Source: Promethearchaeota archaeon
Lineage (GTDB): Archaea > Asgardarchaeota > Lokiarchaeia > Sigynarchaeales > SOKP01
Length of the DNA: 62,370 nucleotides
Assembly: GCA_013375495.1 (NCBI GenBank)
Contig: JABXKC010000022.1
Coordinates: 1 to 62,370, forward strand
Direction of reading: 5' to 3'
The notes beneath the pieces were generated by a model. It did not search any database. It had not been told where the DNA came from and saw nothing but the letters and a program-made list of their open reading frames with translations. The position numbers were made by a program, and so were the translations under genes. Below are positions 1-62,370 of the stretch, piece by piece. Each line of letters opens with the position of its first letter. The stretch's first letter is position 1.

Positions 1-176
1 AAACCCATAGCTATATGCCATTCAACATTTTGCTTAATTGTAAGTACTCCATCACTGAAGTATGTGTGAGAATGATGATCGTAAATCAAATTGTATGCCT
101 TTTTGTCATATACAGGGGGTATATGAGGTGTAACTTTTTTCCAATCATCATCAGAATAAGTGCTTGATCGAGGCAT
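1..176 (-). CDS. PHP-domain phosphoesterase (N-terminal part, runs off the window)
   Basis: Only the first 58 codons are inside the window, starting at the ATG read leftward from 176. About 30 residues in is a D-H-H-S-H-T-Y-F-S-D-G stretch, the first metal-binding motif of PHP (polymerase and histidinol phosphatase) phosphoesterases. It lies 12 bases downstream of kamE on the same strand and is probably the last gene of that operon. The family includes histidinol phosphatases, and the his operon 7 kb away has no histidinol-phosphatase gene, so that role is possible. Other PHP proteins act on nucleotides or cyclic phosphates, and the C-terminal motifs are not visible, so substrate cannot be assigned. 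Confidence 0.75.
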   Translation of the reverse strand, partial: MPRSSTYSDDDWKKVTPHIPPVYDKKAYNLIYDHHSHTYFSDGVLTIKQNVEWHIAMG

Positions 177-188
177 AATGTTGGTATC

Positions 189-977
189 TTATTTAGATTT
201 TCTGTTATATACTTCTTTCACAAAATAACTTGCTACATTCTCAGAAAAAGTGTTAGGACCAAAACCAGCATCAAATCCTAACTCTTTCGCAAGCTCATTC
301 GAAATTCTTGGGCCACCGCATATTAAAACGATTTTATCCCTTATCTCTTCAGCTTCCAGTAGGTCGACTAGGTTGGTTAAATTTCTCACATGAATATTTT
401 TCTGTGTTACAGTTTGGGAAACAAGAAGGATGTCAGCTTTTAATTCTATTGCTTTTTTTACGAATGTTTCATTTGATACTTGACTACCAAGATTATAGGC
501 GTCAATCATCTCGTATCGTTCTAAACCGTAATGACCAGCGAAGCCTTTCCGGTTCATTATCGCATCAATACCCACGGTGTGAGCATCGGTTCCAGTTGTA
601 GCGCCTATAACAATCAAATTTCGCTTTATATTTGTTCTTATAAAATCATTTATATCTTCTATCGTCATCGCTTCTATTTCTACAGATTCCACTTTTATCT
701 TAGTATAATCGATGGAATGTTTAAAATTTCCGTATAACACGAAATATGTGTATCCCTTATCTAAAGGTACATGATATGCTACTGAAGGTTCTTCTAACCC
801 CATCTTTTTACTCAGTTCTAGCGCTGCAAATAGAGCTTTTTCTCCATCATCCACAGGAAGAGTAAAGCTAATTTGTACTTTTCCATCGTTCATTGTATCT
901 CCATAAGGTTTGATTTTAGTTAGATCTAAATTCTTGTCAAAATCTTTCTTTTCTGTAGAATAAAGTCCACCACCCAT
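189..977 (-). CDS. kamE: Lysine 5,6-aminomutase beta subunit
   Basis: Cobalamin- and PLP-binding subunit of the adenosylcobalamin enzyme that moves the terminal amino group of beta-lysine (3,6-diaminohexanoate) to give 3,5-diaminohexanoate. The 262-residue length is normal for the family. The B12-binding motif T-D-A-H-T-V-G places the cobalt-ligand histidine at H133, and K144 follows at exactly the spacing of the PLP lysine known in the Clostridium enzyme. A Rossmann-like B12 domain fills the C-terminal half, with a G-G-P near the end. The start overlaps the stop of kamD (TAATG), implying translational coupling in the order kamA-kamB-kamD-kamE. Confidence 0.95.
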   Translation of the reverse strand: MGGGLYSTEKKDFDKNLDLTKIKPYGDTMNDGKVQISFTLPVDDGEKALFAALELSKKMGLEEPSVAYHVPLDKGYTYFVLYGNFKHSIDYTKIKVESVEIEAMTIEDINDFIRTNIKRNLIVIGATTGTDAHTVGIDAIMNRKGFAGHYGLERYEMIDAYNLGSQVSNETFVKKAIELKADILLVSQTVTQKNIHVRNLTNLVDLLEAEEIRDKIVLICGGPRISNELAKELGFDAGFGPNTFSENVASYFVKEVYNRKSK

Positions 978-2545
978 TATTTCTCGCCTCCTATGTTCAA
1001 TTCTTTTGACATGATTTCCAAGAAGGGATTAAAATAATCTTTACTCTTAGGAATCACTCCGTCTAATCCTTTCCCACCATCAATTGGTCTCTTTATCTGT
1101 GCGAAGATCCCCTTTTCAATTGTCCTGAATAACCCTTCCTTTTCAATCTTAGTTAGAAGTTCAAGAGCTCTATTTAATACTTCGCTTGCGCGTTGCTGTA
1201 TTATCCCCCCCTTTTTAAACATAATTTCGTCTCCTAAATTTTTCATATTTTGAAAAATATAACGCGCATTTTCAATGGATAACGCTCGATCTGACATGAA
1301 TGGTGTGTGAAGTGCTTCCGTTAACATTCCTAGTAGGTGAATTCTCTGGTTTGTGAGGATAGTAATAATGTTAAATAATGCATCTTGAACGTGACCTTTA
1401 AAGATGTTTCCAGTCATATATTTGGTAGGGGGCATGTACTTTAAAGGAGCATTTGGAAAGATTTCACGTGCCATTTGCGCTTGAGCAAGTTCGTACACAA
1501 ATCCATTCTCCAACTCAGGATTCATTTCAAACGCATGTCCTAAACCCATTTGCTCTTCGTTTAATCCTGCTAATTTTGCAAATTGTTCGTTAATGAATTG
1601 AGATGCGAGCACTGTATGAGCTGCCTCATAAGCGTCGTCAGTAGTGAGATAATTGTCCTCTCCCGTATTGATGATTACTCCGGCATAGGCATTTATCATC
1701 CTCGAAAAATATTGATCAATTATCGTTCTTTGCATGTTTATATCTCTAAATAAAATTCCGTATAATGCATCGTTTAGCATCATGTCTAATCTTTCAAATG
1801 CTCCTATAGCAGCAATTTCTGGCATACATAGTCCTGAGCAATAATTAGTAAGCCTTACATATCTTCCTTCTTCTTTGCTCACTTCATCTAAAGCGGACCT
1901 CATTAGACGGAAATTTTCTTGAGTTGCATAAGTCCCTCCAAAACCTTCTGTAGTGGAACCATAAGGCACATAATCTAATAAACTCTGTCCGGTAGAGCGA
2001 ATTACTGCTATAACATCAGCACCTTGCCTTGCTGCTGCTTGTGCTTGAACCATATCCTCAAAAATATTACCTGTAGCAACGATTAAATATATTAGGGGTT
2101 CACTTTTTTCCCCATATCTACTAATTAATTCTTCTCTATCTTGCCTGTTTCGCTTAATTTTATCTAAATTTTTCTGTATTATAGAGGATAATACTTCTTT
2201 TATCGCATATATATTGTCTAAAGGAAACTCTGTCATATCCAGTTGTTCTTGGGAGATTTTTTCTGCGATGTTTTGAGGAGATTTGTTAATGTGCAAAATA
2301 GTATTCCCAAGGTACAACGCAATACCGTTATTGAGTAGCCCTGCGTTATGGATGTGGTCTACTACTACATTAGGTAATGGAACGCCAAACTCATCAACTC
2401 CATCGATCCCTAATAATCTACAAATTGTTCTTTCAATTGAAGTAGTGCTATGTTTATCTATAAACTTTTGAGTATCACTTGCAATATTCTTGGCTATTTT
2501 CCTCGCACTTTCTACTATTGAAAAATCTAAATTTAATTTATTCAT
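977..2545 (-). CDS. kamD: Lysine 5,6-aminomutase alpha subunit
   Basis: Catalytic TIM-barrel subunit partnering KamE in lysine 5,6-aminomutase. At 522 residues it has the usual length of the family. The central region (roughly residues 140-330) carries conserved stretches such as I-R-S-T-G-Q-S-L-L-D-Y-V-P and T-N-Y-C-S-G-L-C-M-P-E, which contribute to the substrate and PLP pocket. Its stop codon overlaps the kamE start by one base, and kamB lies 45 bases upstream on the same strand. Substrate could be L-beta-lysine or D-lysine. With kamA next door, beta-lysine is the likely one. Confidence 0.95.
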   Translation of the reverse strand: MNKLNLDFSIVESARKIAKNIASDTQKFIDKHSTTSIERTICRLLGIDGVDEFGVPLPNVVVDHIHNAGLLNNGIALYLGNTILHINKSPQNIAEKISQEQLDMTEFPLDNIYAIKEVLSSIIQKNLDKIKRNRQDREELISRYGEKSEPLIYLIVATGNIFEDMVQAQAAARQGADVIAVIRSTGQSLLDYVPYGSTTEGFGGTYATQENFRLMRSALDEVSKEEGRYVRLTNYCSGLCMPEIAAIGAFERLDMMLNDALYGILFRDINMQRTIIDQYFSRMINAYAGVIINTGEDNYLTTDDAYEAAHTVLASQFINEQFAKLAGLNEEQMGLGHAFEMNPELENGFVYELAQAQMAREIFPNAPLKYMPPTKYMTGNIFKGHVQDALFNIITILTNQRIHLLGMLTEALHTPFMSDRALSIENARYIFQNMKNLGDEIMFKKGGIIQQRASEVLNRALELLTKIEKEGLFRTIEKGIFAQIKRPIDGGKGLDGVIPKSKDYFNPFLEIMSKELNIGGEK

Positions 2546-2590
2546 GTGAGTTTCATCTCTAAAGATAATTGTAATAATCTAAAGTTTAAA

Positions 2591-3643
2591 TTATAAGTTG
2601 TCACATGGACCAAGATTGAATATAGGAAGGTTAATTCTCTCTTGTAATAACCTCATGAACTGATTATTTTCAAATTCATACCCTAATGGTGAAGTATGAT
2701 TAACTGTAATTGCAATTAAATTAACTCGAGCTAGCACCTTTAAGTGACCCCCTTTTTTTATAAATTTATAAAAAACTTGCTTACTAACAAACAATTTAGT
2801 AGGATCTGTGGCGATTACAGTTATATTCTTTGCTTTTTTATTAGATACATATTCTTCTAAAATGCTATCCGTTATCGCTCCCTTTATTACTAGATATTTT
2901 GCGTCTTTTGTTAATTGATCAAAAATTACTTTAGAAGATCCTAAAGCCGTAGGTTCTTCTAATTTGTTAGACGAAAAATCATCGTTTATAATTCCTACTT
3001 GAGCAGTGATTAAAATATCCTTGCAGATTTTCCTGATTTTATCGTCCTTAACTATTTCTAAGTCAAATAAATTGTAAATATGGGAAGTTAGATCAACAAC
3101 ACTTTCCATATTTCTGGATACAGAAGCTCCCGTGGATAATATTGTTGCATCAGAAATAATGGGAGTTGCAAATGATCTCCTATCAAAAGCACCATCAATA
3201 AAAATCACATCGCATCCAATCTTCAACATATCATTACATAAGTCCTTTATTTGTTTATTCATCGAAGGGCCTGCTAATTCAATAAATCCTATATTTTTTG
3301 CTTTATAAATATTGATAGTCCCAAGTGGTGTAGCGAAGTCAGTGCTTTTAATAAACTCGGTCTCTATCTCGCTATTCTTTAAAGAATTTTCTGCTGTGGC
3401 AAAGATTGTTCCTTCTTCAACTATAATCTTAGGTTTTGGGAGTTCTGTAATCGCATCGTAAGGTTCTCCATCTCGACCAATGGAAGTTATTCCAATTGTA
3501 TGCTTCTCCCTTAACAGATTAATAATGTGATTTAATGTGGTGGTTTTACTTACATTTTTAGCTAAACCAATAATTGATATGACCTTATACTGCTTAATAG
3601 CATTTATTAAAAGAGTAGGAAATTCTTCATTGCCAGACAACAT
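2591..3643 (-). CDS. kamB: KamB-like protein of the lysine aminomutase operon (probable reactivase component)
   Basis: A 350-residue protein with a P-loop-like segment at its start (G26 to T35, G-L-A-K-N-V-S-K-T-T), preceded by a hydrophobic strand, as in nucleotide-binding proteins. Proteins of this size and N-terminus occur in bacterial lysine-fermentation clusters as KamB, proposed to help reactivate lysine 5,6-aminomutase together with the MutS-like KamC. The position between kamA and kamD fits. No KamC homologue is visible in this window. The function is inferred from family and context; no catalytic chemistry can be read from the sequence. Confidence 0.75.
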   Translation of the reverse strand: MLSGNEEFPTLLINAIKQYKVISIIGLAKNVSKTTTLNHIINLLREKHTIGITSIGRDGEPYDAITELPKPKIIVEEGTIFATAENSLKNSEIETEFIKSTDFATPLGTINIYKAKNIGFIELAGPSMNKQIKDLCNDMLKIGCDVIFIDGAFDRRSFATPIISDATILSTGASVSRNMESVVDLTSHIYNLFDLEIVKDDKIRKICKDILITAQVGIINDDFSSNKLEEPTALGSSKVIFDQLTKDAKYLVIKGAITDSILEEYVSNKKAKNITVIATDPTKLFVSKQVFYKFIKKGGHLKVLARVNLIAITVNHTSPLGYEFENNQFMRLLQERINLPIFNLGPCDNL

Positions 3644-3762
3644 CTGTTTTTCAAATAATTAAAGGAGGATATGATTTTAAATTATGTCAAATTAACATTT
3701 CCAAAGATTTAAAATTTTATTAAAGATCTCTTTAAGCGTTTCAGTAAAAAGGTTTAAAACTT

Positions 3763-5001
3763 TTATTTGCTAAGTTTTTTCCTTCTTAAATTTCTTTCAA
3801 GATCCTCAGGTTCTATAGTCATTTTTTGGCCACTTAACAAAGCAGAAACTCCGATTTGTTGTTCGCAATCTTCGCAATGACACTCTGGTATATAGTTCGT
3901 GGGTTCTTCGTAGGTTGTAATAACACCCTCAAAATTCCTTAAGACAACTCTTGTGTTTCCTTGTGAAATTGTATAATCGGGCATCACGGGTATTTTACCT
4001 CCGCCACCCGGGGCGTCAACAACATAGGTAGGAACACATAAACCTGATGTATGACCTCTTAAACCTTCGATAATTTCAATTCCTTGTGCCACACTTGTTC
4101 TGAAATGCCCTAATCCTACGGATAAATCGCATTGATAAATATAGTACGGACGGACTCTAATTTTTACTAGCTCGTGGACTAACTTCTTCATTACATGTAT
4201 GCAGTCGTTTACACCACGCAGTAGAACTGATTGATTTCCAAGGGGAATACCTGCATTTGCAAGCATTTCACATGCCCTTGTAGAATCTTCAGTTATCTCG
4301 TTCGGATGGTTAAAGTGGGTATTAAACCATATAGGATGATATTGTTGAAGCATTTCACATAGATCAGGAGTAATTCGTTGAGGCATAACAACGGGGCTTC
4401 TTGATCCTAGTCTAATGATTTCTACATGAGGGATTTCCTTTAAACTTATTAAAACATTCTCTAACAATTTATCAGAAATAAGCATAGCGTCTCCCCCAGA
4501 TAACAAAACATCTCTAATTGAGGGCGTTTCTTGGATATAATCTATACATTTATCTATCTGATCTTTTGGAGGTGCCTTATCGTGGTGACCCGCGAACCGT
4601 CTTCGAGTACAGTGTCTGCAGTACATCGAACAGTTTTCCGTTACTAAAAATAATACTCGATCTGGGTATCTATGAGTTAAACCGGGAGTAGGACTATCAA
4701 CGTCTTCGTGAAGTGGATCATCTAAATCAGCGGGATATCTTATAAGCTCGTGAATTGTAGGAATTGCTTGTTTACGAATTGGGTCGTATGGATCGTGGGG
4801 ATCGATTAAGGATAAGTAATAAGGGGTGATAGCCATTCTCATCTTTTCCATAATACTCGGATCGTCTTCTTCTTTTGTTAAAGGGATGAATTCTTTGAGT
4901 TCTTCGAGGGTAGTTATTCTATTTCTAAACTGCCATCTCCAGTTATTCCAATCTTCGTCGCTTACTTTCCCAAATAATTCCATTCGCCTATTTACTTTCA
5001 T
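3763..5001 (-). CDS. kamA: L-lysine 2,3-aminomutase
   Basis: Radical SAM, PLP-dependent enzyme converting L-lysine to L-beta-lysine, the first step of lysine fermentation. The cluster-binding cysteines are C124, C128 and C131 (C-x3-C-x2-C). The PLP lysine is K336 in P-G-G-G-G-K. D292 and D329 match, with a one-residue offset, the aspartates that hold the substrate epsilon-amino group in the clostridial enzyme, which supports lysine rather than glutamate specificity. C-terminal cysteines (C-H-C-E-D-C) form the usual zinc site. Length 412 is normal. It is the first gene of the kam operon, 119 bases upstream of kamB. Confidence 0.96.
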   Translation of the reverse strand: MKVNRRMELFGKVSDEDWNNWRWQFRNRITTLEELKEFIPLTKEEDDPSIMEKMRMAITPYYLSLIDPHDPYDPIRKQAIPTIHELIRYPADLDDPLHEDVDSPTPGLTHRYPDRVLFLVTENCSMYCRHCTRRRFAGHHDKAPPKDQIDKCIDYIQETPSIRDVLLSGGDAMLISDKLLENVLISLKEIPHVEIIRLGSRSPVVMPQRITPDLCEMLQQYHPIWFNTHFNHPNEITEDSTRACEMLANAGIPLGNQSVLLRGVNDCIHVMKKLVHELVKIRVRPYYIYQCDLSVGLGHFRTSVAQGIEIIEGLRGHTSGLCVPTYVVDAPGGGGKIPVMPDYTISQGNTRVVLRNFEGVITTYEEPTNYIPECHCEDCEQQIGVSALLSGQKMTIEPEDLERNLRRKKLSK

Positions 5002-5107
5002 GATAGTTTCCAGAAATCTTAATTTATTATCGTAACTAATTTTTTGTATTTGTTAAAGTTTAGGAGTTTGAGGGAGAAATATTCTAAGGTTCAAGTTCGT
5101 CTCATAG

Positions 5108-5260
5108 CAAGCTCTTCAGGATGCTGCTAAAGGCGGAGGATTCGTCTTAGGCGCTGGTTCAGATATTTTGAGTACGTGTAAATATGAAAATGTTAAAGCA
5201 ATGATTGAAACTGTTAAGAAGCATGGATATTATCCTATTGGAAGATTGTTTGAAAAATGA
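5108..5260 (+). pseudogene. C-terminal remnant of a uroporphyrinogen-decarboxylase-family methyltransferase
   Basis: Fifty codons open from an in-frame TAG (5105-5107) to a TGA at 5258. The translation includes A-K-G-G-G-F-V-L-G-A-G-S-D-I and ends in H-G-Y-Y-P-I-G-R-L. This is the typical end of the UroD/MtaA family of corrinoid-dependent methyltransferases, in which a G-G-G-F-I-L strand precedes a final helix and Y-P-I. Nothing upstream in any frame looks like the rest of a ~340-residue protein, so only the tail survives. A second, different tail of the same family is at 38517-38681. Confidence 0.7.
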
Positions 5261-5270
5261 GTTTCAAGAT

Positions 5271-5285
5271 AAATTTATATATTTT
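5271..5285 (+). promoter_or_regulatory. Probable TATA box of the TPR gene
   Basis: An aaatttatatatttt element lies about 40 bases before the ATG at 5323, the spacing expected for an archaeal TATA box and a short untranslated leader. It begins within a few bases of the stop of the UroD remnant. Position and composition are the only support. Confidence 0.45.
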
Positions 5286-5322
5286 AAAACGCTTGTTTAT
5301 TAAGATCGAGGCATGAATTAAA

Positions 5323-6231
5323 ATGAACGATAAGGATAGAGAAGAAATTAACAAAGAAGATAAGATGATTGTAGTATACGATGAGGAAGGCAATGAAAAG
5401 CTAATTTCAGCAGAAGTTTGGCGAGAAGAAGTACTTCCTGTTCATTTAAAGATTAATTTTGATAATCCCGATAATCTCTATAACTTAATCGTCATAAGTC
5501 TGCAAGATGGCTTCTATCTAGAAATATTAGAGGCTACTGAAGTGTTAATTAAGATAGATCCTGATAAAGAAAGAAGCTACAACGCTCGAGGAATTTTGCT
5601 AATGAGCTTAGATGATCTTGATGGCGCAGAAAAATTATTAAAAAAGTATATTAATGAATTTGGTGCTACTGGGGTAATTTTGACTAACTTAGCGAAAGTT
5701 TATGACAAAAAGAATCAGAAATTAAAATCAATAGAAACTCTATGGGAAGCACTTGAGCATGATCCAAATCAGGATAGCGGTTTAATGTGGTGGGCAGCCA
5801 TTCACCGGGAAAAGGCAGGAGAAAAAGGATTTTATGATGCTATGCGTAAAGCAGCTACAATAAAAGGAAGTTGGCGGCCCCAATTATGGCTAGCTAGAGA
5901 GCTTTTGGAGAAAAAAGATCTAAAGAAAGCAAAAAAATACTATTCTAAAATTTTGAAAATGGCAGAAGATTCTTTTGACGCTCTTATGCAGATTTCAGGA
6001 GATCTTGGAAATAATGGTTATATCGATGAAGTAATTGAATTGATTTATCCTATTTATGTTCTGGAAAAGCATTCACCAGAAGTTGGGTTCAATATTCTCC
6101 AGTGTTTCATAGAAAAAAAGGAATATTTCGAGGGTGAAAAGTTATTAGCAAAATTGTACGACTTGGAAAATCCCACAATTAAAGAAAATCTTATCCATTT
6201 CTCCAAAGAATTTGAAAGTCTTAAAAACTAA
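5323..6231 (+). CDS. Tetratricopeptide-repeat protein
   Basis: A 302-residue acidic, soluble protein with no signal peptide. After a charged N-terminal 45 residues it is built of helical pairs with TPR-like spacing (for example A-R-G-I-L-L-M-S-L-D-D-L-D-G-A and L-A-K-V-Y-D-K-K-N-Q-K around residues 85-140, and repeats to the C-terminus). Such proteins are scaffolds for protein-protein contact; no enzymatic motif is seen. It stands alone on the plus strand, convergent with kdd (19 bases apart), with its own TATA box. A specific partner cannot be named. Confidence 0.75.
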   Translation: MNDKDREEINKEDKMIVVYDEEGNEKLISAEVWREEVLPVHLKINFDNPDNLYNLIVISLQDGFYLEILEATEVLIKIDPDKERSYNARGILLMSLDDLDGAEKLLKKYINEFGATGVILTNLAKVYDKKNQKLKSIETLWEALEHDPNQDSGLMWWAAIHREKAGEKGFYDAMRKAATIKGSWRPQLWLARELLEKKDLKKAKKYYSKILKMAEDSFDALMQISGDLGNNGYIDEVIELIYPIYVLEKHSPEVGFNILQCFIEKKEYFEGEKLLAKLYDLENPTIKENLIHFSKEFESLKN

Positions 6232-6249
6232 TAATATATTACATCTTAC

Positions 6250-7287
6250 CTATGTATATTTTTCCTCAAAAATTTTCCTGAGAGTTTTGGATTCACGTAA
6301 TAAATCTAAGGTAATTTGCGCGTGATTTTTAGTATATCCATTACCTATAATCATCGTCACATCTTTACCTATACCTTCAGCTCCCAACGCTGCTTTAGTA
6401 AAACTGGTGGCCATTGAAAAGAAATATACAATACCTTCGTCTCTCACGGGAAGGATAGAAGATAATTCTGAATTGGGGATGCTCAAACAATTAATTGTTA
6501 TATCTACTTCATTCCCACCATTAGCTTTTAGAGTTTCTTCTAAGATATTTATAGGATTTAATACATCTGCGACAATAATTTCGTGGCAAAACTCGGTTTC
6601 TCTAAGAAATTCGGCTCGAGTCTCGTTTCTAGCTTGTCCTATGACTTTTCCATTGTTTCCAGCCATTTTTTTAGCCATGTACGAGCACATAAGTCCTGAT
6701 TTGCCCGTAGCACCAAGAATTAGAACATTATTGCCTTCCTTCACTAGGTTCTTTACTTGTGCTGGAGCACCAGCAACATCGAGTGCTGCTAACGCTAGTG
6801 TAGCTTCCATATCTCCAGGCAATTTTGCGTAAATCCCGCTTTCAAAAAGGATCGCTTTTCCCTCAATCTCAACTCGATCTATATCTGGATTAATGTCTAA
6901 GATTTTTTCAATTTTGAGAGGAGTTAACGAAAGAGATACCAACGTTGCAATTTTATCTCCTACCTTTAGTTCAATTTTATCTATTAGAGCATTACCTATC
7001 TCTTCTACTTTCCCAATTAGCATACCCCCAGAGCCTGTTACGGGATTTTGCATTTTTCCTCGTTCTTGAACAATTGACCACATTTTCGTTTTAATTTTTT
7101 CTAAATCTCCACCCGCTTCTTCTTTTAATTGAGAAAAACTTGCGGAATCGATGTTTAAATAATCAACATCAATTAAAATTTCATTATCGTATATAGTTGT
7201 GTCGTTTGATATTTTAAATGCAGGTTGAGGCAGTGTTCCCTTAGGTTCAATAACTCTATGCGTTCCATACTTATTTCCTTTTACCAT
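6250..7287 (-). CDS. kdd: L-erythro-3,5-diaminohexanoate dehydrogenase
   Basis: NAD(P)-dependent oxidative deamination of 3,5-diaminohexanoate to 3-keto-5-aminohexanoate, the step after KamDE. The 345-residue protein opens with K-Y-G-T-H-R-V-I-E-P-K-G-T-L-P-Q, a conserved start in this family. It carries a Rossmann nucleotide-binding motif V-L-I-L-G-A-T-G-K-S-G-L near residues 185-200. It lies between the kam operon and the his operon, facing away from the latter. kce and kal, which use its product, are 10 kb further on. Assignment is firm from sequence and pathway context. Confidence 0.92.
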   Translation of the reverse strand: MVKGNKYGTHRVIEPKGTLPQPAFKISNDTTIYDNEILIDVDYLNIDSASFSQLKEEAGGDLEKIKTKMWSIVQERGKMQNPVTGSGGMLIGKVEEIGNALIDKIELKVGDKIATLVSLSLTPLKIEKILDINPDIDRVEIEGKAILFESGIYAKLPGDMEATLALAALDVAGAPAQVKNLVKEGNNVLILGATGKSGLMCSYMAKKMAGNNGKVIGQARNETRAEFLRETEFCHEIIVADVLNPINILEETLKANGGNEVDITINCLSIPNSELSSILPVRDEGIVYFFSMATSFTKAALGAEGIGKDVTMIIGNGYTKNHAQITLDLLRESKTLRKIFEEKYT

Positions 7288-7514
7288 AAGACATTCTCCA
7301 TCTATATCTTCGAAAATTATTGTTTTAGAATCTAAACTAACTAAATAATCGTTAAAATTATAATTTTTTCAAAACTCTAAGATCAGTTAACTTTTTTAGT
7401 TTACGGTGCATAAAATAGTTAATACAATACATTTTAGCAAGTATAGGTATCTCTAAAATAAGAACTCAATAGTGAATTAATATGACATTTCTAAAAATTA
7501 AGGGAGTTAATCTA

Positions 7515-7592
7515 TTGAGTTTAGTCTTTGTTGATGGGTCGAATAACTCAAATATTTTTAGATCAGAACATCATCATCACCATCATAAATAA
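7515..7592 (+). CDS. Histidine leader peptide (six consecutive His codons)
   Basis: A short frame starting TTG at 7515 behind an AGGGAG ribosome site at 7501-7506 (8-base spacing) encodes about 25 residues. It ends E-H-H-H-H-H-H-K before TAA at 7590. The histidine codons occupy 7569-7586 (five CAT, one CAC). An in-frame ATG at 7482 could extend it to 36 residues but has no good ribosome site. The frame ends 86 bases before hisIE, the first gene of a complete his operon, on the same strand. Bacterial hisL leader peptides have the same form: a short frame rich in consecutive His codons just before the his genes. The regulatory role is inferred; the frame, codon run and position are directly visible. 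Confidence 0.85.
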   Translation: MSLVFVDGSNNSNIFRSEHHHHHHK

Positions 7593-7673
7593 TTCCTATG
7601 AATTAATGTAATTTATTTTATCATGTATTCATTGGAATTGAATCAAACTGAAATCTAATTCAGTTTTGGGGGT
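7592..7673 (+). promoter_or_regulatory. Candidate his-operon attenuator (alternative RNA hairpins masking the hisIE ribosome site)
   Basis: Two pairings exclude each other. Structure A: AACTGAA (7646-7652) with TTCAGTT (7659-7665), a 7-bp hairpin with a 6-base loop that leaves the GGGGGT ribosome site (7668-7673) open. Structure B: TGAATTA (7599-7605) with TAATTCA (7656-7662), extended by ATTCC (7592-7596) with GGGGT (7669-7673, two G-U pairs), which hides the ribosome site. A ribosome stalled on the His codons would cover about 7592-7600 and block B. There is no T-run after either hairpin, so control of translation is more likely than termination. Pairing was found by eye; no folding energies were computed. 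Confidence 0.6.
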
Positions 7674-7678
7674 ATATT

Positions 7679-8590
7679 ATGTTAATATTAAAAGTTGAAA
7701 TTAAAAAATTGGAACCGGTTGGAGGAATTATCCAGTTTATCAAAGAGGTATTTTTAAAAAGGAATTGGGACGTTGTTTTTACTTTAGTACTAAAAATCAA
7801 TGAACAAGATATAAATACACTGATTGCGAACAATAAAAATTTGAAAGAAATTTCTCAAAATTTAGATCTAAGATTTGAAATTGAGGAAGCTCAGAATGAG
7901 ATCATAAATCTGTTATACAAGAACGGCTATAAAGTTATTTCTCTCTCGTTACCAAACCGTTATGAAATCATTAATTTTGATTCAAAAATGAAATACTCGC
8001 TAATAGATAATCGTCTGTTAAATATTCTCGATTTTAAGAAAGGATTAGGACTAATTCCGACAATAGTACAAGATCAGAACAATACTGTGCTAATGCTCGC
8101 ATACTCTTCTGAAGAATCACTGAAAAATACAATACTTACTCGGAAGGCGACCTATTTCAGTAGATCGAGAAATAAACTATGGATAAAAGGAGAGGAATCA
8201 GGAAATAGTCAAGAAGTAAAAAGAATATACTATGACTGTGATAATGACTCTCTCTTGTTTAAAGTCGAGCAAATTGGATATGCTTGCCACAAAGGAACAT
8301 ATTCTTGTTTTCTGGATAAGGATTTTTCATTAAACGTTCTCTACGATATAATCAATAACCGAATAGAGAATTCTACAGTAGAAGAATCGTATACTAAGAG
8401 GTTAGCTGAAGATGATAATTTATTACTTTCAAAAATCAAAGAAGAATGCTTAGAAGTGATAAATTTCACTGACAGAGATAACCTTATCTGGGAAATTGCT
8501 GACTTAACGTATTTTATCTTAGTCTTAATGGCAACACAAAAAATAAATCTAAGTGAAATTATAAATGAATTAAGGAGGCGAAACAAGTGA
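7679..8590 (+). CDS. hisIE: Phosphoribosyl-AMP cyclohydrolase / phosphoribosyl-ATP pyrophosphatase with N-terminal extension
   Basis: Bifunctional histidine-pathway enzyme for steps 2 and 3. Residues about 122-213 are the HisI cyclohydrolase, with the magnesium motif D-C-D-N-D near 186-190 and the zinc ligands in [12 protein letters not shown] near 201-211. Residues about 220-303 are the helical HisE pyrophosphohydrolase (K-E-E-C-L-E-V, then W-E-I-A-D-L-T-Y). The first ~120 residues are extra: a mixed alpha/beta stretch I do not recognise, absent from ordinary ~200-residue HisIE. First gene of the operon, preceded by GGGGGT 5 bases before the ATG and by the His leader; its stop overlaps hisG. 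Confidence 0.9.
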
Positions 8591-9594
8591 AAAAAGAAGA
8601 GCTTAACTATAAATCACGACAAGTGAGACTAGCAGTACCTTCAAAAGGAAGAATGGAAAAGGAAACCCAAGATTTCTTAAAAGAATGTGGATTTAACATA
8701 CAAAGGAATAACAGACAGTATATTGGCTCTATAAATGGCCCCATTGATCTCCAATTAGTGTATCAACGACAAGTGGATATCGTCAGAGGTGTCCTTAATG
8801 GCTCGATTGAGCTTGGAATAGTTGGTTATGATTTAGTTCTTGAATATTTACCTGACGAGAATAAGGATATAGTAGTTATACATGATGCATTAGGTTTTGG
8901 GAAATGTAGTCTTGAAATTGCTGTTCCTGAAGATTGGTTGGAATCTTCAATAGAAGAAATAAAACTAAAAGGAGAAAAAGCCCAAATTAGAGTTGCAACC
9001 AAATTTCCAAAACTTACTAAGCAGTTTTTAACCTCATGTGGAATCTCTTTTTCGATTGTGAGAGGGAATGGATCACTAGAGGTTTATCCCGAGCTTGGTT
9101 ATAGTGAAATAATCGTCGATCTTGTCTCTACGGGAAAGACTCTAAAGGATAATAGATTAAAAAGAATTGATGGAGGGGAAATAATGAGTTCTGAGGCGGT
9201 ATTGATAGGTAACCGAATTGCTTTAAGAAATGAAGCTGTTATGAAGGTTACTCGTGAATTGATTGAGTATTTTGAAGCTACGCTTAGAGCAAAGAGATTC
9301 GTGTCAGTCTTTGTAAATATGAGGGGTGAAAGTGGTAAAGATATAGCTGAATCGATTTTTTCTAAAAAAGGTCTAGAAGGGCTTGAGGGTCCAACTATTT
9401 CATCAGTTTATAATAAAGATGAAGAAAAAATGTATGCAGTTCACATTATCGTCGAAAAGGAAAAATTACAAGATGCTATAAAAGGTTTACGTGATATAGG
9501 TGGTAGTGGTGTAGTGGTAGCTCCAACACTCTATATCTTTGAAGAGGAACCTAAACGCTACAAGAAATTACTTAAGAATTTGGAGGAAAATTGA
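8587..9594 (+). CDS. hisG: ATP phosphoribosyltransferase (long form)
   Basis: Catalyses the first committed step, ATP plus PRPP to phosphoribosyl-ATP. At 335 residues it is the long HisG form: catalytic periplasmic-binding-like lobes (start [11 protein letters not shown]) plus a C-terminal ACT-like regulatory domain from about residue 235 (S-V-F-V-N-M-R-G-E). The long form is normally feedback-inhibited by histidine and does not need HisZ, so control at the enzyme level is expected besides any attenuator. Start overlaps the end of hisIE by 4 bases and the stop overlaps hisD by 4 bases. The N-terminal ~10 residues before the conserved strand are slightly longer than usual. Confidence 0.95.
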
Positions 9595-10916
9595 TGATAC
9601 CGATTTATTCATTAGTGGAAGCAAAAAGAACGATATTAATACGGAAATCTATAGTTGATACAAAAGCATCTCCACAAATAAACGATCAGATCGTCAAGCT
9701 TTTCGGGGAGGCTTTAACCATACAGGAGGTAGTTAAACTAATTATTGATGATGTTGCAAAGAATAACGATCGAGCATTAATCGAGTGGACTGAGAAATTA
9801 GACAAATATGATATCTCCAATTCAATTGAAGTTAACAGTTGGCAAATGGAAGAAGCTCTAAAAAGGATAGAACCAGAGTTGAGGGATGTTTTAACTGAAA
9901 CTAGAGGTAGAATTTTAGCCTTTCACCAAAAACAACCGGTATCTTCTTGGACAACGAACGAGTTAGGGGGAAGACTCGGTCAAATAATAACTCCCATTCA
10001 AAGAGTAGGATTTTACGTTCCTGGTGGATCTACTCCGCTTCCATCAACCATAATTCATAGCGTTTGCCCTGCTCTCGTAGCAGGTGTTGACGAGATTATA
10101 ATAGTAAGTCCACCTCCTATTTCTCCCATAATTTTAGCTACTTGTGAGTTAATGCGAGAGATGAATGCGAAGCTTAGAATATTTCAAATAGGAGGAGCCC
10201 AAGCTATTGCCGCTCTCGCTTTCGGTACGAAATCAGTTCCAAAAGTTAATAAAATTGTCGGTCCCGGTAATATTTTTGTAACATTGGCTAAAAGAGAAGT
10301 GTTTGGAATTGTAGGAATTGATGGTATCGCTGGTCCAACCGAAGCAGTTATTTTAGCTGATAAAACTGCGAATCCTGAATTAATTGCGTCCGATTTACTC
10401 GCACAAGCCGAGCATGATTATCTATCAATCCCGATTTTAATAACCACGAGTTCGGAACTTGCGAGTTTGGTTAAAATTTCGATTGAAGAACAATTGTCAA
10501 AGTTATCACGCGCTGAAAAAGCGCTATACGCAATTGAAAATAATGGAGGGATAATTTTAGTGGACAATATTGCGGAAGCCGTTTCTATAGTAAACGATTT
10601 TGCTCCAGAACACTTATCTATTGTAATGAAAAACCAACAAGAAATTGTGTCGCAAATAAAAAATTCTGGAGGGATTTTTATTGGGGAATCTTCTTGTGAA
10701 GTGATGGGCGATTATGTAGCAGGTCCTAGCCATGTGATGCCAACGGGTGGTGCTGCGAAATTTTCTTCGCCCCTTTCCGTTTTGGATTTTTTGAAAATTA
10801 CGAGTCTAGTTGCTTTAGATATAGAAACCGTAAAAATATTAGCACCTATCGCAGAGATATTAGCTTGTAAGGAAAACCTTACTGCCCATTCAGAGGCAGC
10901 TAGGAGGAGAATATAA
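9591..10916 (+). CDS. hisD: Histidinol dehydrogenase
   Basis: Zinc enzyme performing the last two oxidations, L-histidinol to L-histidine, with NAD. The 441-residue length is standard. Visible signatures include G-F-Y-V-P-G-G-S-T-P-L-P-S-T, the K-I-V-G-P-G-N strand, G-P-T-E, the zinc-binding region L-L-A-Q-A-E-H-D, and the A-P-E-H-L and G-P-S-H-V-M-P-T-G-G segments near the C-terminus. Overlaps hisG at its start and hisC at its stop by one base (TAATG), so it is translationally coupled within the operon. Confidence 0.97.
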   Translation: MMIPIYSLVEAKRTILIRKSIVDTKASPQINDQIVKLFGEALTIQEVVKLIIDDVAKNNDRALIEWTEKLDKYDISNSIEVNSWQMEEALKRIEPELRDVLTETRGRILAFHQKQPVSSWTTNELGGRLGQIITPIQRVGFYVPGGSTPLPSTIIHSVCPALVAGVDEIIIVSPPPISPIILATCELMREMNAKLRIFQIGGAQAIAALAFGTKSVPKVNKIVGPGNIFVTLAKREVFGIVGIDGIAGPTEAVILADKTANPELIASDLLAQAEHDYLSIPILITTSSELASLVKISIEEQLSKLSRAEKALYAIENNGGIILVDNIAEAVSIVNDFAPEHLSIVMKNQQEIVSQIKNSGGIFIGESSCEVMGDYVAGPSHVMPTGGAAKFSSPLSVLDFLKITSLVALDIETVKILAPIAEILACKENLTAHSEAARRRI

Positions 10917-12040
10917 TGGTAAAAATAAAGACCGTAGAACATCTTAATTCACTAGAACGCTATATCGGAGTAAAACCGTTAAATATAATTGCGGGGGAAT
11001 TGAATATACCAGTTTCTAATATAATCAAACTCGATGGGAACGAAAATCCTTACGAGCCACTTCCGGAGGTTCTTTCTGTGTTAAACTCTCTAAAAAACAT
11101 TAGTCATTATCCTGACCCACTATCATCAGATTTAGTAGAAGCAATAGCAAAAAAAGAAAATATCGAACCAAATAACATTATCGTAAGCTCAGGCTCAGAC
11201 GAGTTGATTGAATTATTAATGAAAGCGTACGCAAGTCCTTCAGACACAGTTCTTTCTGTATCTCCTACGTTTGGTATGATCTCGTTTTTATCTCAAGTAA
11301 ACGGAATAAAAAATACAGCAATTTCTCAGCGACTTGTAAAAGAAGGGTCTTTTGCTCGCTACACGCTCGACGAAGATCGTTTTCTTAAAGAAGCAAAGGA
11401 TTCGAAAATCGTGTTTATTGCTCGCCCGAATAATCCCGACGGAAAGGTTGTTTCAGAAGAATTTATTGAGCGCTTAGCGAGTCTCCCCATTATGGTTGTT
11501 ATTGACGAAGCTTACATAGAATTCGCAAATTGTCAAAGCCTTGCTAAATTGATCTCTCAATACGAGAATCTTGTAGTTCTCCGAACGTTTAGTAAGGCTT
11601 ATGGTTTAGGAGGGTTACGTGTTGGATATGGGATTATGCCCAACGATATTAGAACCGTCTTAGTTTCAATTAAACAACCATACAATGTTAATATCGCCGG
11701 ACAGAAAGCAGCTTTTGTAGCAATTACTAGCCCACTTGTGGAACAAAGAATAGAAAAAATGAAGAAAACGAGAGAGTTTTTCGTTGGACAGCTTAAAGCA
11801 GTTCAGGATGAATGCAAAAACTTCTGGATTCACCCCAGCGAGGCTTGCTATGTTCTTCTCACCTTCGATTCACCGGAGATTCCGAAAAAACTTTATAATC
11901 ATTTCTATTCAAAGGGCATTTTAGTACGATATTATTCTACACCAGATATGAGCAATAATCTTAGAATAAGTATTGGGCTCCAAGAAGATATGGAAAAGGT
12001 TATTTCTGAACTCAAATTATTTTTAAAAGGAGGAAATTAA
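10916..12040 (+). CDS. hisC: Histidinol-phosphate aminotransferase
   Basis: PLP fold-type I aminotransferase making L-histidinol phosphate from imidazole acetol phosphate. The 374 residues contain the substrate-side start L-D-G-N-E-N-P-Y-E-P, the cofactor site R-P-N-N-P-D-G (about 170-176), D-E-A-Y (about 197-200) and the Schiff-base lysine K227 in T-F-S-K-A-Y-G-L-G-G-L-R-V-G-Y. The start overlaps hisD by one base and hisB begins one base after the stop, so it is in the same transcript. Confidence 0.96.
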   Translation: MVKIKTVEHLNSLERYIGVKPLNIIAGELNIPVSNIIKLDGNENPYEPLPEVLSVLNSLKNISHYPDPLSSDLVEAIAKKENIEPNNIIVSSGSDELIELLMKAYASPSDTVLSVSPTFGMISFLSQVNGIKNTAISQRLVKEGSFARYTLDEDRFLKEAKDSKIVFIARPNNPDGKVVSEEFIERLASLPIMVVIDEAYIEFANCQSLAKLISQYENLVVLRTFSKAYGLGGLRVGYGIMPNDIRTVLVSIKQPYNVNIAGQKAAFVAITSPLVEQRIEKMKKTREFFVGQLKAVQDECKNFWIHPSEACYVLLTFDSPEIPKKLYNHFYSKGILVRYYSTPDMSNNLRISIGLQEDMEKVISELKLFLKGGN

Positions 12041-12041
12041 A

Positions 12042-12647
12042 ATGAATCGTCAATCAACCCAAGAAAGAACGACGAAAGAGTCAACTATTAGCGCATCGTT
12101 GAATTTGGATGGCTCTGGAAATGTGAATATAGATACCGGGATCGGTTTTTTCGATCATATGCTAAAACACATTGCAATTCATGGAATCTTTGACATTGAG
12201 GTGAAAGCAAAAGGAGATCTCCATGTCGACACTCATCACACCATTGAAGATGTAGCGATAGTGTTAGGTAAGGCTTTTAATCACGCAATTGGAGATAAAG
12301 TAGGTATTAAACGCATTGGATCATCTTATGTTCCAATGGACGAAGCCTTGGCATTAGTCGTAGTTGATTTTTCTAATCGTCCCTATTCTGTTATCGATAT
12401 TCCTTGGACGGGTAAATATTTCGGAAAGGACCAAGGCGAGTTAATTCCATTCTCTTTGATAGAGCACTTCTTACAGACTTTTGCTACAAATGCTAGTATA
12501 ACTTTAAACGTGAAAGTGCTTTCTGGTAAAGACGATCATCACATTGCTGAATCCGTTTTCAAAGCTCTTGGGTCATCCCTTGATAAGGCGTCTCGATTTG
12601 ATCCTAAGCGAAAGGGGGTTGTTCCATCTACAAAGGGGATACTATGA
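12042..12647 (+). CDS. hisB: Imidazoleglycerol-phosphate dehydratase
   Basis: Manganese-dependent dehydratase, monofunctional at 201 residues with no fused phosphatase. Metal-binding histidine clusters typical of the family are present: F-F-D-H-M-L-K-H near residue 40, D-T-H-H-T-I-E-D near 65-72, and D-D-H-H-I-A-E-S near 165-172. Because HisB lacks a phosphatase domain and no hisN/hisK follows, histidinol-phosphate hydrolysis must come from elsewhere; the PHP gene at the left edge is one candidate. The ribosome site AGGAGG lies at the end of hisC, and the stop overlaps hisH by 4 bases. Confidence 0.96.
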   Translation: MNRQSTQERTTKESTISASLNLDGSGNVNIDTGIGFFDHMLKHIAIHGIFDIEVKAKGDLHVDTHHTIEDVAIVLGKAFNHAIGDKVGIKRIGSSYVPMDEALALVVVDFSNRPYSVIDIPWTGKYFGKDQGELIPFSLIEHFLQTFATNASITLNVKVLSGKDDHHIAESVFKALGSSLDKASRFDPKRKGVVPSTKGIL

Positions 12648-13240
12648 TCACGATAGTTGATTATGGCACTGGAAATTTGCGCTCAGTTCAAAAAGCACTT
12701 CAAAGATATTATTCGGAAGTGGTAGTATCAAACGATGCAGAACATATAAGAGAATCGAAAGGCCTTGTATTACCTGGAGTGGGTGCGTTTGGAGATGCTA
12801 TCGAAGAATTAGAACAAAGCAGGCTGTTTGACTTGCTAAAAAGGATTATCCCCACCAAACCGACCTTAGGGATATGTTTAGGAATGCAATTAATGCTCGA
12901 TCGATCTGAAGAAAGTCCCGGAGTGAAGGGATTTGGTGTCGTTCCTGGATATGTAAGAAAGCTCGTAATCAAAAAATCGATTAGAGTTCCACATACAGGA
13001 TGGAACCACGTAACTGGAGTTAAGGAACCGTATTTTTCCGGATTTGCTTACTTTAATCACGCGTATTATTGTGATGTAGTAGATAAAGATATTGTAACCG
13101 CTTTCTCTTTACACGGGATAAGATTTTGCGTAATTTTTAAACAGGAAACGATACTAGGATTGCAGTTTCATCCCGAAAAGAGTAAGACTATTGGAGAAAA
13201 TATTTTAAATTATTGGGTTAAACAGGTGAATTTAGCATAA
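12644..13240 (+). CDS. hisH: Imidazole glycerol phosphate synthase, glutaminase subunit
   Basis: Class I glutamine amidotransferase supplying ammonia to the HisF part of the downstream fusion. The 198 residues show the oxyanion strand (L-P-G-V-G-A-F-G-D), the nucleophile C78 in G-I-C-L-G-M-Q-L, and the catalytic pair H176 and E178 in Q-F-H-P-E-K-S. The start overlaps hisB by 4 bases. The coding end contains the GGTG that probably serves as ribosome site for the following hisAF gene. Confidence 0.95.
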
Positions 13241-13257
13241 AAACGCTCATACCTGCT

Positions 13258-14739
13258 ATGGATATTAGAGAAGGAAAGGTTATAAGGCTCACACAGGGGG
13301 ATTTTTCTAAGCAGATTACATATTCTAATGACCCCTTAGCCATCCTTAGACAATTCATAGAAGTTGGTGCTTTGTGGATCCATGTTGTTAATTTAGATGG
13401 AGCTTTAACAGGAAATTTTCGGGAAAATCTTAGCTATCCCGTTATTATGAATCTTATTACACTCTCAAAACAAGCTGGAATTAAAATTCAAATTGGGGGG
13501 GGAATTCGGAGCATTGAAATCGTTGATGAATTAATAAATAAGGGGGCTGACCGAATAATATTAGGTACAATTGCGTTGGACGATGAAAAACTTTTAAGCA
13601 TTTTATCTAATCAAGATAAAAGTAAAATTGCTATTGCTCTAGACACTTCTAACAGAACGATACGCATAAAAGGCTGGCAGATTGATTCAAATTTAGATAT
13701 CTTTAATGTTTTATCTAAATTGGAAAATTTAGGAATCCGCAATTTTATAGTTACAGATATAATGAAAGATGGTACTTCAACTGGTTTAAATGTTAATCTG
13801 TTTTTAGAACTAATGAAGAAAAAAAAGCCAAACACTAGAATTACTGCCTCAGGTGGAGTTTCAAACATTAATGATGTAGAAAATGCATTATTGTATGCTG
13901 ATAGTGTTATTGTTGGTAAAGCTTTGTATAATGGGAACATTCCCCTAACAGTTTTAGGTACTTTCCTTGATAATCTTCATAATTCAAGACTGATAAAAAG
14001 AATAATCCCTTGTTTAGATGTAAAAAATGGGAGAGTTGTCAAGGGAGTTAAATTCAAAAATTTACGAGATAGTGGAGATCCCGTTGAATTAGCACGATTT
14101 TATAACAATAACGGAGCAGATGAATTAGTTTTCTTAGACATCTCAGCAACTCTAGAAGGACGAAAAAGTATGCTAAATACAATTCGATTAGTAGCTGAAG
14201 AAATCTTTATTCCATTAACAGTTGGTGGGGGAATAAAAACGATTGAGGATATGACTGCGATTATCAAAGCAGGAGCAGAGAAAGTTAGCATTAACTCAGC
14301 AGCTATAAACGATCCAAATTTAATTACTAAAGGTGCGAAGAAATTTGGCTCTCAATGCATTGTTGTAGCTATTGATGCTAAAAAAAAAGGCGAATCATGG
14401 GAAGTATATTCGCACAGCGGCACAAAACCTACTGGACTCGATGTATTAAAATGGGTAAAAACAGTTGTAGATAAGGGAGCGGGGGAACTATTAGTTACAA
14501 GCATGGACAGAGATGGTACTAACTCAGGATATGATCTTGATTTAATCCGAGCCATTACGGATATTGTGTCTGTACCAGTGATCGCGTCAGGGGGAGCTGG
14601 AAATAATGAGCACTTTGTAGAGGCAATCAATAACGGAGCTGAAGCTGTATTAGCTGCTTCCTTATTTCATTACAACCGTTTGACAATCCAAGATTTAAAA
14701 GAATTTTTAAATAGTCATGATGTTTTGGTAAGAATATAA
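13258..14739 (+). CDS. hisAF: HisA-HisF fusion: ProFAR isomerase and cyclase subunit of IGP synthase
   Basis: Two TIM barrels in one chain. Residues 1 to about 240 are HisA and about 245-493 are HisF ([16 protein letters not shown], later T-S-M-D-R-D-G-T). The first in-frame ATG is 13258, but the codons before it (from 13237) read I-K-T-L-I-P-A, which is the expected first beta strand of HisA. The true start is therefore probably upstream and non-canonical, perhaps the ATA at 13237, 8 bases after GGTG. The catalytic aspartate just after M is kept either way. HisA and HisF catalyse consecutive steps, and fusion would place both barrels with HisH. Confidence 0.9.
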
Positions 14740-14804
14740 CTATATTTATCACGAGATCAAGAAAAACTTTAAAGCTATTACATAAATTATAGAATTGATG
14801 TATA

Positions 14805-15635
14805 ATGTCGGGATTAGATTTTAGCGTAGTTGGAAAAAAAAATCCAGAAAAAATTTTCAAATATAACAGCAAAGATGTAATTCTTTACGCATTAGGGATA
14901 GGTGCTCAAACTTCTGAGCTTCCTTTTATTTACGAAGGAGTTTCAGGAGGTCTAAAAGTATTTCCTAGTTATGCAACAATTCCAAGGCGTGTAGCCTTCC
15001 CCAAATTAGGGAAAATTAGTTTTCCTAAATTTATTCACGGAGAGGAATTAGTAAGATTATATAAACCTTTTTCATCACAAGGAGAAATCATCTGTTCTAG
15101 CGAAGTAACAAACATATACGATAAGGGAAAAGCCGCAGTAATTAACGTTACGTTTACAGGACTTTCAAGTGATAGAGAGCCATTATTCGAAATTGAATCG
15201 TCATTTTTTTATTTAGGTGCGGGAGGATTTGGAGGAGATCGTGGACCCAAAACAGAATCATTAATACCGCCAGAAGACACACCACCAGATTTTAGTGTTA
15301 CATATAAAACAACAGAGAATCAAGCCGCTTTATATCGACTTAATGGAGATTTTAATCCTTTACATATAGATCCGGAGGCAGCTCGTTTTGGAGGTCAAGA
15401 AAAACCAATATTACATGGCTTATGTACTTATGGATTTGCTACGAGAGCAATTTTATATAGTGGTTGTGGCGGAGACGTTTCGCGCTTTAAAGAATTTAAA
15501 GTTCGATTTACAAATGTTGTATATCCCGGAGAATCATTGACTACTGAAGGTTGGAAAGTTGATGGGAAATTTATAATCCAAGTTAAAACAGAAAGAGCTG
15601 TTGTACTAAGTAACGCATATGCTATTGTAGATTAA
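14805..15635 (+). CDS. MaoC-like (R)-specific enoyl-CoA hydratase
   Basis: A 276-residue double hot-dog protein resembling hydratase 2 of fungal and animal peroxisomal multifunctional enzyme. It begins with A-L-G-I-G-A-Q as that family does. The hydratase-2 catalytic motif lies in the second half as Y-R-L-N-G-D-F-N-P-L-H-I-D-P followed by L-H-G-L-C-T-Y-G (about residues 178-207), with D and H in the expected places. It would hydrate trans-2-enoyl-CoA to (R)-3-hydroxyacyl-CoA in the cytoplasm. It stands alone after the his operon with a short leader and has no dehydrogenase domain. Confidence 0.88.
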   Translation: MSGLDFSVVGKKNPEKIFKYNSKDVILYALGIGAQTSELPFIYEGVSGGLKVFPSYATIPRRVAFPKLGKISFPKFIHGEELVRLYKPFSSQGEIICSSEVTNIYDKGKAAVINVTFTGLSSDREPLFEIESSFFYLGAGGFGGDRGPKTESLIPPEDTPPDFSVTYKTTENQAALYRLNGDFNPLHIDPEAARFGGQEKPILHGLCTYGFATRAILYSGCGGDVSRFKEFKVRFTNVVYPGESLTTEGWKVDGKFIIQVKTERAVVLSNAYAIVD

Positions 15636-15750
15636 GTATTGGGCGCCGATTACTATTAAACTATATTTCTTTGTGTCGTTCATGAATTAAAGAAATGATG
15701 TTTAATAATTTAAAGGAATATAAAAAAATAAAACTCAGATTGAAGTGTAA

Positions 15751-16299
15751 TTAGAATTCGCTAAGGACTTTTTGGGCGAATATCTTAGCATTTTTTATAT
15801 CATTTTCATCTGGGTGTTTTTTTACTTCTTCAAAAAATTCTGCCCATTCTTCATCATCTTTTATAATTGTTTCGTGAATAAATCGTTCTATACGAGGTGA
15901 GGGGTTTCCTTGACATCTGAAATAACCTTTAAAGTCAACACCCTTTTCTTCTTCTAATTTTTCAAATGTTTTACTACAGTTTCCAGACCATTCCTCAGAT
16001 AGCTTTAAAATCTTTTCCTCTCCCTCCGGCAAGAAAGTTGAGTGAGTATAAAAACCTGCGATTGCGTATTTAGGGGATTCTGGGATTTTTCTAAGAAGTC
16101 GTAACACAGGTTTAGCTAAATCGGTATCATGACAAGCAGAACCTATAAAGACCAAATCAAAATCATTTAAGTCTTCAATTTTAACTTTTTTTATCGTTTT
16201 TAAATAGGAATCATGATCTATAGAAGTTTCTACGTGAATTGCTTGCGCAATCTTTTCAGTATTTCCTGTCTGACTAAAATATGTGATTAATACTTTCAT
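15751..16299 (-). CDS. Flavodoxin-family protein
   Basis: A 182-residue protein starting M-K-V-L-I-T-Y-F-S-Q-T-G-N-T-E-K-I-A, the FMN phosphate-binding loop of flavodoxins (S-Q-T-G-N-T). A further flavin-facing segment is L-V-F-I-G-S-A-C-H-D-T near residue 50-60. The C-terminal third is longer and more charged than in a plain flavodoxin and holds two cysteines, one in G-Y-F-R-C-Q-G-N-P-S. It may act as a low-potential one-electron carrier or an NADPH:FMN-type reductase. No partner gene is adjacent, so its electron donor is unknown. Confidence 0.85.
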   Translation of the reverse strand: MKVLITYFSQTGNTEKIAQAIHVETSIDHDSYLKTIKKVKIEDLNDFDLVFIGSACHDTDLAKPVLRLLRKIPESPKYAIAGFYTHSTFLPEGEEKILKLSEEWSGNCSKTFEKLEEEKGVDFKGYFRCQGNPSPRIERFIHETIIKDDEEWAEFFEEVKKHPDENDIKNAKIFAQKVLSEF

Positions 16300-16376
16300 A
16301 AATCAGATAACAATCGTTTTTTATTTAACTTTTAGATTAAATTGTAAGATTAATGAGATAGATATCAGAGTTATAT

Positions 16377-17087
16377 TTATTCCAACTTTACTCCAAAAAA
16401 CAATCCTCTATCTCTCATCAATCCGTCTTTGAGATAATCTGATTTAAAATTAGCTTGTTTCATGAATTCAAGAGTTTTGTCATGCTCAAATAAACCTAAT
16501 TCATGTATATCGATTAAATGCTTGATATCTTCATTTTTTTCGGCAATTAGGTAATGCATTTCCATTATCGATAAGTCTCCTTCTACTTTTGTTGTGTTAA
16601 GTCGTGCAATTTTAACATCATCCCCATCGTAAGTAGTCATTCCAGGCACTCCAACCCAGAAAGCAGATTTTGTAAACCACGGTTCAATAATTAGCAGCCC
16701 CCCTTTTTTCAAATGATTCGCAAAATTCATGATGGTTTTCTCTAAATTAGTATATGTTTTTACATAGCCTATAGAGCTAAATAGGCATAAAATGACATCA
16801 AATTCTGTGTTTAGATCGAAATCTATCATATCACCTTGTTTGAAGATCACATTCTTAATTTTACTTTTAGCGACCTTTACCATTTCGTCGTTGATATCGA
16901 TACCCGTACAAGAATAATCGTCTTTGAAGTATTTTAAATGAACCCCTGTCCCGCAACCAACATCGAGTAAATAATTTTCATCAGATTTTTTATATTTTTT
17001 AATTAATTCTTTAATGATATTAGCTTCTGCCTTATAGTCCTTCCAATGATAAATCATGTCATAATATTCAGCCAATTCTTTATACAT
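16377..17087 (-). CDS. Class I SAM-dependent methyltransferase
   Basis: The 236 residues show the SAM-binding motif I L-L-D-V-G-C-G-T-G-V-H near 42-52, motif II acidic T-G-I-D-I-N-D, and F-D-V-I-L-C-L-F-S-S-I-G-Y as motif IV. The N-terminus (Y-K-E-L-A-E-Y-Y-D-M-I-Y-H-W-K-D-Y) is common in archaeal small-molecule methyltransferases related to UbiE and glycine N-methyltransferase. Substrate cannot be told. It lies directly upstream of kce-kal on the same strand (27 bases from the kce stop), reading with them. Confidence 0.85.
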   Translation of the reverse strand: MYKELAEYYDMIYHWKDYKAEANIIKELIKKYKKSDENYLLDVGCGTGVHLKYFKDDYSCTGIDINDEMVKVAKSKIKNVIFKQGDMIDFDLNTEFDVILCLFSSIGYVKTYTNLEKTIMNFANHLKKGGLLIIEPWFTKSAFWVGVPGMTTYDGDDVKIARLNTTKVEGDLSIMEMHYLIAEKNEDIKHLIDIHELGLFEHDKTLEFMKQANFKSDYLKDGLMRDRGLFFGVKLE

Positions 17088-17114
17088 AATTTATAATTCT
17101 TTATTATTTTTTAT

Positions 17115-17942
17115 CTATTTCCTTAAACCTAGGATCAATCTTGCTTCATAAGGGGAAGCAATGTCTCTACCTAAATCTTTTGAAATCCTAACCACTTTCT
17201 CTACTAACTCACCGTTAGATTTAGCTAGTACTCCCTTCGAAAGATAAATATTATCCTCAAATCCCACTCGAGCATGCCCTCCTAAAACGATTGACAATAT
17301 GACCATAGGGAACTCATGTCTTCCAATAGCGCCTACACAAAATGTTGATTCTTTTGGAATACTGTTTATCAAATAGAGTAAATCCCGTGGTGTTGCGGTA
17401 ATTCCACCGATAATTCCCATCATGAAATTAAAATGCATCGGCTCTTTAATATGTCCTTCTTTATGAAGTCGTATCGCCATGTCGATCATTCCTTTATCAA
17501 AGCATTCGAGCTCTGGTTTAATTCCGCGGGAATTCATTTCTTTCGCAAATTTAATGATTGTATTTTCTGTGTTGACGAAAACATCATCACCTCCAAAATT
17601 TATTGTTCCCATATCGAGAGTAGCTATTTCCGGTTGTGGGGTCATGAAAATAGGTTGGAGTCTTTCCTCATTACTCATGCCTATAGCTCCTCCTGTAGAT
17701 GGTAGTACAATAAGATCAGAACATCGTTTTTTTATTTCATCGACACACGCTTGAAATCGTTCAAGATTTTGAGTAGGTTTACCATCGTCTTCTCTTACAT
17801 GTAGATGGATAATACTTGCACCGGCTAGGAACGACTTTTCTGCCTCGATACCTATTTCTCTAACGGTGTATGGTATATTCGGATTATGCTCTTTTGTTAC
17901 TTCGGCGCCACATATTGCGGCAGTTATAATTAATTTTTCCAT
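17115..17942 (-). CDS. kce: 3-keto-5-aminohexanoate cleavage enzyme
   Basis: BKACE (DUF849) family zinc enzyme condensing 3-keto-5-aminohexanoate with acetyl-CoA to give acetoacetate and 3-aminobutyryl-CoA. The 275 residues carry E14 in G-A-E-V-T and the metal histidines H46 and H48 in I-H-L-H-V-R-E-D-D-G, at the positions known in the characterised Kce. It follows kal by 10 bases in the same operon and continues the pathway begun by kamA, kamDE and kdd. BKACE enzymes vary in substrate, but the genomic context makes the lysine-pathway role strong. Confidence 0.92.
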   Translation of the reverse strand: MEKLIITAAICGAEVTKEHNPNIPYTVREIGIEAEKSFLAGASIIHLHVREDDGKPTQNLERFQACVDEIKKRCSDLIVLPSTGGAIGMSNEERLQPIFMTPQPEIATLDMGTINFGGDDVFVNTENTIIKFAKEMNSRGIKPELECFDKGMIDMAIRLHKEGHIKEPMHFNFMMGIIGGITATPRDLLYLINSIPKESTFCVGAIGRHEFPMVILSIVLGGHARVGFEDNIYLSKGVLAKSNGELVEKVVRISKDLGRDIASPYEARLILGLRK

Positions 17943-17952
17943 TTATATCATA

Positions 17953-18336
17953 TTACTTTTTTCTTTGTTTCTCTCTTGGAACAACACAAGTTCCACTTGC
18001 TTTGCATACTACGATAGATTCATGTAAGAAATCGGCCGCAGAATCATTTATATCTGGTCTTAATGTAATAACCTTTCTTGCCTCAAAAATCATCTTTCTT
18101 GAAGTGTTACCTTTTTCAATAATTTTTCCTTCAGCTTCAATATAATCACCAGCATAAACGGGAGCTAAAAATTCAACGCTGTCATAAGCCCGAAATAAAC
18201 CCTCATCACCATCGTTTTTAATTAATAACTCAGTAGCAATATCCCCAAATAATTCTATTATTTTAGCTCCATCAACTAAATTTCCTCCATAATGAGCATC
18301 GTTTAAACTCATCCTTACTCTAATTAATGATTTCAT
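17953..18336 (-). CDS. kal: 3-aminobutyryl-CoA ammonia-lyase
   Basis: Single hot-dog domain protein (127 residues) eliminating ammonia from L-3-aminobutyryl-CoA to give crotonyl-CoA. It shows [18 protein letters not shown] near the start and [11 protein letters not shown] in the middle, as in Kal proteins of lysine fermenters. It is the first gene of a two-gene unit with kce, 10 bases apart. Crotonyl-CoA would feed the beta-oxidation-type enzymes seen elsewhere in the window. Confidence 0.92.
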
Positions 18337-18549
18337 ACCATTCCGTTTATTTTTTTTCTTAAGATAAAATTATAATCTAATTTCAATATTATCTTATGAA
18401 ATTAAAGATTTCTTTTATTTTCAGTGTTTCATCGTTTTCAAAACTTTGTTGTGTTAATAGAAAAATGATTTGAGAGACAAATATAACGTTTATTTTAATA
18501 TCTAATAACAACTAATTAATTTGCTTTTTATTTAAAAAGGGGATATGAA

Positions 18550-18563
18550 ATAAATTTATATTA
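18550..18563 (+). promoter_or_regulatory. Probable TATA box of the zinc-ribbon gene
   Basis: In the 290-base divergent gap between kal and the zinc-ribbon gene, an ataaatttatatta element lies about 65-75 bases before the TTG start at 18627. Composition and position match an archaeal TATA box. The rest of the gap is AT-rich and shows no other structure. Confidence 0.4.
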
Positions 18564-18626
18564 CATAAAACAAGCTTTTTTCTATGCGATATAATATCTG
18601 AAAGATAGAAAATTAAAAAATAGGAG

Positions 18627-18809
18627 TTGAAGATAATACCTAAATTAAAATGTGATATTTGCGGAAATGAAACAGAAGTGCCGGTATGTTGCGAACAATC
18701 AATGATGGTAAAGGATAATTATATGCTATGCTGTTGTAAATCAGAAGAATGTGGTTATCAACCAATTCCTGACTGTTGTGGTCAAAAGATGAATTACATA
18801 GGAACTTAA
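18627..18809 (+). CDS. Small cysteine-rich zinc-ribbon protein
   Basis: A 60-residue protein with 11 cysteines: C-D-I-C-G-N near the start, V-C-C-E-Q-S in the middle, a C-C-C-K-S-E-E-C-G knuckle, and P-D-C-C-G-Q-K-M-N-Y near the end. The start is TTG at 18627 with ribosome site TAGGAG immediately before it. The pattern suggests two or more metal knuckles (zinc or iron, rubredoxin/desulforedoxin-like), but spacing does not match a canonical rubredoxin, so the metal is unknown. It stands alone with its own promoter. A role in redox or metal handling is plausible only. Confidence 0.8.
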   Translation: MKIIPKLKCDICGNETEVPVCCEQSMMVKDNYMLCCCKSEECGYQPIPDCCGQKMNYIGT

Positions 18810-18846
18810 ATTAAAAAACAATTAAAAAAAAGAATAAAAAATCAGT

Positions 18847-20439
18847 TTACCACACTAAATTATAAATTATCTCTTTATCTCTTTCGGCTTCTTTTTTGCC
18901 TAAAACTTTTCTAATACGCAAATCATTGATCGATTCTTCAAGTTTAGTATCTAAGTTTTTAATTTCCATTAGATTGCCCGATTCTCCTCCTTTCTCAACT
19001 AGATTTATCATAGCATTGTCTTTATTCATTAGATCTCTTAATTTAGTTCTAAAGGAATCAGTTACTTTTGTTCTATGAATTTTACCACCCTCAATTAAAA
19101 TCGGGAAAACAGGAGCTCTTTCAGTTGTTCTACGGGTGTTTGGGTCTATGAAATAGAAAATGAACATAGGAACTCCTACAACAACATCCTTGGTTTTGAT
19201 CTCAATAGAGTAAGTTTTAAAGAAATCTTGTACACCAGTCATCTCAACATCTTTAACTCTTTCGATATTATCCAAGCAAGATTGTTTTTCCTGTTTGATT
19301 CTCGCAACCGTATCTTCAGCGGAAGTAAGATCACTACTTAGTTCACTGTGTTTTGATTGAATTTTACTTTCAACTTCAGATTTCTTCCTCTCAAGTTCTT
19401 TTATTTTTTGTTGTTTAGTTTTTTCTAAATCGGTCAGTTCCCGTTGCACATTCTTTCTTATTTGAGCTAATTCAGTTTGATATCTACTAATGGTATTCCC
19501 TAAATCTTTGTATTTAATATTCACATCGTTTAATGCCCCTTCAGCTTCAAACAAATCGTTTTTATTAACAGCGTTTTTTATTCTGTCAACAGAGTTTTTT
19601 GTAGCGCTGAGGTTATTATATAGATCACCAGTCTTATCGCTCATTTTATACTTTCCACTCTTAACCAATTCTTCAGGAGATTCTTCTATTGTTCGCGCCT
19701 TTTCCGTTTCCAACTCTCTTGTTATCTGAGCTAGTTGTTTTTCCTCTTCGCTGGTATCGACTTTTCGATTTCTTAAATTGTCAGTTTTTTGAGTGCCCTT
19801 TTGAATAAATCGATCGCACAGTTTTATTATCGTTTGTCCAAAACTATCTAATATACCTAAATCCCTTTGAGAGATAAACTCAAACACTTCGGGGACTATT
19901 TTCGCTTGATTAATGCTTTTTGGGATAGGTCCTCCTTCTAAAAGAAAATATGGTTCATTAAATGAACCAATATTATATTGATTCAAGAAAAAGTTTTTGA
20001 AGTAATCGACTTCACTAGCACTAAAGAGTGCTTCTTGAATAACTGTGCCTCTTTTATAATTTTTAGGTTTTTTTAGGTAGTTACTATTATAAGATGCTAA
20101 AGAGCTTAGGAAAGAAACAGGATCAGCACCTTGAATAACATTATCTGGATTAGGTGGTGGTTGCGAAAATTTCCCTACACTTAATTTTTCTTGTTTATTC
20201 AGTAAATAACTACAAACACAGGCGCGAGTTTCGCTTAAAGGAACTAAACGCACGGGCCAAAAACACATAGAGATTCTATTAACTTTGCCTAACTTCTTTA
20301 GATTCTTTCCATAAATATTAATACACTCATTTAATGCCATCGCCATCTCATCTAATAAAGTTGCTTTTGAGCGTGCTGGAATTACGTCCCCTACATTGAT
20401 GAGAAAGGGGATAATCTTGTCTACCATTTTATTAATCAC
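18847..20439 (-). CDS. Large coiled-coil protein of unknown function
   Basis: 530 residues, no signal peptide or membrane segment. The N-terminal ~200 residues are globular, with a Cys-containing stretch (M-C-F-W-P-V-R, then R-A-C-V-C-S-Y-L-L). Residues about 215-400 are strongly charged heptad-like coiled coil, including A-Q-I-T-R-E-L-E-T-E-K and Q-R-E-L-T-D-L-E-K-T-K-Q-Q-K. A C-terminal globular domain (about 400-530) includes V-V-V-G-V-P-M-F-I-F-Y-F. The layout recalls filament- or membrane-associated cytoskeletal adaptors, but I do not recognise a family. It is transcribed alone, convergent with the zinc-ribbon gene. Confidence 0.7.
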   Translation of the reverse strand: MINKMVDKIIPFLINVGDVIPARSKATLLDEMAMALNECINIYGKNLKKLGKVNRISMCFWPVRLVPLSETRACVCSYLLNKQEKLSVGKFSQPPPNPDNVIQGADPVSFLSSLASYNSNYLKKPKNYKRGTVIQEALFSASEVDYFKNFFLNQYNIGSFNEPYFLLEGGPIPKSINQAKIVPEVFEFISQRDLGILDSFGQTIIKLCDRFIQKGTQKTDNLRNRKVDTSEEEKQLAQITRELETEKARTIEESPEELVKSGKYKMSDKTGDLYNNLSATKNSVDRIKNAVNKNDLFEAEGALNDVNIKYKDLGNTISRYQTELAQIRKNVQRELTDLEKTKQQKIKELERKKSEVESKIQSKHSELSSDLTSAEDTVARIKQEKQSCLDNIERVKDVEMTGVQDFFKTYSIEIKTKDVVVGVPMFIFYFIDPNTRRTTERAPVFPILIEGGKIHRTKVTDSFRTKLRDLMNKDNAMINLVEKGGESGNLMEIKNLDTKLEESINDLRIRKVLGKKEAERDKEIIYNLVW

Positions 20440-20614
20440 TTGACTTATCTATATTAAATCTTAAAATGAGCTATATAAATAAATATTTGCTTCTAGTTTT
20501 TCTTCTAATTGGTGATTTTAATTTTCTTTTTCTTTGATATTACTAGAGTTAAAGATTTAAATGATTTGACAACAAATAAATCATAAAGATATTTGATATA
20601 AAAGGTGATAAATT

Positions 20615-21427
20615 GTGGAAGGTAAATTTTTAGAAGGAAAAGGGGCTTTAATTACAGGTGGTGCTTCTGGATTTGGAAAGGGTGTAGCCCATGCCCTCGC
20701 TGAACGAGGAGCGAATTTAGTTTTAGTAGATATAAATAAAGAGCTTCTAGAAGAGACATCTAAAGATGTTGAAAAAAAAACGAACCAAAAGGTAATACCA
20801 ATAATATGTGATGTTTCAAAATCAGACCAAGTAGAAGCAATGACAAAACAAGCCTTTCAAGAATTAGATAATGTTTTTGTATTATTTAATAATGCAGGTG
20901 TCGGATATCCGTATGGAGCTGACTTGTTAAGGACAAAGGAAAAAGATTGGGATCGAATTTTAGATATAAATCTTAAGGGGCAATGGCTAGTGTCTAAATC
21001 AGTATCAAAAAAAATGAAAAAACAAACTTTTGAACCTATAACAGGAAAAATCATTCATACGGCATCATTAGCGGGAATGAAAGTTGATAATAAAACTCCA
21101 GTTTATACCATTAGTAAGGTTGGAATCATTGCTATGGTTCAGATGTTGGCTCAAAGTCTTGCTCCAAAAATTACAGTTAATTCAATATCTCCAGGATATC
21201 ATATAACTGGTATTTATGATAATAGGGAAGACGCCGTTAAAATGATAATGGATGATGGACACGTCAAAACCCCTCTTAACAGATTAGGAACAGTTGAGGA
21301 TGTAGTGAATGTTCTCCTATTTTTAGCGTCTAATTTATCGGATTTTATAACAGGGCATAATTTCCCTATTGATGGAGGAATAGCTGAAGTTGGGGTTCCA
21401 GCATATTATTTTAAATCAGATATCTAA
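20615..21427 (+). CDS. Short-chain dehydrogenase/reductase (FabG-like)
   Basis: Rossmann-fold NAD(P)-dependent oxidoreductase of 270 residues. The start is GTG at 20615, 8 bases after a GGTGATAA ribosome site. Coenzyme motif T-G-G-A-S-G-F-G-K-G is at residues 14-23, D-V near 68, N-N-A-G-V at about 93-97, and the catalytic Y-T-I-S-K near 168-172 with the preceding T-A-S-L-A. The acidic residue D39 after beta-2 suggests NAD preference. It is followed 24 bases later by a small membrane protein and then another SDR, probably one operon; the substrate may be a lipid or acyl intermediate. Confidence 0.88.
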   Translation: MEGKFLEGKGALITGGASGFGKGVAHALAERGANLVLVDINKELLEETSKDVEKKTNQKVIPIICDVSKSDQVEAMTKQAFQELDNVFVLFNNAGVGYPYGADLLRTKEKDWDRILDINLKGQWLVSKSVSKKMKKQTFEPITGKIIHTASLAGMKVDNKTPVYTISKVGIIAMVQMLAQSLAPKITVNSISPGYHITGIYDNREDAVKMIMDDGHVKTPLNRLGTVEDVVNVLLFLASNLSDFITGHNFPIDGGIAEVGVPAYYFKSDI

Positions 21428-21451
21428 TAAATAATAAGAGGTTAAAAAAAA

Positions 21452-21847
21452 ATGATTGAAATTATATTAGCAACACTTCAAATAATTTTAGCGATTGGAA
21501 TTGTAGGTTTCTGGATATTCTTTTTCATGGTTGAAAACAAAGATCCAGAAAAGGAAGAGTGGTATTTAAAACACGAGAGATCTTTTCCCCTTCCCGATTT
21601 AGGTTTAATAACAGTATGCTTATTAATTGCAGCAGCGGGCCTTATAATTGGAGAACGATTTGGGATATTTTTTACAATTGTCGCAGGTGGAGGTTTAATG
21701 TTTTTAGGTCTAATCGATCTAGCGTTTAATTTGCAGAACGAACTCTTCAAAACAAAGAATATGGACGCATATATGAGTATAGGTATTGTTTCGATTGTTT
21801 TGATTATGGGTGTTCTAAGCCTAATTTACGGATATATAAACTTCTAA
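21452..21847 (+). CDS. Small integral membrane protein between two SDRs
   Basis: 131 residues with four predicted membrane segments at about 4-27, 51-69, 71-93 and 107-129, joined by a short charged loop near 29-44 (K-D-P-E-K-E-E-W-Y-L-K). I do not recognise a family. It lies 24 bases after the first SDR and 24 bases before the KDSR-like SDR on the same strand, so it is likely co-expressed and may anchor or assist those enzymes at the membrane. That link is inference from position only. Confidence 0.75.
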   Translation: MIEIILATLQIILAIGIVGFWIFFFMVENKDPEKEEWYLKHERSFPLPDLGLITVCLLIAAAGLIIGERFGIFFTIVAGGGLMFLGLIDLAFNLQNELFKTKNMDAYMSIGIVSIVLIMGVLSLIYGYINF

Positions 21848-21871
21848 AATTAGGAGGAAGGATGAGATCTA

Positions 21872-22726
21872 ATGTCTAAAGAGAAATTGATAAAAAAGCA
21901 ACCGTTTAAAGGAAAATGGGCAATAATTAGTGGTGGTTCAAAAGGGATAGGCAAAGCCACAGCAAAAATATTCGTACAATTAGGCGGGAATGTGTGTATA
22001 GTAGCAAGAACTTTGGAAACATTAAACGTGGCCGCTGAAGAGATTAAAAGCTTGAGAGTAAACGAGAATCAATTGGTGGAAGTGATTTCCTGCGATATGT
22101 CTAATATGGAACAAGTTGAACGGTTATTTAAAGGGCATATTAAAAATTTTGGAGTTCCAGATTATTCTTTTAACTTCGTAGGTATCTCTTATCCGGATTA
22201 CACAGATAAATTGACGATCGAAGATTACAAATTTCATATGGATACAAATTATTTTGGTCAATTAAATTCAATTTTAACGATATTACCCTATTATATGGAA
22301 CGAAAAGAGGGCTATTTTATTAACATGTCTTCTCTTGCAGGATACATTGGTTTAATGGGTTATGCAGCGTATACTCCTACTAAATTTGCAATCGTAGGTC
22401 TAAGTGAGGTCCTGAGAAATGAATACAAACAATATAACATTAAAGTTTCTATAATTTATCCTCCTGACACTGATACTTTCGGACTTCATGAAGAAGCAAA
22501 GACAAGACCTGAGGAGCTAAACATCATAGCTGAGAAAGGAGGCCTAATGCAACCCGATGAAGTAGCTGAAATTATAATCAAGGGTGTACTGAAAGAGAAA
22601 CTTTACATCCATGCAGGGTCATCTAAAATTTACTGGAGAATAATGAGATTGTTTCCTAAGCTCGTCCATAAATTCACTGATAGCGATCTTAAAAAAGCTC
22701 GAAAGAAATTGGGTAAATTAATTTAA
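21872..22726 (+). CDS. SDR resembling 3-ketodihydrosphingosine reductase
   Basis: 284 residues. The coenzyme motif is S-G-G-S-K-G-I-G-K-A, with V-A-R-T following beta-2, which favours NADPH. The catalytic segment is M-S-S-L-A-G followed by Y-A-A-Y-T-P-T-K-F-A. The sequence Y-P-P-D-T-D-T-F-G near residue 200 closely matches the Y-P-P-D-T-D-T-P-G signature of eukaryotic KDSR/TSC10. A basic C-terminal stretch with hydrophobic segments could associate with membrane. KDSR makes sphinganine from its 3-keto form; no serine palmitoyltransferase gene is in this window, so the substrate here could be another long-chain ketone or alcohol. Confidence 0.85.
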   Translation: MSKEKLIKKQPFKGKWAIISGGSKGIGKATAKIFVQLGGNVCIVARTLETLNVAAEEIKSLRVNENQLVEVISCDMSNMEQVERLFKGHIKNFGVPDYSFNFVGISYPDYTDKLTIEDYKFHMDTNYFGQLNSILTILPYYMERKEGYFINMSSLAGYIGLMGYAAYTPTKFAIVGLSEVLRNEYKQYNIKVSIIYPPDTDTFGLHEEAKTRPEELNIIAEKGGLMQPDEVAEIIIKGVLKEKLYIHAGSSKIYWRIMRLFPKLVHKFTDSDLKKARKKLGKLI

Positions 22727-22783
22727 TTTTATTTTTATTTAATATATAAGAATATCCATTATAATTCATTAGAGGTGAGATAA

Positions 22784-23260
22784 GTCAAAAAACTAAAATT
22801 TAAAATATCAATTCCAATAAAAGGTTTACAAAGCGGAAAGGAATTCGAACTTGAGATTAAGGACGATGCAAATTTTATTGAAGCATTAGCATTAGTTGAT
22901 AAAATAGAGAAAGAAAGTTTAGAGAATAAAATTTTTCCTCTCTATGACGGGTACATCCACAATTATTTACAATTATTCGTAAATTTGGAAGACGAGACAA
23001 TTTATGATGATGTTGGTTTATCCCCTTACGCTCCTAACGATCAGGGTTTTTATAGAAAATTCAATCCTATAAGAGATGATATCAAATTCAATTTGTATCC
23101 TGATACTATTATTGAATTACAACAAGACGTAGGATGTTGATGAGAAAAAGTGAAAAATCGATTAGATCATGGAACATTTAAGAGAATCATCAGGGAAAAA
23201 TACGGAAAAGACAACGAATTATTTGGTCACTATTTCGAATTAAAAAGGAATAAATCTTAA
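22784..23260 (+). CDS. Unrecognised protein with tandem in-frame UGA codons (candidate selenoprotein or broken gene)
   Basis: From 22784 one frame stays open for 118 codons with clear coding character (for example I-S-I-P-I-K-G-L-Q-S-G-K-E-F-E-L). It then meets TGA-TGA at 23138-23143 after G-C, and stays open 38 more codons to TAA at 23258. The stretch after the TGAs (F-K-R-I-I-R-E-K-Y-G-K) also looks like protein. The frame is bounded upstream by TAA at 22781 and has no ATG, GTG or TTG at its start, although a GAGGTGAG ribosome site sits at 22772-22779. The beta-rich layout is reminiscent of a small beta-grasp fold, but I do not recognise it. Options are a two-Sec protein, two overlapping small genes, or a decayed gene. 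Confidence 0.5.
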
Positions 23261-23272
23261 AGAAGAATGATG

Positions 23273-23297
23273 TCTTCCAGGAAATGATGGTGGAAGA
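23273..23297 (+). other. Hairpin just after the tandem-UGA frame (possible SECIS or 3' structure)
   Basis: TCTTCCA (23273-23279) pairs perfectly with TGGAAGA (23291-23297) around an 11-base loop that contains AAATGATG; ATGATG also precedes the stem. It lies 13 bases after the TAA at 23258. The position suits a SECIS element, but the UGA/GA quartet does not line up with a long helix, so the assignment is uncertain. Confidence 0.4.
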
Positions 23298-23303
23298 TTA
23301 ACA

Positions 23304-23320
23304 ATAGGTTTGCGACCTAT
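23304..23320 (+). terminator. Hairpin with following T-rich stretch
   Basis: ATAGGT (23304-23309) pairs with ACCTAT (23315-23320) around TTGCG, and T-rich sequence follows (23321-23341). It sits at the convergent end between the tandem-UGA frame and the methyltransferase gene and probably marks the transcript end. Confidence 0.45.
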
Positions 23321-23383
23321 GTATTCCTTTACATTTTTTAGATTTTAAAGTTGAAAAATAAATTGAAATTATTACACATCTAT

Positions 23384-24010
23384 TTATTTCTTTTGGGCAA
23401 AAATATATCTTAAGAAATGCGTATGAGGCCCTAATTCTCCATGATCTTCTGCTTCTTCAATTAATCCTGTTTCTATTACTGAATATTCTTTAAAATGCTC
23501 TTTCAAATCGGTTTCTGTGAAGTAGTGAACCGGCCTCCAAGGTTTACTTTCATAAGTATTTTCTTCAATCCGTTTTCCCTTTCCAAAACTTCTATCCGTA
23601 TCAGAAAATACTACGAAAAAAGCAAAACCTTTTGTCTTCAATTTCTTATAACAATTCTTTAAGAATGAAATTCGATCATCTTTTAGAAATAAATGTAATA
23701 CATTAGAACAATAGATTCCGTCATATATTAGATCGTCAAAAGGCATATCTAATACCGACCCTTGAAAAAATCGAGTTTTTGGATTGAAAAGTTTCGCTAT
23801 ATTAATGGCTGATTCAGAAACTTCAATTCCTATAACTTCTAAATTAGCATCTGTAAATAATTTCGTATTTCGGCCATAACCCGCACCTGGAACTAAGATG
23901 TTATCAAGATTGTGCCTTTTAAAAAGTTCAAGGGCATAATTCGCAGTCTTACTCGGTTTATCGCCCCAGATTTTTCCCCCATCTAAAAACCTTTTATCCC
24001 AATATTCCAT
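23384..24010 (-). CDS. Class I SAM-dependent methyltransferase (thiopurine/TehB-like)
   Basis: 208 residues beginning M-E-Y-W-D-K-R-F-L-D-G-G-K-I-W-G-D, a start common in TehB- and TPMT-like methyltransferases. The SAM motif is V-P-G-A-G-Y-G-R-N-T near residues 40-49, followed by V-I-G-I-E-V-S and the Y-D-G-I-Y-C-S-N-V-L-H-L motif IV. No transmembrane segment. Members methylate small thiols, halides or metalloids; the substrate is not readable here. It is a single gene with its own upstream region divergent from the NAD-kinase-like gene. Confidence 0.85.
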   Translation of the reverse strand: MEYWDKRFLDGGKIWGDKPSKTANYALELFKRHNLDNILVPGAGYGRNTKLFTDANLEVIGIEVSESAINIAKLFNPKTRFFQGSVLDMPFDDLIYDGIYCSNVLHLFLKDDRISFLKNCYKKLKTKGFAFFVVFSDTDRSFGKGKRIEENTYESKPWRPVHYFTETDLKEHFKEYSVIETGLIEEAEDHGELGPHTHFLRYIFAQKK

Positions 24011-24145
24011 GGAAGCTACCTACTTTTTAAATCAAAATTATAAAAATCATTAATCCTAAATTATATTGTTTGTAATATGAAATAAAGTTTTAATTTCAAA
24101 TCGTATGTGAAAATTTCTCGACCTCATTTAAGGTAAAAGATCAGT

Positions 24146-25252
24146 ATGAAAAAAATTGGACTTATAGCAAACCCAATCGCAGGAATGGGCGGTAGTGTAG
24201 GGCTAAAAGGAACAGACGGAGATATTTATAAAGATGCAATAGAAAGGGGAGCAACACCAATTACGCCAAAAAGGGTAGAATATTTCTTAAATAATATAAA
24301 GAACGTAGAAAAGGTTTTTTTGATTGTAGCTCCTGGTAAAATGGGTGAAGTTTATGTTCAAAATAAAGGTTTTAAATTTAAGGTTATTGGAGAAATTGAT
24401 GAGAATACAACGGCAGAGGATACAAAAAGAATTGCAAGCCTTATGGTTGAGAATCCTATTGATTTACTAGTTTTTTGCGGCGGAGATGGAACGGCTAGAG
24501 ATATATTTGACGCAATTAAATTAAAAGTCCCTGTGGTTGCTATCCCTTCAGGCGTAAAAATGTTCAGTTCAGTTTTCGCTTTAAACCCAAAAGCTGCTGC
24601 CCAAATCGTAGATAAATTCATAGAGGAAACGACAGATACGCAAGAAAAAGAAATATTGGATATCGACGAAGACGCTTTTAGAGATAATCGATTAGTCTCA
24701 AAACTCTATGGTTATTTAGTAGTTCCAAAAATTCAAAATCTTATACAGAACGCAAAAAGTAGTTCTAAGGTTGGAAGGACAATAGAAGAAAACAAACACG
24801 AAATAGCTCAGCAGATCATTGAAACAATGAAAGAAGGAACATTATACTTATTAGGTCCGGGCACGACTGTTAAATCGATTACGGACCAGCTAAACTTAGC
24901 TAAATCATTACTTGGTGTCGATGCTATTTATAATAAATCATCTATTGGTGAAGACTTAAATGAAAGTAGTATAATTGAGCTGCTAGATAAATATCAAAAT
25001 GCTAAAATTATTGTTACTCCTATAGGGGGGCAAGGATTTGTGTTTGGGAGAGGAAACAAACAGTTTACACCTAAAGTTTTAAAAAGAATAGGAAAAAATA
25101 ATATAATAATCATTGGAACAGAAGAAAAAATGAAAAGTCTAAAATGTTTGAGAGTTGATACTGGGGACGACGAAGCTGATAAGATGTTAGAAGGATTCAG
25201 TAAAATAATTATTGGATATAAAGAAGAGTTAGTTAGTAAAATTGAATGCTGA
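24146..25252 (+). CDS. ATP-NAD kinase-like (AcoX/NAD kinase family) protein
   Basis: 368 residues starting K-I-G-L-I-A-N-P-I-A-G-M-G-G-S-V-G-L-K-G-T-D-G, the signature of the AcoX-type branch of the NAD kinase superfamily, with the nucleotide-site motif F-C-G-G-D-G-T-A-R-D near residues 110-119. The C-terminal half carries P-G-T-T-V-K-S-I and T-P-I-G-G-Q-G-F-V-F-G-R-G-N, also typical. This branch is longer than canonical NAD kinase, and its physiological substrate is not settled; phosphorylation of NAD or another polyol is likely. It stands alone, convergent with the aldehyde oxidoreductase gene. Confidence 0.85.
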   Translation: MKKIGLIANPIAGMGGSVGLKGTDGDIYKDAIERGATPITPKRVEYFLNNIKNVEKVFLIVAPGKMGEVYVQNKGFKFKVIGEIDENTTAEDTKRIASLMVENPIDLLVFCGGDGTARDIFDAIKLKVPVVAIPSGVKMFSSVFALNPKAAAQIVDKFIEETTDTQEKEILDIDEDAFRDNRLVSKLYGYLVVPKIQNLIQNAKSSSKVGRTIEENKHEIAQQIIETMKEGTLYLLGPGTTVKSITDQLNLAKSLLGVDAIYNKSSIGEDLNESSIIELLDKYQNAKIIVTPIGGQGFVFGRGNKQFTPKVLKRIGKNNIIIIGTEEKMKSLKCLRVDTGDDEADKMLEGFSKIIIGYKEELVSKIEC

Positions 25253-25280
25253 ACAAATTAAAAATAATGAAAAAAATAAA

Positions 25281-27158
25281 TTATTGAATATTAAGTTCTT
25301 CGAGTTTTTCTTGTGTTGGCCATCCAGTCTCCCAATCCCAACCTCGAATCTTATAGTACGATTCTAAACTCCCTTCCATTTCTAACTTTACGCCTTCAGT
25401 TTTACCAGATTTCATTTCTGCTAGTAAATGTTTAGGTAATTTATCGTCTGCTTTAGTTGTTCCAAGTTTGCAACTTATTAGCCTTTTAAGAGTATTTATT
25501 CGTTCACCAACAAGCATTAAACTCTTCTTATTGTAATCAAAACTGGTAGCAGCGTTAATATATTTAATAATGTGGTCGAGTGGGGGATTTAAAAAATTGC
25601 AGTTAGTGGCTGAATCATCAATAGCTCTTAAGTCTTGTAAATTAGCAACACCTTTTTCTCTACCCTTGATTGAAACTCTATCACCCGGTTTTACTCGAAT
25701 TTTGGGAAATTTAAAAAGCATTAACTCAGCGCCATACCAATCGCATTTTACGTGATTTGCTCCCATATAGCAAGTCATATAACTCAATGCTTGTCCTGCG
25801 AAAGCTCTTGGGTCGTGCATTGGCATTTCGAGTCCTTTCACGTGGGCTGCTAATTCAGGATCAACATTAAATTCTTTTGCCATTACTCTTACTCCATCGG
25901 CAAGAACATTGCCTATACCCTTTCTTTCAGCAATTTTATCGAGTAATTTTAACACTATCTCTCCGTTTCCCCATTTAATATCTCCAATGTCAATATCGTC
26001 CAAGTGTTGCTTAATGTTCTCAATTCCTAAATTGTTTTCCACTAAATAAATTAGGAATGCGATTGAAACACCACCTGAAATTGTATCAAAACCATATACA
26101 TTGCACATGTGATTGGAGAGAATAACCGTCTTCGAATCAAACACGCCGCATAAAGGCCCAAAAGCAGTAACTGATTCATATTCTGGACCATCTACACTTA
26201 TTTCTTTGCCCTCGTGCTCTATAATGGTAATCTTACCGCACCTCATAGTACAACCCGCACAACCGTAATCTAAAACGGGATATTCTTCTCGCAACGTTTT
26301 TCCTGTGAGTTTGTCGGCAAAGAATTCGTTTCTGGTGAAGTAATATCCTGGAGTGTCTCCAAGAGCCATACCCATATCTAAATAACAGTTTGTACCATAT
26401 AGCGTGAAAAGAAAGGGCACTAATGTTTTAAGCAAGTCATTTCGCTTAATATCTTCTTCTTTCTTTAACAATTCTTTGCCTATAGTAGTATCAGCAATTT
26501 GAACTCTCTTAGTTCCGTGAACTACCAGAGCTTTTAAGTTTTTTGAACCCATAATAGCACCCATACCAGATCGCCCTATAGCACGTCCTTCGTCGTTAAT
26601 GATTCCTGCATATTTTACGAGATTTTCACCAGCAATACCGATTGTAGCGATCCGAACTTTATCGTTGTTTAGTTCATTTTTCAAACATGTCTGGCTTTCG
26701 TAGGTATTTTTTCCCCAAAGACCATTTGCATCTTTAAATTCAATAGATTCGTCGTGAATGTAGAGATAAGTAGGCTTTTTAGATTTCCCGGTTATAACTA
26801 TTGCATCAAACCCACTATTTCGTAAAGAAATAGGGAAGAAACCTCCAGAAGTGCCTTCCCCCCAAATTCCTGTAAGAGGAGATATAGCTGTTACTGAATA
26901 CCTTCCTGAGGATGGCCTGTTCGTTCCTGTTACAGGACCAGTAGCAAAAATCAGAGGATTTATCTCAGAATAAGGATCTATTTTTAAGGTTTCGTAATCG
27001 TTCTCTGACAAGAGATCGTATGTTAATTTAGCACTTAATCCCGTACCGCCAAGATAATCCTTCGCAATTTGGAGATCTAACTCTTTAACATCAATTGATT
27101 CAGCAGACAGGTTAACATAAGCTATTTTACCATTATAACCAATTAAATTTTCACTCAT
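25281..27158 (-). CDS. Aldehyde:ferredoxin oxidoreductase (tungsten)
   Basis: 625-residue AOR-family enzyme oxidising aldehydes, or reducing acids, with ferredoxin, using a tungsten-bispyranopterin and one [4Fe-4S] cluster. Visible features are the N-terminal G-Y-N-G-K-I-A-Y-V-N-L strand and the pterin-binding segment G-T-S-G-G-F-F-P. Cluster cysteines lie in Y-G-C-A-G-C-T-M-R-C-G near residue 297, with a distal cysteine near N-C-N-F-L. G-M-G-A-I-M-G-S-K-N-L-K is the family signature. An iron alcohol dehydrogenase is 24 bases upstream in the same operon, suggesting acid-aldehyde-alcohol interconversion. Confidence 0.93.
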   Translation of the reverse strand: MSENLIGYNGKIAYVNLSAESIDVKELDLQIAKDYLGGTGLSAKLTYDLLSENDYETLKIDPYSEINPLIFATGPVTGTNRPSSGRYSVTAISPLTGIWGEGTSGGFFPISLRNSGFDAIVITGKSKKPTYLYIHDESIEFKDANGLWGKNTYESQTCLKNELNNDKVRIATIGIAGENLVKYAGIINDEGRAIGRSGMGAIMGSKNLKALVVHGTKRVQIADTTIGKELLKKEEDIKRNDLLKTLVPFLFTLYGTNCYLDMGMALGDTPGYYFTRNEFFADKLTGKTLREEYPVLDYGCAGCTMRCGKITIIEHEGKEISVDGPEYESVTAFGPLCGVFDSKTVILSNHMCNVYGFDTISGGVSIAFLIYLVENNLGIENIKQHLDDIDIGDIKWGNGEIVLKLLDKIAERKGIGNVLADGVRVMAKEFNVDPELAAHVKGLEMPMHDPRAFAGQALSYMTCYMGANHVKCDWYGAELMLFKFPKIRVKPGDRVSIKGREKGVANLQDLRAIDDSATNCNFLNPPLDHIIKYINAATSFDYNKKSLMLVGERINTLKRLISCKLGTTKADDKLPKHLLAEMKSGKTEGVKLEMEGSLESYYKIRGWDWETGWPTQEKLEELNIQ

Positions 27159-27182
27159 TTTTTTCCCTCGTATAATTTTATA

Positions 27183-28475
27183 CTAAAAATCTATATCTTG
27201 CCCATCCCAGGCATATTTAAAAATGGTCCTAAACAATTTTTCGCTCATCGTTCGAAAAGAGGTCAAAGCCACAGCATCATCAGCGGCATAATTAGTCAAC
27301 AAGTCAAGTTTGTCAAAGTATTCTTCTTGGGTAATTACAGGATTCTTCATATCTTTTACGCATACAGGTGCATCCAAAGATTGTATGAAATTTCTTATAG
27401 CCTGAAGGAATTCACTTAGTAAATCTTCTCTACTTTTGGTTTCTTCCTGAATATTGAAAATAGGAAGTAATAATTTCCACCTATCAGTTACTTTTGCTTG
27501 GAAGGCAATGGAATACACCGTGAACAATCCTACGCTAAGTCCGTGATGAACATTGAAAATTTTCCCAAAACTGTGCCCTAACGAATGATCTATTCCGGGT
27601 GTCGTGTTGCCAAATCCTACTCCCGCCATCAAAGAAGCCATTTGCATGTGTTCTCTCGCTTCTATATCTTTCGCACCGTATTTATATGCTCGTGGCAAAT
27701 ATTTCAGTATTTCTTTTATCGCAGTTGAATTCATCGCGTCAACATATGGGCTACCCCAATTCGATACAAAACTTCCGATGGCATGAGAAAAAGCATCCAG
27801 ACCAGTAGCCATAGTCAGAAATGGAGGCAAATCCTTCACAAAATCCGTAAATAAGATAGTGATATCTGCACATAGCTCATCACTAAGCACTTCAAGCTTT
27901 TTTGGAGGGTCGCGATCAGTGTCAGTAATTACAGCAACTTGAGTTACTTCCGAACCAGTCCCAGATGTTGTAGGGATCGCTATAAAATATTTAAATTTCT
28001 TTCGCAATCCTACACACCCAAAATACGGTAGAATCATGAAAAGATTCACATCCGGTTTTTCATATTTAACCATCATCATTTTTGTAGTATCCATTACACT
28101 ACCACCCCCTATCGCAATTAACACCTGCGGTTTAAATTCCTCGCAGATCTTAGCACCTTCATAGATAGTCGAAATTGGTACCTCTGGTTCTACACCAGAC
28201 CATATTTTATATTCCATTCCAATTTGATCAAGATATTCTGTTATATATTTAGCGAATTTTTGAGTAAATAAATCTGTGATGATTAACGCTCGTCTTTCTT
28301 CTTTATCTATCGTTGCCTCTAATAAATTAGCTACTCGAAGTAATGATGCTTTTCCTTGATAAACTTTAGATGAAATATAGGTTGACATACCTCCTCTTAA
28401 AGCTCTGCCACCCATTAATCCCATCATATCTTTAATTATGGTCGCTTCATACCAAGCTGTTTTTTTTTCCACCAT
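27183..28475 (-). CDS. Iron-containing alcohol dehydrogenase
   Basis: 430-residue group III alcohol dehydrogenase. NAD(P) loop G-G-G-S-V-M-D-T is near residues 113-120, followed by T-T-S-G-T-G-S-E-V. The metal-binding histidines are in D-A-F-S-H-A-I-G, G-I-D-H-S-L-G-H-S-F-G and N-V-H-H-G-L-S-V-G. It is the first gene of a two-gene unit with the aldehyde oxidoreductase. Together they could reduce acids through aldehydes to alcohols, disposing of excess ferredoxin electrons, or run in reverse. Substrate chain length is not readable. Confidence 0.92.
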   Translation of the reverse strand: MVEKKTAWYEATIIKDMMGLMGGRALRGGMSTYISSKVYQGKASLLRVANLLEATIDKEERRALIITDLFTQKFAKYITEYLDQIGMEYKIWSGVEPEVPISTIYEGAKICEEFKPQVLIAIGGGSVMDTTKMMMVKYEKPDVNLFMILPYFGCVGLRKKFKYFIAIPTTSGTGSEVTQVAVITDTDRDPPKKLEVLSDELCADITILFTDFVKDLPPFLTMATGLDAFSHAIGSFVSNWGSPYVDAMNSTAIKEILKYLPRAYKYGAKDIEAREHMQMASLMAGVGFGNTTPGIDHSLGHSFGKIFNVHHGLSVGLFTVYSIAFQAKVTDRWKLLLPIFNIQEETKSREDLLSEFLQAIRNFIQSLDAPVCVKDMKNPVITQEEYFDKLDLLTNYAADDAVALTSFRTMSEKLFRTIFKYAWDGQDIDF

Positions 28476-28570
28476 TTTAATCTAAACTCCTTAACGAGTC
28501 CTTTTTTTTTTATTAAATTTTTGTATCTTTTTAATTATAATCTAGTGGATATAAACTTGAATTTATAGTT

Positions 28571-28657
28571 ATGGAGCGATTAGAAGAATTAGACAAAACT
28601 GTAGATTCTTATATTTCAAAATTGTTTGGAGATTTATTTAAACTAACAACTTCTTAA
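28571..28657 (+). CDS. Possible 28-residue peptide
   Basis: A short ATG frame (M-E-R-L-E-E-L-D-K-T-V-D-S-Y) ending in TAA at 28655, between two minus-strand genes and opposite in direction. Its residue use looks protein-like, but it has no clear ribosome site and no recognisable family. It may be a gene remnant or chance; kept at low confidence. Confidence 0.2.
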   Translation: MERLEELDKTVDSYISKLFGDLFKLTTS

Positions 28658-28665
28658 ATACAATG

Positions 28666-29631
28666 TTAAACACGTTTAAAGGAGGTTAATTTTTCAAGGA
28701 ATTCAAGTTGGTGTAGATATAATCTATCTCGTTTTTTCAATATTTCCTCCTCACTAATTCCATGATAATCGTATAATCCTTCTCCCGTTTTTACTCCAAG
28801 TTGATTCATATCTACTTTCTCTTGGATTAAGGGTAATACACCACCCTTCGACTCCTGAATATCGCGCACTAAATCAAGTCCCGTAAAGTCTTGAGATTGT
28901 GCGATACCCACAATTGGTAATCTAATTCCTAAAGTTGTTTTGATGGCAAGATCAATCTGTTCTGGTGTAGCTACATTCCTCGCTAGTAATTCATACATAG
29001 CTCCATATAAGGCGGTTTGAATACGATTTACTATATACCCCGGAAGGAACTTATCAATTACAATTGGCTCTTTTCCAATTCTTTTTAATAAGTTAACAGA
29101 AAAGTCCACTGTATCATTTGATGTTTTTCTACTTGGTACAACTTCTACTAATGGGATAATGTGTGGTGGAGCGAACCAATGATGGGCAATTATACGGTGA
29201 ACATTTTTAATACTTCTAGTAATTTGAAAGATGTCTAAAGTTGAGGTATTACTTGCTAGTATTGCATCCTCACGACAAAATTCAGATAGTTGATTAAAAA
29301 GACGCTTCTTTAAATCGGGATTTTCATTTACTGCTTCTACTACAAACATCTTTTCATTTGTAGCTTCCTTTAGGTCAGTTTTAGGGTGTATTCTTTCGAG
29401 TATTGAGAGAATCTCGTCATTTTGCACTCTTTCAAATTCAGATAATACCGCAAGATTAGACTTGATCAAATCTAAAGCATGGTCAAGTTTCTTTTGATGT
29501 GTATCTACGAGATCTACTTCAAAACCAGCATGAGCGTATACTTGAGCTATTGAATGCCCCATGGTACCTGCTCCTATTATTAAGATACTTTTCAAATTTT
29601 CTATCTCTATCAATCTAAATCGCGAGTTCAA
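28666..29631 (-). CDS. 3-hydroxyacyl-CoA dehydrogenase family protein
   Basis: 321 residues with an N-terminal Rossmann NAD site I-L-I-I-G-A-G-T-M-G-H-S-I-A (about residues 16-29) and the catalytic segment N-T-S-T-L-D-I followed by A-H-H-W-F-A-P-P. The H-W-F-A-P-P variant, rather than H-F-F-N-P, resembles the L-gulonate/L-carnitine dehydrogenase branch, so a hydroxy-acid substrate other than an acyl-CoA is possible. The C-terminal helical domain is present. The translated start is a few residues longer than usual and a later start is possible. Divergent from the next 3-hydroxyacyl-CoA dehydrogenase-like gene at 29707. Confidence 0.87.
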   Translation of the reverse strand: MNSRFRLIEIENLKSILIIGAGTMGHSIAQVYAHAGFEVDLVDTHQKKLDHALDLIKSNLAVLSEFERVQNDEILSILERIHPKTDLKEATNEKMFVVEAVNENPDLKKRLFNQLSEFCREDAILASNTSTLDIFQITRSIKNVHRIIAHHWFAPPHIIPLVEVVPSRKTSNDTVDFSVNLLKRIGKEPIVIDKFLPGYIVNRIQTALYGAMYELLARNVATPEQIDLAIKTTLGIRLPIVGIAQSQDFTGLDLVRDIQESKGGVLPLIQEKVDMNQLGVKTGEGLYDYHGISEEEILKKRDRLYLHQLEFLEKLTSFKRV

Positions 29632-29706
29632 TTTTAGTTTAATTAAGTTATTATATGATCTCGTTCAAAATAAAATTATCAAAACCAAATTAAATAATGA
29701 TTATCG

Positions 29707-30522
29707 ATGAGTGAAAATATAAAAATTGTTTCTATAATAGGCACTGGCTATTTAGGTAAACAAATAGCTGAGAAAACGGCATTAAAAGAATATACTATTC
29801 GTCTTTATGATACAAATGTAGAGGATTTAGAAAAATTCTACAGAAAATTGAAGAGAAGAAAAAAAACACCTGGTGAAATAACTTCACACCGAAATATTCA
29901 AGACGCAGTAAAAGACGCAGACTTAATTATCGAAGCAGTTCCAGAATTATTAGAATTAAAACGAGATATATTTAAGGTAATTGATGAAGCAGCTCAACCT
30001 AATGCCATTATTGCAACGAATAGTTCGTCAATCCCTGTTTCTAAATTAGAGGATAACGTAGATCGAAAAGATAAATTGTTAAACATCCATTTTTATAACG
30101 TTCTTACTATGCCAATGGCAGATATCATGAGAGGGACCAAAACTAGTGATGAAACATTTGAAAAAGGTAAAAAATGGGTTGAAAGTATTGACATCACACC
30201 TCTAATAGTTAAAAAGGAATGCTATGGATTTGTATTTAATAGAGTATGGCGAGCTGTTAAAAAAGAATGTTTGAAAATCTGGGCAGGAGGATATGCTGAT
30301 TTAGAAGAAGTTGATAAAGCGTGGAAGATATTTACGGGTATGGGAATAGGTCCCTTCCAATTTATGGACCAAATCGGGTTGGACGTGATCTATGATATTG
30401 AAATGTCCTACTATAAAAACAGTGGCTTAGAAGATGATATTCCTCCCCAAGCTTTAAAAGATCTAGTTAAGAATGGTAATCTTGGACAAAAAACGAAGAA
30501 AGGATTTTATACCTATGAATAA
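29707..30522 (+). CDS. 3-hydroxyacyl-CoA dehydrogenase family protein (short form)
   Basis: 271 residues with NAD site S-I-I-G-T-G-Y-L-G-K-Q-I near 9-20 and N-S-S-S-I-P-V near 100. The catalytic histidine is in H-F-Y-N-V near 124. The C-terminal domain ends with G-Q-K-T-K-K-G-F-Y-T-Y, the usual family end. Y in place of the second F of H-F-F-N and the Y-L-G instead of T-M-G differ from standard 3-hydroxybutyryl-CoA dehydrogenases. It may serve beta-oxidation of crotonyl-CoA from lysine or a related hydroxyacyl substrate. Single gene, divergent from the gene before it. Confidence 0.88.
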   Translation: MSENIKIVSIIGTGYLGKQIAEKTALKEYTIRLYDTNVEDLEKFYRKLKRRKKTPGEITSHRNIQDAVKDADLIIEAVPELLELKRDIFKVIDEAAQPNAIIATNSSSIPVSKLEDNVDRKDKLLNIHFYNVLTMPMADIMRGTKTSDETFEKGKKWVESIDITPLIVKKECYGFVFNRVWRAVKKECLKIWAGGYADLEEVDKAWKIFTGMGIGPFQFMDQIGLDVIYDIEMSYYKNSGLEDDIPPQALKDLVKNGNLGQKTKKGFYTYE

Positions 30523-30540
30523 CTTCTATTCTTTTTTTTA

Positions 30541-30560
30541 AAAAAAAAAAACCCCACCCT
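30541..30560 (-). terminator. Terminator of the selenoprotein gene at 30618-31130
   Basis: On the minus strand a CCCC right after the stop (30614-30617) can pair with GGGG at 30552-30555, and an 11-base T-run (30541-30551) follows. The same region lies at the end of the plus-strand dehydrogenase gene, so it may terminate both. Confidence 0.5.
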
Positions 30561-30571
30561 AAGCAAGGTTG

Positions 30572-30606
30572 TCCCCACATATCAAAGATTTTTATACATG
30601 AGTCAT
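30572..30606 (-). promoter_or_regulatory. SECIS-like element in the 3' untranslated region
   Basis: Read on the minus strand, beginning 12 bases after the stop codon: AUGA (30606-30603), then a 9-bp helix CTCATGTAT/ATATGTGGG (30602-30594 with 30582-30574, three G-U pairs). The helix closes on an 11-base loop that begins AAAAA, and GA follows at 30573-30572. UGA opposite GA at the base of a helix capped by an A-rich loop is the layout of eukaryotic SECIS elements. It sits exactly where one would be needed for the in-frame UGA of the upstream gene. The helix is shorter than most eukaryotic examples. Confidence 0.65.
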
Positions 30607-30617
30607 CCATAAAGGGG

Positions 30618-31130
30618 TTATAACTTTTCGTCAATTATGGTTGTCATCATTTCTATAGAAGGCCTATCCGTCTTATCTTTGCCAATGTACGTCCACACGA
30701 TTTTTCTGTCCTTATTTATTAAAAACTTGCTTGGTACCGCTTGTTTAATGTTCAAAGTTCCTCCTCCGCCAGGAGCAAACCAGTAGACATCGTAATCTTT
30801 TGCAATTTTTGCTCCACGATCAGAGATTATGTCGACAGCAAAATTATTTTCTTCCTTAAACTTTTTTAATAGTCGTTCACTGTCGCTTGCGATCGATATT
30901 AACTTAATGTTTCTCTTCTGAAATTTTGTTAAATTTTCTGTTAATAGATGTAAATGCTTTTTACAGTGACTTCACCAATTTCCTCGAAAGAAATCAATCA
31001 TTACTCCGTTGTACTCCTCAAGTAAATTTATTAAATTCATTTCCTTTCCATAAATATCTTTAGTGTTAAACAATGGTGCTACAGAATTCTCCGCTAATCC
31101 ACTTGGTCTTGGCGGTTCTTCGTCGTTCAT
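30618..31130 (-). CDS. Peroxiredoxin/thioredoxin-like selenoprotein (UxxC)
   Basis: Read leftward from ATG at 31130 the frame is 170 codons with a single in-frame TGA at 30974-30972 (residue 53) in F-F-R-G-N-W-U-S-H-C. In redoxins of the AhpC/TSA type a cysteine occupies that place; here U53 and C56 make a U-x-x-C active site after the beta-strand V-M-I-D-F-F. The fold continues with the usual I-K-L-I-S-I-A-S-D-S, A-V-D-I-I-S-D and K-F-L-I-N-K-D-R-K-I-V-W strands. A SECIS-like hairpin follows the TAA. Treating the TGA as a stop would leave two fragments. It probably reduces peroxides or disulfides in the cytoplasm. Confidence 0.85.
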
Positions 31131-31254
31131 AATGTTCAATAAAATAATTTCAAATTTAAAGTGATTGGCTAAAAAATATTAAGGATTGAAGAAATAACAA
31201 TTGATACTTGGGTATTTCAAATTTATAAAAAAAAGAAAAAGAAAGTATTTGAAT

Positions 31255-32214
31255 TTAGATAAAATGTGTCCACGGGATATCTTGGACTGTTAAATTTAAA
31301 TTAATCAGAATTGTGGCATATATCGTATTAAATGAGAATTTCAGCTCCAAAGTAGCATCTGTAGTTGCTAATTCAAATATATAAGTAGTATCCATTACAA
31401 TTGTTACTGTATTATTGATATTATTTGTGAAGGAATGAAAAGTATCAAATGTTTTTCCTCCTCCTCCTACTTTGAGTCCTAATGGGAGCGCTGATGTATT
31501 CGTACTAGCCTGTACACTAAGCTCTGCTCCTACATAAGCATTATAAATGGCGTAAAAACCTTGGTTATTGAGATCAAAAGTAACATTAATACTAATTGTA
31601 TCGTCGCTTAGATCCGGGAGGGGCGTCCCCCCGTCATCATAATCCGTGACAAAAGAGGGATGAAAACTAAACCCAAGATTCATTCCGCTATAAACAATAC
31701 TGCCAAGATAACCAGCTATAGCAAGGCTAAATATCGTTCCTATTACTTTAAAGAGGATGCTAAGCTTAATTTTTGCGCGATATTCTTTACCTTTTCGTAG
31801 TTCTATTGCCTCGATTAGGTATTGCATTGCTCTAATTCCAGAAGAACCTAACAATAACCACGCTATTGTTTGTAGACCTAACTGTACTTGAATCGTAGGC
31901 AGATTGATTGAATACATTCCTAATTGAACTCCCGGCGTAAAACCCCCGAAAAGATAAAACATGTAAATTCCGGAGTATATTGTAGAGCCAAATGCTATAA
32001 GGCGATTTGCTGAAGTATCTTTCGGATAAGCATGTCGTATCATGGCAAAAACGGTACCAATAATTCCAATAATGATTATGGTTGTTTTAAATTCTTGAGT
32101 AAATGTCATCAGTCCCATCATTGAGATTACTTCAAAGAGTATTAACGGTAAAGCAATGTAGAGTATTGCGTTTAATATCCCATGAAAGATCATTTTAGTT
32201 ATTTGGATAGCCAT
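31255..32214 (-). CDS. Membrane protein with C-terminal beta-rich domain
   Basis: 319 residues. Four hydrophobic segments lie in the first ~130 residues (about 10-32, 43-60, 68-90, 100-126), and a fifth near 150-172. The remaining ~145 residues are rich in beta-strand, Thr and Asn (I-S-I-N-V-T-F-D-L-N-N-Q-G-F-Y-A) and probably lie outside the cell. The outer domain resembles immunoglobulin-like folds of archaeal surface proteins, such as late-embryogenesis-abundant (LEA/WHy)-type domains. I do not recognise the family as a whole. Single gene. Confidence 0.7.
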   Translation of the reverse strand: MAIQITKMIFHGILNAILYIALPLILFEVISMMGLMTFTQEFKTTIIIIGIIGTVFAMIRHAYPKDTSANRLIAFGSTIYSGIYMFYLFGGFTPGVQLGMYSINLPTIQVQLGLQTIAWLLLGSSGIRAMQYLIEAIELRKGKEYRAKIKLSILFKVIGTIFSLAIAGYLGSIVYSGMNLGFSFHPSFVTDYDDGGTPLPDLSDDTISINVTFDLNNQGFYAIYNAYVGAELSVQASTNTSALPLGLKVGGGGKTFDTFHSFTNNINNTVTIVMDTTYIFELATTDATLELKFSFNTIYATILINLNLTVQDIPWTHFI

Positions 32215-32359
32215 AGGTTTTGACCTTTTTTTTTATAGTAAAAAATGTTATGGTAAATTAGTTATTAAAGATTTCATAACATTTCTACTACTTAAATTTC
32301 TCTTATTGTAATTATAATACCAGAATTAACTAATAAAATGCAGTTTGGTTTTTTATAAT

Positions 32360-32905
32360 CTAATATGAAAGAATTTGACGGATATCATCCCAACCGTAAG
32401 CAAATGCAACGTAATCAACACCTTCTTTTTCTAACATCTTCTGACCTATATATCTTCCTCGAAGGATCTCATAAAACTTCCTATTGGGATTATCTTCTAA
32501 GACCCAGACGATCATGCTGTTTATATTATTTTCAAGTAATCGCTCTACAACCATCTTCACTAAATTTACACCAATTCCTCTTCGTTGGTATTCTTTAAGT
32601 ACGTATATCGCCCTCAATTCCCCAATGTACTTTCTAATACCAGGAATTTTAAGAGTGAGGTCGGATTGTTCGAAGTCACCTAAGACAAATCCTACTATCT
32701 CTTTAACATCTGTTTCAGCAATATAGAAAAAGATATGTCTCTCGGGATCAATAAATCTTTTTCGCCACTTTTCCTCGCCCTTCTCATAGGATAAATTGTT
32801 CAGATAATCAGCGGGAAAAATATCCTGATAAGCAGTTCTCCAAGTGTCTACGCTCACTTTAATGATACCGGGTATATCTTCAATCTTAGCTAACCTAAAG
32901 TTCAT
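32360..32905 (-). CDS. GNAT-family N-acetyltransferase
   Basis: 181 residues starting M-N-F-R-L-A-K-I-E-D-I-P-G-I-I-K-V-S-V-D-T-W, typical of RimI-like acetyltransferases. Acetyl-CoA-binding motif A is L-K-E-Y-Q-R-R-G-I-G-V-N-L (about residues 100-112), fitting R/Q-x-x-G-x-G. The strand-turn E-D-N-P-N-R-K-F-Y-E motif follows. The acceptor (protein N-terminus, amino acid or small amine) cannot be assigned. Single minus-strand gene. Confidence 0.88.
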   Translation of the reverse strand: MNFRLAKIEDIPGIIKVSVDTWRTAYQDIFPADYLNNLSYEKGEEKWRKRFIDPERHIFFYIAETDVKEIVGFVLGDFEQSDLTLKIPGIRKYIGELRAIYVLKEYQRRGIGVNLVKMVVERLLENNINSMIVWVLEDNPNRKFYEILRGRYIGQKMLEKEGVDYVAFAYGWDDIRQILSY

Positions 32906-33060
32906 ATTAAGCCAAAGTTATTTCATTTACTATCTTTTATAAATTATTCCTTCCCAGAGAATTCTGGTCTCAGAAAGAGGATCCTACATAACTTCAGACT
33001 TTTTATCAAAAACCATTGTTGATCTTGTTTCTAAATTAAATTATAGATTTTTTGAATCTT

Positions 33061-33080
33061 CGTGAAAGCTGAGTTTCACG
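33061..33080. repeat. Perfect inverted repeat (7 bp arms)
   Basis: CGTGAAA and TTTCACG flank GCTGAG. It lies between the acetyltransferase and the 4Fe-4S reductase, about 70 bases downstream of the latter's stop and about 155 bases upstream of the acetyltransferase start. It could be an operator or a 3' RNA hairpin; there is no T-run next to it. Confidence 0.5.
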
Positions 33081-33148
33081 ATCTTATATGCATATATCAA
33101 TATTATCTTGATGTTACTGTCATATTATTTTGATATGAAAAAGATCTC

Positions 33149-34066
33149 TTATTTGATTAACAATTCTAAATTTCTTTTTAATCTTGGAAGAAATTGCATC
33201 CCATAAGAAGTATCAAACATTTTAATCTTAGAGCTTAATGACGATACTAAATCTTCATTAAATTCTCCATTAAGTAGCATATTGGTTTCTTCCTCGGATA
33301 CATCTTCAAATCGACCAGCTTTTTTAATCTCTTCTTTATTTCCCGGACATAAATATTGACACTTCATGCAACCCATCATAGAATGATGAATATTCCGATC
33401 CATCCATTCCGGAAATTCTCCATCAATTTCATTGTAGAGTGATAAGCATTTACCAGCATCAATTACAAAAGGCTCTCCTCTAATTGCTTTTGTAGGACAA
33501 TTTTTTATGCAAAAAGTACATTTTTCGCAATAATCCATCATTTTAAGATCATACCAAGAATCGTAGTCCATTTTATAATTGGTATAATAGGCATGCAGTG
33601 TAAAAAAACTGCCCATTCCGTCGATATAACAAATATTGTTCCTACCATAAGTCCCAAGTCCACTCCTAACAGCTAATAATTTTAAATGAAGTTGGTTTCT
33701 TGTTTTTACAATATCGTATCCTGGTTTTTTGATTATTGTGTTTAATACGAGATTCTCAAGATCTTCATCCAAAAGACCATCATCATAATAAGGAGGAGGT
33801 ATCATTATGTCGTATATACTTCCTTGTAAATGAAAATTTGCATACATCATTCTTGTTGAAGTTGCGAGAACTATAAGAGATTTTGCATCAGGTAATGTTT
33901 CTGGTATAGTAAAATTCTTGTTACTTAAGTAATAACGATACGTATCGTGATTGCTAAGAACTCCTTCGCGATTTAAACTATCAAAATCTTCTTGTAAATC
34001 ATCAAGATGTTCAACAGAAACAGATTTATAATGATATCTGATCCCTTTAATATTTGGATAATTCAT
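33149..34066 (-). CDS. Epoxyqueuosine reductase-like [4Fe-4S] protein
   Basis: 305 residues with a corrinoid-reductase-like N-terminal domain and two [4Fe-4S] sites. The cysteine groups are C-E-K-C-T-F-C-I-K-N-C-P-T-K-A-I near residues 180-195 and M-G-C-M-K-C-Q-Y-L-C-P near 230-240. The G-T-Y-G-R-N-N-I-C-Y segment near 135-144 resembles the conserved G-x-x-G-x-N motif of QueG. It lacks the ~380-residue QueG C-terminal HEAT repeats, so it belongs to the shorter relatives linked to reductive dehalogenase-type B12 enzymes. Substrate unknown. A second member is at 49333. Confidence 0.85.
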   Translation of the reverse strand: MNYPNIKGIRYHYKSVSVEHLDDLQEDFDSLNREGVLSNHDTYRYYLSNKNFTIPETLPDAKSLIVLATSTRMMYANFHLQGSIYDIMIPPPYYDDGLLDEDLENLVLNTIIKKPGYDIVKTRNQLHLKLLAVRSGLGTYGRNNICYIDGMGSFFTLHAYYTNYKMDYDSWYDLKMMDYCEKCTFCIKNCPTKAIRGEPFVIDAGKCLSLYNEIDGEFPEWMDRNIHHSMMGCMKCQYLCPGNKEEIKKAGRFEDVSEEETNMLLNGEFNEDLVSSLSSKIKMFDTSYGMQFLPRLKRNLELLIK

Positions 34067-34149
34067 TGATCAAGAATTTAAACTAATTATATACACATTT
34101 TAACCTTAGTAAACTTATATAGATTTTTGTGATGTAGTATCGAATGTAT

Positions 34150-35340
34150 CTATTCCATAATAGCTTGTTCTTTTGATTTTATTACTTGTTGTTTTTCTCC
34201 TCGAGTTGGATTAATGAATGCCCATCGCCATATGACAAATGTTAGTGAGAATATGATTGCTGATAAGAGAGGGAGTATTTGCGGAGGTAAATATTGTAAA
34301 ATTAATCCACCAAGAATTGGAGTTATTATCTGAGCAATACTATTTAAAGAATTACTTACTCCAAGTATACTACCCGCTTCTTCTCTCTTAACTACTTTTG
34401 TTAGCTTACTGGTGAGAATGGGGCGAGTTACGCCTGTTCCAAAAGCTAAAAAGGAAATGGGAATAAATATGATCCAGAAGTTAGTAGTAAATATAAGAAA
34501 CGCCATCGTGAAGGCCAATGCAAAAATACCTAATTTCAGAGTCGTATTTTCGCTTACTTTCTTCAATATTGGGTTGATTAGAACGCTTTGAAATAGGACT
34601 CTAAGAACGCCTATCCAAGCCATATAAAATGTGAGTTGTTGGGCAGTAAATTTGAGATGGGTTGTAGTATATAGTGAAAATGTTGAAATAAAGAGGAAAA
34701 ATCCGAAAATATATAGGAAGAATGTTATTAAAATGCCTCGAGTTTCAGCTGACTTAAAGAAACGCTTAGTTTCCTTAATAGGTATGATGTCTCCAAGTTT
34801 TAAACTAATTTTGTCCTCTTTTTGCGTTATTGATTCAGGTAGAAAAATGGCTACTAAAACAATAGAAAGAAGGCTAATACCAGCTGCAAAGAAAAAGGGA
34901 GCTGAAAAGCTAACTAATAATAACACACCTCCAATCATAGGTCCAAAAATTAATCCCGCACCAAAAACTGCGCTTGAATAACCGTATGTTTTAGTTCTTT
35001 GCTCATGAGTCGTTACGTCACTAATATATGCTTGAGTAACTGTCATATTACTTCCTAGAAGACCATCTACAAGACGTGCAGCAACGAGTATCCAAACATT
35101 ACTTGATATTCCAAGGAGAAGAAATCCTACAAGAGTGCTCGTTTGACTAAATAATAACAAAGGTTTTCTTCCGAACCTGTCGCTAAGCTTTCCTGTAATT
35201 GGACTGGCGAAAAGTTGACATAAACTAAAAATACTTAGAATTAACCCTACTTGTAATTCATCCAAACCTAACTCTGTTCCTAAAATGGGAATTAGGGGCA
35301 TCACGCTACTGAATCCCAAAACTTCTGTAAACTGGATCAT
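34150..35340 (-). CDS. Major facilitator superfamily transporter
   Basis: 396 residues, about 12 transmembrane helices. The loop 2-3 signature G-K-L-S-D-R-F-G-R-K-P-L-L near residues 48-60 marks MFS (G-x-x-x-D-R-x-G-R-R/K). Similar proteins are multidrug or tetracycline exporters (TetA-like). The N-terminus appears slightly short of a cytoplasmic tail, and the gene's upstream region carries a TTATAAT-like AT-rich stretch. Substrate cannot be stated. Single gene facing left. Confidence 0.88.
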   Translation of the reverse strand: MIQFTEVLGFSSVMPLIPILGTELGLDELQVGLILSIFSLCQLFASPITGKLSDRFGRKPLLLFSQTSTLVGFLLLGISSNVWILVAARLVDGLLGSNMTVTQAYISDVTTHEQRTKTYGYSSAVFGAGLIFGPMIGGVLLLVSFSAPFFFAAGISLLSIVLVAIFLPESITQKEDKISLKLGDIIPIKETKRFFKSAETRGILITFFLYIFGFFLFISTFSLYTTTHLKFTAQQLTFYMAWIGVLRVLFQSVLINPILKKVSENTTLKLGIFALAFTMAFLIFTTNFWIIFIPISFLAFGTGVTRPILTSKLTKVVKREEAGSILGVSNSLNSIAQIITPILGGLILQYLPPQILPLLSAIIFSLTFVIWRWAFINPTRGEKQQVIKSKEQAIME

Positions 35341-35560
35341 AAAAATAATAAGAAGGCGTTTATTGAATTTTTCCTTCGGAGCTGTAGGTATCGAACTAAT
35401 AATGTGTCACATCAATAATTAAAATCTAAAATTAGCTTTTATAGGAAAGAGATGTAAATAAATTAAGTTTTATGTCTATATACTATCAATTTTATAATCA
35501 AATTTAATTAGTTGATATGATAAATTAAAATTATAAATTTAGAAAATATTCTTATTATAT

Positions 35561-35943
35561 ATGCATAAAGATGAAGTAGAGCTTTTTCTAAAGCGAGCTG
35601 AAAACTTTTTAGATGGAGCGAAAGAGAGATTCCAAAAGAAGGATTGGGATTTAACATGTTTTATGGCAGAACAATCTGTTCAACTTATAACTAAAGCTGT
35701 TATCCTAGAAAAAGCGGGTGAAATACCAAAACACATTCAATTAGGAAAGTATTTGTGTTAGTGTATCAGTTAACAGAAAATCAGGCGTTTAAATATGATA
35801 GAAAAGCTCTACTCTTTCTCGAAAGCGCTTACCTGAACTCTCGATATTTTAGTTTTACTTACGAGAAAGAAGATGCCGAAGAAGCATTAAATATTGCAGA
35901 AGATATAAAGAAAATTGTAGAAAATGTTAGAGTTAATGAATAA
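35561..35943 (+). pseudogene. HEPN-domain protein gene with a frameshift
   Basis: The first frame (35561-35761) encodes the start of a HEPN domain: E-L-F-L-K-R-A-E-N-F-L-D-G-A-K, then C-F-M-A-E-Q-S-V-Q-L-I-T-K-A. It stops at TAG 35759. The rest of the domain continues in the -1 frame from about 35755 (Y-Q-L-T-E-N-Q-A-F-K-Y-D-R-K-A) to 35943. A one-base loss near 35750-35758 would explain it. The gene just after encodes a MNT nucleotidyltransferase, the usual partner, so this was a HEPN/MNT toxin-antitoxin-type pair. A recoding site or a sequencing error are alternatives. Confidence 0.75.
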
Positions 35944-36268
35944 AACCAAAGAAATGATTAAAAATCATAAAAAATACTTGAATACAATCTACAAGAATAT
36001 TAACTTGGTTTTAAAGGAATCTCAAATATATCTATTTGGGAGTATAATTGAAGGAAATTTAGTAGCCGCTAGCGATATCGATATTCTAATTATCGCGGAT
36101 GTCCCTAAAAACCATTTAAAAAGGGCAGAAATCGTTGCAAACATCGAAGAAAAATCGGGATTACCACTTAGTCATCCCTTTGAATTTCATTTATTAACAC
36201 AAGAAGAATTTAATAAATGGATTGAAATTTATAAGATCAAATTTGAAGATATCTCCTCTTATATTTAA
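35924..36268 (+). CDS. MNT-type nucleotidyltransferase (HEPN partner)
   Basis: 114 residues of the minimal nucleotidyltransferase fold. The catalytic motif is Y-L-F-G-S-I-I-E-G-N, then S-D-I-D-I-L-I-I-A (G-S-x-n-D-x-D). MNT proteins typically adenylylate and silence their HEPN RNase partner. The start overlaps the end of the HEPN frame, so the two are coupled. ATG codons at 35924 and 35936 are both possible starts. If the HEPN gene is truly broken, this would be an antitoxin without an active toxin. Confidence 0.85.
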   Translation: MLELMNKTKEMIKNHKKYLNTIYKNINLVLKESQIYLFGSIIEGNLVAASDIDILIIADVPKNHLKRAEIVANIEEKSGLPLSHPFEFHLLTQEEFNKWIEIYKIKFEDISSYI

Positions 36269-36385
36269 ATAATCTCTGCTATTCTCTTATGAATTAAAAA
36301 ATTTAATTAAAAGGTGTTATAAACTTAAATGACTTAAATATTATGAAATCAAATAAGAAAAAAAAGAATAAGATGGATTTAAAAT

Positions 36386-38092
36386 ATGCCAAGAGTTATA
36401 GATTTAGTTGTTGAGGCAATCACTCAAGCAGGAATAGACCACGCTTTTTGCCTACCGGGGGGTTATACTCAATTTTTAATTGAAGCGCTCTATCAAAACA
36501 AGGATAAAATTAATGTAATCGTTACCCGGCATGAAGGTGGTGCTTCTGCGATGGCAGATATTTACGGAAGGATTACTAAAAAACCTGGACTTTTATTAGG
36601 TCAAGGATTATGGATAGCCACAAACGGAGCATTCGGTATAGTAGAAGCTTTTTTAGCCGGTTCTCCGATGCTGATAATAACAGATATTTCAGATTGGAGT
36701 AACTTGAATCTTCACGGGCCGTATCAATGCGGATCGGGTGAATATGGTTCCGTTGATCTACCAAATATATTGCGATCGATGACAAAATTTACCACATATG
36801 CAACCTCACCTATAGATGTAGTTTACGGTGTACAACTTGCGATAAAACATGCAATTTCTGGAAGACCGGGTCCAGCAGCAGTAATTACCAAAATGACTTC
36901 CATTGGAGGATTTATTGATGATCCCACTAGTTTAGATCCACCAATATATCCATCAAAAGGATATCTTCGCGTGAGTCCACCTAGCATAGCAAAATCTGAT
37001 GCTGAGAAGATGGCAGATTATTTAATCAACGCAGAGAGGCCAGTTTTAATATGCGGAAGAGGAATTCATGTTTCAAATGCCTATGAGGAAGTACAAAAAC
37101 TTGCCGAACTGATCGGAATACCCGTTGCTACAAGTTATATGGGAAAAAGTAGTATTGCAGAAACTCACGACCTCGCTTTAGGTGTAATGGCCGGTCGTGG
37201 ACAGAAGTTAGCGACAGATCTTATAGGTAAGGCAGATACCATTCTTGCCGTAGGAACTTGTCTTGCTCCCGATAATACTAATGATTGTAGTAAAAAATTT
37301 ATCGATGTTGAAAATCAGAAACTACTCCATATTGATATTGATCCCCGTAATGCAGCCTGGACATATCCAGCAACTCTAGGTGCAACATCGGATGCAAAAT
37401 TAGGTTTAAGAGCGATAATTAACGCTATTAAAGCAAAAAATCCACAAATTGATGTACAAAAGAGGATTTCAACTTTATTGGAATTAAAGGCTAAACCCGA
37501 AAATGAGTTTTTCACAAATAAATGGTATGAATCAACTAAAATCCCTATAGAACCTGAAAGGATCGTAAAAGAACTAAATGAACTAATTAGAGAAGAGGAT
37601 TTGCTTGTTTTGGATGCTGGTAACAATAGAATATGGTTCTGTAAAATGTTCAAATCAAAAAAAGCCGGACAGGTAATCGGTCCCGGTGGTGCGGCTGGAA
37701 TGGCTTGGGGTCCCAGTGCTTCGGTAGCCGCTCAACTACTAAATAAGGAGGGAAAGGTTGTCAGTACGGTTGGAGATGGTGGTATGATGATGTCTCTTTA
37801 TAACTTTGAAACTGTGAAGCAATATAACATACCTCTCATGTACGTAGTGTTTAACAATCAAAGCTTAGGAAATGTACGAGATTTCTTTTCTAGAAAAGGT
37901 AGACCTCTTGCAGAGTACCCAGGAACAAATTTTGCCGAAGTTGCAAATTCAATGGGTGTTGAGGGAATTCGAGTTGAAGAACTAGATGATCTTCGGCCTG
38001 CCCTTGAAAAAGGTTTTAAAAGTTATAAACCTACCGTAGTTGATGTTGTCACTAGTCGTGCCTCGCATCTAAGGGTTAGAACTTCATTATAA
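36386..38092 (+). CDS. Thiamine-diphosphate enzyme (acetolactate synthase-like family)
   Basis: 568 residues in the three-domain ThDP decarboxylase fold. The Pyr-domain glutamate is in T-R-H-E-G-G-A-S-A-M-A-D-I-Y-G-R (about residues 49-64), a central domain is at about 195-340, and the ThDP-magnesium motif is G-D-G-G-M-M-M then N-N-Q-S-L-G-N. The active-site start G-G-Y-T-Q-F-L is unlike canonical acetolactate synthase and closer to benzoylformate- or oxalyl-CoA decarboxylase-like relatives. It could decarboxylate 2-keto acids from amino acids. No ilvN-type regulatory subunit is nearby. Confidence 0.85.
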   Translation: MPRVIDLVVEAITQAGIDHAFCLPGGYTQFLIEALYQNKDKINVIVTRHEGGASAMADIYGRITKKPGLLLGQGLWIATNGAFGIVEAFLAGSPMLIITDISDWSNLNLHGPYQCGSGEYGSVDLPNILRSMTKFTTYATSPIDVVYGVQLAIKHAISGRPGPAAVITKMTSIGGFIDDPTSLDPPIYPSKGYLRVSPPSIAKSDAEKMADYLINAERPVLICGRGIHVSNAYEEVQKLAELIGIPVATSYMGKSSIAETHDLALGVMAGRGQKLATDLIGKADTILAVGTCLAPDNTNDCSKKFIDVENQKLLHIDIDPRNAAWTYPATLGATSDAKLGLRAIINAIKAKNPQIDVQKRISTLLELKAKPENEFFTNKWYESTKIPIEPERIVKELNELIREEDLLVLDAGNNRIWFCKMFKSKKAGQVIGPGGAAGMAWGPSASVAAQLLNKEGKVVSTVGDGGMMMSLYNFETVKQYNIPLMYVVFNNQSLGNVRDFFSRKGRPLAEYPGTNFAEVANSMGVEGIRVEELDDLRPALEKGFKSYKPTVVDVVTSRASHLRVRTSL

Positions 38093-38109
38093 CACCATGA
38101 ATAAATTCT

Positions 38110-38499
38110 CTAATTTCCTTTTCTTGCTATTCCTTTAAAGGATGAAAATTGATTGAATATTTTGGAATCTCCTTCAATTTTGGCAAAAATATTAACTGGT
38201 GATGCCGCTCTTGGTTTTTCATCTTTACTTGCGGGAGTAGGACCAAAAAAAATGCAGAATCCTTTCCCATCAGGCCAATATCCAACATCTCCGACCTCAC
38301 AATCTATTTGAGCATTTTCTTTATCTATAGTAACTGGTATTTCTCCATAGAGCTCCTCGCCCCATCTTGCTAAGTTTAGATTAAAAGGTAGCTTATCCCA
38401 TATCGCTTTGCAAGTTTCTGGATTTTTATCAACCAGTAATTTAGCTTGAATTTGACCAATTTTTTCATTTTCAATTATTATATATTCCATTCTAAACAC
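38110..38499 (-). CDS. Cyclophilin-like fold protein (TM1367 type)
   Basis: About 126-129 residues resembling the archaeal/bacterial cyclophilin-like family of TM1367. It has the I-W-D-K-L-P-F pattern in the N-terminal third, E-L-Y-G-E-I-P-V near residue 50, and G-D-V-G-Y-W-P-D-G-K-G-F-C-I-F-F-G-P-T-P near 72-91. The family is structurally like peptidyl-prolyl isomerase but lacks proven isomerase activity. Start may be GTG at 38499 or ATG at 38490. Convergent with the ThDP enzyme gene. Confidence 0.82.
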   Translation of the reverse strand: MFRMEYIIIENEKIGQIQAKLLVDKNPETCKAIWDKLPFNLNLARWGEELYGEIPVTIDKENAQIDCEVGDVGYWPDGKGFCIFFGPTPASKDEKPRAASPVNIFAKIEGDSKIFNQFSSFKGIARKGN

Positions 38500-38516
38500 A
38501 TTTATCTTAAATAATT

Positions 38517-38681
38517 TTAATTAACTTTGATAGGGTATTTACCACATTTTTTTAATGTTTCGTGCATAGCTAGAAAATTTTCTAATTTTACTGCAGGATT
38601 TATACTATGGCTTGAGCTGAGGATAAATCCGCCCCCTGGAGCTAATTTATATAATTTTTTTTTGAATTTATTCTTTGAATG
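38517..38681 (-). pseudogene. C-terminal remnant of a UroD/MtaA-type methyltransferase
   Basis: The minus strand reads L-A-P-G-G-G-F-I-L-S-S-S-H-S-I-N-P, then F-L-A-M-H-E-T-L-K-K and G-K-Y-P-I before TAA at 38519-38517. This is the characteristic last ~45 residues of uroporphyrinogen-decarboxylase-family methyltransferases. Upstream the frame soon hits a stop and no other family motif is found. The sequence differs from the remnant at 5108-5260, so they derive from different paralogues. The rest of the 38500-38792 gap shows nothing else. Confidence 0.72.
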
Positions 38682-38792
38682 GATTAGGATTAGTTATGAA
38701 TCCTAATAATACTTTTAATTAGAAAATCAAAAAAATCATAATAATATTATGATCAATTTTAAATGAAATAAGAAAAAGGAAGGAAGCTTAAT

Positions 38793-39521
38793 TTAGAACA
38801 AAAGTTCTTCGCCTACTTTAATTTCGTGGTATTTTTCGGGATATTTTACTTTTAAGATATCCTTATATTTAGTACAATGACAGGCTCCGATAAATTTCAA
38901 TGAATCTAAACTCGTAAAGACTCTGGTATTATGAAGCCCTCCTATAATTGCTTCAATATTTCCTCGATTTGAAAAAGCATTGAAAATTTCATTCAAGCCA
39001 GGATGACAACATCCGACAAGAAGAATTCCCGTGCCTTCCCGTGTTTTTAATAGCATTGCTTGTTCTTTTAAGTAATTTCCCAATTGACCAGTTAAATATA
39101 CATTCTCCTCAATCTCTGTTTCCTCACTAACGCCATAAACCTTAGACAAGGGATATTTTCTATTGTATGTAATTTGATTTTCTACAGGAACATAGATTTC
39201 TAAATCATTATTTTTATCATATATAGTTTCTAAACCTTTAGAATGCTCTAGATGATTATGTGAAATAACTACTTTTGAGATATCAGTAACATTAATACCC
39301 GCTTGGTTTAAATTTTGAAGCAGAACATTTCCATCACTACCTGTATCAAAAAGAATATAACTACCCGTTTCTACATTATAAATTAAGGCAGCAAATCCAT
39401 AAGAGGAGATAAATCCTTCAAGACATTCGCCATGATTGAAGAGAATATTAATGTAAAAATTTTCTAAATCTAAATATTTATCCGTGATCTGCATTATAAT
39501 TATAATTTTGAAAAAATCCAT
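38793..39521 (-). CDS. Metallo-beta-lactamase-fold hydrolase (DHPS-like)
   Basis: 242 residues of the MBL branch that includes the archaeal dihydropterin-phosphate synthase-like proteins. The metal motif is S-H-N-H-L-E-H, giving H-x-H-x-E-H with Glu where Asp is usual. The other metal ligands fit G-C-C-H-P-G and G-G-L-H-N-T-R. The family start G-F-A-A-L-I-Y, then F-D-T-G-S-D-G is present. The translated frame begins M-D-F-F-K-I-I-I-I; an internal M10 may be the true start. Function likely hydrolysis of a small phosphorylated or ester substrate. Confidence 0.85.
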   Translation of the reverse strand: MDFFKIIIIMQITDKYLDLENFYINILFNHGECLEGFISSYGFAALIYNVETGSYILFDTGSDGNVLLQNLNQAGINVTDISKVVISHNHLEHSKGLETIYDKNNDLEIYVPVENQITYNRKYPLSKVYGVSEETEIEENVYLTGQLGNYLKEQAMLLKTREGTGILLVGCCHPGLNEIFNAFSNRGNIEAIIGGLHNTRVFTSLDSLKFIGACHCTKYKDILKVKYPEKYHEIKVGEELLF

Positions 39522-39657
39522 TAGTAGTTTTTTAATACGAACTGTAAATAGAATCTTAGACTCTTTTCGGATTCTATCTAAATCTTTCTGTTTTCATCTA
39601 CTTTTAAAAAATTTTTAATTAAAAGCTTTAAGTATATTTACAAAGGTTGAAAGGATA

Positions 39658-40101
39658 ATGGTTCAAAAAAATTCAGATAAATTGCCGAGTAATCCAATAG
39701 AAGCTCAAGGTTTGATGATAAAAGAATTTTACAAAAAATTCGGAAAGGAAGCACTTCCTACTATAAAAAAGGTTTGTGGAATACAAGGTCGTGCGTTAGG
39801 CTTAAAAGTAATGAAAAAATTACCAGATAATAATTTAACTACAGTAGCACAAGCTTTTTCAAAAAGCTATAATCCTGATTTTGTTAAAATAATATCTATT
39901 TCAGATGAAAAGTTTCACATTCAAGGTACCACATGCCCTTTTGGTCTTGAAAATACATCTAGGGAGTTGTGTGAAGCTGTTATGGCAATCGATAAAGAGT
40001 ATTTTCGCGAAGCAGTTAGCGATAAGATCGAACTTAAGATTCTTAAAACTGTTGCCACAGGAGATTTATATTGCGATACAATTTACACTTTTAAAGAATA
40101 A
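39658..40101 (+). CDS. L-2-amino-thiazoline-4-carboxylate hydrolase-like protein
   Basis: 147 residues. The helical first half (A-Q-G-L-M-I-K-E-F-Y-K-K-F-G-K-E-A-L) and a following beta-rich half with T-C-P-F-G-L-E and E-L-C-E-A-V-M-A match the family named after the cysteine-forming ATC hydrolase, many members of which have unknown roles. The conserved cysteine of T-x-C-P and H before it may be catalytic or metal-binding. Single plus-strand gene with ATG at 39658, preceded by a GGTTGAAAGGAT ribosome site. Substrate not assignable. Confidence 0.7.
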   Translation: MVQKNSDKLPSNPIEAQGLMIKEFYKKFGKEALPTIKKVCGIQGRALGLKVMKKLPDNNLTTVAQAFSKSYNPDFVKIISISDEKFHIQGTTCPFGLENTSRELCEAVMAIDKEYFREAVSDKIELKILKTVATGDLYCDTIYTFKE

Positions 40102-40152
40102 CTAATACATATAGAATTAGAAAAAATAAGTTAAAAAAAAAAAATAAAAATA

Positions 40153-40179
40153 TTTATTGAGTTTCTCCGTATTTCTCTT
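40153..40179 (+). repeat. 27-bp direct repeat, copy 1
   Basis: Identical over 27 bases to 40904-40930. Both copies encode the last codons (E-K-Y-G-E-T-Q, stop) of an acyl-CoA-synthetase-like reading frame on the minus strand. Suggests partial gene duplication. Confidence 0.8.
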
Positions 40180-40285
40180 TGATGAGTGCTTCATCAATGA
40201 AAAACTCATTATTGATTCTCTCTATATTTCTTTTTTTTAATTTTGTTTGGTGAGATGTGGCTAATCTTCTAAAAGTAAATATCAT
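40154..40285 (-). pseudogene. Detached acyl-CoA-synthetase C-terminal fragment (43 codons)
   Basis: A short frame from ATG at 40285 to TAA at 40156-40154. It contains N-N-E-F-F-I-D-E-A-L-I-K-E-K-Y-G-E-T-Q, very similar to the end of AMP-forming acyl-CoA synthetases and sharing its last 8 codons base-for-base with the complete gene at 40905-42665. It could be a remnant of a paralogue, most of which has been lost, with the selenoprotein gene in between. Its start lies inside the hairpin that follows the selenoprotein gene. Confidence 0.55.
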
Positions 40286-40304
40286 TATATTTTCAATTTA
40301 CTTT
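40272..40304 (-). other. Hairpin in the 3' region of the second peroxiredoxin-like selenoprotein
   Basis: AAAGTAAAT and ATTTACTTT (40272-40280 and 40296-40304) pair perfectly over 9 bp around a 15-base A/T-rich loop, 18 bases after the selenoprotein stop. The position suits a SECIS element, but I do not see a clear UGA/GA quartet at the helix base, so this is only a candidate. Confidence 0.45.
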
Positions 40305-40322
40305 CTCCAAACATATTTTTTA

Positions 40323-40790
40323 TTATATTTTCTCTAATATTTCAAATAGAATTTCATTTTTAGGGATGTCTTGCATGCTATCTCCGTAATAAGCGAATTG
40401 AATAATACCTTGCTTATCAATAATTAGCATTCCAGGCATCCTTCCTCCTTTGGACAACTTTATCTCTTGTTTCAGCATTTTAGGAACTTTTTTCGAAGGA
40501 TCATAGTATATTGGATATTTTCGAGCATATTTTTCTTCCATTTTTTTTGCGTTTTTTTCAGAATCTGCTAAGATTGGATAAAGTACGGTCTCCATCTGCT
40601 CAAACTTCTTGAAATCTTTTCTTAAATGTGCCGCGTGCCATCTACAGTAAGGTCATTTAATGTTTCGAAATAATATGACAACAACCTTTTTTTTACCTTC
40701 AAATGTTCTTATATTTAGTTCCTCGCCTCTCGAATTTGGGAGGGAAAATTCCTGAATTTTCGTACCAACGATTTGAAATTTATCCTTCAT
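40323..40790 (-). CDS. Peroxiredoxin-like selenoprotein (UxxC)
   Basis: From ATG at 40790 the frame runs 155 codons to TAA at 40325-40323 with a single in-frame TGA at 40655-40653 (residue 46), in F-R-N-I-K-U-P-Y-C-R-W-H. This matches the R-S-x-x-C/U-P-F-C-R-x-H active site of AhpC/TSA-like Prx proteins. The start G-T-K-I-Q-E-F-S-L-P-N is typical of redoxins, and the C-terminal half has the family's V-L-Y-P-I-L-A-D-S, then M-P-G-M-L-I-I-D-K-Q-G-I-I-Q-F segments. A hairpin follows the stop. Likely peroxide or disulfide reduction with Sec as the attacking residue and C49 as resolving residue. Confidence 0.87.
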
Positions 40791-40903
40791 CTTCTTCACT
40801 TTATTGTAGAATTCTAAAATAATTTAATTGGAATCGAATAAAAAGTTGCTTGTTATAGATTAAAAATGAGTAAAAGTAAAAAATAAAAATAAAATTAAAA
40901 AGA

Positions 40904-40930
40904 TTTATTGAGTTTCTCCGTATTTCTCTT
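40904..40930 (+). repeat. 27-bp direct repeat, copy 2
   Basis: Identical to 40153-40179; it covers the stop and last eight codons of the acyl-CoA synthetase gene at 40905. Confidence 0.8.
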
Positions 40931-42665
40931 TCCAGACTGGATCGTTGATTTGTAATTCTCTTCTTTGAACTTTTCCAACCATAGATTTTGGGATTTCCGC
41001 TATAATTTCTATTTGTTTTGGGCATTTATAGTGCGTTATATTTTCTTTACTCCATGCAATAAGTTCTTCAGAAGAAACTTTTCCTACTGATTCGTCCTCT
41101 AGCTGAACCCATGCTTTTACTATTTCTCCCGTTTCAATATCAGGTAATCCCGCAACTGCTACTTCCATTACGGCGGGATGGGAACCTAATAGATCTTCTA
41201 CTTCTTTTGGAAAGACAGAATAACCCTTATATTTAATCATCTGTTTCTTTCTATCTCTTATAACCATTTGTCCATTCTCATCCATGTATCCAATATCCCC
41301 TGTTAAACACCAATTACGCCCGTCGTATTCCTTCAAAGTTTCAGCCGTAGCTTCAGGCCTATTTAAATAACCTTTCATGACTTGTGGACCGCATACACAT
41401 ATTTCTCCGGTAAAATCGATTCCGTAACCTTTCATTGGGCCTTTACTGAAATCTTCCGAATCAAAAATAGCCCATTCAACACCTGGTAATGGTAAACCAA
41501 TGGTACCTGGGGTATCTGTCCCGTCAAAGGGACCAACGCTTACTGCAGTTGTACATTCAGTAAGTCCATAGGCTTCAACAAGTGTTCCATTACTGACTGC
41601 TTCAAACGCATCCTTTACAGGTTTGTGAAGGGGTCCCGCACCACTAACACACAATCGAAACATATTTTCTAATCTAGGCTCGGGATTTGCTTTTAAGTAT
41701 CGAGTTAGACCAATGAAAAGATTTTCAACACCAGGAAGAATAACACCTCCATCAGGACCAACCTCTACAATCATGTCTACAACTTCTTTTAAGTCAAGTT
41801 CTCTTTTTGCGTAAAGTATGTTAAAGTCTCCTCCTTCTATTACCACATTTTGAACGATGGTCATTCCAAAAGCGTGGAACATAGGTAATATTCCGACACA
41901 CGCCATTGGATGGGACGCATCAGGCATCCACATAACATTTTGTTTCGCATTAGTAATGGCGTTATAGTGAGTGATAATCGCAGGTTTGGGAACACCTGTA
42001 GTTCCTCCCGTCATTAAGTACACAGCTGTATCGTTTAAAGGATCGATTTCTACTTCGGGAATATCAACTTCACCCCGCTTTTGTGATACATTCAAAAATT
42101 CAATAGCTCCAGGAACTTCTCCTTTAGGTATTGTTCCGTCTGCAATTAATTGTTCTTTAACGGCAGGGGGAATAGCTGCTAAATCGACTATACATGTCGA
42201 AATAACAAAATCAAACTTGTATTTTTCTTGTATGGGTTTAATTAAACCATACATAACATCCATACATACAAGTCCTTTTGGTTTTACTTGTTCGAGAACA
42301 TGGAGAATTTCTATAGGTTTATAGGTTGGATTAATGGGGATTACAATTCCTCCCAGTTTAACAGTAGCAAAGTAAGTGATTGTGAATTGAAAACAATTTG
42401 GTAAAAGAATAGCAATAACATCTCCTTTCTTTACCCCCATTCGAGATAATGACGTAGCAAGAGAATCCGTATGTTTTCGTAATACACGATAATTCATGAA
42501 TGTTTTTGAGAAATATATGGCCTTATTCTTAGCAAATTCTTCGGTCTTTTGGTCAAACCAATCACCTAAGCTTATCACCGGAAACTCTGGGTGCTTAGGG
42601 ACGCCTTCTTGGTATTTCTTAAACCAAGGTTTACTATCGTCAACATACCATTTAGGTACTGTCAC
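40905..42665 (-). CDS. AMP-forming acyl-CoA synthetase (long-/medium-chain fatty acid type)
   Basis: 586 residues of the ANL adenylating superfamily. ATP-binding A3 motif is L-M-T-G-G-T-T-G-V-P-K near 210-220, A5 Y-G-L-T-E-C-T near 362-368, A7 T-G-D-I-G-Y near 470, A8 R-D-R-K-K-Q-M-I-K-Y-K-G and the C-terminal catalytic lysine K-S-M-V-G-K-V-Q-R-R-E. It activates a fatty acid with ATP and CoA in the cytoplasm. Proximity to 3-hydroxyacyl-CoA dehydrogenases elsewhere suggests beta-oxidation. Its 3' end was partly duplicated (40154-40285). Single gene. Confidence 0.92.
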   Translation of the reverse strand: MTVPKWYVDDSKPWFKKYQEGVPKHPEFPVISLGDWFDQKTEEFAKNKAIYFSKTFMNYRVLRKHTDSLATSLSRMGVKKGDVIAILLPNCFQFTITYFATVKLGGIVIPINPTYKPIEILHVLEQVKPKGLVCMDVMYGLIKPIQEKYKFDFVISTCIVDLAAIPPAVKEQLIADGTIPKGEVPGAIEFLNVSQKRGEVDIPEVEIDPLNDTAVYLMTGGTTGVPKPAIITHYNAITNAKQNVMWMPDASHPMACVGILPMFHAFGMTIVQNVVIEGGDFNILYAKRELDLKEVVDMIVEVGPDGGVILPGVENLFIGLTRYLKANPEPRLENMFRLCVSGAGPLHKPVKDAFEAVSNGTLVEAYGLTECTTAVSVGPFDGTDTPGTIGLPLPGVEWAIFDSEDFSKGPMKGYGIDFTGEICVCGPQVMKGYLNRPEATAETLKEYDGRNWCLTGDIGYMDENGQMVIRDRKKQMIKYKGYSVFPKEVEDLLGSHPAVMEVAVAGLPDIETGEIVKAWVQLEDESVGKVSSEELIAWSKENITHYKCPKQIEIIAEIPKSMVGKVQRRELQINDPVWKEKYGETQ

Positions 42666-42778
42666 TTTTATTAACCTCTTTTTAACAATTGAATTACTAT
42701 TGATGTGAATATATTTGATTTCGAGGTATTTAAATCTATTTTTAAAACCAAAAAAAGAATTGAAATAACTAATTAAAG

Positions 42779-44227
42779 CTATTTTAATCTAAGCTTGTCT
42801 TTTTCCATGATTTGCTTATTATAATAGGAGTTTTTGGAGAGTTTTATTCTCTTTACAAATATAAATGCGATAAGATAAAAAACACCCAAAGATACGAATA
42901 AAAAGATAATTACATATGGATTTTCTTCATTTGGACCAGAAAGAATGCTTCCTACGAACATCGAAGCAAAAGCAGGACCCATTGATCGTACGAATGATTC
43001 TAAACCGTAATAGGATCCAGAAAGTTTCGCCATTGCCTCATCAACATTAGAGACTTTATCATTTTCAGCAGCTTCATGAACAAGCGAAGCCATTATTGGA
43101 ATAGAAAACAGAGGATATGCGTACATAGACCCTAGAACTGTACTCCATGAAACTATATATAATATTATTTTTATCCCATATGGAAGACCGCTAATTAAGT
43201 AAAATATATCTATAAAGGAAGTTATAACAGCTAATAATATACAAATCGAGTAGGATTTAACAATATTATTCCTCTTAAGAATCTTTTTCCATATAAAAAA
43301 CCATCCGAATTTCCCAAAAATGGAAATAAGGATATAAATGAAAAACTCTGACGATTGAAATTGTAATAAATAAGTTTGGAAAGGGAACACTAACAATGCT
43401 ACAATTTTACCACTAACCCAAATAAAAAATCCTGCAGAGATCAGTTTAACGAAATTTCTATCTTTAGCAGGAATTGACATACGCTTAAATGCATCAATTA
43501 TCTTAGTTTTCTGGTAGTTTACATTAGAGTTTCTAGTATGGAAGCTTTCGTCTACTGAAAAATAGATTATAATTACAGTAATTAATCCGAAAGCAGTAAA
43601 GATTATTCCTACCAAAGGAATGTATAGTAACATTATTTTTCCAGAGGGTTCCCACCATTTAACATTTGAAGGATCATTTAATAAACTATGAACGAATAAG
43701 GGTAGAAACATAGCTAAGACTGAGGCGAGAATAGAAAAAGCGGATCTAAGTGAAGCAACTTTTTCTCGATTCTTTAGCGTCTGTGACTGTTCAGGAAGCA
43801 TAGAATTATACACATTTAATATAAGTGCTCGAAAGATTGACCTAACCATAGTTATACCCCAGAAAAAAAAGGCAGTAGGTAAGTATAAAGAATTATCTTG
43901 AGGACAAAGCGGTGGAAACCATATCACGATCGTTGTAATACACCATACCGGCAAACTAATTAACAAAAATGGGCGTCTTTTTCCAAATTTTCCCGGCTCT
44001 TTATTATCGATAATAACGCCAAAAATAATTGCAGCTATCGCACCGAAGAGTAATTGCGCTGTGACACCAATTGATACTAAAAGAGCATTTAAATTAATAG
44101 TATAGACATAGTATTGGAATATAAATACTTCTGTAAACATATTAGGAAGAGTAAATCCTAAAGCTCCAAGAGAATATCCAAATAATCGTTTTCCATGTAG
44201 CTCTCGAGGAGATGTGATTAAACTCAT
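42779..44227 (-). CDS. GPH-type MFS transporter
   Basis: 482 residues with about 12 transmembrane helices. The start G-Y-S-L-G-A-L-G-F-T-L-P-N and the loop D-N-K-E-P-G-K-F-G-K-R-R-P-F (about residues 73-86) are typical of the glycoside-pentoside-hexuronide:cation symporters. Lys/Arg-rich ends are cytoplasmic. The substrate cannot be told; members carry sugars, and archaeal ones often remain unassigned. Single minus-strand gene upstream of the acyl-CoA synthetase. Confidence 0.85.
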   Translation of the reverse strand: MSLITSPRELHGKRLFGYSLGALGFTLPNMFTEVFIFQYYVYTINLNALLVSIGVTAQLLFGAIAAIIFGVIIDNKEPGKFGKRRPFLLISLPVWCITTIVIWFPPLCPQDNSLYLPTAFFFWGITMVRSIFRALILNVYNSMLPEQSQTLKNREKVASLRSAFSILASVLAMFLPLFVHSLLNDPSNVKWWEPSGKIMLLYIPLVGIIFTAFGLITVIIIYFSVDESFHTRNSNVNYQKTKIIDAFKRMSIPAKDRNFVKLISAGFFIWVSGKIVALLVFPFQTYLLQFQSSEFFIYILISIFGKFGWFFIWKKILKRNNIVKSYSICILLAVITSFIDIFYLISGLPYGIKIILYIVSWSTVLGSMYAYPLFSIPIMASLVHEAAENDKVSNVDEAMAKLSGSYYGLESFVRSMGPAFASMFVGSILSGPNEENPYVIIFLFVSLGVFYLIAFIFVKRIKLSKNSYYNKQIMEKDKLRLK

Positions 44228-44363
44228 AATAAAGATTAATTTGATGTTTGGTATCTGAAGGGTGTATAACTGATATAGTTTGCGTTAAGACTGTATTTTA
44301 TGTCATCAGAACAAAAATAAATTTTCTACACAGTTTTTTTAGAATAAAAGTCGCATGCTAATT

Positions 44364-45584
44364 TCAATTGCTTTTGATAATCCCACAACAACTTTTAAAT
44401 TTCTTCCCACTACCACAAGGACATAACTCATTTCTCCCAAATTTGGGAAATTTAAATGAATAAGGCTCAGTTAAATCGTTTTCTTTTTTAAACTTATCAG
44501 CAATGGTTTTAAAACGAGGTAGGGTTTTCGTATAAAAGATTTTCCAACCTTGACATAAATTACTTAATTGCTTAGAATGGTTTGGTACTCCATAGCGAAA
44601 TTTTTGGCAATCACCATGACACAAACTAAGATAGGGGCATAAATTGCACACTTCATTCCAATTTGATTTTTGTTTTCCAAAGTTACGATAAGTTTGTGAA
44701 TTTATTAATTCCTCCCAGGAATTACTATTGATATTTCCTAATTGAAGATTGTCCTGGACAAAGAAATCACATGGATATACCCCTCCATCGTGTTCTATCA
44801 CAAAATATTGGACACAGTTATCCTGCATATAGCAGACATTATAACGGCCATATACTAAATACTCCATAATTGAATCAAACAATCTAATGGAAACCTTGTT
44901 AACATCTTGTTTAATCCACTCATCAAAAAGGTCTGTCAGAAATATACCCCAATCTTTTCCTGTAATTGAATATGGCTTAAGTTGACCACTTTCATCAAAT
45001 TCAACGCAGGGGATATACTGATGGAATAAAAAGCCATTATCACAATGATAACGATAGATTTCTTTAGCTTTTTTTACAGAAAGATTATTAATTAAAGTGA
45101 GTATATTAAATTCTACTCCATTTTGCTTGAGACGCTCTATACCAAGCATGACTAACGCGTGAGTTGGCTTCTGAACAATGGTTTTCCTGTAGTAATCGTG
45201 AAGATTTTTCGGCCCATCCAAACTTACTCCAACAAGAAATTTGTATTCTCCAAAAAAATTAGCCATTTCTTCTGATATCAATGTTGCGTTAGTTTGAACT
45301 CCATTACTAATTGAAGAACCCGGTGGAGCGTATTTCATTTGAAATTCTACGACTTTCTTAAAAAAATCAAGACCCATCAAAGTAGGTTCCCCACCTTGCC
45401 AACCGAATGCATATTGTCCGTTCTGATCTGTGCTCATATAACTTTTTATCATGATCTCTAATGTCTCGACAGTCATTCGAGGGCTTTTGCTCTCATTTTC
45501 TAGATGATCTATGTAAAAACAGTATTCACATCTTAGGTTACAATCCGCAGAAGCGGGTTTAATTAACAAGGAAAACGGTTTCAT
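44364..45584 (-). CDS. Radical SAM protein of the anaerobic sulfatase-maturase type, with C-terminal SEC-C motif
   Basis: 406 residues. Radical SAM cysteines are C15, C19 and C22 (A-D-C-N-L-R-C-E-Y-C-F-Y). The SPASM region has several further cysteines (near 260-350, including C-N-L-C-P-Y-L-S-L-C-H-G-D-C), as in anSME enzymes that make formylglycine on sulfatases. An extra C-terminal SEC-C zinc motif, N-E-L-C-P-C-G-S-G-K-K-F-K-S-C-C-G, is added. No sulfatase gene lies in this window, so the target may be another protein or peptide. It follows a helicase gene on the same strand. Confidence 0.9.
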   Translation of the reverse strand: MKPFSLLIKPASADCNLRCEYCFYIDHLENESKSPRMTVETLEIMIKSYMSTDQNGQYAFGWQGGEPTLMGLDFFKKVVEFQMKYAPPGSSISNGVQTNATLISEEMANFFGEYKFLVGVSLDGPKNLHDYYRKTIVQKPTHALVMLGIERLKQNGVEFNILTLINNLSVKKAKEIYRYHCDNGFLFHQYIPCVEFDESGQLKPYSITGKDWGIFLTDLFDEWIKQDVNKVSIRLFDSIMEYLVYGRYNVCYMQDNCVQYFVIEHDGGVYPCDFFVQDNLQLGNINSNSWEELINSQTYRNFGKQKSNWNEVCNLCPYLSLCHGDCQKFRYGVPNHSKQLSNLCQGWKIFYTKTLPRFKTIADKFKKENDLTEPYSFKFPKFGRNELCPCGSGKKFKSCCGIIKSN

Positions 45585-45638
45585 GATATCATTCTATTCT
45601 TCTGTAGTTGCAAAATTTTCTTTTTTTTTTTAAGACAA

Positions 45639-48600
45639 TTAATCATTTAAATGTAAAATTGCGCAGGCACTTAAATTAGTATAATATTTGGCTCTGTTTC
45701 TTTTACTCATCTCTCTTTTAAGATCTTCGAATTCAAAAGCCAAATCATCTAACTTTTTATCAACTTTTACTAGATCTTTTTCGATAAATCGAATTTCTTC
45801 TTTTAATTTATCGATTTTATCCAAGCGATCTTGCCTTTTTTGTTTATCCTCTATACTTTTAATATTTAGTAATTGCCGTTCGGTCGGTTTCTTGCCTTCT
45901 TTTTTCTCTAATTTTTGTTTTAATGATTCCAGTTTAAATGTTAGTTGTCTCTTATTAAATATAAATATTTTCTCTTTTTTCTTAGTTTCAATTTTAAAAA
46001 TCTTGGCGTTTAGAGCTTTTATTTCATTTTTCCATTGAGATGTCTTCCATTTTACAAGATTTTTGGCTTTTTGAGTTAGATCGTCAAGAAAATTTAGGTC
46101 TACTTGAGATATATTGTTATCCACATTCTCAATTACAATAAGATCTTGAAAATTTTCAATATCTAATACAAAATCTGCTAAATCTGGAATCTCATTACCA
46201 CGATTATCTACTGATATTGCAGAATATTGATTTTCTAAAATATAACCCTGATATTTTACATTAAATACGAATAAATACAAATCTTTTCTAGATGAAAAAT
46301 AGGATATTAAATGATTTGGTAAAACACTCTTTTTCAAATTTAGAACTGTAAATATCCCCTCTAAAGCTCTCGACCTACAAAAATCTATTAAATCGTTAAT
46401 TAACGGATGCCCTAAAGCAAAAAAATCGATTTCTTCTCTTTCTCGAGCAAGATCCAAATCAAATGTGCCAAGATATTCCTTTTCCAATCTATATTTAGGA
46501 TTTTTTAATAAAGGGTCATTTATCGTAATTTTGGTTTCATTTTTTAATATTTTTGGAGCATTTTTATTGCTCTCTTTAAGGTTATCTACAAATCCATATT
46601 TACCAGGGTAGAGATCAAAAAAATAATTTATAAGTAAAAATAACTCGTTATGGCTTAATTTTACTTCTTGACACGCTTCTACTGATGTAATTAGGTCGTC
46701 AATTTGGAACGACTTTTTATCGATCAGTAAATCGTCTAATTGCATTTCAATTTCTTTTGCCTTTTTTACTTCAATATCGACTTTCCTATTGAATTCATTG
46801 AACTTTTTTCGTCTCTTACCTTCTTCTTCGGTAAAGATTATGTTTTTGATATCCTTCTCAATTTTACCAATAATAGGTTCGAGTTGGCCTATTGATTCTT
46901 CAAAAAGGTGTATTCTTTTATCGAGCGCAAACATGATATCAGTTTCGATAGTTCCCTCGAGATAAAAGTTATATATGTAAATTTTTTTAGATTTCTGACC
47001 GATTCTGTCAAGTCGTCCAATTCGTTGTTCTAACTTCATAGGATTCCAGGGTAAATCATAATTAATTAAAATCCTGGCAAATTGAAAATTCCTACCTTCA
47101 CCACCTATTTCTGTAGAGATTAAAATAGCAAATTTTTCGTTAGTCCGGAATCTTTCTACTGCTTCGTCTTTTTGGACTTTATCTAATCCACCATAAAATG
47201 TTTCTATAAAATATTCTTCCTCTTGACTATTCAATAGCTCTTTTAAGTATAGAAGAGTATCAACGAATTGAGTGAAAACCAAGATCTTCTCAGTTGGGTT
47301 TTGACGATAAATCTGACCTACCAATTCCACGAGTTTCTGGCATTTAGAATCATATGGTAAAGCGTTCAATTTAGCATAAAAATCCTTTAATATCTTTTCT
47401 TGGTTTAGAAAATTTATTTCTGCTTTTTCTTCCTTTCTCGGTGATTCACTCTCACCATTGAAGGTAACCTCAGAATCTATAAATTCGTCTTCTAATTCCA
47501 ATTCGTAATATTCTGGATCTTCTTCCCTCAAGATGTTCATTTCAATAGAGAGATTTTTCTGTCGTTCAATTTGGTCTATCCGCCGTTCTAGGCTTTTCAA
47601 AAACGCATGTTTAGAACTTGTAAGCAATTTTTGTAGCGTTGTTATGATGAACCCTATTCCAATATTCTCTTTACTCGTTGATGTGTTGTAAATCTTTGCT
47701 AAATAAAGCCTAATTTCGTTATAGAGTTCTAATTCTTGCTTTGTAGGGTTAACGATTATCGTTTTAACGACTCGTTCGTTTATGAAGTCTTCCGAAAACA
47801 CATTCTTCTTACGATTCCTAATTAAAAATTGAGAAAGGGTATGATCTTTTTCAATTTTCTTTAATAAGTTTAATTTAAATTCGTCGTCTGTTAATTGATC
47901 AAGTATCTCTTTATCCGTCTTATTTTTATTTACATGGTTCAAGTTTTTAAGAAGCTTAATTGTGTTTTTTACTTCGAAATTGTTGAGTTTGTCGATCTGA
48001 TTAATGTTAGCGGTTAGCAAATTTATGAAAGGCATATTTTTCCGAAAATGTTCAAAATCTGAAAAGTTATCAAAAGCTTCTCTTTGAATCAATTCTATAA
48101 GAGAGTATAGTTCAAAAGAGTGTAGTTGTAGAGGTGTAGCCGATAACAACAGTAATGATTCAGTAGTTAAACTTAAATTTCTCGCTAAATCGTAGTTTAA
48201 TGTTTCCCGGTAGTTTCCAGTAGTAGCATTAATTAAATATCTACGCAAATGATGAGATTCGTCAAAAATCACTATGTCCCAGGAAATTTGAGAAAGCAAA
48301 TCTATATATTTCCGATTTCTCGCAAATTGGAGGGAACATATAATTAAATTATCGTAATAAAATGGATTCTGAAGCACCTCAGCACTTCTATGAGTTCCTC
48401 TCTTCTTTAATTCTTTGATTTTCTTCCCATCATATATTATAAACTCAATATTAAACTTATTTTGCATTTCAAACTGCCATTGTTTTACCAACGTAGCAGG
48501 GACGATAATTAAAATTCTCTCAGCGAGATTTCTGGCCATCATCTCTTTGATATAAATTCCGGCTTCGATAGTTTTTCCTAGTCCGACTTCGTCAGCTAAA

Positions 48601-49250
48601 ATAATTCGAGGAAAATATTCTTCTGATAATCTATGTGCAACATTTATTTGATGCGGCATAAGAGAAAGTCTAGAATTAGTAATACATTTTATTTGATAAG
48701 AGGTGTAGTATGAATAAAAGAGATTTGCCCAATATTTTATAAGAAAATTTTTAGGAGGATCTAATCTTTTTCTTGCTATTATCCTCTTAATGGGAGTCTC
48801 GTATTTTGAAATAATTTCAGATTCGTAAATTTGAGATAATTTCCCGCTTGGAAATAAAACTTCATAAGAGATGCTTCCATCCTTTATTAAAAAATTGTTA
48901 GAGTTGATGGTTCCAATTCCACCTTTAGTCAGGATTCTCTCATTAACTTCAAATGTATGATGTATGAGGTCAAGAGGGTGGATTATTTTTACTATATTAT
49001 TTTCAAACCTGACCTTATATTTAGTTATGAAAAAAGTATCTTCATCATCTAAGGATCTTGAAGCGGGAATATCTAACTTTTTTACAATTCTCCCAATACC
49101 TTGCTCGGGATTTAATCTATAAATAACTAAATTATCTATATTGAATTTATGCCCTTGGCAATAAACATTAAAACACTTTGAAAATCGGGATTCTAAAGAG
49201 TTAGTGCAAAATGGGCACTTATATTTAAAATCCTTACTATTAATAATCAT
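45639..49250 (-). CDS. Large SNF2/RapA-type helicase-like ATPase with N-terminal zinc ribbon
   Basis: 1203 residues. N-terminal zinc ribbon Y-K-C-P-F-C-T-N-S-L at 10-19 with a second pair C-F-N-V-Y-C near 30. Helicase motifs: Walker A L-A-D-E-V-G-L-G-K-T-I-E-A-G near 220-233, motif II F-D-E-S-H-H-L-R near 326-333, and C-terminal S-T-E-I-G-G-E-G-R-N-F-Q and Q-R-I-G-R-L-D-R-I-G-Q near 720-775. The last ~130 residues are charged coiled coil. The fold matches the RapA branch of SNF2 ATPases that remodel protein-DNA complexes or act in some defence systems. No methyltransferase or nuclease partner is adjacent, so a defence role is only possible. Confidence 0.88.
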   Translation of the reverse strand: MIINSKDFKYKCPFCTNSLESRFSKCFNVYCQGHKFNIDNLVIYRLNPEQGIGRIVKKLDIPASRSLDDEDTFFITKYKVRFENNIVKIIHPLDLIHHTFEVNERILTKGGIGTINSNNFLIKDGSISYEVLFPSGKLSQIYESEIISKYETPIKRIIARKRLDPPKNFLIKYWANLFYSYYTSYQIKCITNSRLSLMPHQINVAHRLSEEYFPRIILADEVGLGKTIEAGIYIKEMMARNLAERILIIVPATLVKQWQFEMQNKFNIEFIIYDGKKIKELKKRGTHRSAEVLQNPFYYDNLIICSLQFARNRKYIDLLSQISWDIVIFDESHHLRRYLINATTGNYRETLNYDLARNLSLTTESLLLLSATPLQLHSFELYSLIELIQREAFDNFSDFEHFRKNMPFINLLTANINQIDKLNNFEVKNTIKLLKNLNHVNKNKTDKEILDQLTDDEFKLNLLKKIEKDHTLSQFLIRNRKKNVFSEDFINERVVKTIIVNPTKQELELYNEIRLYLAKIYNTSTSKENIGIGFIITTLQKLLTSSKHAFLKSLERRIDQIERQKNLSIEMNILREEDPEYYELELEDEFIDSEVTFNGESESPRKEEKAEINFLNQEKILKDFYAKLNALPYDSKCQKLVELVGQIYRQNPTEKILVFTQFVDTLLYLKELLNSQEEEYFIETFYGGLDKVQKDEAVERFRTNEKFAILISTEIGGEGRNFQFARILINYDLPWNPMKLEQRIGRLDRIGQKSKKIYIYNFYLEGTIETDIMFALDKRIHLFEESIGQLEPIIGKIEKDIKNIIFTEEEGKRRKKFNEFNRKVDIEVKKAKEIEMQLDDLLIDKKSFQIDDLITSVEACQEVKLSHNELFLLINYFFDLYPGKYGFVDNLKESNKNAPKILKNETKITINDPLLKNPKYRLEKEYLGTFDLDLAREREEIDFFALGHPLINDLIDFCRSRALEGIFTVLNLKKSVLPNHLISYFSSRKDLYLFVFNVKYQGYILENQYSAISVDNRGNEIPDLADFVLDIENFQDLIVIENVDNNISQVDLNFLDDLTQKAKNLVKWKTSQWKNEIKALNAKIFKIETKKKEKIFIFNKRQLTFKLESLKQKLEKKEGKKPTERQLLNIKSIEDKQKRQDRLDKIDKLKEEIRFIEKDLVKVDKKLDDLAFEFEDLKREMSKRNRAKYYTNLSACAILHLND

Positions 49251-49332
49251 AGAATTATTATTCTCTTGATTTATTCTAAATATTACAAGTTAAAGTAATA
49301 ATTTTGGTATTATAAATTATTGAGGTATCATT

Positions 49333-50196
49333 ATGGAAAAAGAAAAAGTTGAGCCTACTTATATTGGAGAGAACGAGGGTTTAGTTTTTGTTGTTCCAAA
49401 AGAGCTTTTTACGATGAAATTATCGACCGATCAAAAATTGGACCGAGAAACCGCAAAAGAGTATAGTAAGTATTTAACAGGGACATTTAAGGGCTTTCAA
49501 AAGGCGAACAAAACGAAATATCAAAATGGTGATAATAATAAGACCGAGACGACACCAGAGTTTTGGGTAGAGTTTGAGAATTTAGCTAGAGAAAAGGGTA
49601 TTGCACTTATTGGTTATACTCCCGTGTTAAAAAACTATATTTTTAAAAATCTTCCAATAGTAGGAAAGAACGCGATAATTTTTGGTATGGAAATGGAGTG
49701 GGATAAAATCAAAACAGCACCAAGTATTCAGGTTAGTATTGAAGCGTTTAGAGTGTATTACGAATTAGGGGAGAAAACGATCGAGTTAACACAGTTTCTG
49801 CAAGAAAAAGGATACAGAACGGAAGCTCATCATCCTTTTGGAGGAAAACTCTTATTTACTGCTCACGCCGTAGCTGCGGGATTAGGAATAAAGGGGCAGA
49901 ATGGCTTAATTGTCAGTCCCGAGTTTGGTCCGAGACAAAGATGGAGCGTGATAACTACTGATGCTAATATTCCCGAAACATTAAAAGTAGATCTTAGCGA
50001 TATGGAAGATTTTTGCGAGAATTGCGGTGTTTGTGTAAAAAAATGTTTAGGTAAAGCCATTTATGAAGAACCAACTGAGATTAAGGAGGGATCTGGCATT
50101 TTCACTCATATTGATCGTTCTAAATGCATGGAGAGTTTATTGAACAATAATTATTGTTCTAATTGCTTAAAGGTTTGCCCTCTTGGGCAGAATTAA
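49333..50196 (+). CDS. Epoxyqueuosine reductase-like [4Fe-4S] protein (second copy)
   Basis: 287 residues; cysteines F-C-E-N-C-G-V-C-V-K-K-C and a second, spaced group C-M-E-S...C-S-N-C-L-K-V-C-P near the C-terminus give two cluster sites, as in the protein at 33149. The corrinoid-type N-terminal domain carries G-I-K-G-Q-N-G-L-I-V near 195-204, equivalent to G-x-x-G-x-N. Lacks the C-terminal part of full QueG. Single plus-strand gene beginning with ATG at 49333 preceded by TTGAGGTATCATT. Two copies in one window suggest a shared but unknown substrate or B12-linked reductase role. Confidence 0.83.
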   Translation: MEKEKVEPTYIGENEGLVFVVPKELFTMKLSTDQKLDRETAKEYSKYLTGTFKGFQKANKTKYQNGDNNKTETTPEFWVEFENLAREKGIALIGYTPVLKNYIFKNLPIVGKNAIIFGMEMEWDKIKTAPSIQVSIEAFRVYYELGEKTIELTQFLQEKGYRTEAHHPFGGKLLFTAHAVAAGLGIKGQNGLIVSPEFGPRQRWSVITTDANIPETLKVDLSDMEDFCENCGVCVKKCLGKAIYEEPTEIKEGSGIFTHIDRSKCMESLLNNNYCSNCLKVCPLGQN

Positions 50197-50215
50197 GTAA
50201 AATTATATAAAATTT

Positions 50216-51673
50216 CTATTTTTTCTTCAATGACTTTTCTTGAAGGTATTTATCTATTGCGTGAGCGGCTCTTTTTCCGAATCCCATCGCTGAAATGACA
50301 GTAGCACTTCCTGATACGATATCTCCACCAGCAAAAATACCATCTATATTTGTTTGACTGTTTTCGTCTGTCTCAATATAACCCCATTTATTTAATTTTA
50401 ATTCTGGGATCGATTTAGTTAATATAGGATTAGCTCTTGTTCCAATCCCTACGATAACTGTATCTGTATCAATTTTGTATTCAGAACCCTCTATTTCAAT
50501 TGGTCTTCTCCTACCAGAATCGTCAGGTTCTCCTAGTTTCATCTTAATTACTTCCATTTTACTCACTTTATCGTTTTCGTCTCCAATAAATCTCACGGGA
50601 TTTGTTAAAAATTGAAATTGGATACCCTCTTCGAGAGCGTGGTGATATTCTTCTTTTCTTGCTGGCATTTCCGATTCTGATCTACGATAAACGATAATGA
50701 CTTTTTCTGCTCCTAAGCGTAAAGCAGTTCTTGCGGAATCTAATGCTGTATTCCCCCCTCCTATGACAGTAACGATTTTACCAACTTTAACAGGAGTGTC
50801 ATAATCTGGAAATCGAAATGCTTTCATTAAATTGGATCTCGTAAGGAACTCATTAGCAGATAGAACTCCGTTCAAATTCATTCCGGGAATTTTCAATAGC
50901 ATAGGTAGTCCTGCTCCTACACCTATAAAAAACGCCTTGAAGCCCATTTCTTTCAAATCTTCTATTGTTAAAGTTTTACCAATAATTACATTATATTCAA
51001 ATTTAACATTTAGCATCTCTAAAGTCTCAAATTCACTTTTAATTATTTCTTTAGGTAATCTGAATTGAGGTATTCCATAACTCAGAACTCCGCCACCCAT
51101 GTGTAATGCTTCAAAAACAATAACATCATAACCATTCATTGCCAATTCTCCAGCACAAGCTAACCCCGCTGGTCCTGCTCCTATAACTGCTACTTTAATC
51201 CTCTTTGGAACTGCACATTCTGGACACTCTTTAAGATTATTTTTTCTTTCCCAATCTGCGATGAACCTTTCCAGTTGACCAATTGCGATTGGTTCTCCAA
51301 GTTTGTTTAGTATACACGCTTGTTCACATTGAATTTCTTGAGGACATACTCTCCCACAAATTGCAGGTAATAAGTTGTCTGTTTTTATCTTGTAGAGGGC
51401 TTTTATGTATTTTTTTTCTTTTAGTAGTTTAATGAATTGAGGTATTTTGATGTTAACAGGGCACCCAGCAACGCAAAGAGGATTTTCACACTGTAAACAA
51501 CGCTGAGTTTCTAATTCAACCATTTCTTCTGTTAATCCTAATGATACTTCTGCAAAATTTGTGATTCTTACACTTGGATCTTGTTCTATCATTTTAGGCC
51601 GTTTTTTATTCTTCTTTTTTTTTTTCCCCTTGTTATTATTTAATATGTTTATTGATGATCTCTGATTTCCCAC
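50216..51673 (-). CDS. nfnB: NADH-dependent ferredoxin:NADP oxidoreductase large subunit (NfnB/GltD family)
   Basis: 485 residues with the GltD fold: N-terminal [4Fe-4S] cysteines (C-L-Q-C-E-N-P-L-C-V-A-G-C-P-V-N), the second group C-G-R-V-C-P-Q-E-I-Q-C-E-Q-A-C, FAD dinucleotide motif G-A-G-P-A-G-L-A-C-A-G, and the NADP site G-G-G-N-T-A-L-D-S-A. In NfnAB this subunit carries FAD and NADPH chemistry. Its ATG is one base downstream of the NfnA-type gene's stop, so the pair is co-translated. GltD alone pairs with GltB, but none is present, so Nfn is the better call. Confidence 0.88.
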   Translation of the reverse strand: MGNQRSSINILNNNKGKKKKKNKKRPKMIEQDPSVRITNFAEVSLGLTEEMVELETQRCLQCENPLCVAGCPVNIKIPQFIKLLKEKKYIKALYKIKTDNLLPAICGRVCPQEIQCEQACILNKLGEPIAIGQLERFIADWERKNNLKECPECAVPKRIKVAVIGAGPAGLACAGELAMNGYDVIVFEALHMGGGVLSYGIPQFRLPKEIIKSEFETLEMLNVKFEYNVIIGKTLTIEDLKEMGFKAFFIGVGAGLPMLLKIPGMNLNGVLSANEFLTRSNLMKAFRFPDYDTPVKVGKIVTVIGGGNTALDSARTALRLGAEKVIIVYRRSESEMPARKEEYHHALEEGIQFQFLTNPVRFIGDENDKVSKMEVIKMKLGEPDDSGRRRPIEIEGSEYKIDTDTVIVGIGTRANPILTKSIPELKLNKWGYIETDENSQTNIDGIFAGGDIVSGSATVISAMGFGKRAAHAIDKYLQEKSLKKK

Positions 51674-51674
51674 T

Positions 51675-52559
51675 TTAAGTCAACTCTCTTTTATATTTCT
51701 CTAATGCCCTACACTCTTCGTCGTAGCATTCTAATGAATGTTTTTCTTGTTCAAGAAACCTATCGGCGCGCTTTAAAAGATTATCGAAATCAACTATGTG
51801 CCCATCCACATCTGGACCATCGACGCACGCAAACTGGACGCCACTATCAAGAGTAGAGAACCTACAACTTCCACACATTCCCGTTCCATCAATCATTATC
51901 GTGTTCAAAGAGACAAAGGTTTTTACTTTGGGTAAATCACCAGAGCCATTAGTTGTAAGGACTACATACTTCATCATTATCAAAGGTCCGATTGCGATAA
52001 CTAAGCTTATTTTTTTTGCCTTAATAATCTCTTTTAATGGAGCAGTTACTACCCCTTTTATCCCCTCGCTACCGTCATCTGTAGTAATAATTAACTCATC
52101 GGACACAGAGTCTATCCTATCTTTCCAAATTAATAATCCTTTAGATCTAGCTCCCAATATCGTAATAATTTTATTACCAGCCTCTTTCAGTTCTCTTGCC
52201 TGAGGGTAACACGGGGCTATCCCAACTCCTCCGCCAACAAATACTATCGGATGTTCATACTTCTCAATATGAATTCTATTCCCTAAAGGCCCTACGACAT
52301 CAAGAATTTCATCGCCAACATTTTGATTACATAGTAATTTAGTGCTTTTACCCACCACTTGAATTACAATCGTTATCGTTCCTTTTTCCCGATCGTAATC
52401 GGCAATTGTTAGCGGAATTCTTTCTCCAGCTTCATTAACTCTAATAAGAACAAAATTTCCTGCATAGGATTTTTTGGCGATTAATGGCGTTTTTAATACC
52501 ATTTCAAAAATAGTCCCACTTGTTCCGAGCTCAATTTTTTCAAGAATTTCGTAAGGCAA
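51675..52559 (-). CDS. nfnA: NfnA-type ferredoxin:NADP oxidoreductase small subunit
   Basis: 294 residues of the ferredoxin-NADP reductase family: FAD-binding barrel, NAD(P) motif F-V-G-G-G-V-G-I-A-P-C-Y-P-Q near 108-121, and C-terminal [2Fe-2S] cysteines in G-T-G-M-C-G-S-C-R then F-A-C-V-D-G-P-D-V-D-G-H, the NfnA/sulfide-dehydrogenase pattern. Start is TTG at 52559; an out-of-frame ATG lies just before. With NfnB it would bifurcate electrons between ferredoxin, NAD and NADP, giving NADPH for anabolism. Confidence 0.88.
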   Translation of the reverse strand: MPYEILEKIELGTSGTIFEMVLKTPLIAKKSYAGNFVLIRVNEAGERIPLTIADYDREKGTITIVIQVVGKSTKLLCNQNVGDEILDVVGPLGNRIHIEKYEHPIVFVGGGVGIAPCYPQARELKEAGNKIITILGARSKGLLIWKDRIDSVSDELIITTDDGSEGIKGVVTAPLKEIIKAKKISLVIAIGPLIMMKYVVLTTNGSGDLPKVKTFVSLNTIMIDGTGMCGSCRFSTLDSGVQFACVDGPDVDGHIVDFDNLLKRADRFLEQEKHSLECYDEECRALEKYKRELT

Positions 52560-52676
52560 ATTTCATCGAGACTCCTTTTAATTGAAATAATTATGACCTA
52601 TTTCTAAGTGATTTAAAGTATAAAAATTATTTAAGGTTGTTATTATAGAGGGAAAAAGAATGGGTTTTTCAATTCA

Positions 52677-55436
52677 CTACATAAATAGCATTTTACCAAC
52701 GAAAGTTAGTAAGTCAATTACTTGAATTTTGTTTTTTAGTTCTTTATTCTCGTTTAGATAACAATTTAAATGCGTTAAACATTTTGGACAGGTGGTAATT
52801 AAATAATCTGCACCAGTTTCGATTGCTTGTTTTATTCTCGATTCTTGCAAGAGCTTTGAATTTTGATTGCATGAAATATAAGCAGAAACGCCACAACAGT
52901 CAGCGTCAACTTTATTATGTTCCATTTCAAGTAGCTTAATACCTTGGATTAGTTTCAAAACTTCACGAGGAGCTTCATAAACATTGCTCATGCGACCAAG
53001 CCTACACGGATCGTGGTAAGTTACTTTAACTTCTCCTAGATTTGGAAACGATATATCTTCTAATAGTTTCTCTTTCATAATATACTCAGACATGTGATAA
53101 AGTTCAAAGTCGAAATCATCGCTACCCTTAAACAGCTTTCGGTATTCATTATTCCAAGTATAATACCCTTCGGGGCAACTAAAGACGATAGTTTTCACTC
53201 CAGCGTCTTTAAACAACTTAACATTGTATCTTGCTAATTTTTCAAAAGATTCGGTATCGCCTTGCCAAATAATATCGTGTCCGCAGCATTTTTCGTCTGG
53301 TAAAACAACGGGCACAATTTCATTCTGATTTAATATTCCGATTACGCTCTTAGGAACTGTGAGATAATTTGTAGCGTTATATGAAAGCAGGTTGTCTTGA
53401 TTTCCATAGTTACAAACCATAACACCTGAAGAATCAAGAGCTCCAGTATAATCTTCAGGGATTTGGTCGCTATTGCTGCAACAATTGCAATTTAAACACC
53501 TATTTGCTTCTTTTATTGCTTGTTCTTCTGTAAATCCTAATTCCATTTCTTCAAAACAGACTAACCTTTCTTCTCCCGGCATAAAATTCATTTCTTGACA
53601 AGCTTTAACTTGGATATATTTCTTAGGAATAGTAGATCGTTTAAGATCCTTTTTATTGATCCTTCCTTCTTTTAAATCAACTCCACGGATATAACGATCT
53701 ATTGAAAATGCAGCTTCTCTTCCATCTCCGATCGCATCAACAGCACACATTAACGAATCAAAAATTATATCTCCACCAGCAAAGATCCCCGGGATGCTGG
53801 TTTCATAAGTTAAAGCGTCAGCTACTATTTTACCCCTCTCTATTTTTAACTTGTTATCAGTTGCAGCATTAATGGGAACCATGTCAAGTCCCTGCCCGAT
53901 AGCAGTAACAACGTGGTCAACAACGATCTTATAATCAGAGTCTTCTACTTTTTTTAAAGTTCTTCTTCCTGTTTCAGGGTCGGGTTCTCCCCACTCAATT
54001 TTATAACAATTTAATGCCAATTTTCCATTAGGTTCTTGGGTAATGTTTTTGGTCGAGGTAGTAAAATGATATTCCATTACTTCTCTCTCGGTTTCGTGCA
54101 AATCTTTGAGCACATTTTTAAGATCCTCCTCTGTTAGTATGTCTACAAAATCGGCTTTCGTAGCTCCTAATCTAACAGCAGTCTCACCTACATCTACCGC
54201 AACTGCTCCTCCGCCGATAATTCCAAAAGTTTTCCCTTTAAATTCTTCGGGATCTTCCGCACAATTATACTTTCGATCTAAAAGAAAATCTATGGCAACA
54301 TGAACGTTAGGTAAATCTTCGCCTTCTAACCTCAGAGTTTTTGGTACGTAAAGACCTACCGCAATGAATACGGCTTCAAACCCTTCCTTTTTGAGATCTT
54401 TAAGAGTAAATTTAGCACCAAACTCTTTGTTTAATACTATTTCGACTCCCATGCTTTTTATAAAGTCAACATCATGGTCTAAAGCTTCATCAGAGAGCCT
54501 ATATTGCGGAACTCCGTATCTTACGACGCCACCAGTTTTATCGCCTTTTTCGAAAATCATTGACTTATATCCCATTCTTGCAAGGAAGTAAGCAGCGGAT
54601 AAACCTCCCGGTCCAGCACCAATTATTGCTACTTTTTCTTTCGTTTGCTTAACTGGTTTTATTTTACTCTTGTTAGGATGAGCAGCTTCGTAATCAGATA
54701 CGAAACGCTTTAATTCTCGAATTGCGACAGGATCATCGTGGTGCTGTCGATTGCAATTCAATGCGCATTGCGCAGTACAAATTCTACCACATAAATAGGG
54801 TAAAGGATTCATTTCTCTTATTAAATCAATAGATTCTTGAAACTTGCCCTCAGAAATTAATGAGACATACCCCTGAACATCTACTTCTGCAGGGCAACCA
54901 ACGACACACGGCGCAGTTCCCGTTAAAAATGGAACACACCCCATAAAATAAGCAATTTCTCCTTGGTTTTTTATTTTTAATCCTGTTCCTTCTAAGAATC
55001 CAAGCTTATTGGTGAACTTTATCTTATCTTCTGCCATTAATTTTGGTATACTTGAATAAACTCTATCGTGATTGCAACTTCGCAAAGTCTCTTGTAACGG
55101 TTCGTATTCCGAAGTTAATGTTCGAAGTTCCTTAATAATCTCTGTGAAGTTGACCCCAGTTTTATCTTTAGTCATTGGACAATATTCTGTGCACAATCCA
55201 CAAGTTAGACAATCCCAAATATTATTGTTTTGTAACGCTTCCTCTGGCGATAAGAATGTTAAGTCAGTAATTAAATTTCTCGGATAAAACAAGTCTAAGT
55301 AAGAGACAGGACATACATTAACGCACCGATTACAATTATAGCAATAATTTGCGTTCGCGATGACATTTTTAATAATGTCACTTGAGAGTATTCTGTCATT
55401 TTTCTCACTTACGCTTTTTTCGTTAGTTTCAGTCAT
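52677..55436 (-). CDS. Fusion of HdrC-like, GltD-like and HdrB-like domains
   Basis: 919 residues in three parts. Residues about 1-100: two ferredoxin clusters (C-Y-N-C-N-R-C-V-N-V-C-P and C-L-T-C-G-L-C-T-E-Y-C-P), HdrC-like. About 165-600: GltD-like FAD/NAD(P) domain with its own cysteines (C-V-V-G-C-P-A-E-V, then C-G-R-I-C-T-A-Q-C), FAD motif G-A-G-P-G-G-L-S-A-A-Y and NAD(P) motif G-G-G-A-V-A-V-D-V-G. About 690-919: two CCG domains (E-K-C-C-G-H-D, D-A-D-C-C-G-V) that in HdrB hold noncubane clusters reducing disulfides. The layout suggests NAD(P)H-linked reduction of a disulfide or quinone. It lies 117 bases upstream of nfnA. Confidence 0.88.
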   Translation of the reverse strand: MTETNEKSVSEKNDRILSSDIIKNVIANANYCYNCNRCVNVCPVSYLDLFYPRNLITDLTFLSPEEALQNNNIWDCLTCGLCTEYCPMTKDKTGVNFTEIIKELRTLTSEYEPLQETLRSCNHDRVYSSIPKLMAEDKIKFTNKLGFLEGTGLKIKNQGEIAYFMGCVPFLTGTAPCVVGCPAEVDVQGYVSLISEGKFQESIDLIREMNPLPYLCGRICTAQCALNCNRQHHDDPVAIRELKRFVSDYEAAHPNKSKIKPVKQTKEKVAIIGAGPGGLSAAYFLARMGYKSMIFEKGDKTGGVVRYGVPQYRLSDEALDHDVDFIKSMGVEIVLNKEFGAKFTLKDLKKEGFEAVFIAVGLYVPKTLRLEGEDLPNVHVAIDFLLDRKYNCAEDPEEFKGKTFGIIGGGAVAVDVGETAVRLGATKADFVDILTEEDLKNVLKDLHETEREVMEYHFTTSTKNITQEPNGKLALNCYKIEWGEPDPETGRRTLKKVEDSDYKIVVDHVVTAIGQGLDMVPINAATDNKLKIERGKIVADALTYETSIPGIFAGGDIIFDSLMCAVDAIGDGREAAFSIDRYIRGVDLKEGRINKKDLKRSTIPKKYIQVKACQEMNFMPGEERLVCFEEMELGFTEEQAIKEANRCLNCNCCSNSDQIPEDYTGALDSSGVMVCNYGNQDNLLSYNATNYLTVPKSVIGILNQNEIVPVVLPDEKCCGHDIIWQGDTESFEKLARYNVKLFKDAGVKTIVFSCPEGYYTWNNEYRKLFKGSDDFDFELYHMSEYIMKEKLLEDISFPNLGEVKVTYHDPCRLGRMSNVYEAPREVLKLIQGIKLLEMEHNKVDADCCGVSAYISCNQNSKLLQESRIKQAIETGADYLITTCPKCLTHLNCYLNENKELKNKIQVIDLLTFVGKMLFM

Positions 55437-55689
55437 ATGAATCCCATAACGGTCATTAATCTAATGTTAAATATAATTTAAAGAAGTTTAAATATGCTTT
55501 TATTATCATTAAAAAGAATTTTATATGTAAATTTCATCATAACATTTTCTTTGAAGAAATGTTAATTATAAATTCAGTTAGGGTAGAGGTTGTGTAAATT
55601 AACAAATAACCTAATAAATAGTAATAATCTATTATAAATATTAACTCTCTATACAAAAAAAAACAAAAATAGAATTTTGTGAAAATTTT

Positions 55690-57615
55690 ATGAGTAAAGC
55701 TAAAGATGTATCTATACCTGACGATGTCAAGGGATACTCCCAAGTGAGACTCGACGTAGATTTGACCAGCGGTAAGATTTCAAAATCTACTTTATCTGGA
55801 GAATTCTGTCGGGATTGGATCGGTGGGTATGGATTTGGAGCTAAAATTCTTTGGGACGAATTAAAACCAGGTGTCGATCCTTTAGGTCCTGAAAACGTGT
55901 TTGTTTGGGCTATTGGACCGTTCCCTACTACAATTTTACCGACAAGTTCGAAATATGGAGTATTCGCTAAATCTCCATTAACAAATATGTTTGGTATGGC
56001 TATTTCTTCTGGTTCGGTTGGTGCGCAAGCGCGACGAGCAGGAATTAACGCAATTGTTGTTAAAGGAAAAGCATCTGAACCTGTATACATGGTTGTAGAC
56101 GACGATGATTACTACATAGAACCGTGCGAAAAAACTCTTTGGGGTAAAGGGAATTTTGAGACAGAAGAATTACTTCGAGAAGAATTTCAAGATCAAAGAT
56201 TAGCTGTGATGTCAATTGGACCAGCGGGAGAACAAATGAGTAGAATAGGTTGTATTACTAACGATAGAAACAGACAAGCGGGTCGTACTGGAATGGGAGG
56301 GGTCATGGGAAGTAAAAATCTGAAGGCCATCGCATTTCGGGGTACAAAAGGACTAAAAGTTGCCTATCCTGTAGAATTTTATAAAAAAGCTAAGAAACTA
56401 ATTAAAGTAGCTAACGGTCCAGCAACTGCCAAATATCGTGATTTAGGAACACCAGCAGGGTTGACTAGTTACAATAAACTGGGAATGATGCCTACCATGA
56501 ACTACCGCGAAGGTACATGGGACGAGATTGATAAAGGAGCCTTTAATGGCGATCAATTAAACGAAGATTGGGTTGTTAAAAAAGTTGCTTGCTCTCAATG
56601 CTCAATCGCTTGTGATCATCTAGCAAGAGTACCAAAAACTCACCCAGAATATCCTAATTTAATCGCTTCTATAGATGTGGAAATGTGTTATTCCTTTGGA
56701 ACAAACACAGGTTGCAGTGATTGGCCAACAGTCTTTAAATGCGTAGCATTATGCGATGATTTAGGAATTGATGCAATTTCAGGGGGTGTTACTGCCTCAA
56801 TGGCTTGTGAGTTGTACGAAGTTGGACTCATAACGAAAAAAGATCTTGGATATGAACTACCATTTGGTTCTACCACTAATCTGGCACGATTTACAGAAGA
56901 AATGATCCTAGGAAAAGGTTTTGCTGGAAAGATTTTTAAAGACGGATGTGAACAAGCCGGTATTAGATTAGAAGAAATGGGTAGAAAAAATGCAGGTTAT
57001 TACGGAATGCATATTAAAGGACTCGAGATGCCAGCATTTGATCTCCATGGTATGACATCATTCGCTGTTGGAGAAAGTGTTTCAATCCGAGGGGCATGTC
57101 ACCTACGAAATGGTGCTTATGGCTTAGACGCAAAAGGAACATTTGACAGATTTGGTTATGATAAACCTCTCGAACGCGGAAAGAAAATCAAGGCGACTGA
57201 AGATGTTTATGGGATTATAGATTCGTACGTTATTTGTAAATTCACTCGTGGTATCTACGAAAACGATGCAGAAATGGCCAAAGTTTACGAACTAGTAACA
57301 GGTATACCTCATACGGAAGAATCTTTGTTGACTCGAGGAGAAGCTATTGTTAATCTTTCTAAGTGTTTCAATATCCGAGAAGGATGGACTCGAGATGATG
57401 ATCATCCTCCAGAAAAGTTCTTTAAAGAATCCCATACAAAAGGCCCTGCCAAAGGCGTTGTTTTAAAAGAAGAGGGCTATCAGAAGTTATTAAGCGGCTA
57501 TTACGAAGCAAGAGGTTGGAACAAAGAGACGGGTATTCCTACGGATGAGACTCTTAAGAGATTAGGTTTAGATTTTGTTATTGGAAAATTGAAGCCAGCT
57601 GGAGGTAAGAAGTAA
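55690..57615 (+). CDS. Tungsten aldehyde:ferredoxin oxidoreductase family protein
   Basis: 641 residues of the AOR superfamily. N-terminal R-L-D-V-D-L-T-S-G-K-I, the pterin segment S-S-G-S-V-G-A, family signature G-M-G-G-V-M-G-S-K-N-L-K, and cluster cysteines V-A-C-S-Q-C-S-I-A-C-D near 307. It differs from the AOR at 25281 and is directly followed by a HycB-type four-cluster subunit, so it resembles AOR complexes with an electron-transfer partner. The substrate may be an aldehyde or an aromatic acid-type compound. The 250-base upstream gap holds a likely promoter (AT-rich, no gene). Confidence 0.92.
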   Translation: MSKAKDVSIPDDVKGYSQVRLDVDLTSGKISKSTLSGEFCRDWIGGYGFGAKILWDELKPGVDPLGPENVFVWAIGPFPTTILPTSSKYGVFAKSPLTNMFGMAISSGSVGAQARRAGINAIVVKGKASEPVYMVVDDDDYYIEPCEKTLWGKGNFETEELLREEFQDQRLAVMSIGPAGEQMSRIGCITNDRNRQAGRTGMGGVMGSKNLKAIAFRGTKGLKVAYPVEFYKKAKKLIKVANGPATAKYRDLGTPAGLTSYNKLGMMPTMNYREGTWDEIDKGAFNGDQLNEDWVVKKVACSQCSIACDHLARVPKTHPEYPNLIASIDVEMCYSFGTNTGCSDWPTVFKCVALCDDLGIDAISGGVTASMACELYEVGLITKKDLGYELPFGSTTNLARFTEEMILGKGFAGKIFKDGCEQAGIRLEEMGRKNAGYYGMHIKGLEMPAFDLHGMTSFAVGESVSIRGACHLRNGAYGLDAKGTFDRFGYDKPLERGKKIKATEDVYGIIDSYVICKFTRGIYENDAEMAKVYELVTGIPHTEESLLTRGEAIVNLSKCFNIREGWTRDDDHPPEKFFKESHTKGPAKGVVLKEEGYQKLLSGYYEARGWNKETGIPTDETLKRLGLDFVIGKLKPAGGKK

Positions 57616-57616
57616 T

Positions 57617-58174
57617 ATGTCTAGATCTTCCACGAAGAAACGCGGTGGAAAAATGCATCAATTCATAATAATCGACCCTGATTTGTGTACTGGATGCGAA
57701 ACATGCGAATCTGTATGCTCTTTTGTCCACGATGGTGAATTTAATCCTATTAACACGCGAATTCATAGAGTGCGAATTGAACCTGTTTTCAACATCGCTT
57801 TAGCGTGTCAAAAATGTGAGGACGCGCCATGCATTCGTAGTTGTCCTGAAAAAGCTTTGAGTAAAAATGAAGAAACGGGTTCTATAATTATTGACGATGA
57901 AAAATGTAATGGATGCGCGTATTGTATCAGAGCTTGCGATTTTGGAGTTATAAATTTACATATTGACACCCAGAAAGCTCTTATATGTGATCTCTGCGAA
58001 GGTATGAAAGAGGATTACATTGATCCGGAAGTAGGTAAAGCGGAACCTCAATGCATTGCCGTTTGTCCAAAAGAAGCCATCAGTTTGAAAAATGTTGAAC
58101 AGATTGGTGAAGAAACCAGAATAGACGCAGTAAAGCGTTTATTTGGTGATGTTTCGGAATTTGGCGGTAAATAA
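57617..58174 (+). CDS. Four-cluster ferredoxin subunit for the adjacent aldehyde oxidoreductase
   Basis: 185 residues (HycB/DmsB type) with four [4Fe-4S] cysteine groups: C-T-G-C-E-T-C-E-S-V-C, C-Q-K-C-E-D-A-P-C-I-R-S-C-P, C-N-G-C-A-Y-C-I-R-A-C, and C-D-L-C-E-G then C-I-A-V-C-P. It shuttles electrons from the catalytic subunit to a redox partner. Although the first ATG is 57617, a stronger ribosome site (GGTGG, 57642-57646) precedes ATG 57653, which gives a more typical start (M-H-Q-F-I-I-I-D-P-D-L-C). Likely an operon with the AOR gene (1 base apart). Confidence 0.92.
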   Translation: MSRSSTKKRGGKMHQFIIIDPDLCTGCETCESVCSFVHDGEFNPINTRIHRVRIEPVFNIALACQKCEDAPCIRSCPEKALSKNEETGSIIIDDEKCNGCAYCIRACDFGVINLHIDTQKALICDLCEGMKEDYIDPEVGKAEPQCIAVCPKEAISLKNVEQIGEETRIDAVKRLFGDVSEFGGK

Positions 58175-58244
58175 ATAATTTTTTATTTATTTTATTTAAT
58201 TTATTTTTTTATTCAATTCTTTTTAGTTAACTTTAACAAATAAT
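58175..58244. terminator. Convergent T/A-rich terminator region
   Basis: Seventy bases between convergent genes are almost entirely A/T with T-runs readable on both strands (for example 58178-58217). Archaeal transcription stops at such runs, so this probably ends both the ferredoxin transcript and the glycosylase-like gene. Confidence 0.45.
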
Positions 58245-59423
58245 TTAGCTACAGTCCTTAAGTGGGCTCATAAATCCACCCATTGTTCGTTTGGTTAATG
58301 GAGTCATTTTTTTACAATTTTTAATACCTATTTTCTGTCCTGTAATAAACTTTCCGATTCTATTTCCTTCCAAATTTATTTTTGTCATTATATGTTCTTC
58401 TATTTTCTTAAAAAGGTACAATTTTAGCAGAGGAACAGGTTTATCAACTACATCCCATACGCCAATTACCCTCCCATTACTTAATATTGTTGAGGTAGCA
58501 TTACCAGAACGATCATAAATAAATTCAAAATCTTTAAGGTCAACATATCTTTCTCTCTCTTTATAGCCCATAAGGTATGGATCTAGGCGGGGTAAAAAAT
58601 TTACTATATTCTTTTTTTGTGGATTACCCTGATTTAAAATTTTCATATCTTCCTTACAAATTATATAATCTAAATCGAGGTCAGAAATTTTTATTAATTC
58701 AATTTTATCTTCTATTAAATTCAGAACTTTAGTAGCTTGGCCTTTATTCACTCTAAGCCACCATGTAATGTCTTTTAGAGTAACAGGACCGTAAGATTTG
58801 AGATATTTTTGAATTAATAACTGAATAGCTTCTTCTTGGTTATACTTATTTAGGTCAATATCTGGGAAGTATACATCGAAAGGGGCGTAAAGAATTCTTC
58901 TATCTTTCCAACTTTTTATCGGCTTTCCTCTTATTAATAACATCTTATCGCACATCACGGAAATCACTGCCACAATGTCTTTTTGGGAAGATAGAGCTTT
59001 TTTAATATCAGTTGTACACATTTCTTTATCATATAATAATTCAATTATTTGTCTTGAGATAACATTATATTCATCAATCGAGATTTCTCTCATCTCTAAA
59101 TATTGCTGGTCTCTTTTATCTATCAGAGGCTTAATAAGATTGTGGACGATAGGAATCATTTTTTTTGTTTCAATGAATAAAGTTTTACGCATCCCACGAA
59201 TTCTTCCTAAATTCTTCTCAATGTAGAGTTCTCTGTCTAAATCTTCTTTACTAAAATTTTCTGTTCTGTTAAAAAGAGTCAAATAAGGTTCAATTGTTCC
59301 AGTAGCGTGTAAACCGCATAAATCGTCTGAAATTTGTAGGATATCATTTGTTTTAGAATCCTCTGTGAGATGGTGTTTTTTTAAAATGAGTTGATTTGCC
59401 GCGTCTACTGTTAAGTTTTTCAT
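58245..59423 (-). CDS. AlkZ/YcaQ-like winged-helix DNA glycosylase-family protein
   Basis: 392 residues of the HTH_42 (AlkX/AlkZ) family, three tandem winged helices. The conserved start of the fold is L-H-A-T-G-T-I-E-P-Y-L-T-L-F-N-R-T, and R-I-R-G-M-R-K-T-L-F near residues 72-82. The family includes glycosylases that remove alkylated or crosslinked bases; the Q-x-Q/H-x-Q motif used by AlkZ is not obvious here, so activity is uncertain. Basic C-terminus (M-T-P-L-T-K-R-T) fits DNA contact. Single gene. Confidence 0.82.
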   Translation of the reverse strand: MKNLTVDAANQLILKKHHLTEDSKTNDILQISDDLCGLHATGTIEPYLTLFNRTENFSKEDLDRELYIEKNLGRIRGMRKTLFIETKKMIPIVHNLIKPLIDKRDQQYLEMREISIDEYNVISRQIIELLYDKEMCTTDIKKALSSQKDIVAVISVMCDKMLLIRGKPIKSWKDRRILYAPFDVYFPDIDLNKYNQEEAIQLLIQKYLKSYGPVTLKDITWWLRVNKGQATKVLNLIEDKIELIKISDLDLDYIICKEDMKILNQGNPQKKNIVNFLPRLDPYLMGYKERERYVDLKDFEFIYDRSGNATSTILSNGRVIGVWDVVDKPVPLLKLYLFKKIEEHIMTKINLEGNRIGKFITGQKIGIKNCKKMTPLTKRTMGGFMSPLKDCS

Positions 59424-59543
59424 GAAGATTCTAGGATCATAATTAGGTTTACTATTTAAATGAAATTATTCTAACAAGGCTTTTTATAAAATAGAATAAT
59501 CTAATAAATTAGTTTTTTCGTTTATAAAAAAAGTTAAAGAGAG

Positions 59544-60353
59544 TTAAATTTTCGGTTGTTTCTTCTTTTTTCGTCCAGTTCCTCCACCCCCGCCCCCAAG
59601 TCCTGATAAATCTAAAGCTCCGTCGCTAGCAATTGCACATGCTATAATTATTAGTACGATAATTGCTATCACGACAGCTATTGCAAGGGATAAAAGTATT
59701 ATTCCAAGAATTTTAAAGAATGCGTATGTCCAATTATCGTCTTCAACTTTACCAACGGTTCGGACCCCATAAAAGATTAAGATTAAGGAGACAATCAAAA
59801 TATATACAAGTGAGATAGGAACTGTAAGTAAAAAGTTTTGAATGTTGAAAATAAATATGAAGACGAGTTCTACTATGGCACATCCACCTAAAAATAATAG
59901 AATATGTGCCCAAATAAATCCCTTAGAGAAGTATTTATCTCTCAGAAAGAGAGTCATTAAGTTAACTATAATATTTGCACCGACTGACAGACTGACAAAC
60001 ATGTGAACTTGCGGTAGAAATTCTGTAAAGATCACTATAGGTATGCTTAAAATTCCTAAAAGAAAACTGAGTGTTACAAAGAGTAGGAAGCTTAGTAGCG
60101 TTTTATTATTTTTAGAGGTAAAGAAAAATAAGATAAACAAAATTACTTCTACGATTACTATTATAATATAAGCCAATAAATTTGGTCCTGTAAAATCCAA
60201 ATCTGAGAAAAGAAAGCTAAACAAATATTCTCCAGATAACCAGACTATTGACCCCAACAAGAGGATTGGATATATTTTACCAATTATTGCTTTTCTTTGA
60301 ATTGAAGTAAGTTGGTATTTTGATTTTTTTTTAGATTCTTGAGATTCTAACAC
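59544..60353 (-). CDS. Polytopic membrane protein with glycine-rich C-terminal tail
   Basis: 269 residues with about seven transmembrane segments (roughly 28-50, 57-79, 84-112, 116-138, 145-170, 175-198 and 205-240). The N-terminus is charged (E-S-Q-E-S-K-K-K-S-K-Y), and a short tail carries G-G-G-G-G-G followed by K-K-K-K-Q. No recognised transporter or enzyme motif. The basic tail is probably cytoplasmic. I do not recognise the family. It faces away from the HdrA gene. Confidence 0.7.
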   Translation of the reverse strand: MLESQESKKKSKYQLTSIQRKAIIGKIYPILLLGSIVWLSGEYLFSFLFSDLDFTGPNLLAYIIIVIVEVILFILFFFTSKNNKTLLSFLLFVTLSFLLGILSIPIVIFTEFLPQVHMFVSLSVGANIIVNLMTLFLRDKYFSKGFIWAHILLFLGGCAIVELVFIFIFNIQNFLLTVPISLVYILIVSLILIFYGVRTVGKVEDDNWTYAFFKILGIILLSLAIAVVIAIIVLIIIACAIASDGALDLSGLGGGGGGTGRKKKKQPKI

Positions 60354-60644
60354 GAATATTCACCCATCAAAATACTTTTTCTATTTTACTTAAGAGTTTA
60401 TGTTTTAATCATTAGTTATAATCTTTATTTCATTTATATCTAATTCGGTTTTTTTCGACTTTAACAGCTATGAGGAAAGTCGTAAAATCAAAAATACTGG
60501 TTTTAAAACTAATAACAATTGAATTTTAATAATAAGAACAACTTTACATAACATAATTATATTGTATTACGAACAATAAAGAAGCTATTAGTAAAGTATA
60601 TACTCTTGAATAATTAGGAGGATATATAAACAAAGGTGTAAATA
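60354..60644. other. Divergent intergenic region upstream of hdrA
   Basis: A 291-base gap between divergent genes. It is AT-rich with several possible TATA-like stretches (for example around 60545-60565), but no single box stands out. GGTG at 60635-60638 is the ribosome site of the hdrA TTG start, 6 bases upstream of it. Nothing else was found. Confidence 0.35.
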
Positions 60645-62370
60645 TTGTCTGAAAATCAGACCAAGGATAATGAAAACGCTGAGAAATCAGTTGTTGGTGT
60701 ATTTGTGTGTCGCTGAGGTATTAATATCGCTGGAATACTAGATGTACCGAAAATCGTCGAAGAACTCAATAAATTGGAAGGCGTTAAAGCATATGAGTAT
60801 CTCTCTATGTGAACCGAGGGGGGTTCAGAGTATATTAAAGAGCAAATCATAGAATTTAGACTTGAAAGAATCGTTGTAGCTGCTTGTACTCCAAAAACCC
60901 ATCAACCCGTCTTTCACGCAATTTTATCAGAAGCTAATATCCCTCCAAGATATTTAGAATTTGTAAACATTAGAGAACATTGTAGCTTTGTTCATCAAGC
61001 TCTAGAAGTAAGAGAAAAAGCCGTCCAAAAAGCTATTGAACTTATAAGAGCTGGAATAGCACGAGCACGACTATTAGAAGACGTGCCTACCAAAACCGTC
61101 CCTGTAAAACCTGCAGCTTTAGTAGTAGGTGGAGGTATTGCGGGGTTGTCAACTGCTATAGATTTAGGAGACAATGGATTTAAAGTGTACTTAGTTGAAA
61201 AAAACACTACTATTGGCGGGAGAATGAGTCAATTAGATAGAACTTTCCCAACAGACGATTGTTCTATATGAATTCTCGGTCCTAAGATGTTGGAGGCAAA
61301 TCGTCATCCAAACATAGAAATTTTATCTTCTTCAGAAGTCGTTCAGCTCGATGGATATATAGGAAACTTCAGAGCTAAAGTTAAAAGGAATTCCAAGTTC
61401 GTAAGTGAAACTAAATGTACTGGATGCGGTGCTTGCACTGAAGTGTGCCCAATTTTCATCCCTAACTACTTTGACGAAGGATTATCTGCAAGAAAGTGTA
61501 TTGACATTGCTTTTGCTCAAGCAGTTCCCGCGATTTATGACATAAATCGAGAGACTTGCGTAGAATGTTTTGCTTGTGTTGAATCATGCGAAGAAGATGC
61601 AATCGACTTTAGCATACAAGACGAATACTTAGATATTGAAATTGGAACTATTATAGTAGCAACGGGTTGGGACCTCTACCAAGGACCAGATTATGGATAT
61701 GGGACATACGAGAATGTAATCAACCAAATTCAACTGGAAAGAATACTGGCGCCTAATGGACCTACTTTTGGACATTTAAAACGACCTTCTGATAGAAAAC
61801 GCCCTACTAAGATATTGTTTATCAATTGTGTAGGGAGTAGAGACGTAAAGAAAAACGCGTGGTGCTCGGTAATATGCTGCAATTTATCTCTGAAGAACTC
61901 TAAATTAATTAAATCAGAGTATCCTGATTCAGATATTATGGTTACATATATTGACATGAGATGTGCGGGGAAAGATTACGAAGAATATTATAGACGCTCA
62001 AGAGAAGCAGGTATAGTGTTTGCTAAAGGATTGGTTGGAGATATCCAAGAAGATCCGATAACAAAGAATTTAATAGTACAATTTGAACCTGTAGGTACCG
62101 ATTCTGTTGTTACAATGGAAGTTCACATGGTTGTGCTTTCGCCTGCATCGCTCCCATCAAAAGGTACAGTAGAAATAGCGAAAGTCATTAACATGGAGAA
62201 AAGTCCCGACGGGTTTTTAAAGGAATATCACCCTCGATTAGATCCAATTAGTACAAAAACCATGGGTATCTATATTGCAGGTTCGGCTCAAGGACAGAAA
62301 GAAATCGACAAAGCCGTAAGTCAAGCGAGAGGTGCTGCGTCTGCTGCTAGTATACCTATGGGCAGAGGTG
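60645..62370 (+). CDS. hdrA: HdrA (CoB-CoM heterodisulfide reductase A-like) with three in-frame UGA selenocysteine codons, partial
   Basis: Start TTG 60645 behind GGTG; 575 codons to the window edge. TGA occurs in frame at 60714 (residue 24, V-C-R-U-G), 60810 (residue 56, L-S-M-U-T) and 61269 (residue 209, C-S-I-U-I-L-G). Cysteine occupies these places in ordinary HdrA (C-H-C-G, Y-M-C-S, C-S-I-C-I-L), so all three are read as Sec. The FAD motif is V-V-G-G-G-I-A-G-L-S near 161-170; ferredoxin clusters follow (C-T-G-C-G-A-C-T-E-V-C-P and C-V-E-C-F-A-C-V-E-S-C). HdrA carries FAD and clusters for flavin-based electron bifurcation between ferredoxin and a disulfide or hydrogenase partner. Reading TGA as stop would break the gene three times. 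Confidence 0.93.

Follow-up and report, generated by a model that had tools for sequence, protein, structure and literature searches.

A putative histidine-codon leader peptide before the his operon of an Asgard archaeon, and similar Trp, Leu and Ile leaders in its relatives

The leader frame and the his operon

The window, the whole 62,370-nucleotide contig stretch of a Promethearchaeota archaeon that was analysed, carries a his operon of seven genes, hisIE, hisG, hisD, hisC, hisB, hisH and a hisA-hisF fusion, on the same strand as a short His-rich reading frame directly upstream; both the operon and its orientation were named in a preliminary description of this DNA and were confirmed. The frame contains six consecutive His codons (CAT CAT CAT CAC CAT CAT, 7569-7586), followed by AAA and the stop codon TAA at 7590-7592, and a gap of 86 nt separates this stop from the hisIE ATG at 7679, so that the earlier reading of six His codons, one Lys codon and a stop 86 nt before the first his gene is what the sequence holds. 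The features of the region are as follows.

7463 to 7471, forward strand: 5' arm of stem P1 (AACTCAATA), paired to 7513-7521 in six of the seven leaders aligned, once with an end mismatch
7482 to 7592, forward strand: leader peptide frame from its probable ATG, MTFLKIKGVNLLSLVFVDGSNNSNIFRSEHHHHHHK, then stop; a His-rich frame lies at the same place in 6/6 related loci with an extended HisIE
7513 to 7521, forward strand: 3' arm of stem P1 (TATTGAGTT), containing TTG 7515
7569 to 7586, forward strand: six His codons in a row, the putative control codons; the final codon lies 6 nt from the stop, as in 8/9 His leaders
7590 to 7640, forward strand: hairpin hp1, its base being the leader stop codon itself; supported by fold z-scores and by a closer fit between its own arms than with arms of relatives
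7645 to 7666, forward strand: hairpin hp2 (AAACTGAA..TTCAGTTT), directly before the ribosome-binding site and found in close His leaders
7668 to 7672, forward strand: probable Shine-Dalgarno sequence GGGGG of hisIE, with at least five G here in all six aligned close loci
7679 to 8590, forward strand: hisIE, the first gene, with Pfam PRA-CH and PRA-PH domains and an extra N-terminal part of about 103 residues that is conserved in relatives
8587 to 14739, forward strand: hisG, hisD, hisC, hisB, hisH and the hisA-hisF fusion, gene order by BLAST

The preliminary description had placed the start of the leader at TTG 7515. Upstream of this codon, however, the reading frame stays open as far as ATG 7482, which follows GTGA; a start there gives 36 codons instead of 25. 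An in-frame upstream ATG is present in four of the five nearest relatives (L085-L088), with TTG at this place in the fifth (L081). Since the relatives have upstream start codons and TTG 7515 sits inside the 3' arm of the conserved stem P1, ATG 7482 is the likelier start; the leader probably begins there, with TTG 7515 as an internal codon.

The N-terminal part of HisIE (about 103 residues, window 7679-7990) aligns with a shrunken HisA. A Pfam HisA domain is fused to HisIE in three proteins (P0095, P0107 and P0117), and forms of 385-400 residues look intermediate. Besides the operon with the His leader, a second hisG is located elsewhere in genomes G001 and G036, where two sets of his genes may coexist. 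In other parts of the window, 3763-5001 encodes a lysine 2,3-aminomutase scoring above the NCBIfam cut-off, and 45639-49250 an SNF2-type helicase resembling DrmD that scores below its cut-off.

His leaders in related genomes

Relatives were searched in 79 genomes of the order (Lokiarchaeota-type) and 227 genomes of the phylum. Among the matches listed in a contig scan, the HisIE of a Lokiarchaeota MAG (L001) was 65% identical to that of the window. All six loci of the order with a related N-terminal HisIE extension (in L089 the relationship is weak, 37% over 71 residues) had a His-rich frame directly upstream of hisIE, ending 83-87 nt before the gene, a range that also covers the window and thus all seven hisIE loci of this type. 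The peptides of the six relatives end in ..SHHLHHK, ..HFHHHQHHE, ..VHHWLHH, ..LHHWLHHE, ..AHHWHYHL and ..IMHHFPTHK: the His run is kept, while the rest of the peptide drifts in sequence and length, which is the pattern that the preliminary description had asked of related upstream regions. Compared with these relatives, the window has an unbroken run of six His codons and a shorter frame. Common stretches of the His peptides occur among the closest loci, with little in common with L089, L181 and L251.

The background rate of such frames was estimated from the window together with 40 hisG neighborhoods (L169-L208), in which genes were called and every frame of 6-70 codons in upstream regions of 60-400 nt was scored, yielding 810 frames in 337 upstream regions of the 41 sequences. 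Only nine of the 810 carried four or more His among their final 12 codons. Each of them stood directly before a his operon: the next gene was hisIE in seven cases, and in two (L181, L182) it was hisC, with which these operons start. The earlier judgement that the His run is very unlikely to have arisen here by chance is thereby upheld. Counting any stretch of 12 codons added two His-rich frames before other genes (L176, L201). The frame of L182 is included in these nine, although an extra base compared with L181 closes its longer frame, and it was therefore left out of the set of nine His leaders used for folding. His-rich frames were absent from all 150 upstream regions at phe, leu and ilv loci and occurred in one of 111 regions at trp loci (L236). 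A further scan of the phylum (20 his stretches) found them in 2 of 130 regions, once before another gene (L261) and once before hisIE in another order of the phylum (L251, ..SHHHHIHHHL).

No His leader was found at six hisIE-first operons with a longer HisIE (L173, L176-L180). As these share the upstream neighbor gene of the window (80-93% identity) and yet are without the leader, we conclude that it was gained or lost within the order. The 23 hisG-first stretches of the order were likewise without a His leader, two of them (L185, L208) ending within 60 nt upstream.

Trp, Leu and Ile leaders

In the order, 16 genomes had a TrpE match, and 12 of these contain a similar frame with Trp codons, as do additionally G029, G161 and G178. 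In five genomes frames ending in TWFWDWRWHA and similar tails precede trpE, and in one genome trpA; in nine more the frame stands before trpD, or before a small gene preceding trpD, with tails including FRWQWLWRA, FRWHWSWRA, LGWQMPWRY, SWTIWAWRL, PWWHWF, FFWSWSWHY and SWVWRG (trpD identity was confirmed by Pfam in three genomes). Relaxed criteria, applied once the first matches were known, added the leaders whose tails have just two Trp codons (G021, G022, G076). The order's four TrpE genomes that lack a leader comprise three with the locus on short contigs (G078, G012, G079) and G075, which shows none. At the level of the phylum, TrpE is present in 40 of 227 genomes, 15 of them with a leader, G111 and G113 being outside the leader check. 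Longer stretches of G162, G117, G118, G119 and G112 contained no accepted Trp leader; in G118 a two-Trp frame, MWYNNHSWLI, stands before trpE. Fourteen TrpE genomes were checked only with flanks of about 1.5 kb, and the Trp-rich frames seen among them at L214 and L215 were judged to be chance. In control regions, frames with at least three Trp in 12 codons numbered 0/323 at his loci of the order, 2/130 at the his stretches of the phylum (L247, L265) and 1/150 at phe, leu and ilv loci. One further archaeal phylum, to which a Methanofastidiosia genome belongs, was scanned at its trp loci (19 stretches with 55 upstream regions) and contained no three-Trp frame; the same scan gave a two-Trp frame, LWNWYFES (L416), upstream of a gene for 229 residues that has trpD-sized and trpE genes as neighbors. 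The small gene between the Trp leader and trpD encodes 83-87 residues in three genomes (L230, 6594-6845; L231, 11048-11305; L241, 6677-6940), and that of L241, the single one compared with NCBIfam, had no match there.

Leu leaders were found at 33 of 39 assessable leuA loci of the order, a 40th locus (L310) being left out of the assessment for lack of the leuA N-terminus. Among the first 30 loci, 21 had a frame with at least six Leu in 10 codons and 22 at a threshold of at least five; two more were added after correction of gene starts, and leaders at nine further loci brought the total to 33, the one at L324 being weak. The six loci without a Leu leader are L297, L301, L303, L307, L313 and L381. 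The his and trp loci served as control: one of their 591 upstream regions has a frame with at least seven Leu in 10 codons. LeuA itself is absent from all 35 genomes of the order to which G119 belongs.

Ile leaders (SFIIIIGII and IILIIIGII are examples) precede 13 of the 21 assessable genes of a second LeuA-like group, the citramalate synthase type (three genes were tested, and all three pass TIGR00977). The remaining eight (L365, L375 with short room, L376, L379 and L391-L394) have no Ile leader, and two genes that lack the N-terminus (L373, L380) stand outside the 21. No recurrent leader was seen before ilvC, where 24 of 30 loci have an upstream region of at least 60 nt and one Leu-rich frame was present (L334). 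For pheA, a region of this length is available at only 5 of 30 loci; a Phe/Tyr-rich frame, MDYFFFYYNYLKKD, lies 35 nt upstream of pheA (1216-2325) of L270 and is a possible aromatic leader.

Subsequent measurements of geometry, folding, hairpin arms and T-tracts include 31 of the 33 Leu leaders and 7 of the 13 Ile leaders, the others having been found later. The distance from the last control codon to the stop is nearly constant within each class: 6 nt in 8/9 His leaders, 3 nt in 28/31 Leu leaders, 9 nt in 14/15 Trp leaders and 3 or 6 nt in all seven Ile leaders. Trp codons stand at a fixed spacing and the tail of the peptide is kept. The leader stop lies 87-98 nt from the gene start in 26 of 31 leuA leaders. 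Codon choice within the runs is skewed, with TTA making up 195 of 297 Leu control codons (42% in neighboring genes), ATT 49 of 58 Ile codons (49%) and CAT 41 of 45 His codons (74%). The TTA and ATT skew perhaps marks particular tRNAs.

RNA structure of the leader region

In the window the folding z-score is -2.87 for 7590-7690 and -5.2 for its first 75 nt, and only -1.29 for the whole leader (7456-7690). Mean z-scores of the 75 nt from the stop are -3.7 for His, -3.0 for Leu and -3.2 for Ile leaders, whereas the Trp leaders show no folding excess in this stretch (-0.31). The hairpin hp1 is weak or absent after three of the nine His leaders (L089, z -0.7; L251, z 0.4; L181, z -0.8).

RNAalifold on a sequence-based alignment of the Leu leaders returned no structure, in our view because such an alignment does not match the hairpins; a permutation test was used instead, in which each 5' arm was paired with every 3' arm across genomes. 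At 28 Leu loci the native arms gave -19.4 kcal/mol, compared with -12.3 kcal/mol for exchanged arms; none of 20,000 permutations was as good, and the native 3' arm was the best of its row in 10 of the 28 loci. The same test gave p 0.004 for His (7 loci) and p 0.0004 for Ile (7 loci). Relatedness among genomes raises cross-pairing and so works against this result, whereas a base composition common to both arms within a genome could favor it and is uncontrolled. Near-duplicate or cut rows (L383, L326, L390) as well as L181 and L251 were left out. Overall, the hairpin at the stop codon is mostly present in His, Leu and Ile leaders and its arms co-vary. In the Trp leaders a small hairpin extends across the stop codon (arm permutation p 0.0004), with compensatory changes visible by eye (GCGCG/CGCGC and GCACG/CGUGC).

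Stem P1 (ACTCAATA/TATTGAGT, window 7463-7521 and relatives) encloses the leader start codon and may control initiation on the leader. It hardly varies, so that covariation cannot test it.

Proposed mechanism and alternatives

Taken together, the conserved run, its position before the his genes and the parallels with three other pathways strongly support control of this archaeal his operon by a His-codon leader peptide. We put at roughly 0.85 the probability that the frame encodes a regulatory leader peptide on which a translating ribosome would sense charged His-tRNA and so set expression of the operon. As to its parts, the leader frame is very probably translated; it is nearly as probable that ribosomes halt at the codon run when charged tRNA is scarce, and likely that the hairpin passes the position of the ribosome on to the operon. 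The footprint of a ribosome reaches about 12 nt past the first base of its A-site codon, and therefore a halt on the first control codons would leave the hairpin closed, while arrival at the stop codon would open its base. When the amino acid is scarce, the ribosome would be halted upstream of the hairpin, which would stay folded, with expression on; when it is plentiful, ribosomes would keep reaching the stop codon and hold the hairpin open, with expression low. This direction (closed meaning on) is proposed on grounds of biological sense.

The controlled step is placed with about even odds at translation of the first gene, and the near-constant distance between the leader stop and the gene would fit control of initiation or re-initiation there. 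Control of transcript elongation or factor-dependent termination is a distinctly less probable candidate, and an effect on mRNA stability is quite unlikely. Transcription termination in archaea can occur at U-rich sites or depend on protein factors, hence control at the level of transcription keeps its place among the candidates, most of all for the Trp leaders. As hp1 alone has covariation support, its route to the gene is invisible in the sequence.

The preliminary description had inferred the same sensing logic as in the enteric his operon. Sensing by His codons is supported by the relatives and by the Trp, Leu and Ile parallels, whereas the competing helices, the U-tract and an Rfam leader did not appear. 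A transcription attenuator of the bacterial type, in which ribosome stalling favors an antiterminator helix at the expense of a terminator hairpin with a U-tract behind it, shares with these loci the layout of the leader and the codon runs (PMC1183508), that is, an open frame with a run of end-product codons directly upstream of the matching biosynthetic genes, whose identities were checked on a sample. In the 27 Leu leaders used for alternative helices (the arm-test rows without L308), none of 11 helices besides hp1 was supported: the codon run and early leader did not pair with either arm of hp1, nor did an arm pair with the downstream region. In the His and Ile sets, with seven rows each and little power, four nominal values of 0.02-0.05 appeared among 11 helix tests each, and these were taken as noise. 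T5 tracts showed some excess over plain shuffles for Trp (10/15, 6.2 expected) and Ile (4/7, 2.0 expected), and tracts of T6 or longer followed 9 of 15 Trp leaders, with 5.4 expected by dinucleotide shuffling. Against dinucleotide shuffles, however, T5 tracts were not in excess in any set (His 1/9, 3.4 expected; Leu 8/31, 12.0; Ile 5/7, 5.7; Trp 10/15, 10.2). The relevant Rfam families comprise His, Trp, Leu/Phe and Thr leaders. At the gathering score Rfam gave no match in the window, and no leader family was among the matches for the leader region at E up to 10 or for ten relatives' loci at E up to 1. Because two defining features, mutually exclusive antiterminator and terminator helices and an intrinsic terminator with a U-tract, were sought and neither was found, we set these leaders apart from the bacterial class and consider an attenuator of that type very unlikely.

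Sequestering of the ribosome-binding site, whereby the ribosome opens hp1 and the freed 3' arm pairs with the hisIE start region and hides it, is somewhat less improbable and still unlikely. In L086 and L088 the 3' arm can indeed pair with the ribosome-binding site over 9-10 bases. Such pairing, good in single loci, failed the shuffle control, native pairing beating shuffled arms in 0/7 loci at the 0.1 level (across-loci permutation 0.044), and the Leu leaders have no such pairing. His runs bind metals, which would suit a small His-rich metal-binding protein with no regulatory role; equivalent Trp, Leu and Ile runs before matching biosynthetic genes, together with the drift of the peptide outside the run, make this highly improbable. 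Chance or an assembly artefact is next to inconceivable, given that separate genomes carry the His leader and that the frame-count controls speak against chance.

Relation to known systems and significance

Amino-acid leader peptides are a textbook bacterial mechanism, known from the enteric his, trp, leu and ilv operons (hisL, trpL, leuL, ilvL). The Asgard leaders resemble these in having a short frame with a run of end-product codons just upstream of the genes in the His, Trp, Leu and Ile pathways. They differ in the host, in runs that end 3-9 nt from the stop, in the single hairpin at the stop codon with no competing helices or U-tract terminator found, and in the location of the Ile leaders before citramalate synthase. 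With leaders of the ermBL type they have in common that occupancy of a short frame by the ribosome would change RNA structure near the next start. ErmBL-type leaders sense a drug through the nascent peptide, whereas in the present leaders the peptide drifts, it is mainly the codon run that persists, and a sequestering helix has no support. T-box RNAs likewise sense charged tRNA for amino-acid genes. They bind tRNA directly and have no translated frame, in contrast to the codon-run frames of the present loci; no T-box match was obtained with Rfam in the window, the leader region or ten relatives' loci. Eukaryotic uORFs such as those of GCN4 and the arginine attenuator peptide also combine a short upstream frame with amino-acid supply, and Asgard archaea have a eukaryote-like translation apparatus. 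The GCN4 uORFs are without cognate codon runs and the arginine attenuator acts via a conserved peptide; here, instead, one codon run is kept per pathway.

The matches listed in a search of the open literature, seen in part, included no archaeal amino-acid leader peptide. The comparison suggests that leader-peptide control in archaea is new, with an RNA layout simpler than that of bacterial attenuators, and that the leader-peptide principle is known. A broader reading, tentative and at a little under even odds, is a general Asgard system of charged-tRNA sensing with His, Trp, Leu and Ile leaders, a fixed distance from codon to stop, one hairpin at the stop codon and no terminator/antiterminator switch, which possibly works by controlling re-initiation at the next gene. 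If the leader-peptide reading is true, leaders for four pathways in the group most closely related to eukaryotes would mean that archaea couple translation to the expression of biosynthetic genes, by a single-hairpin design that differs from bacterial attenuators, and the loci would provide a natural means of assaying, in Asgard cells, either re-initiation or the coupling of transcription to translation. Should the general reading hold as well, it would mean that the archaea nearest to eukaryotes place amino-acid synthesis under a control of the uORF type.
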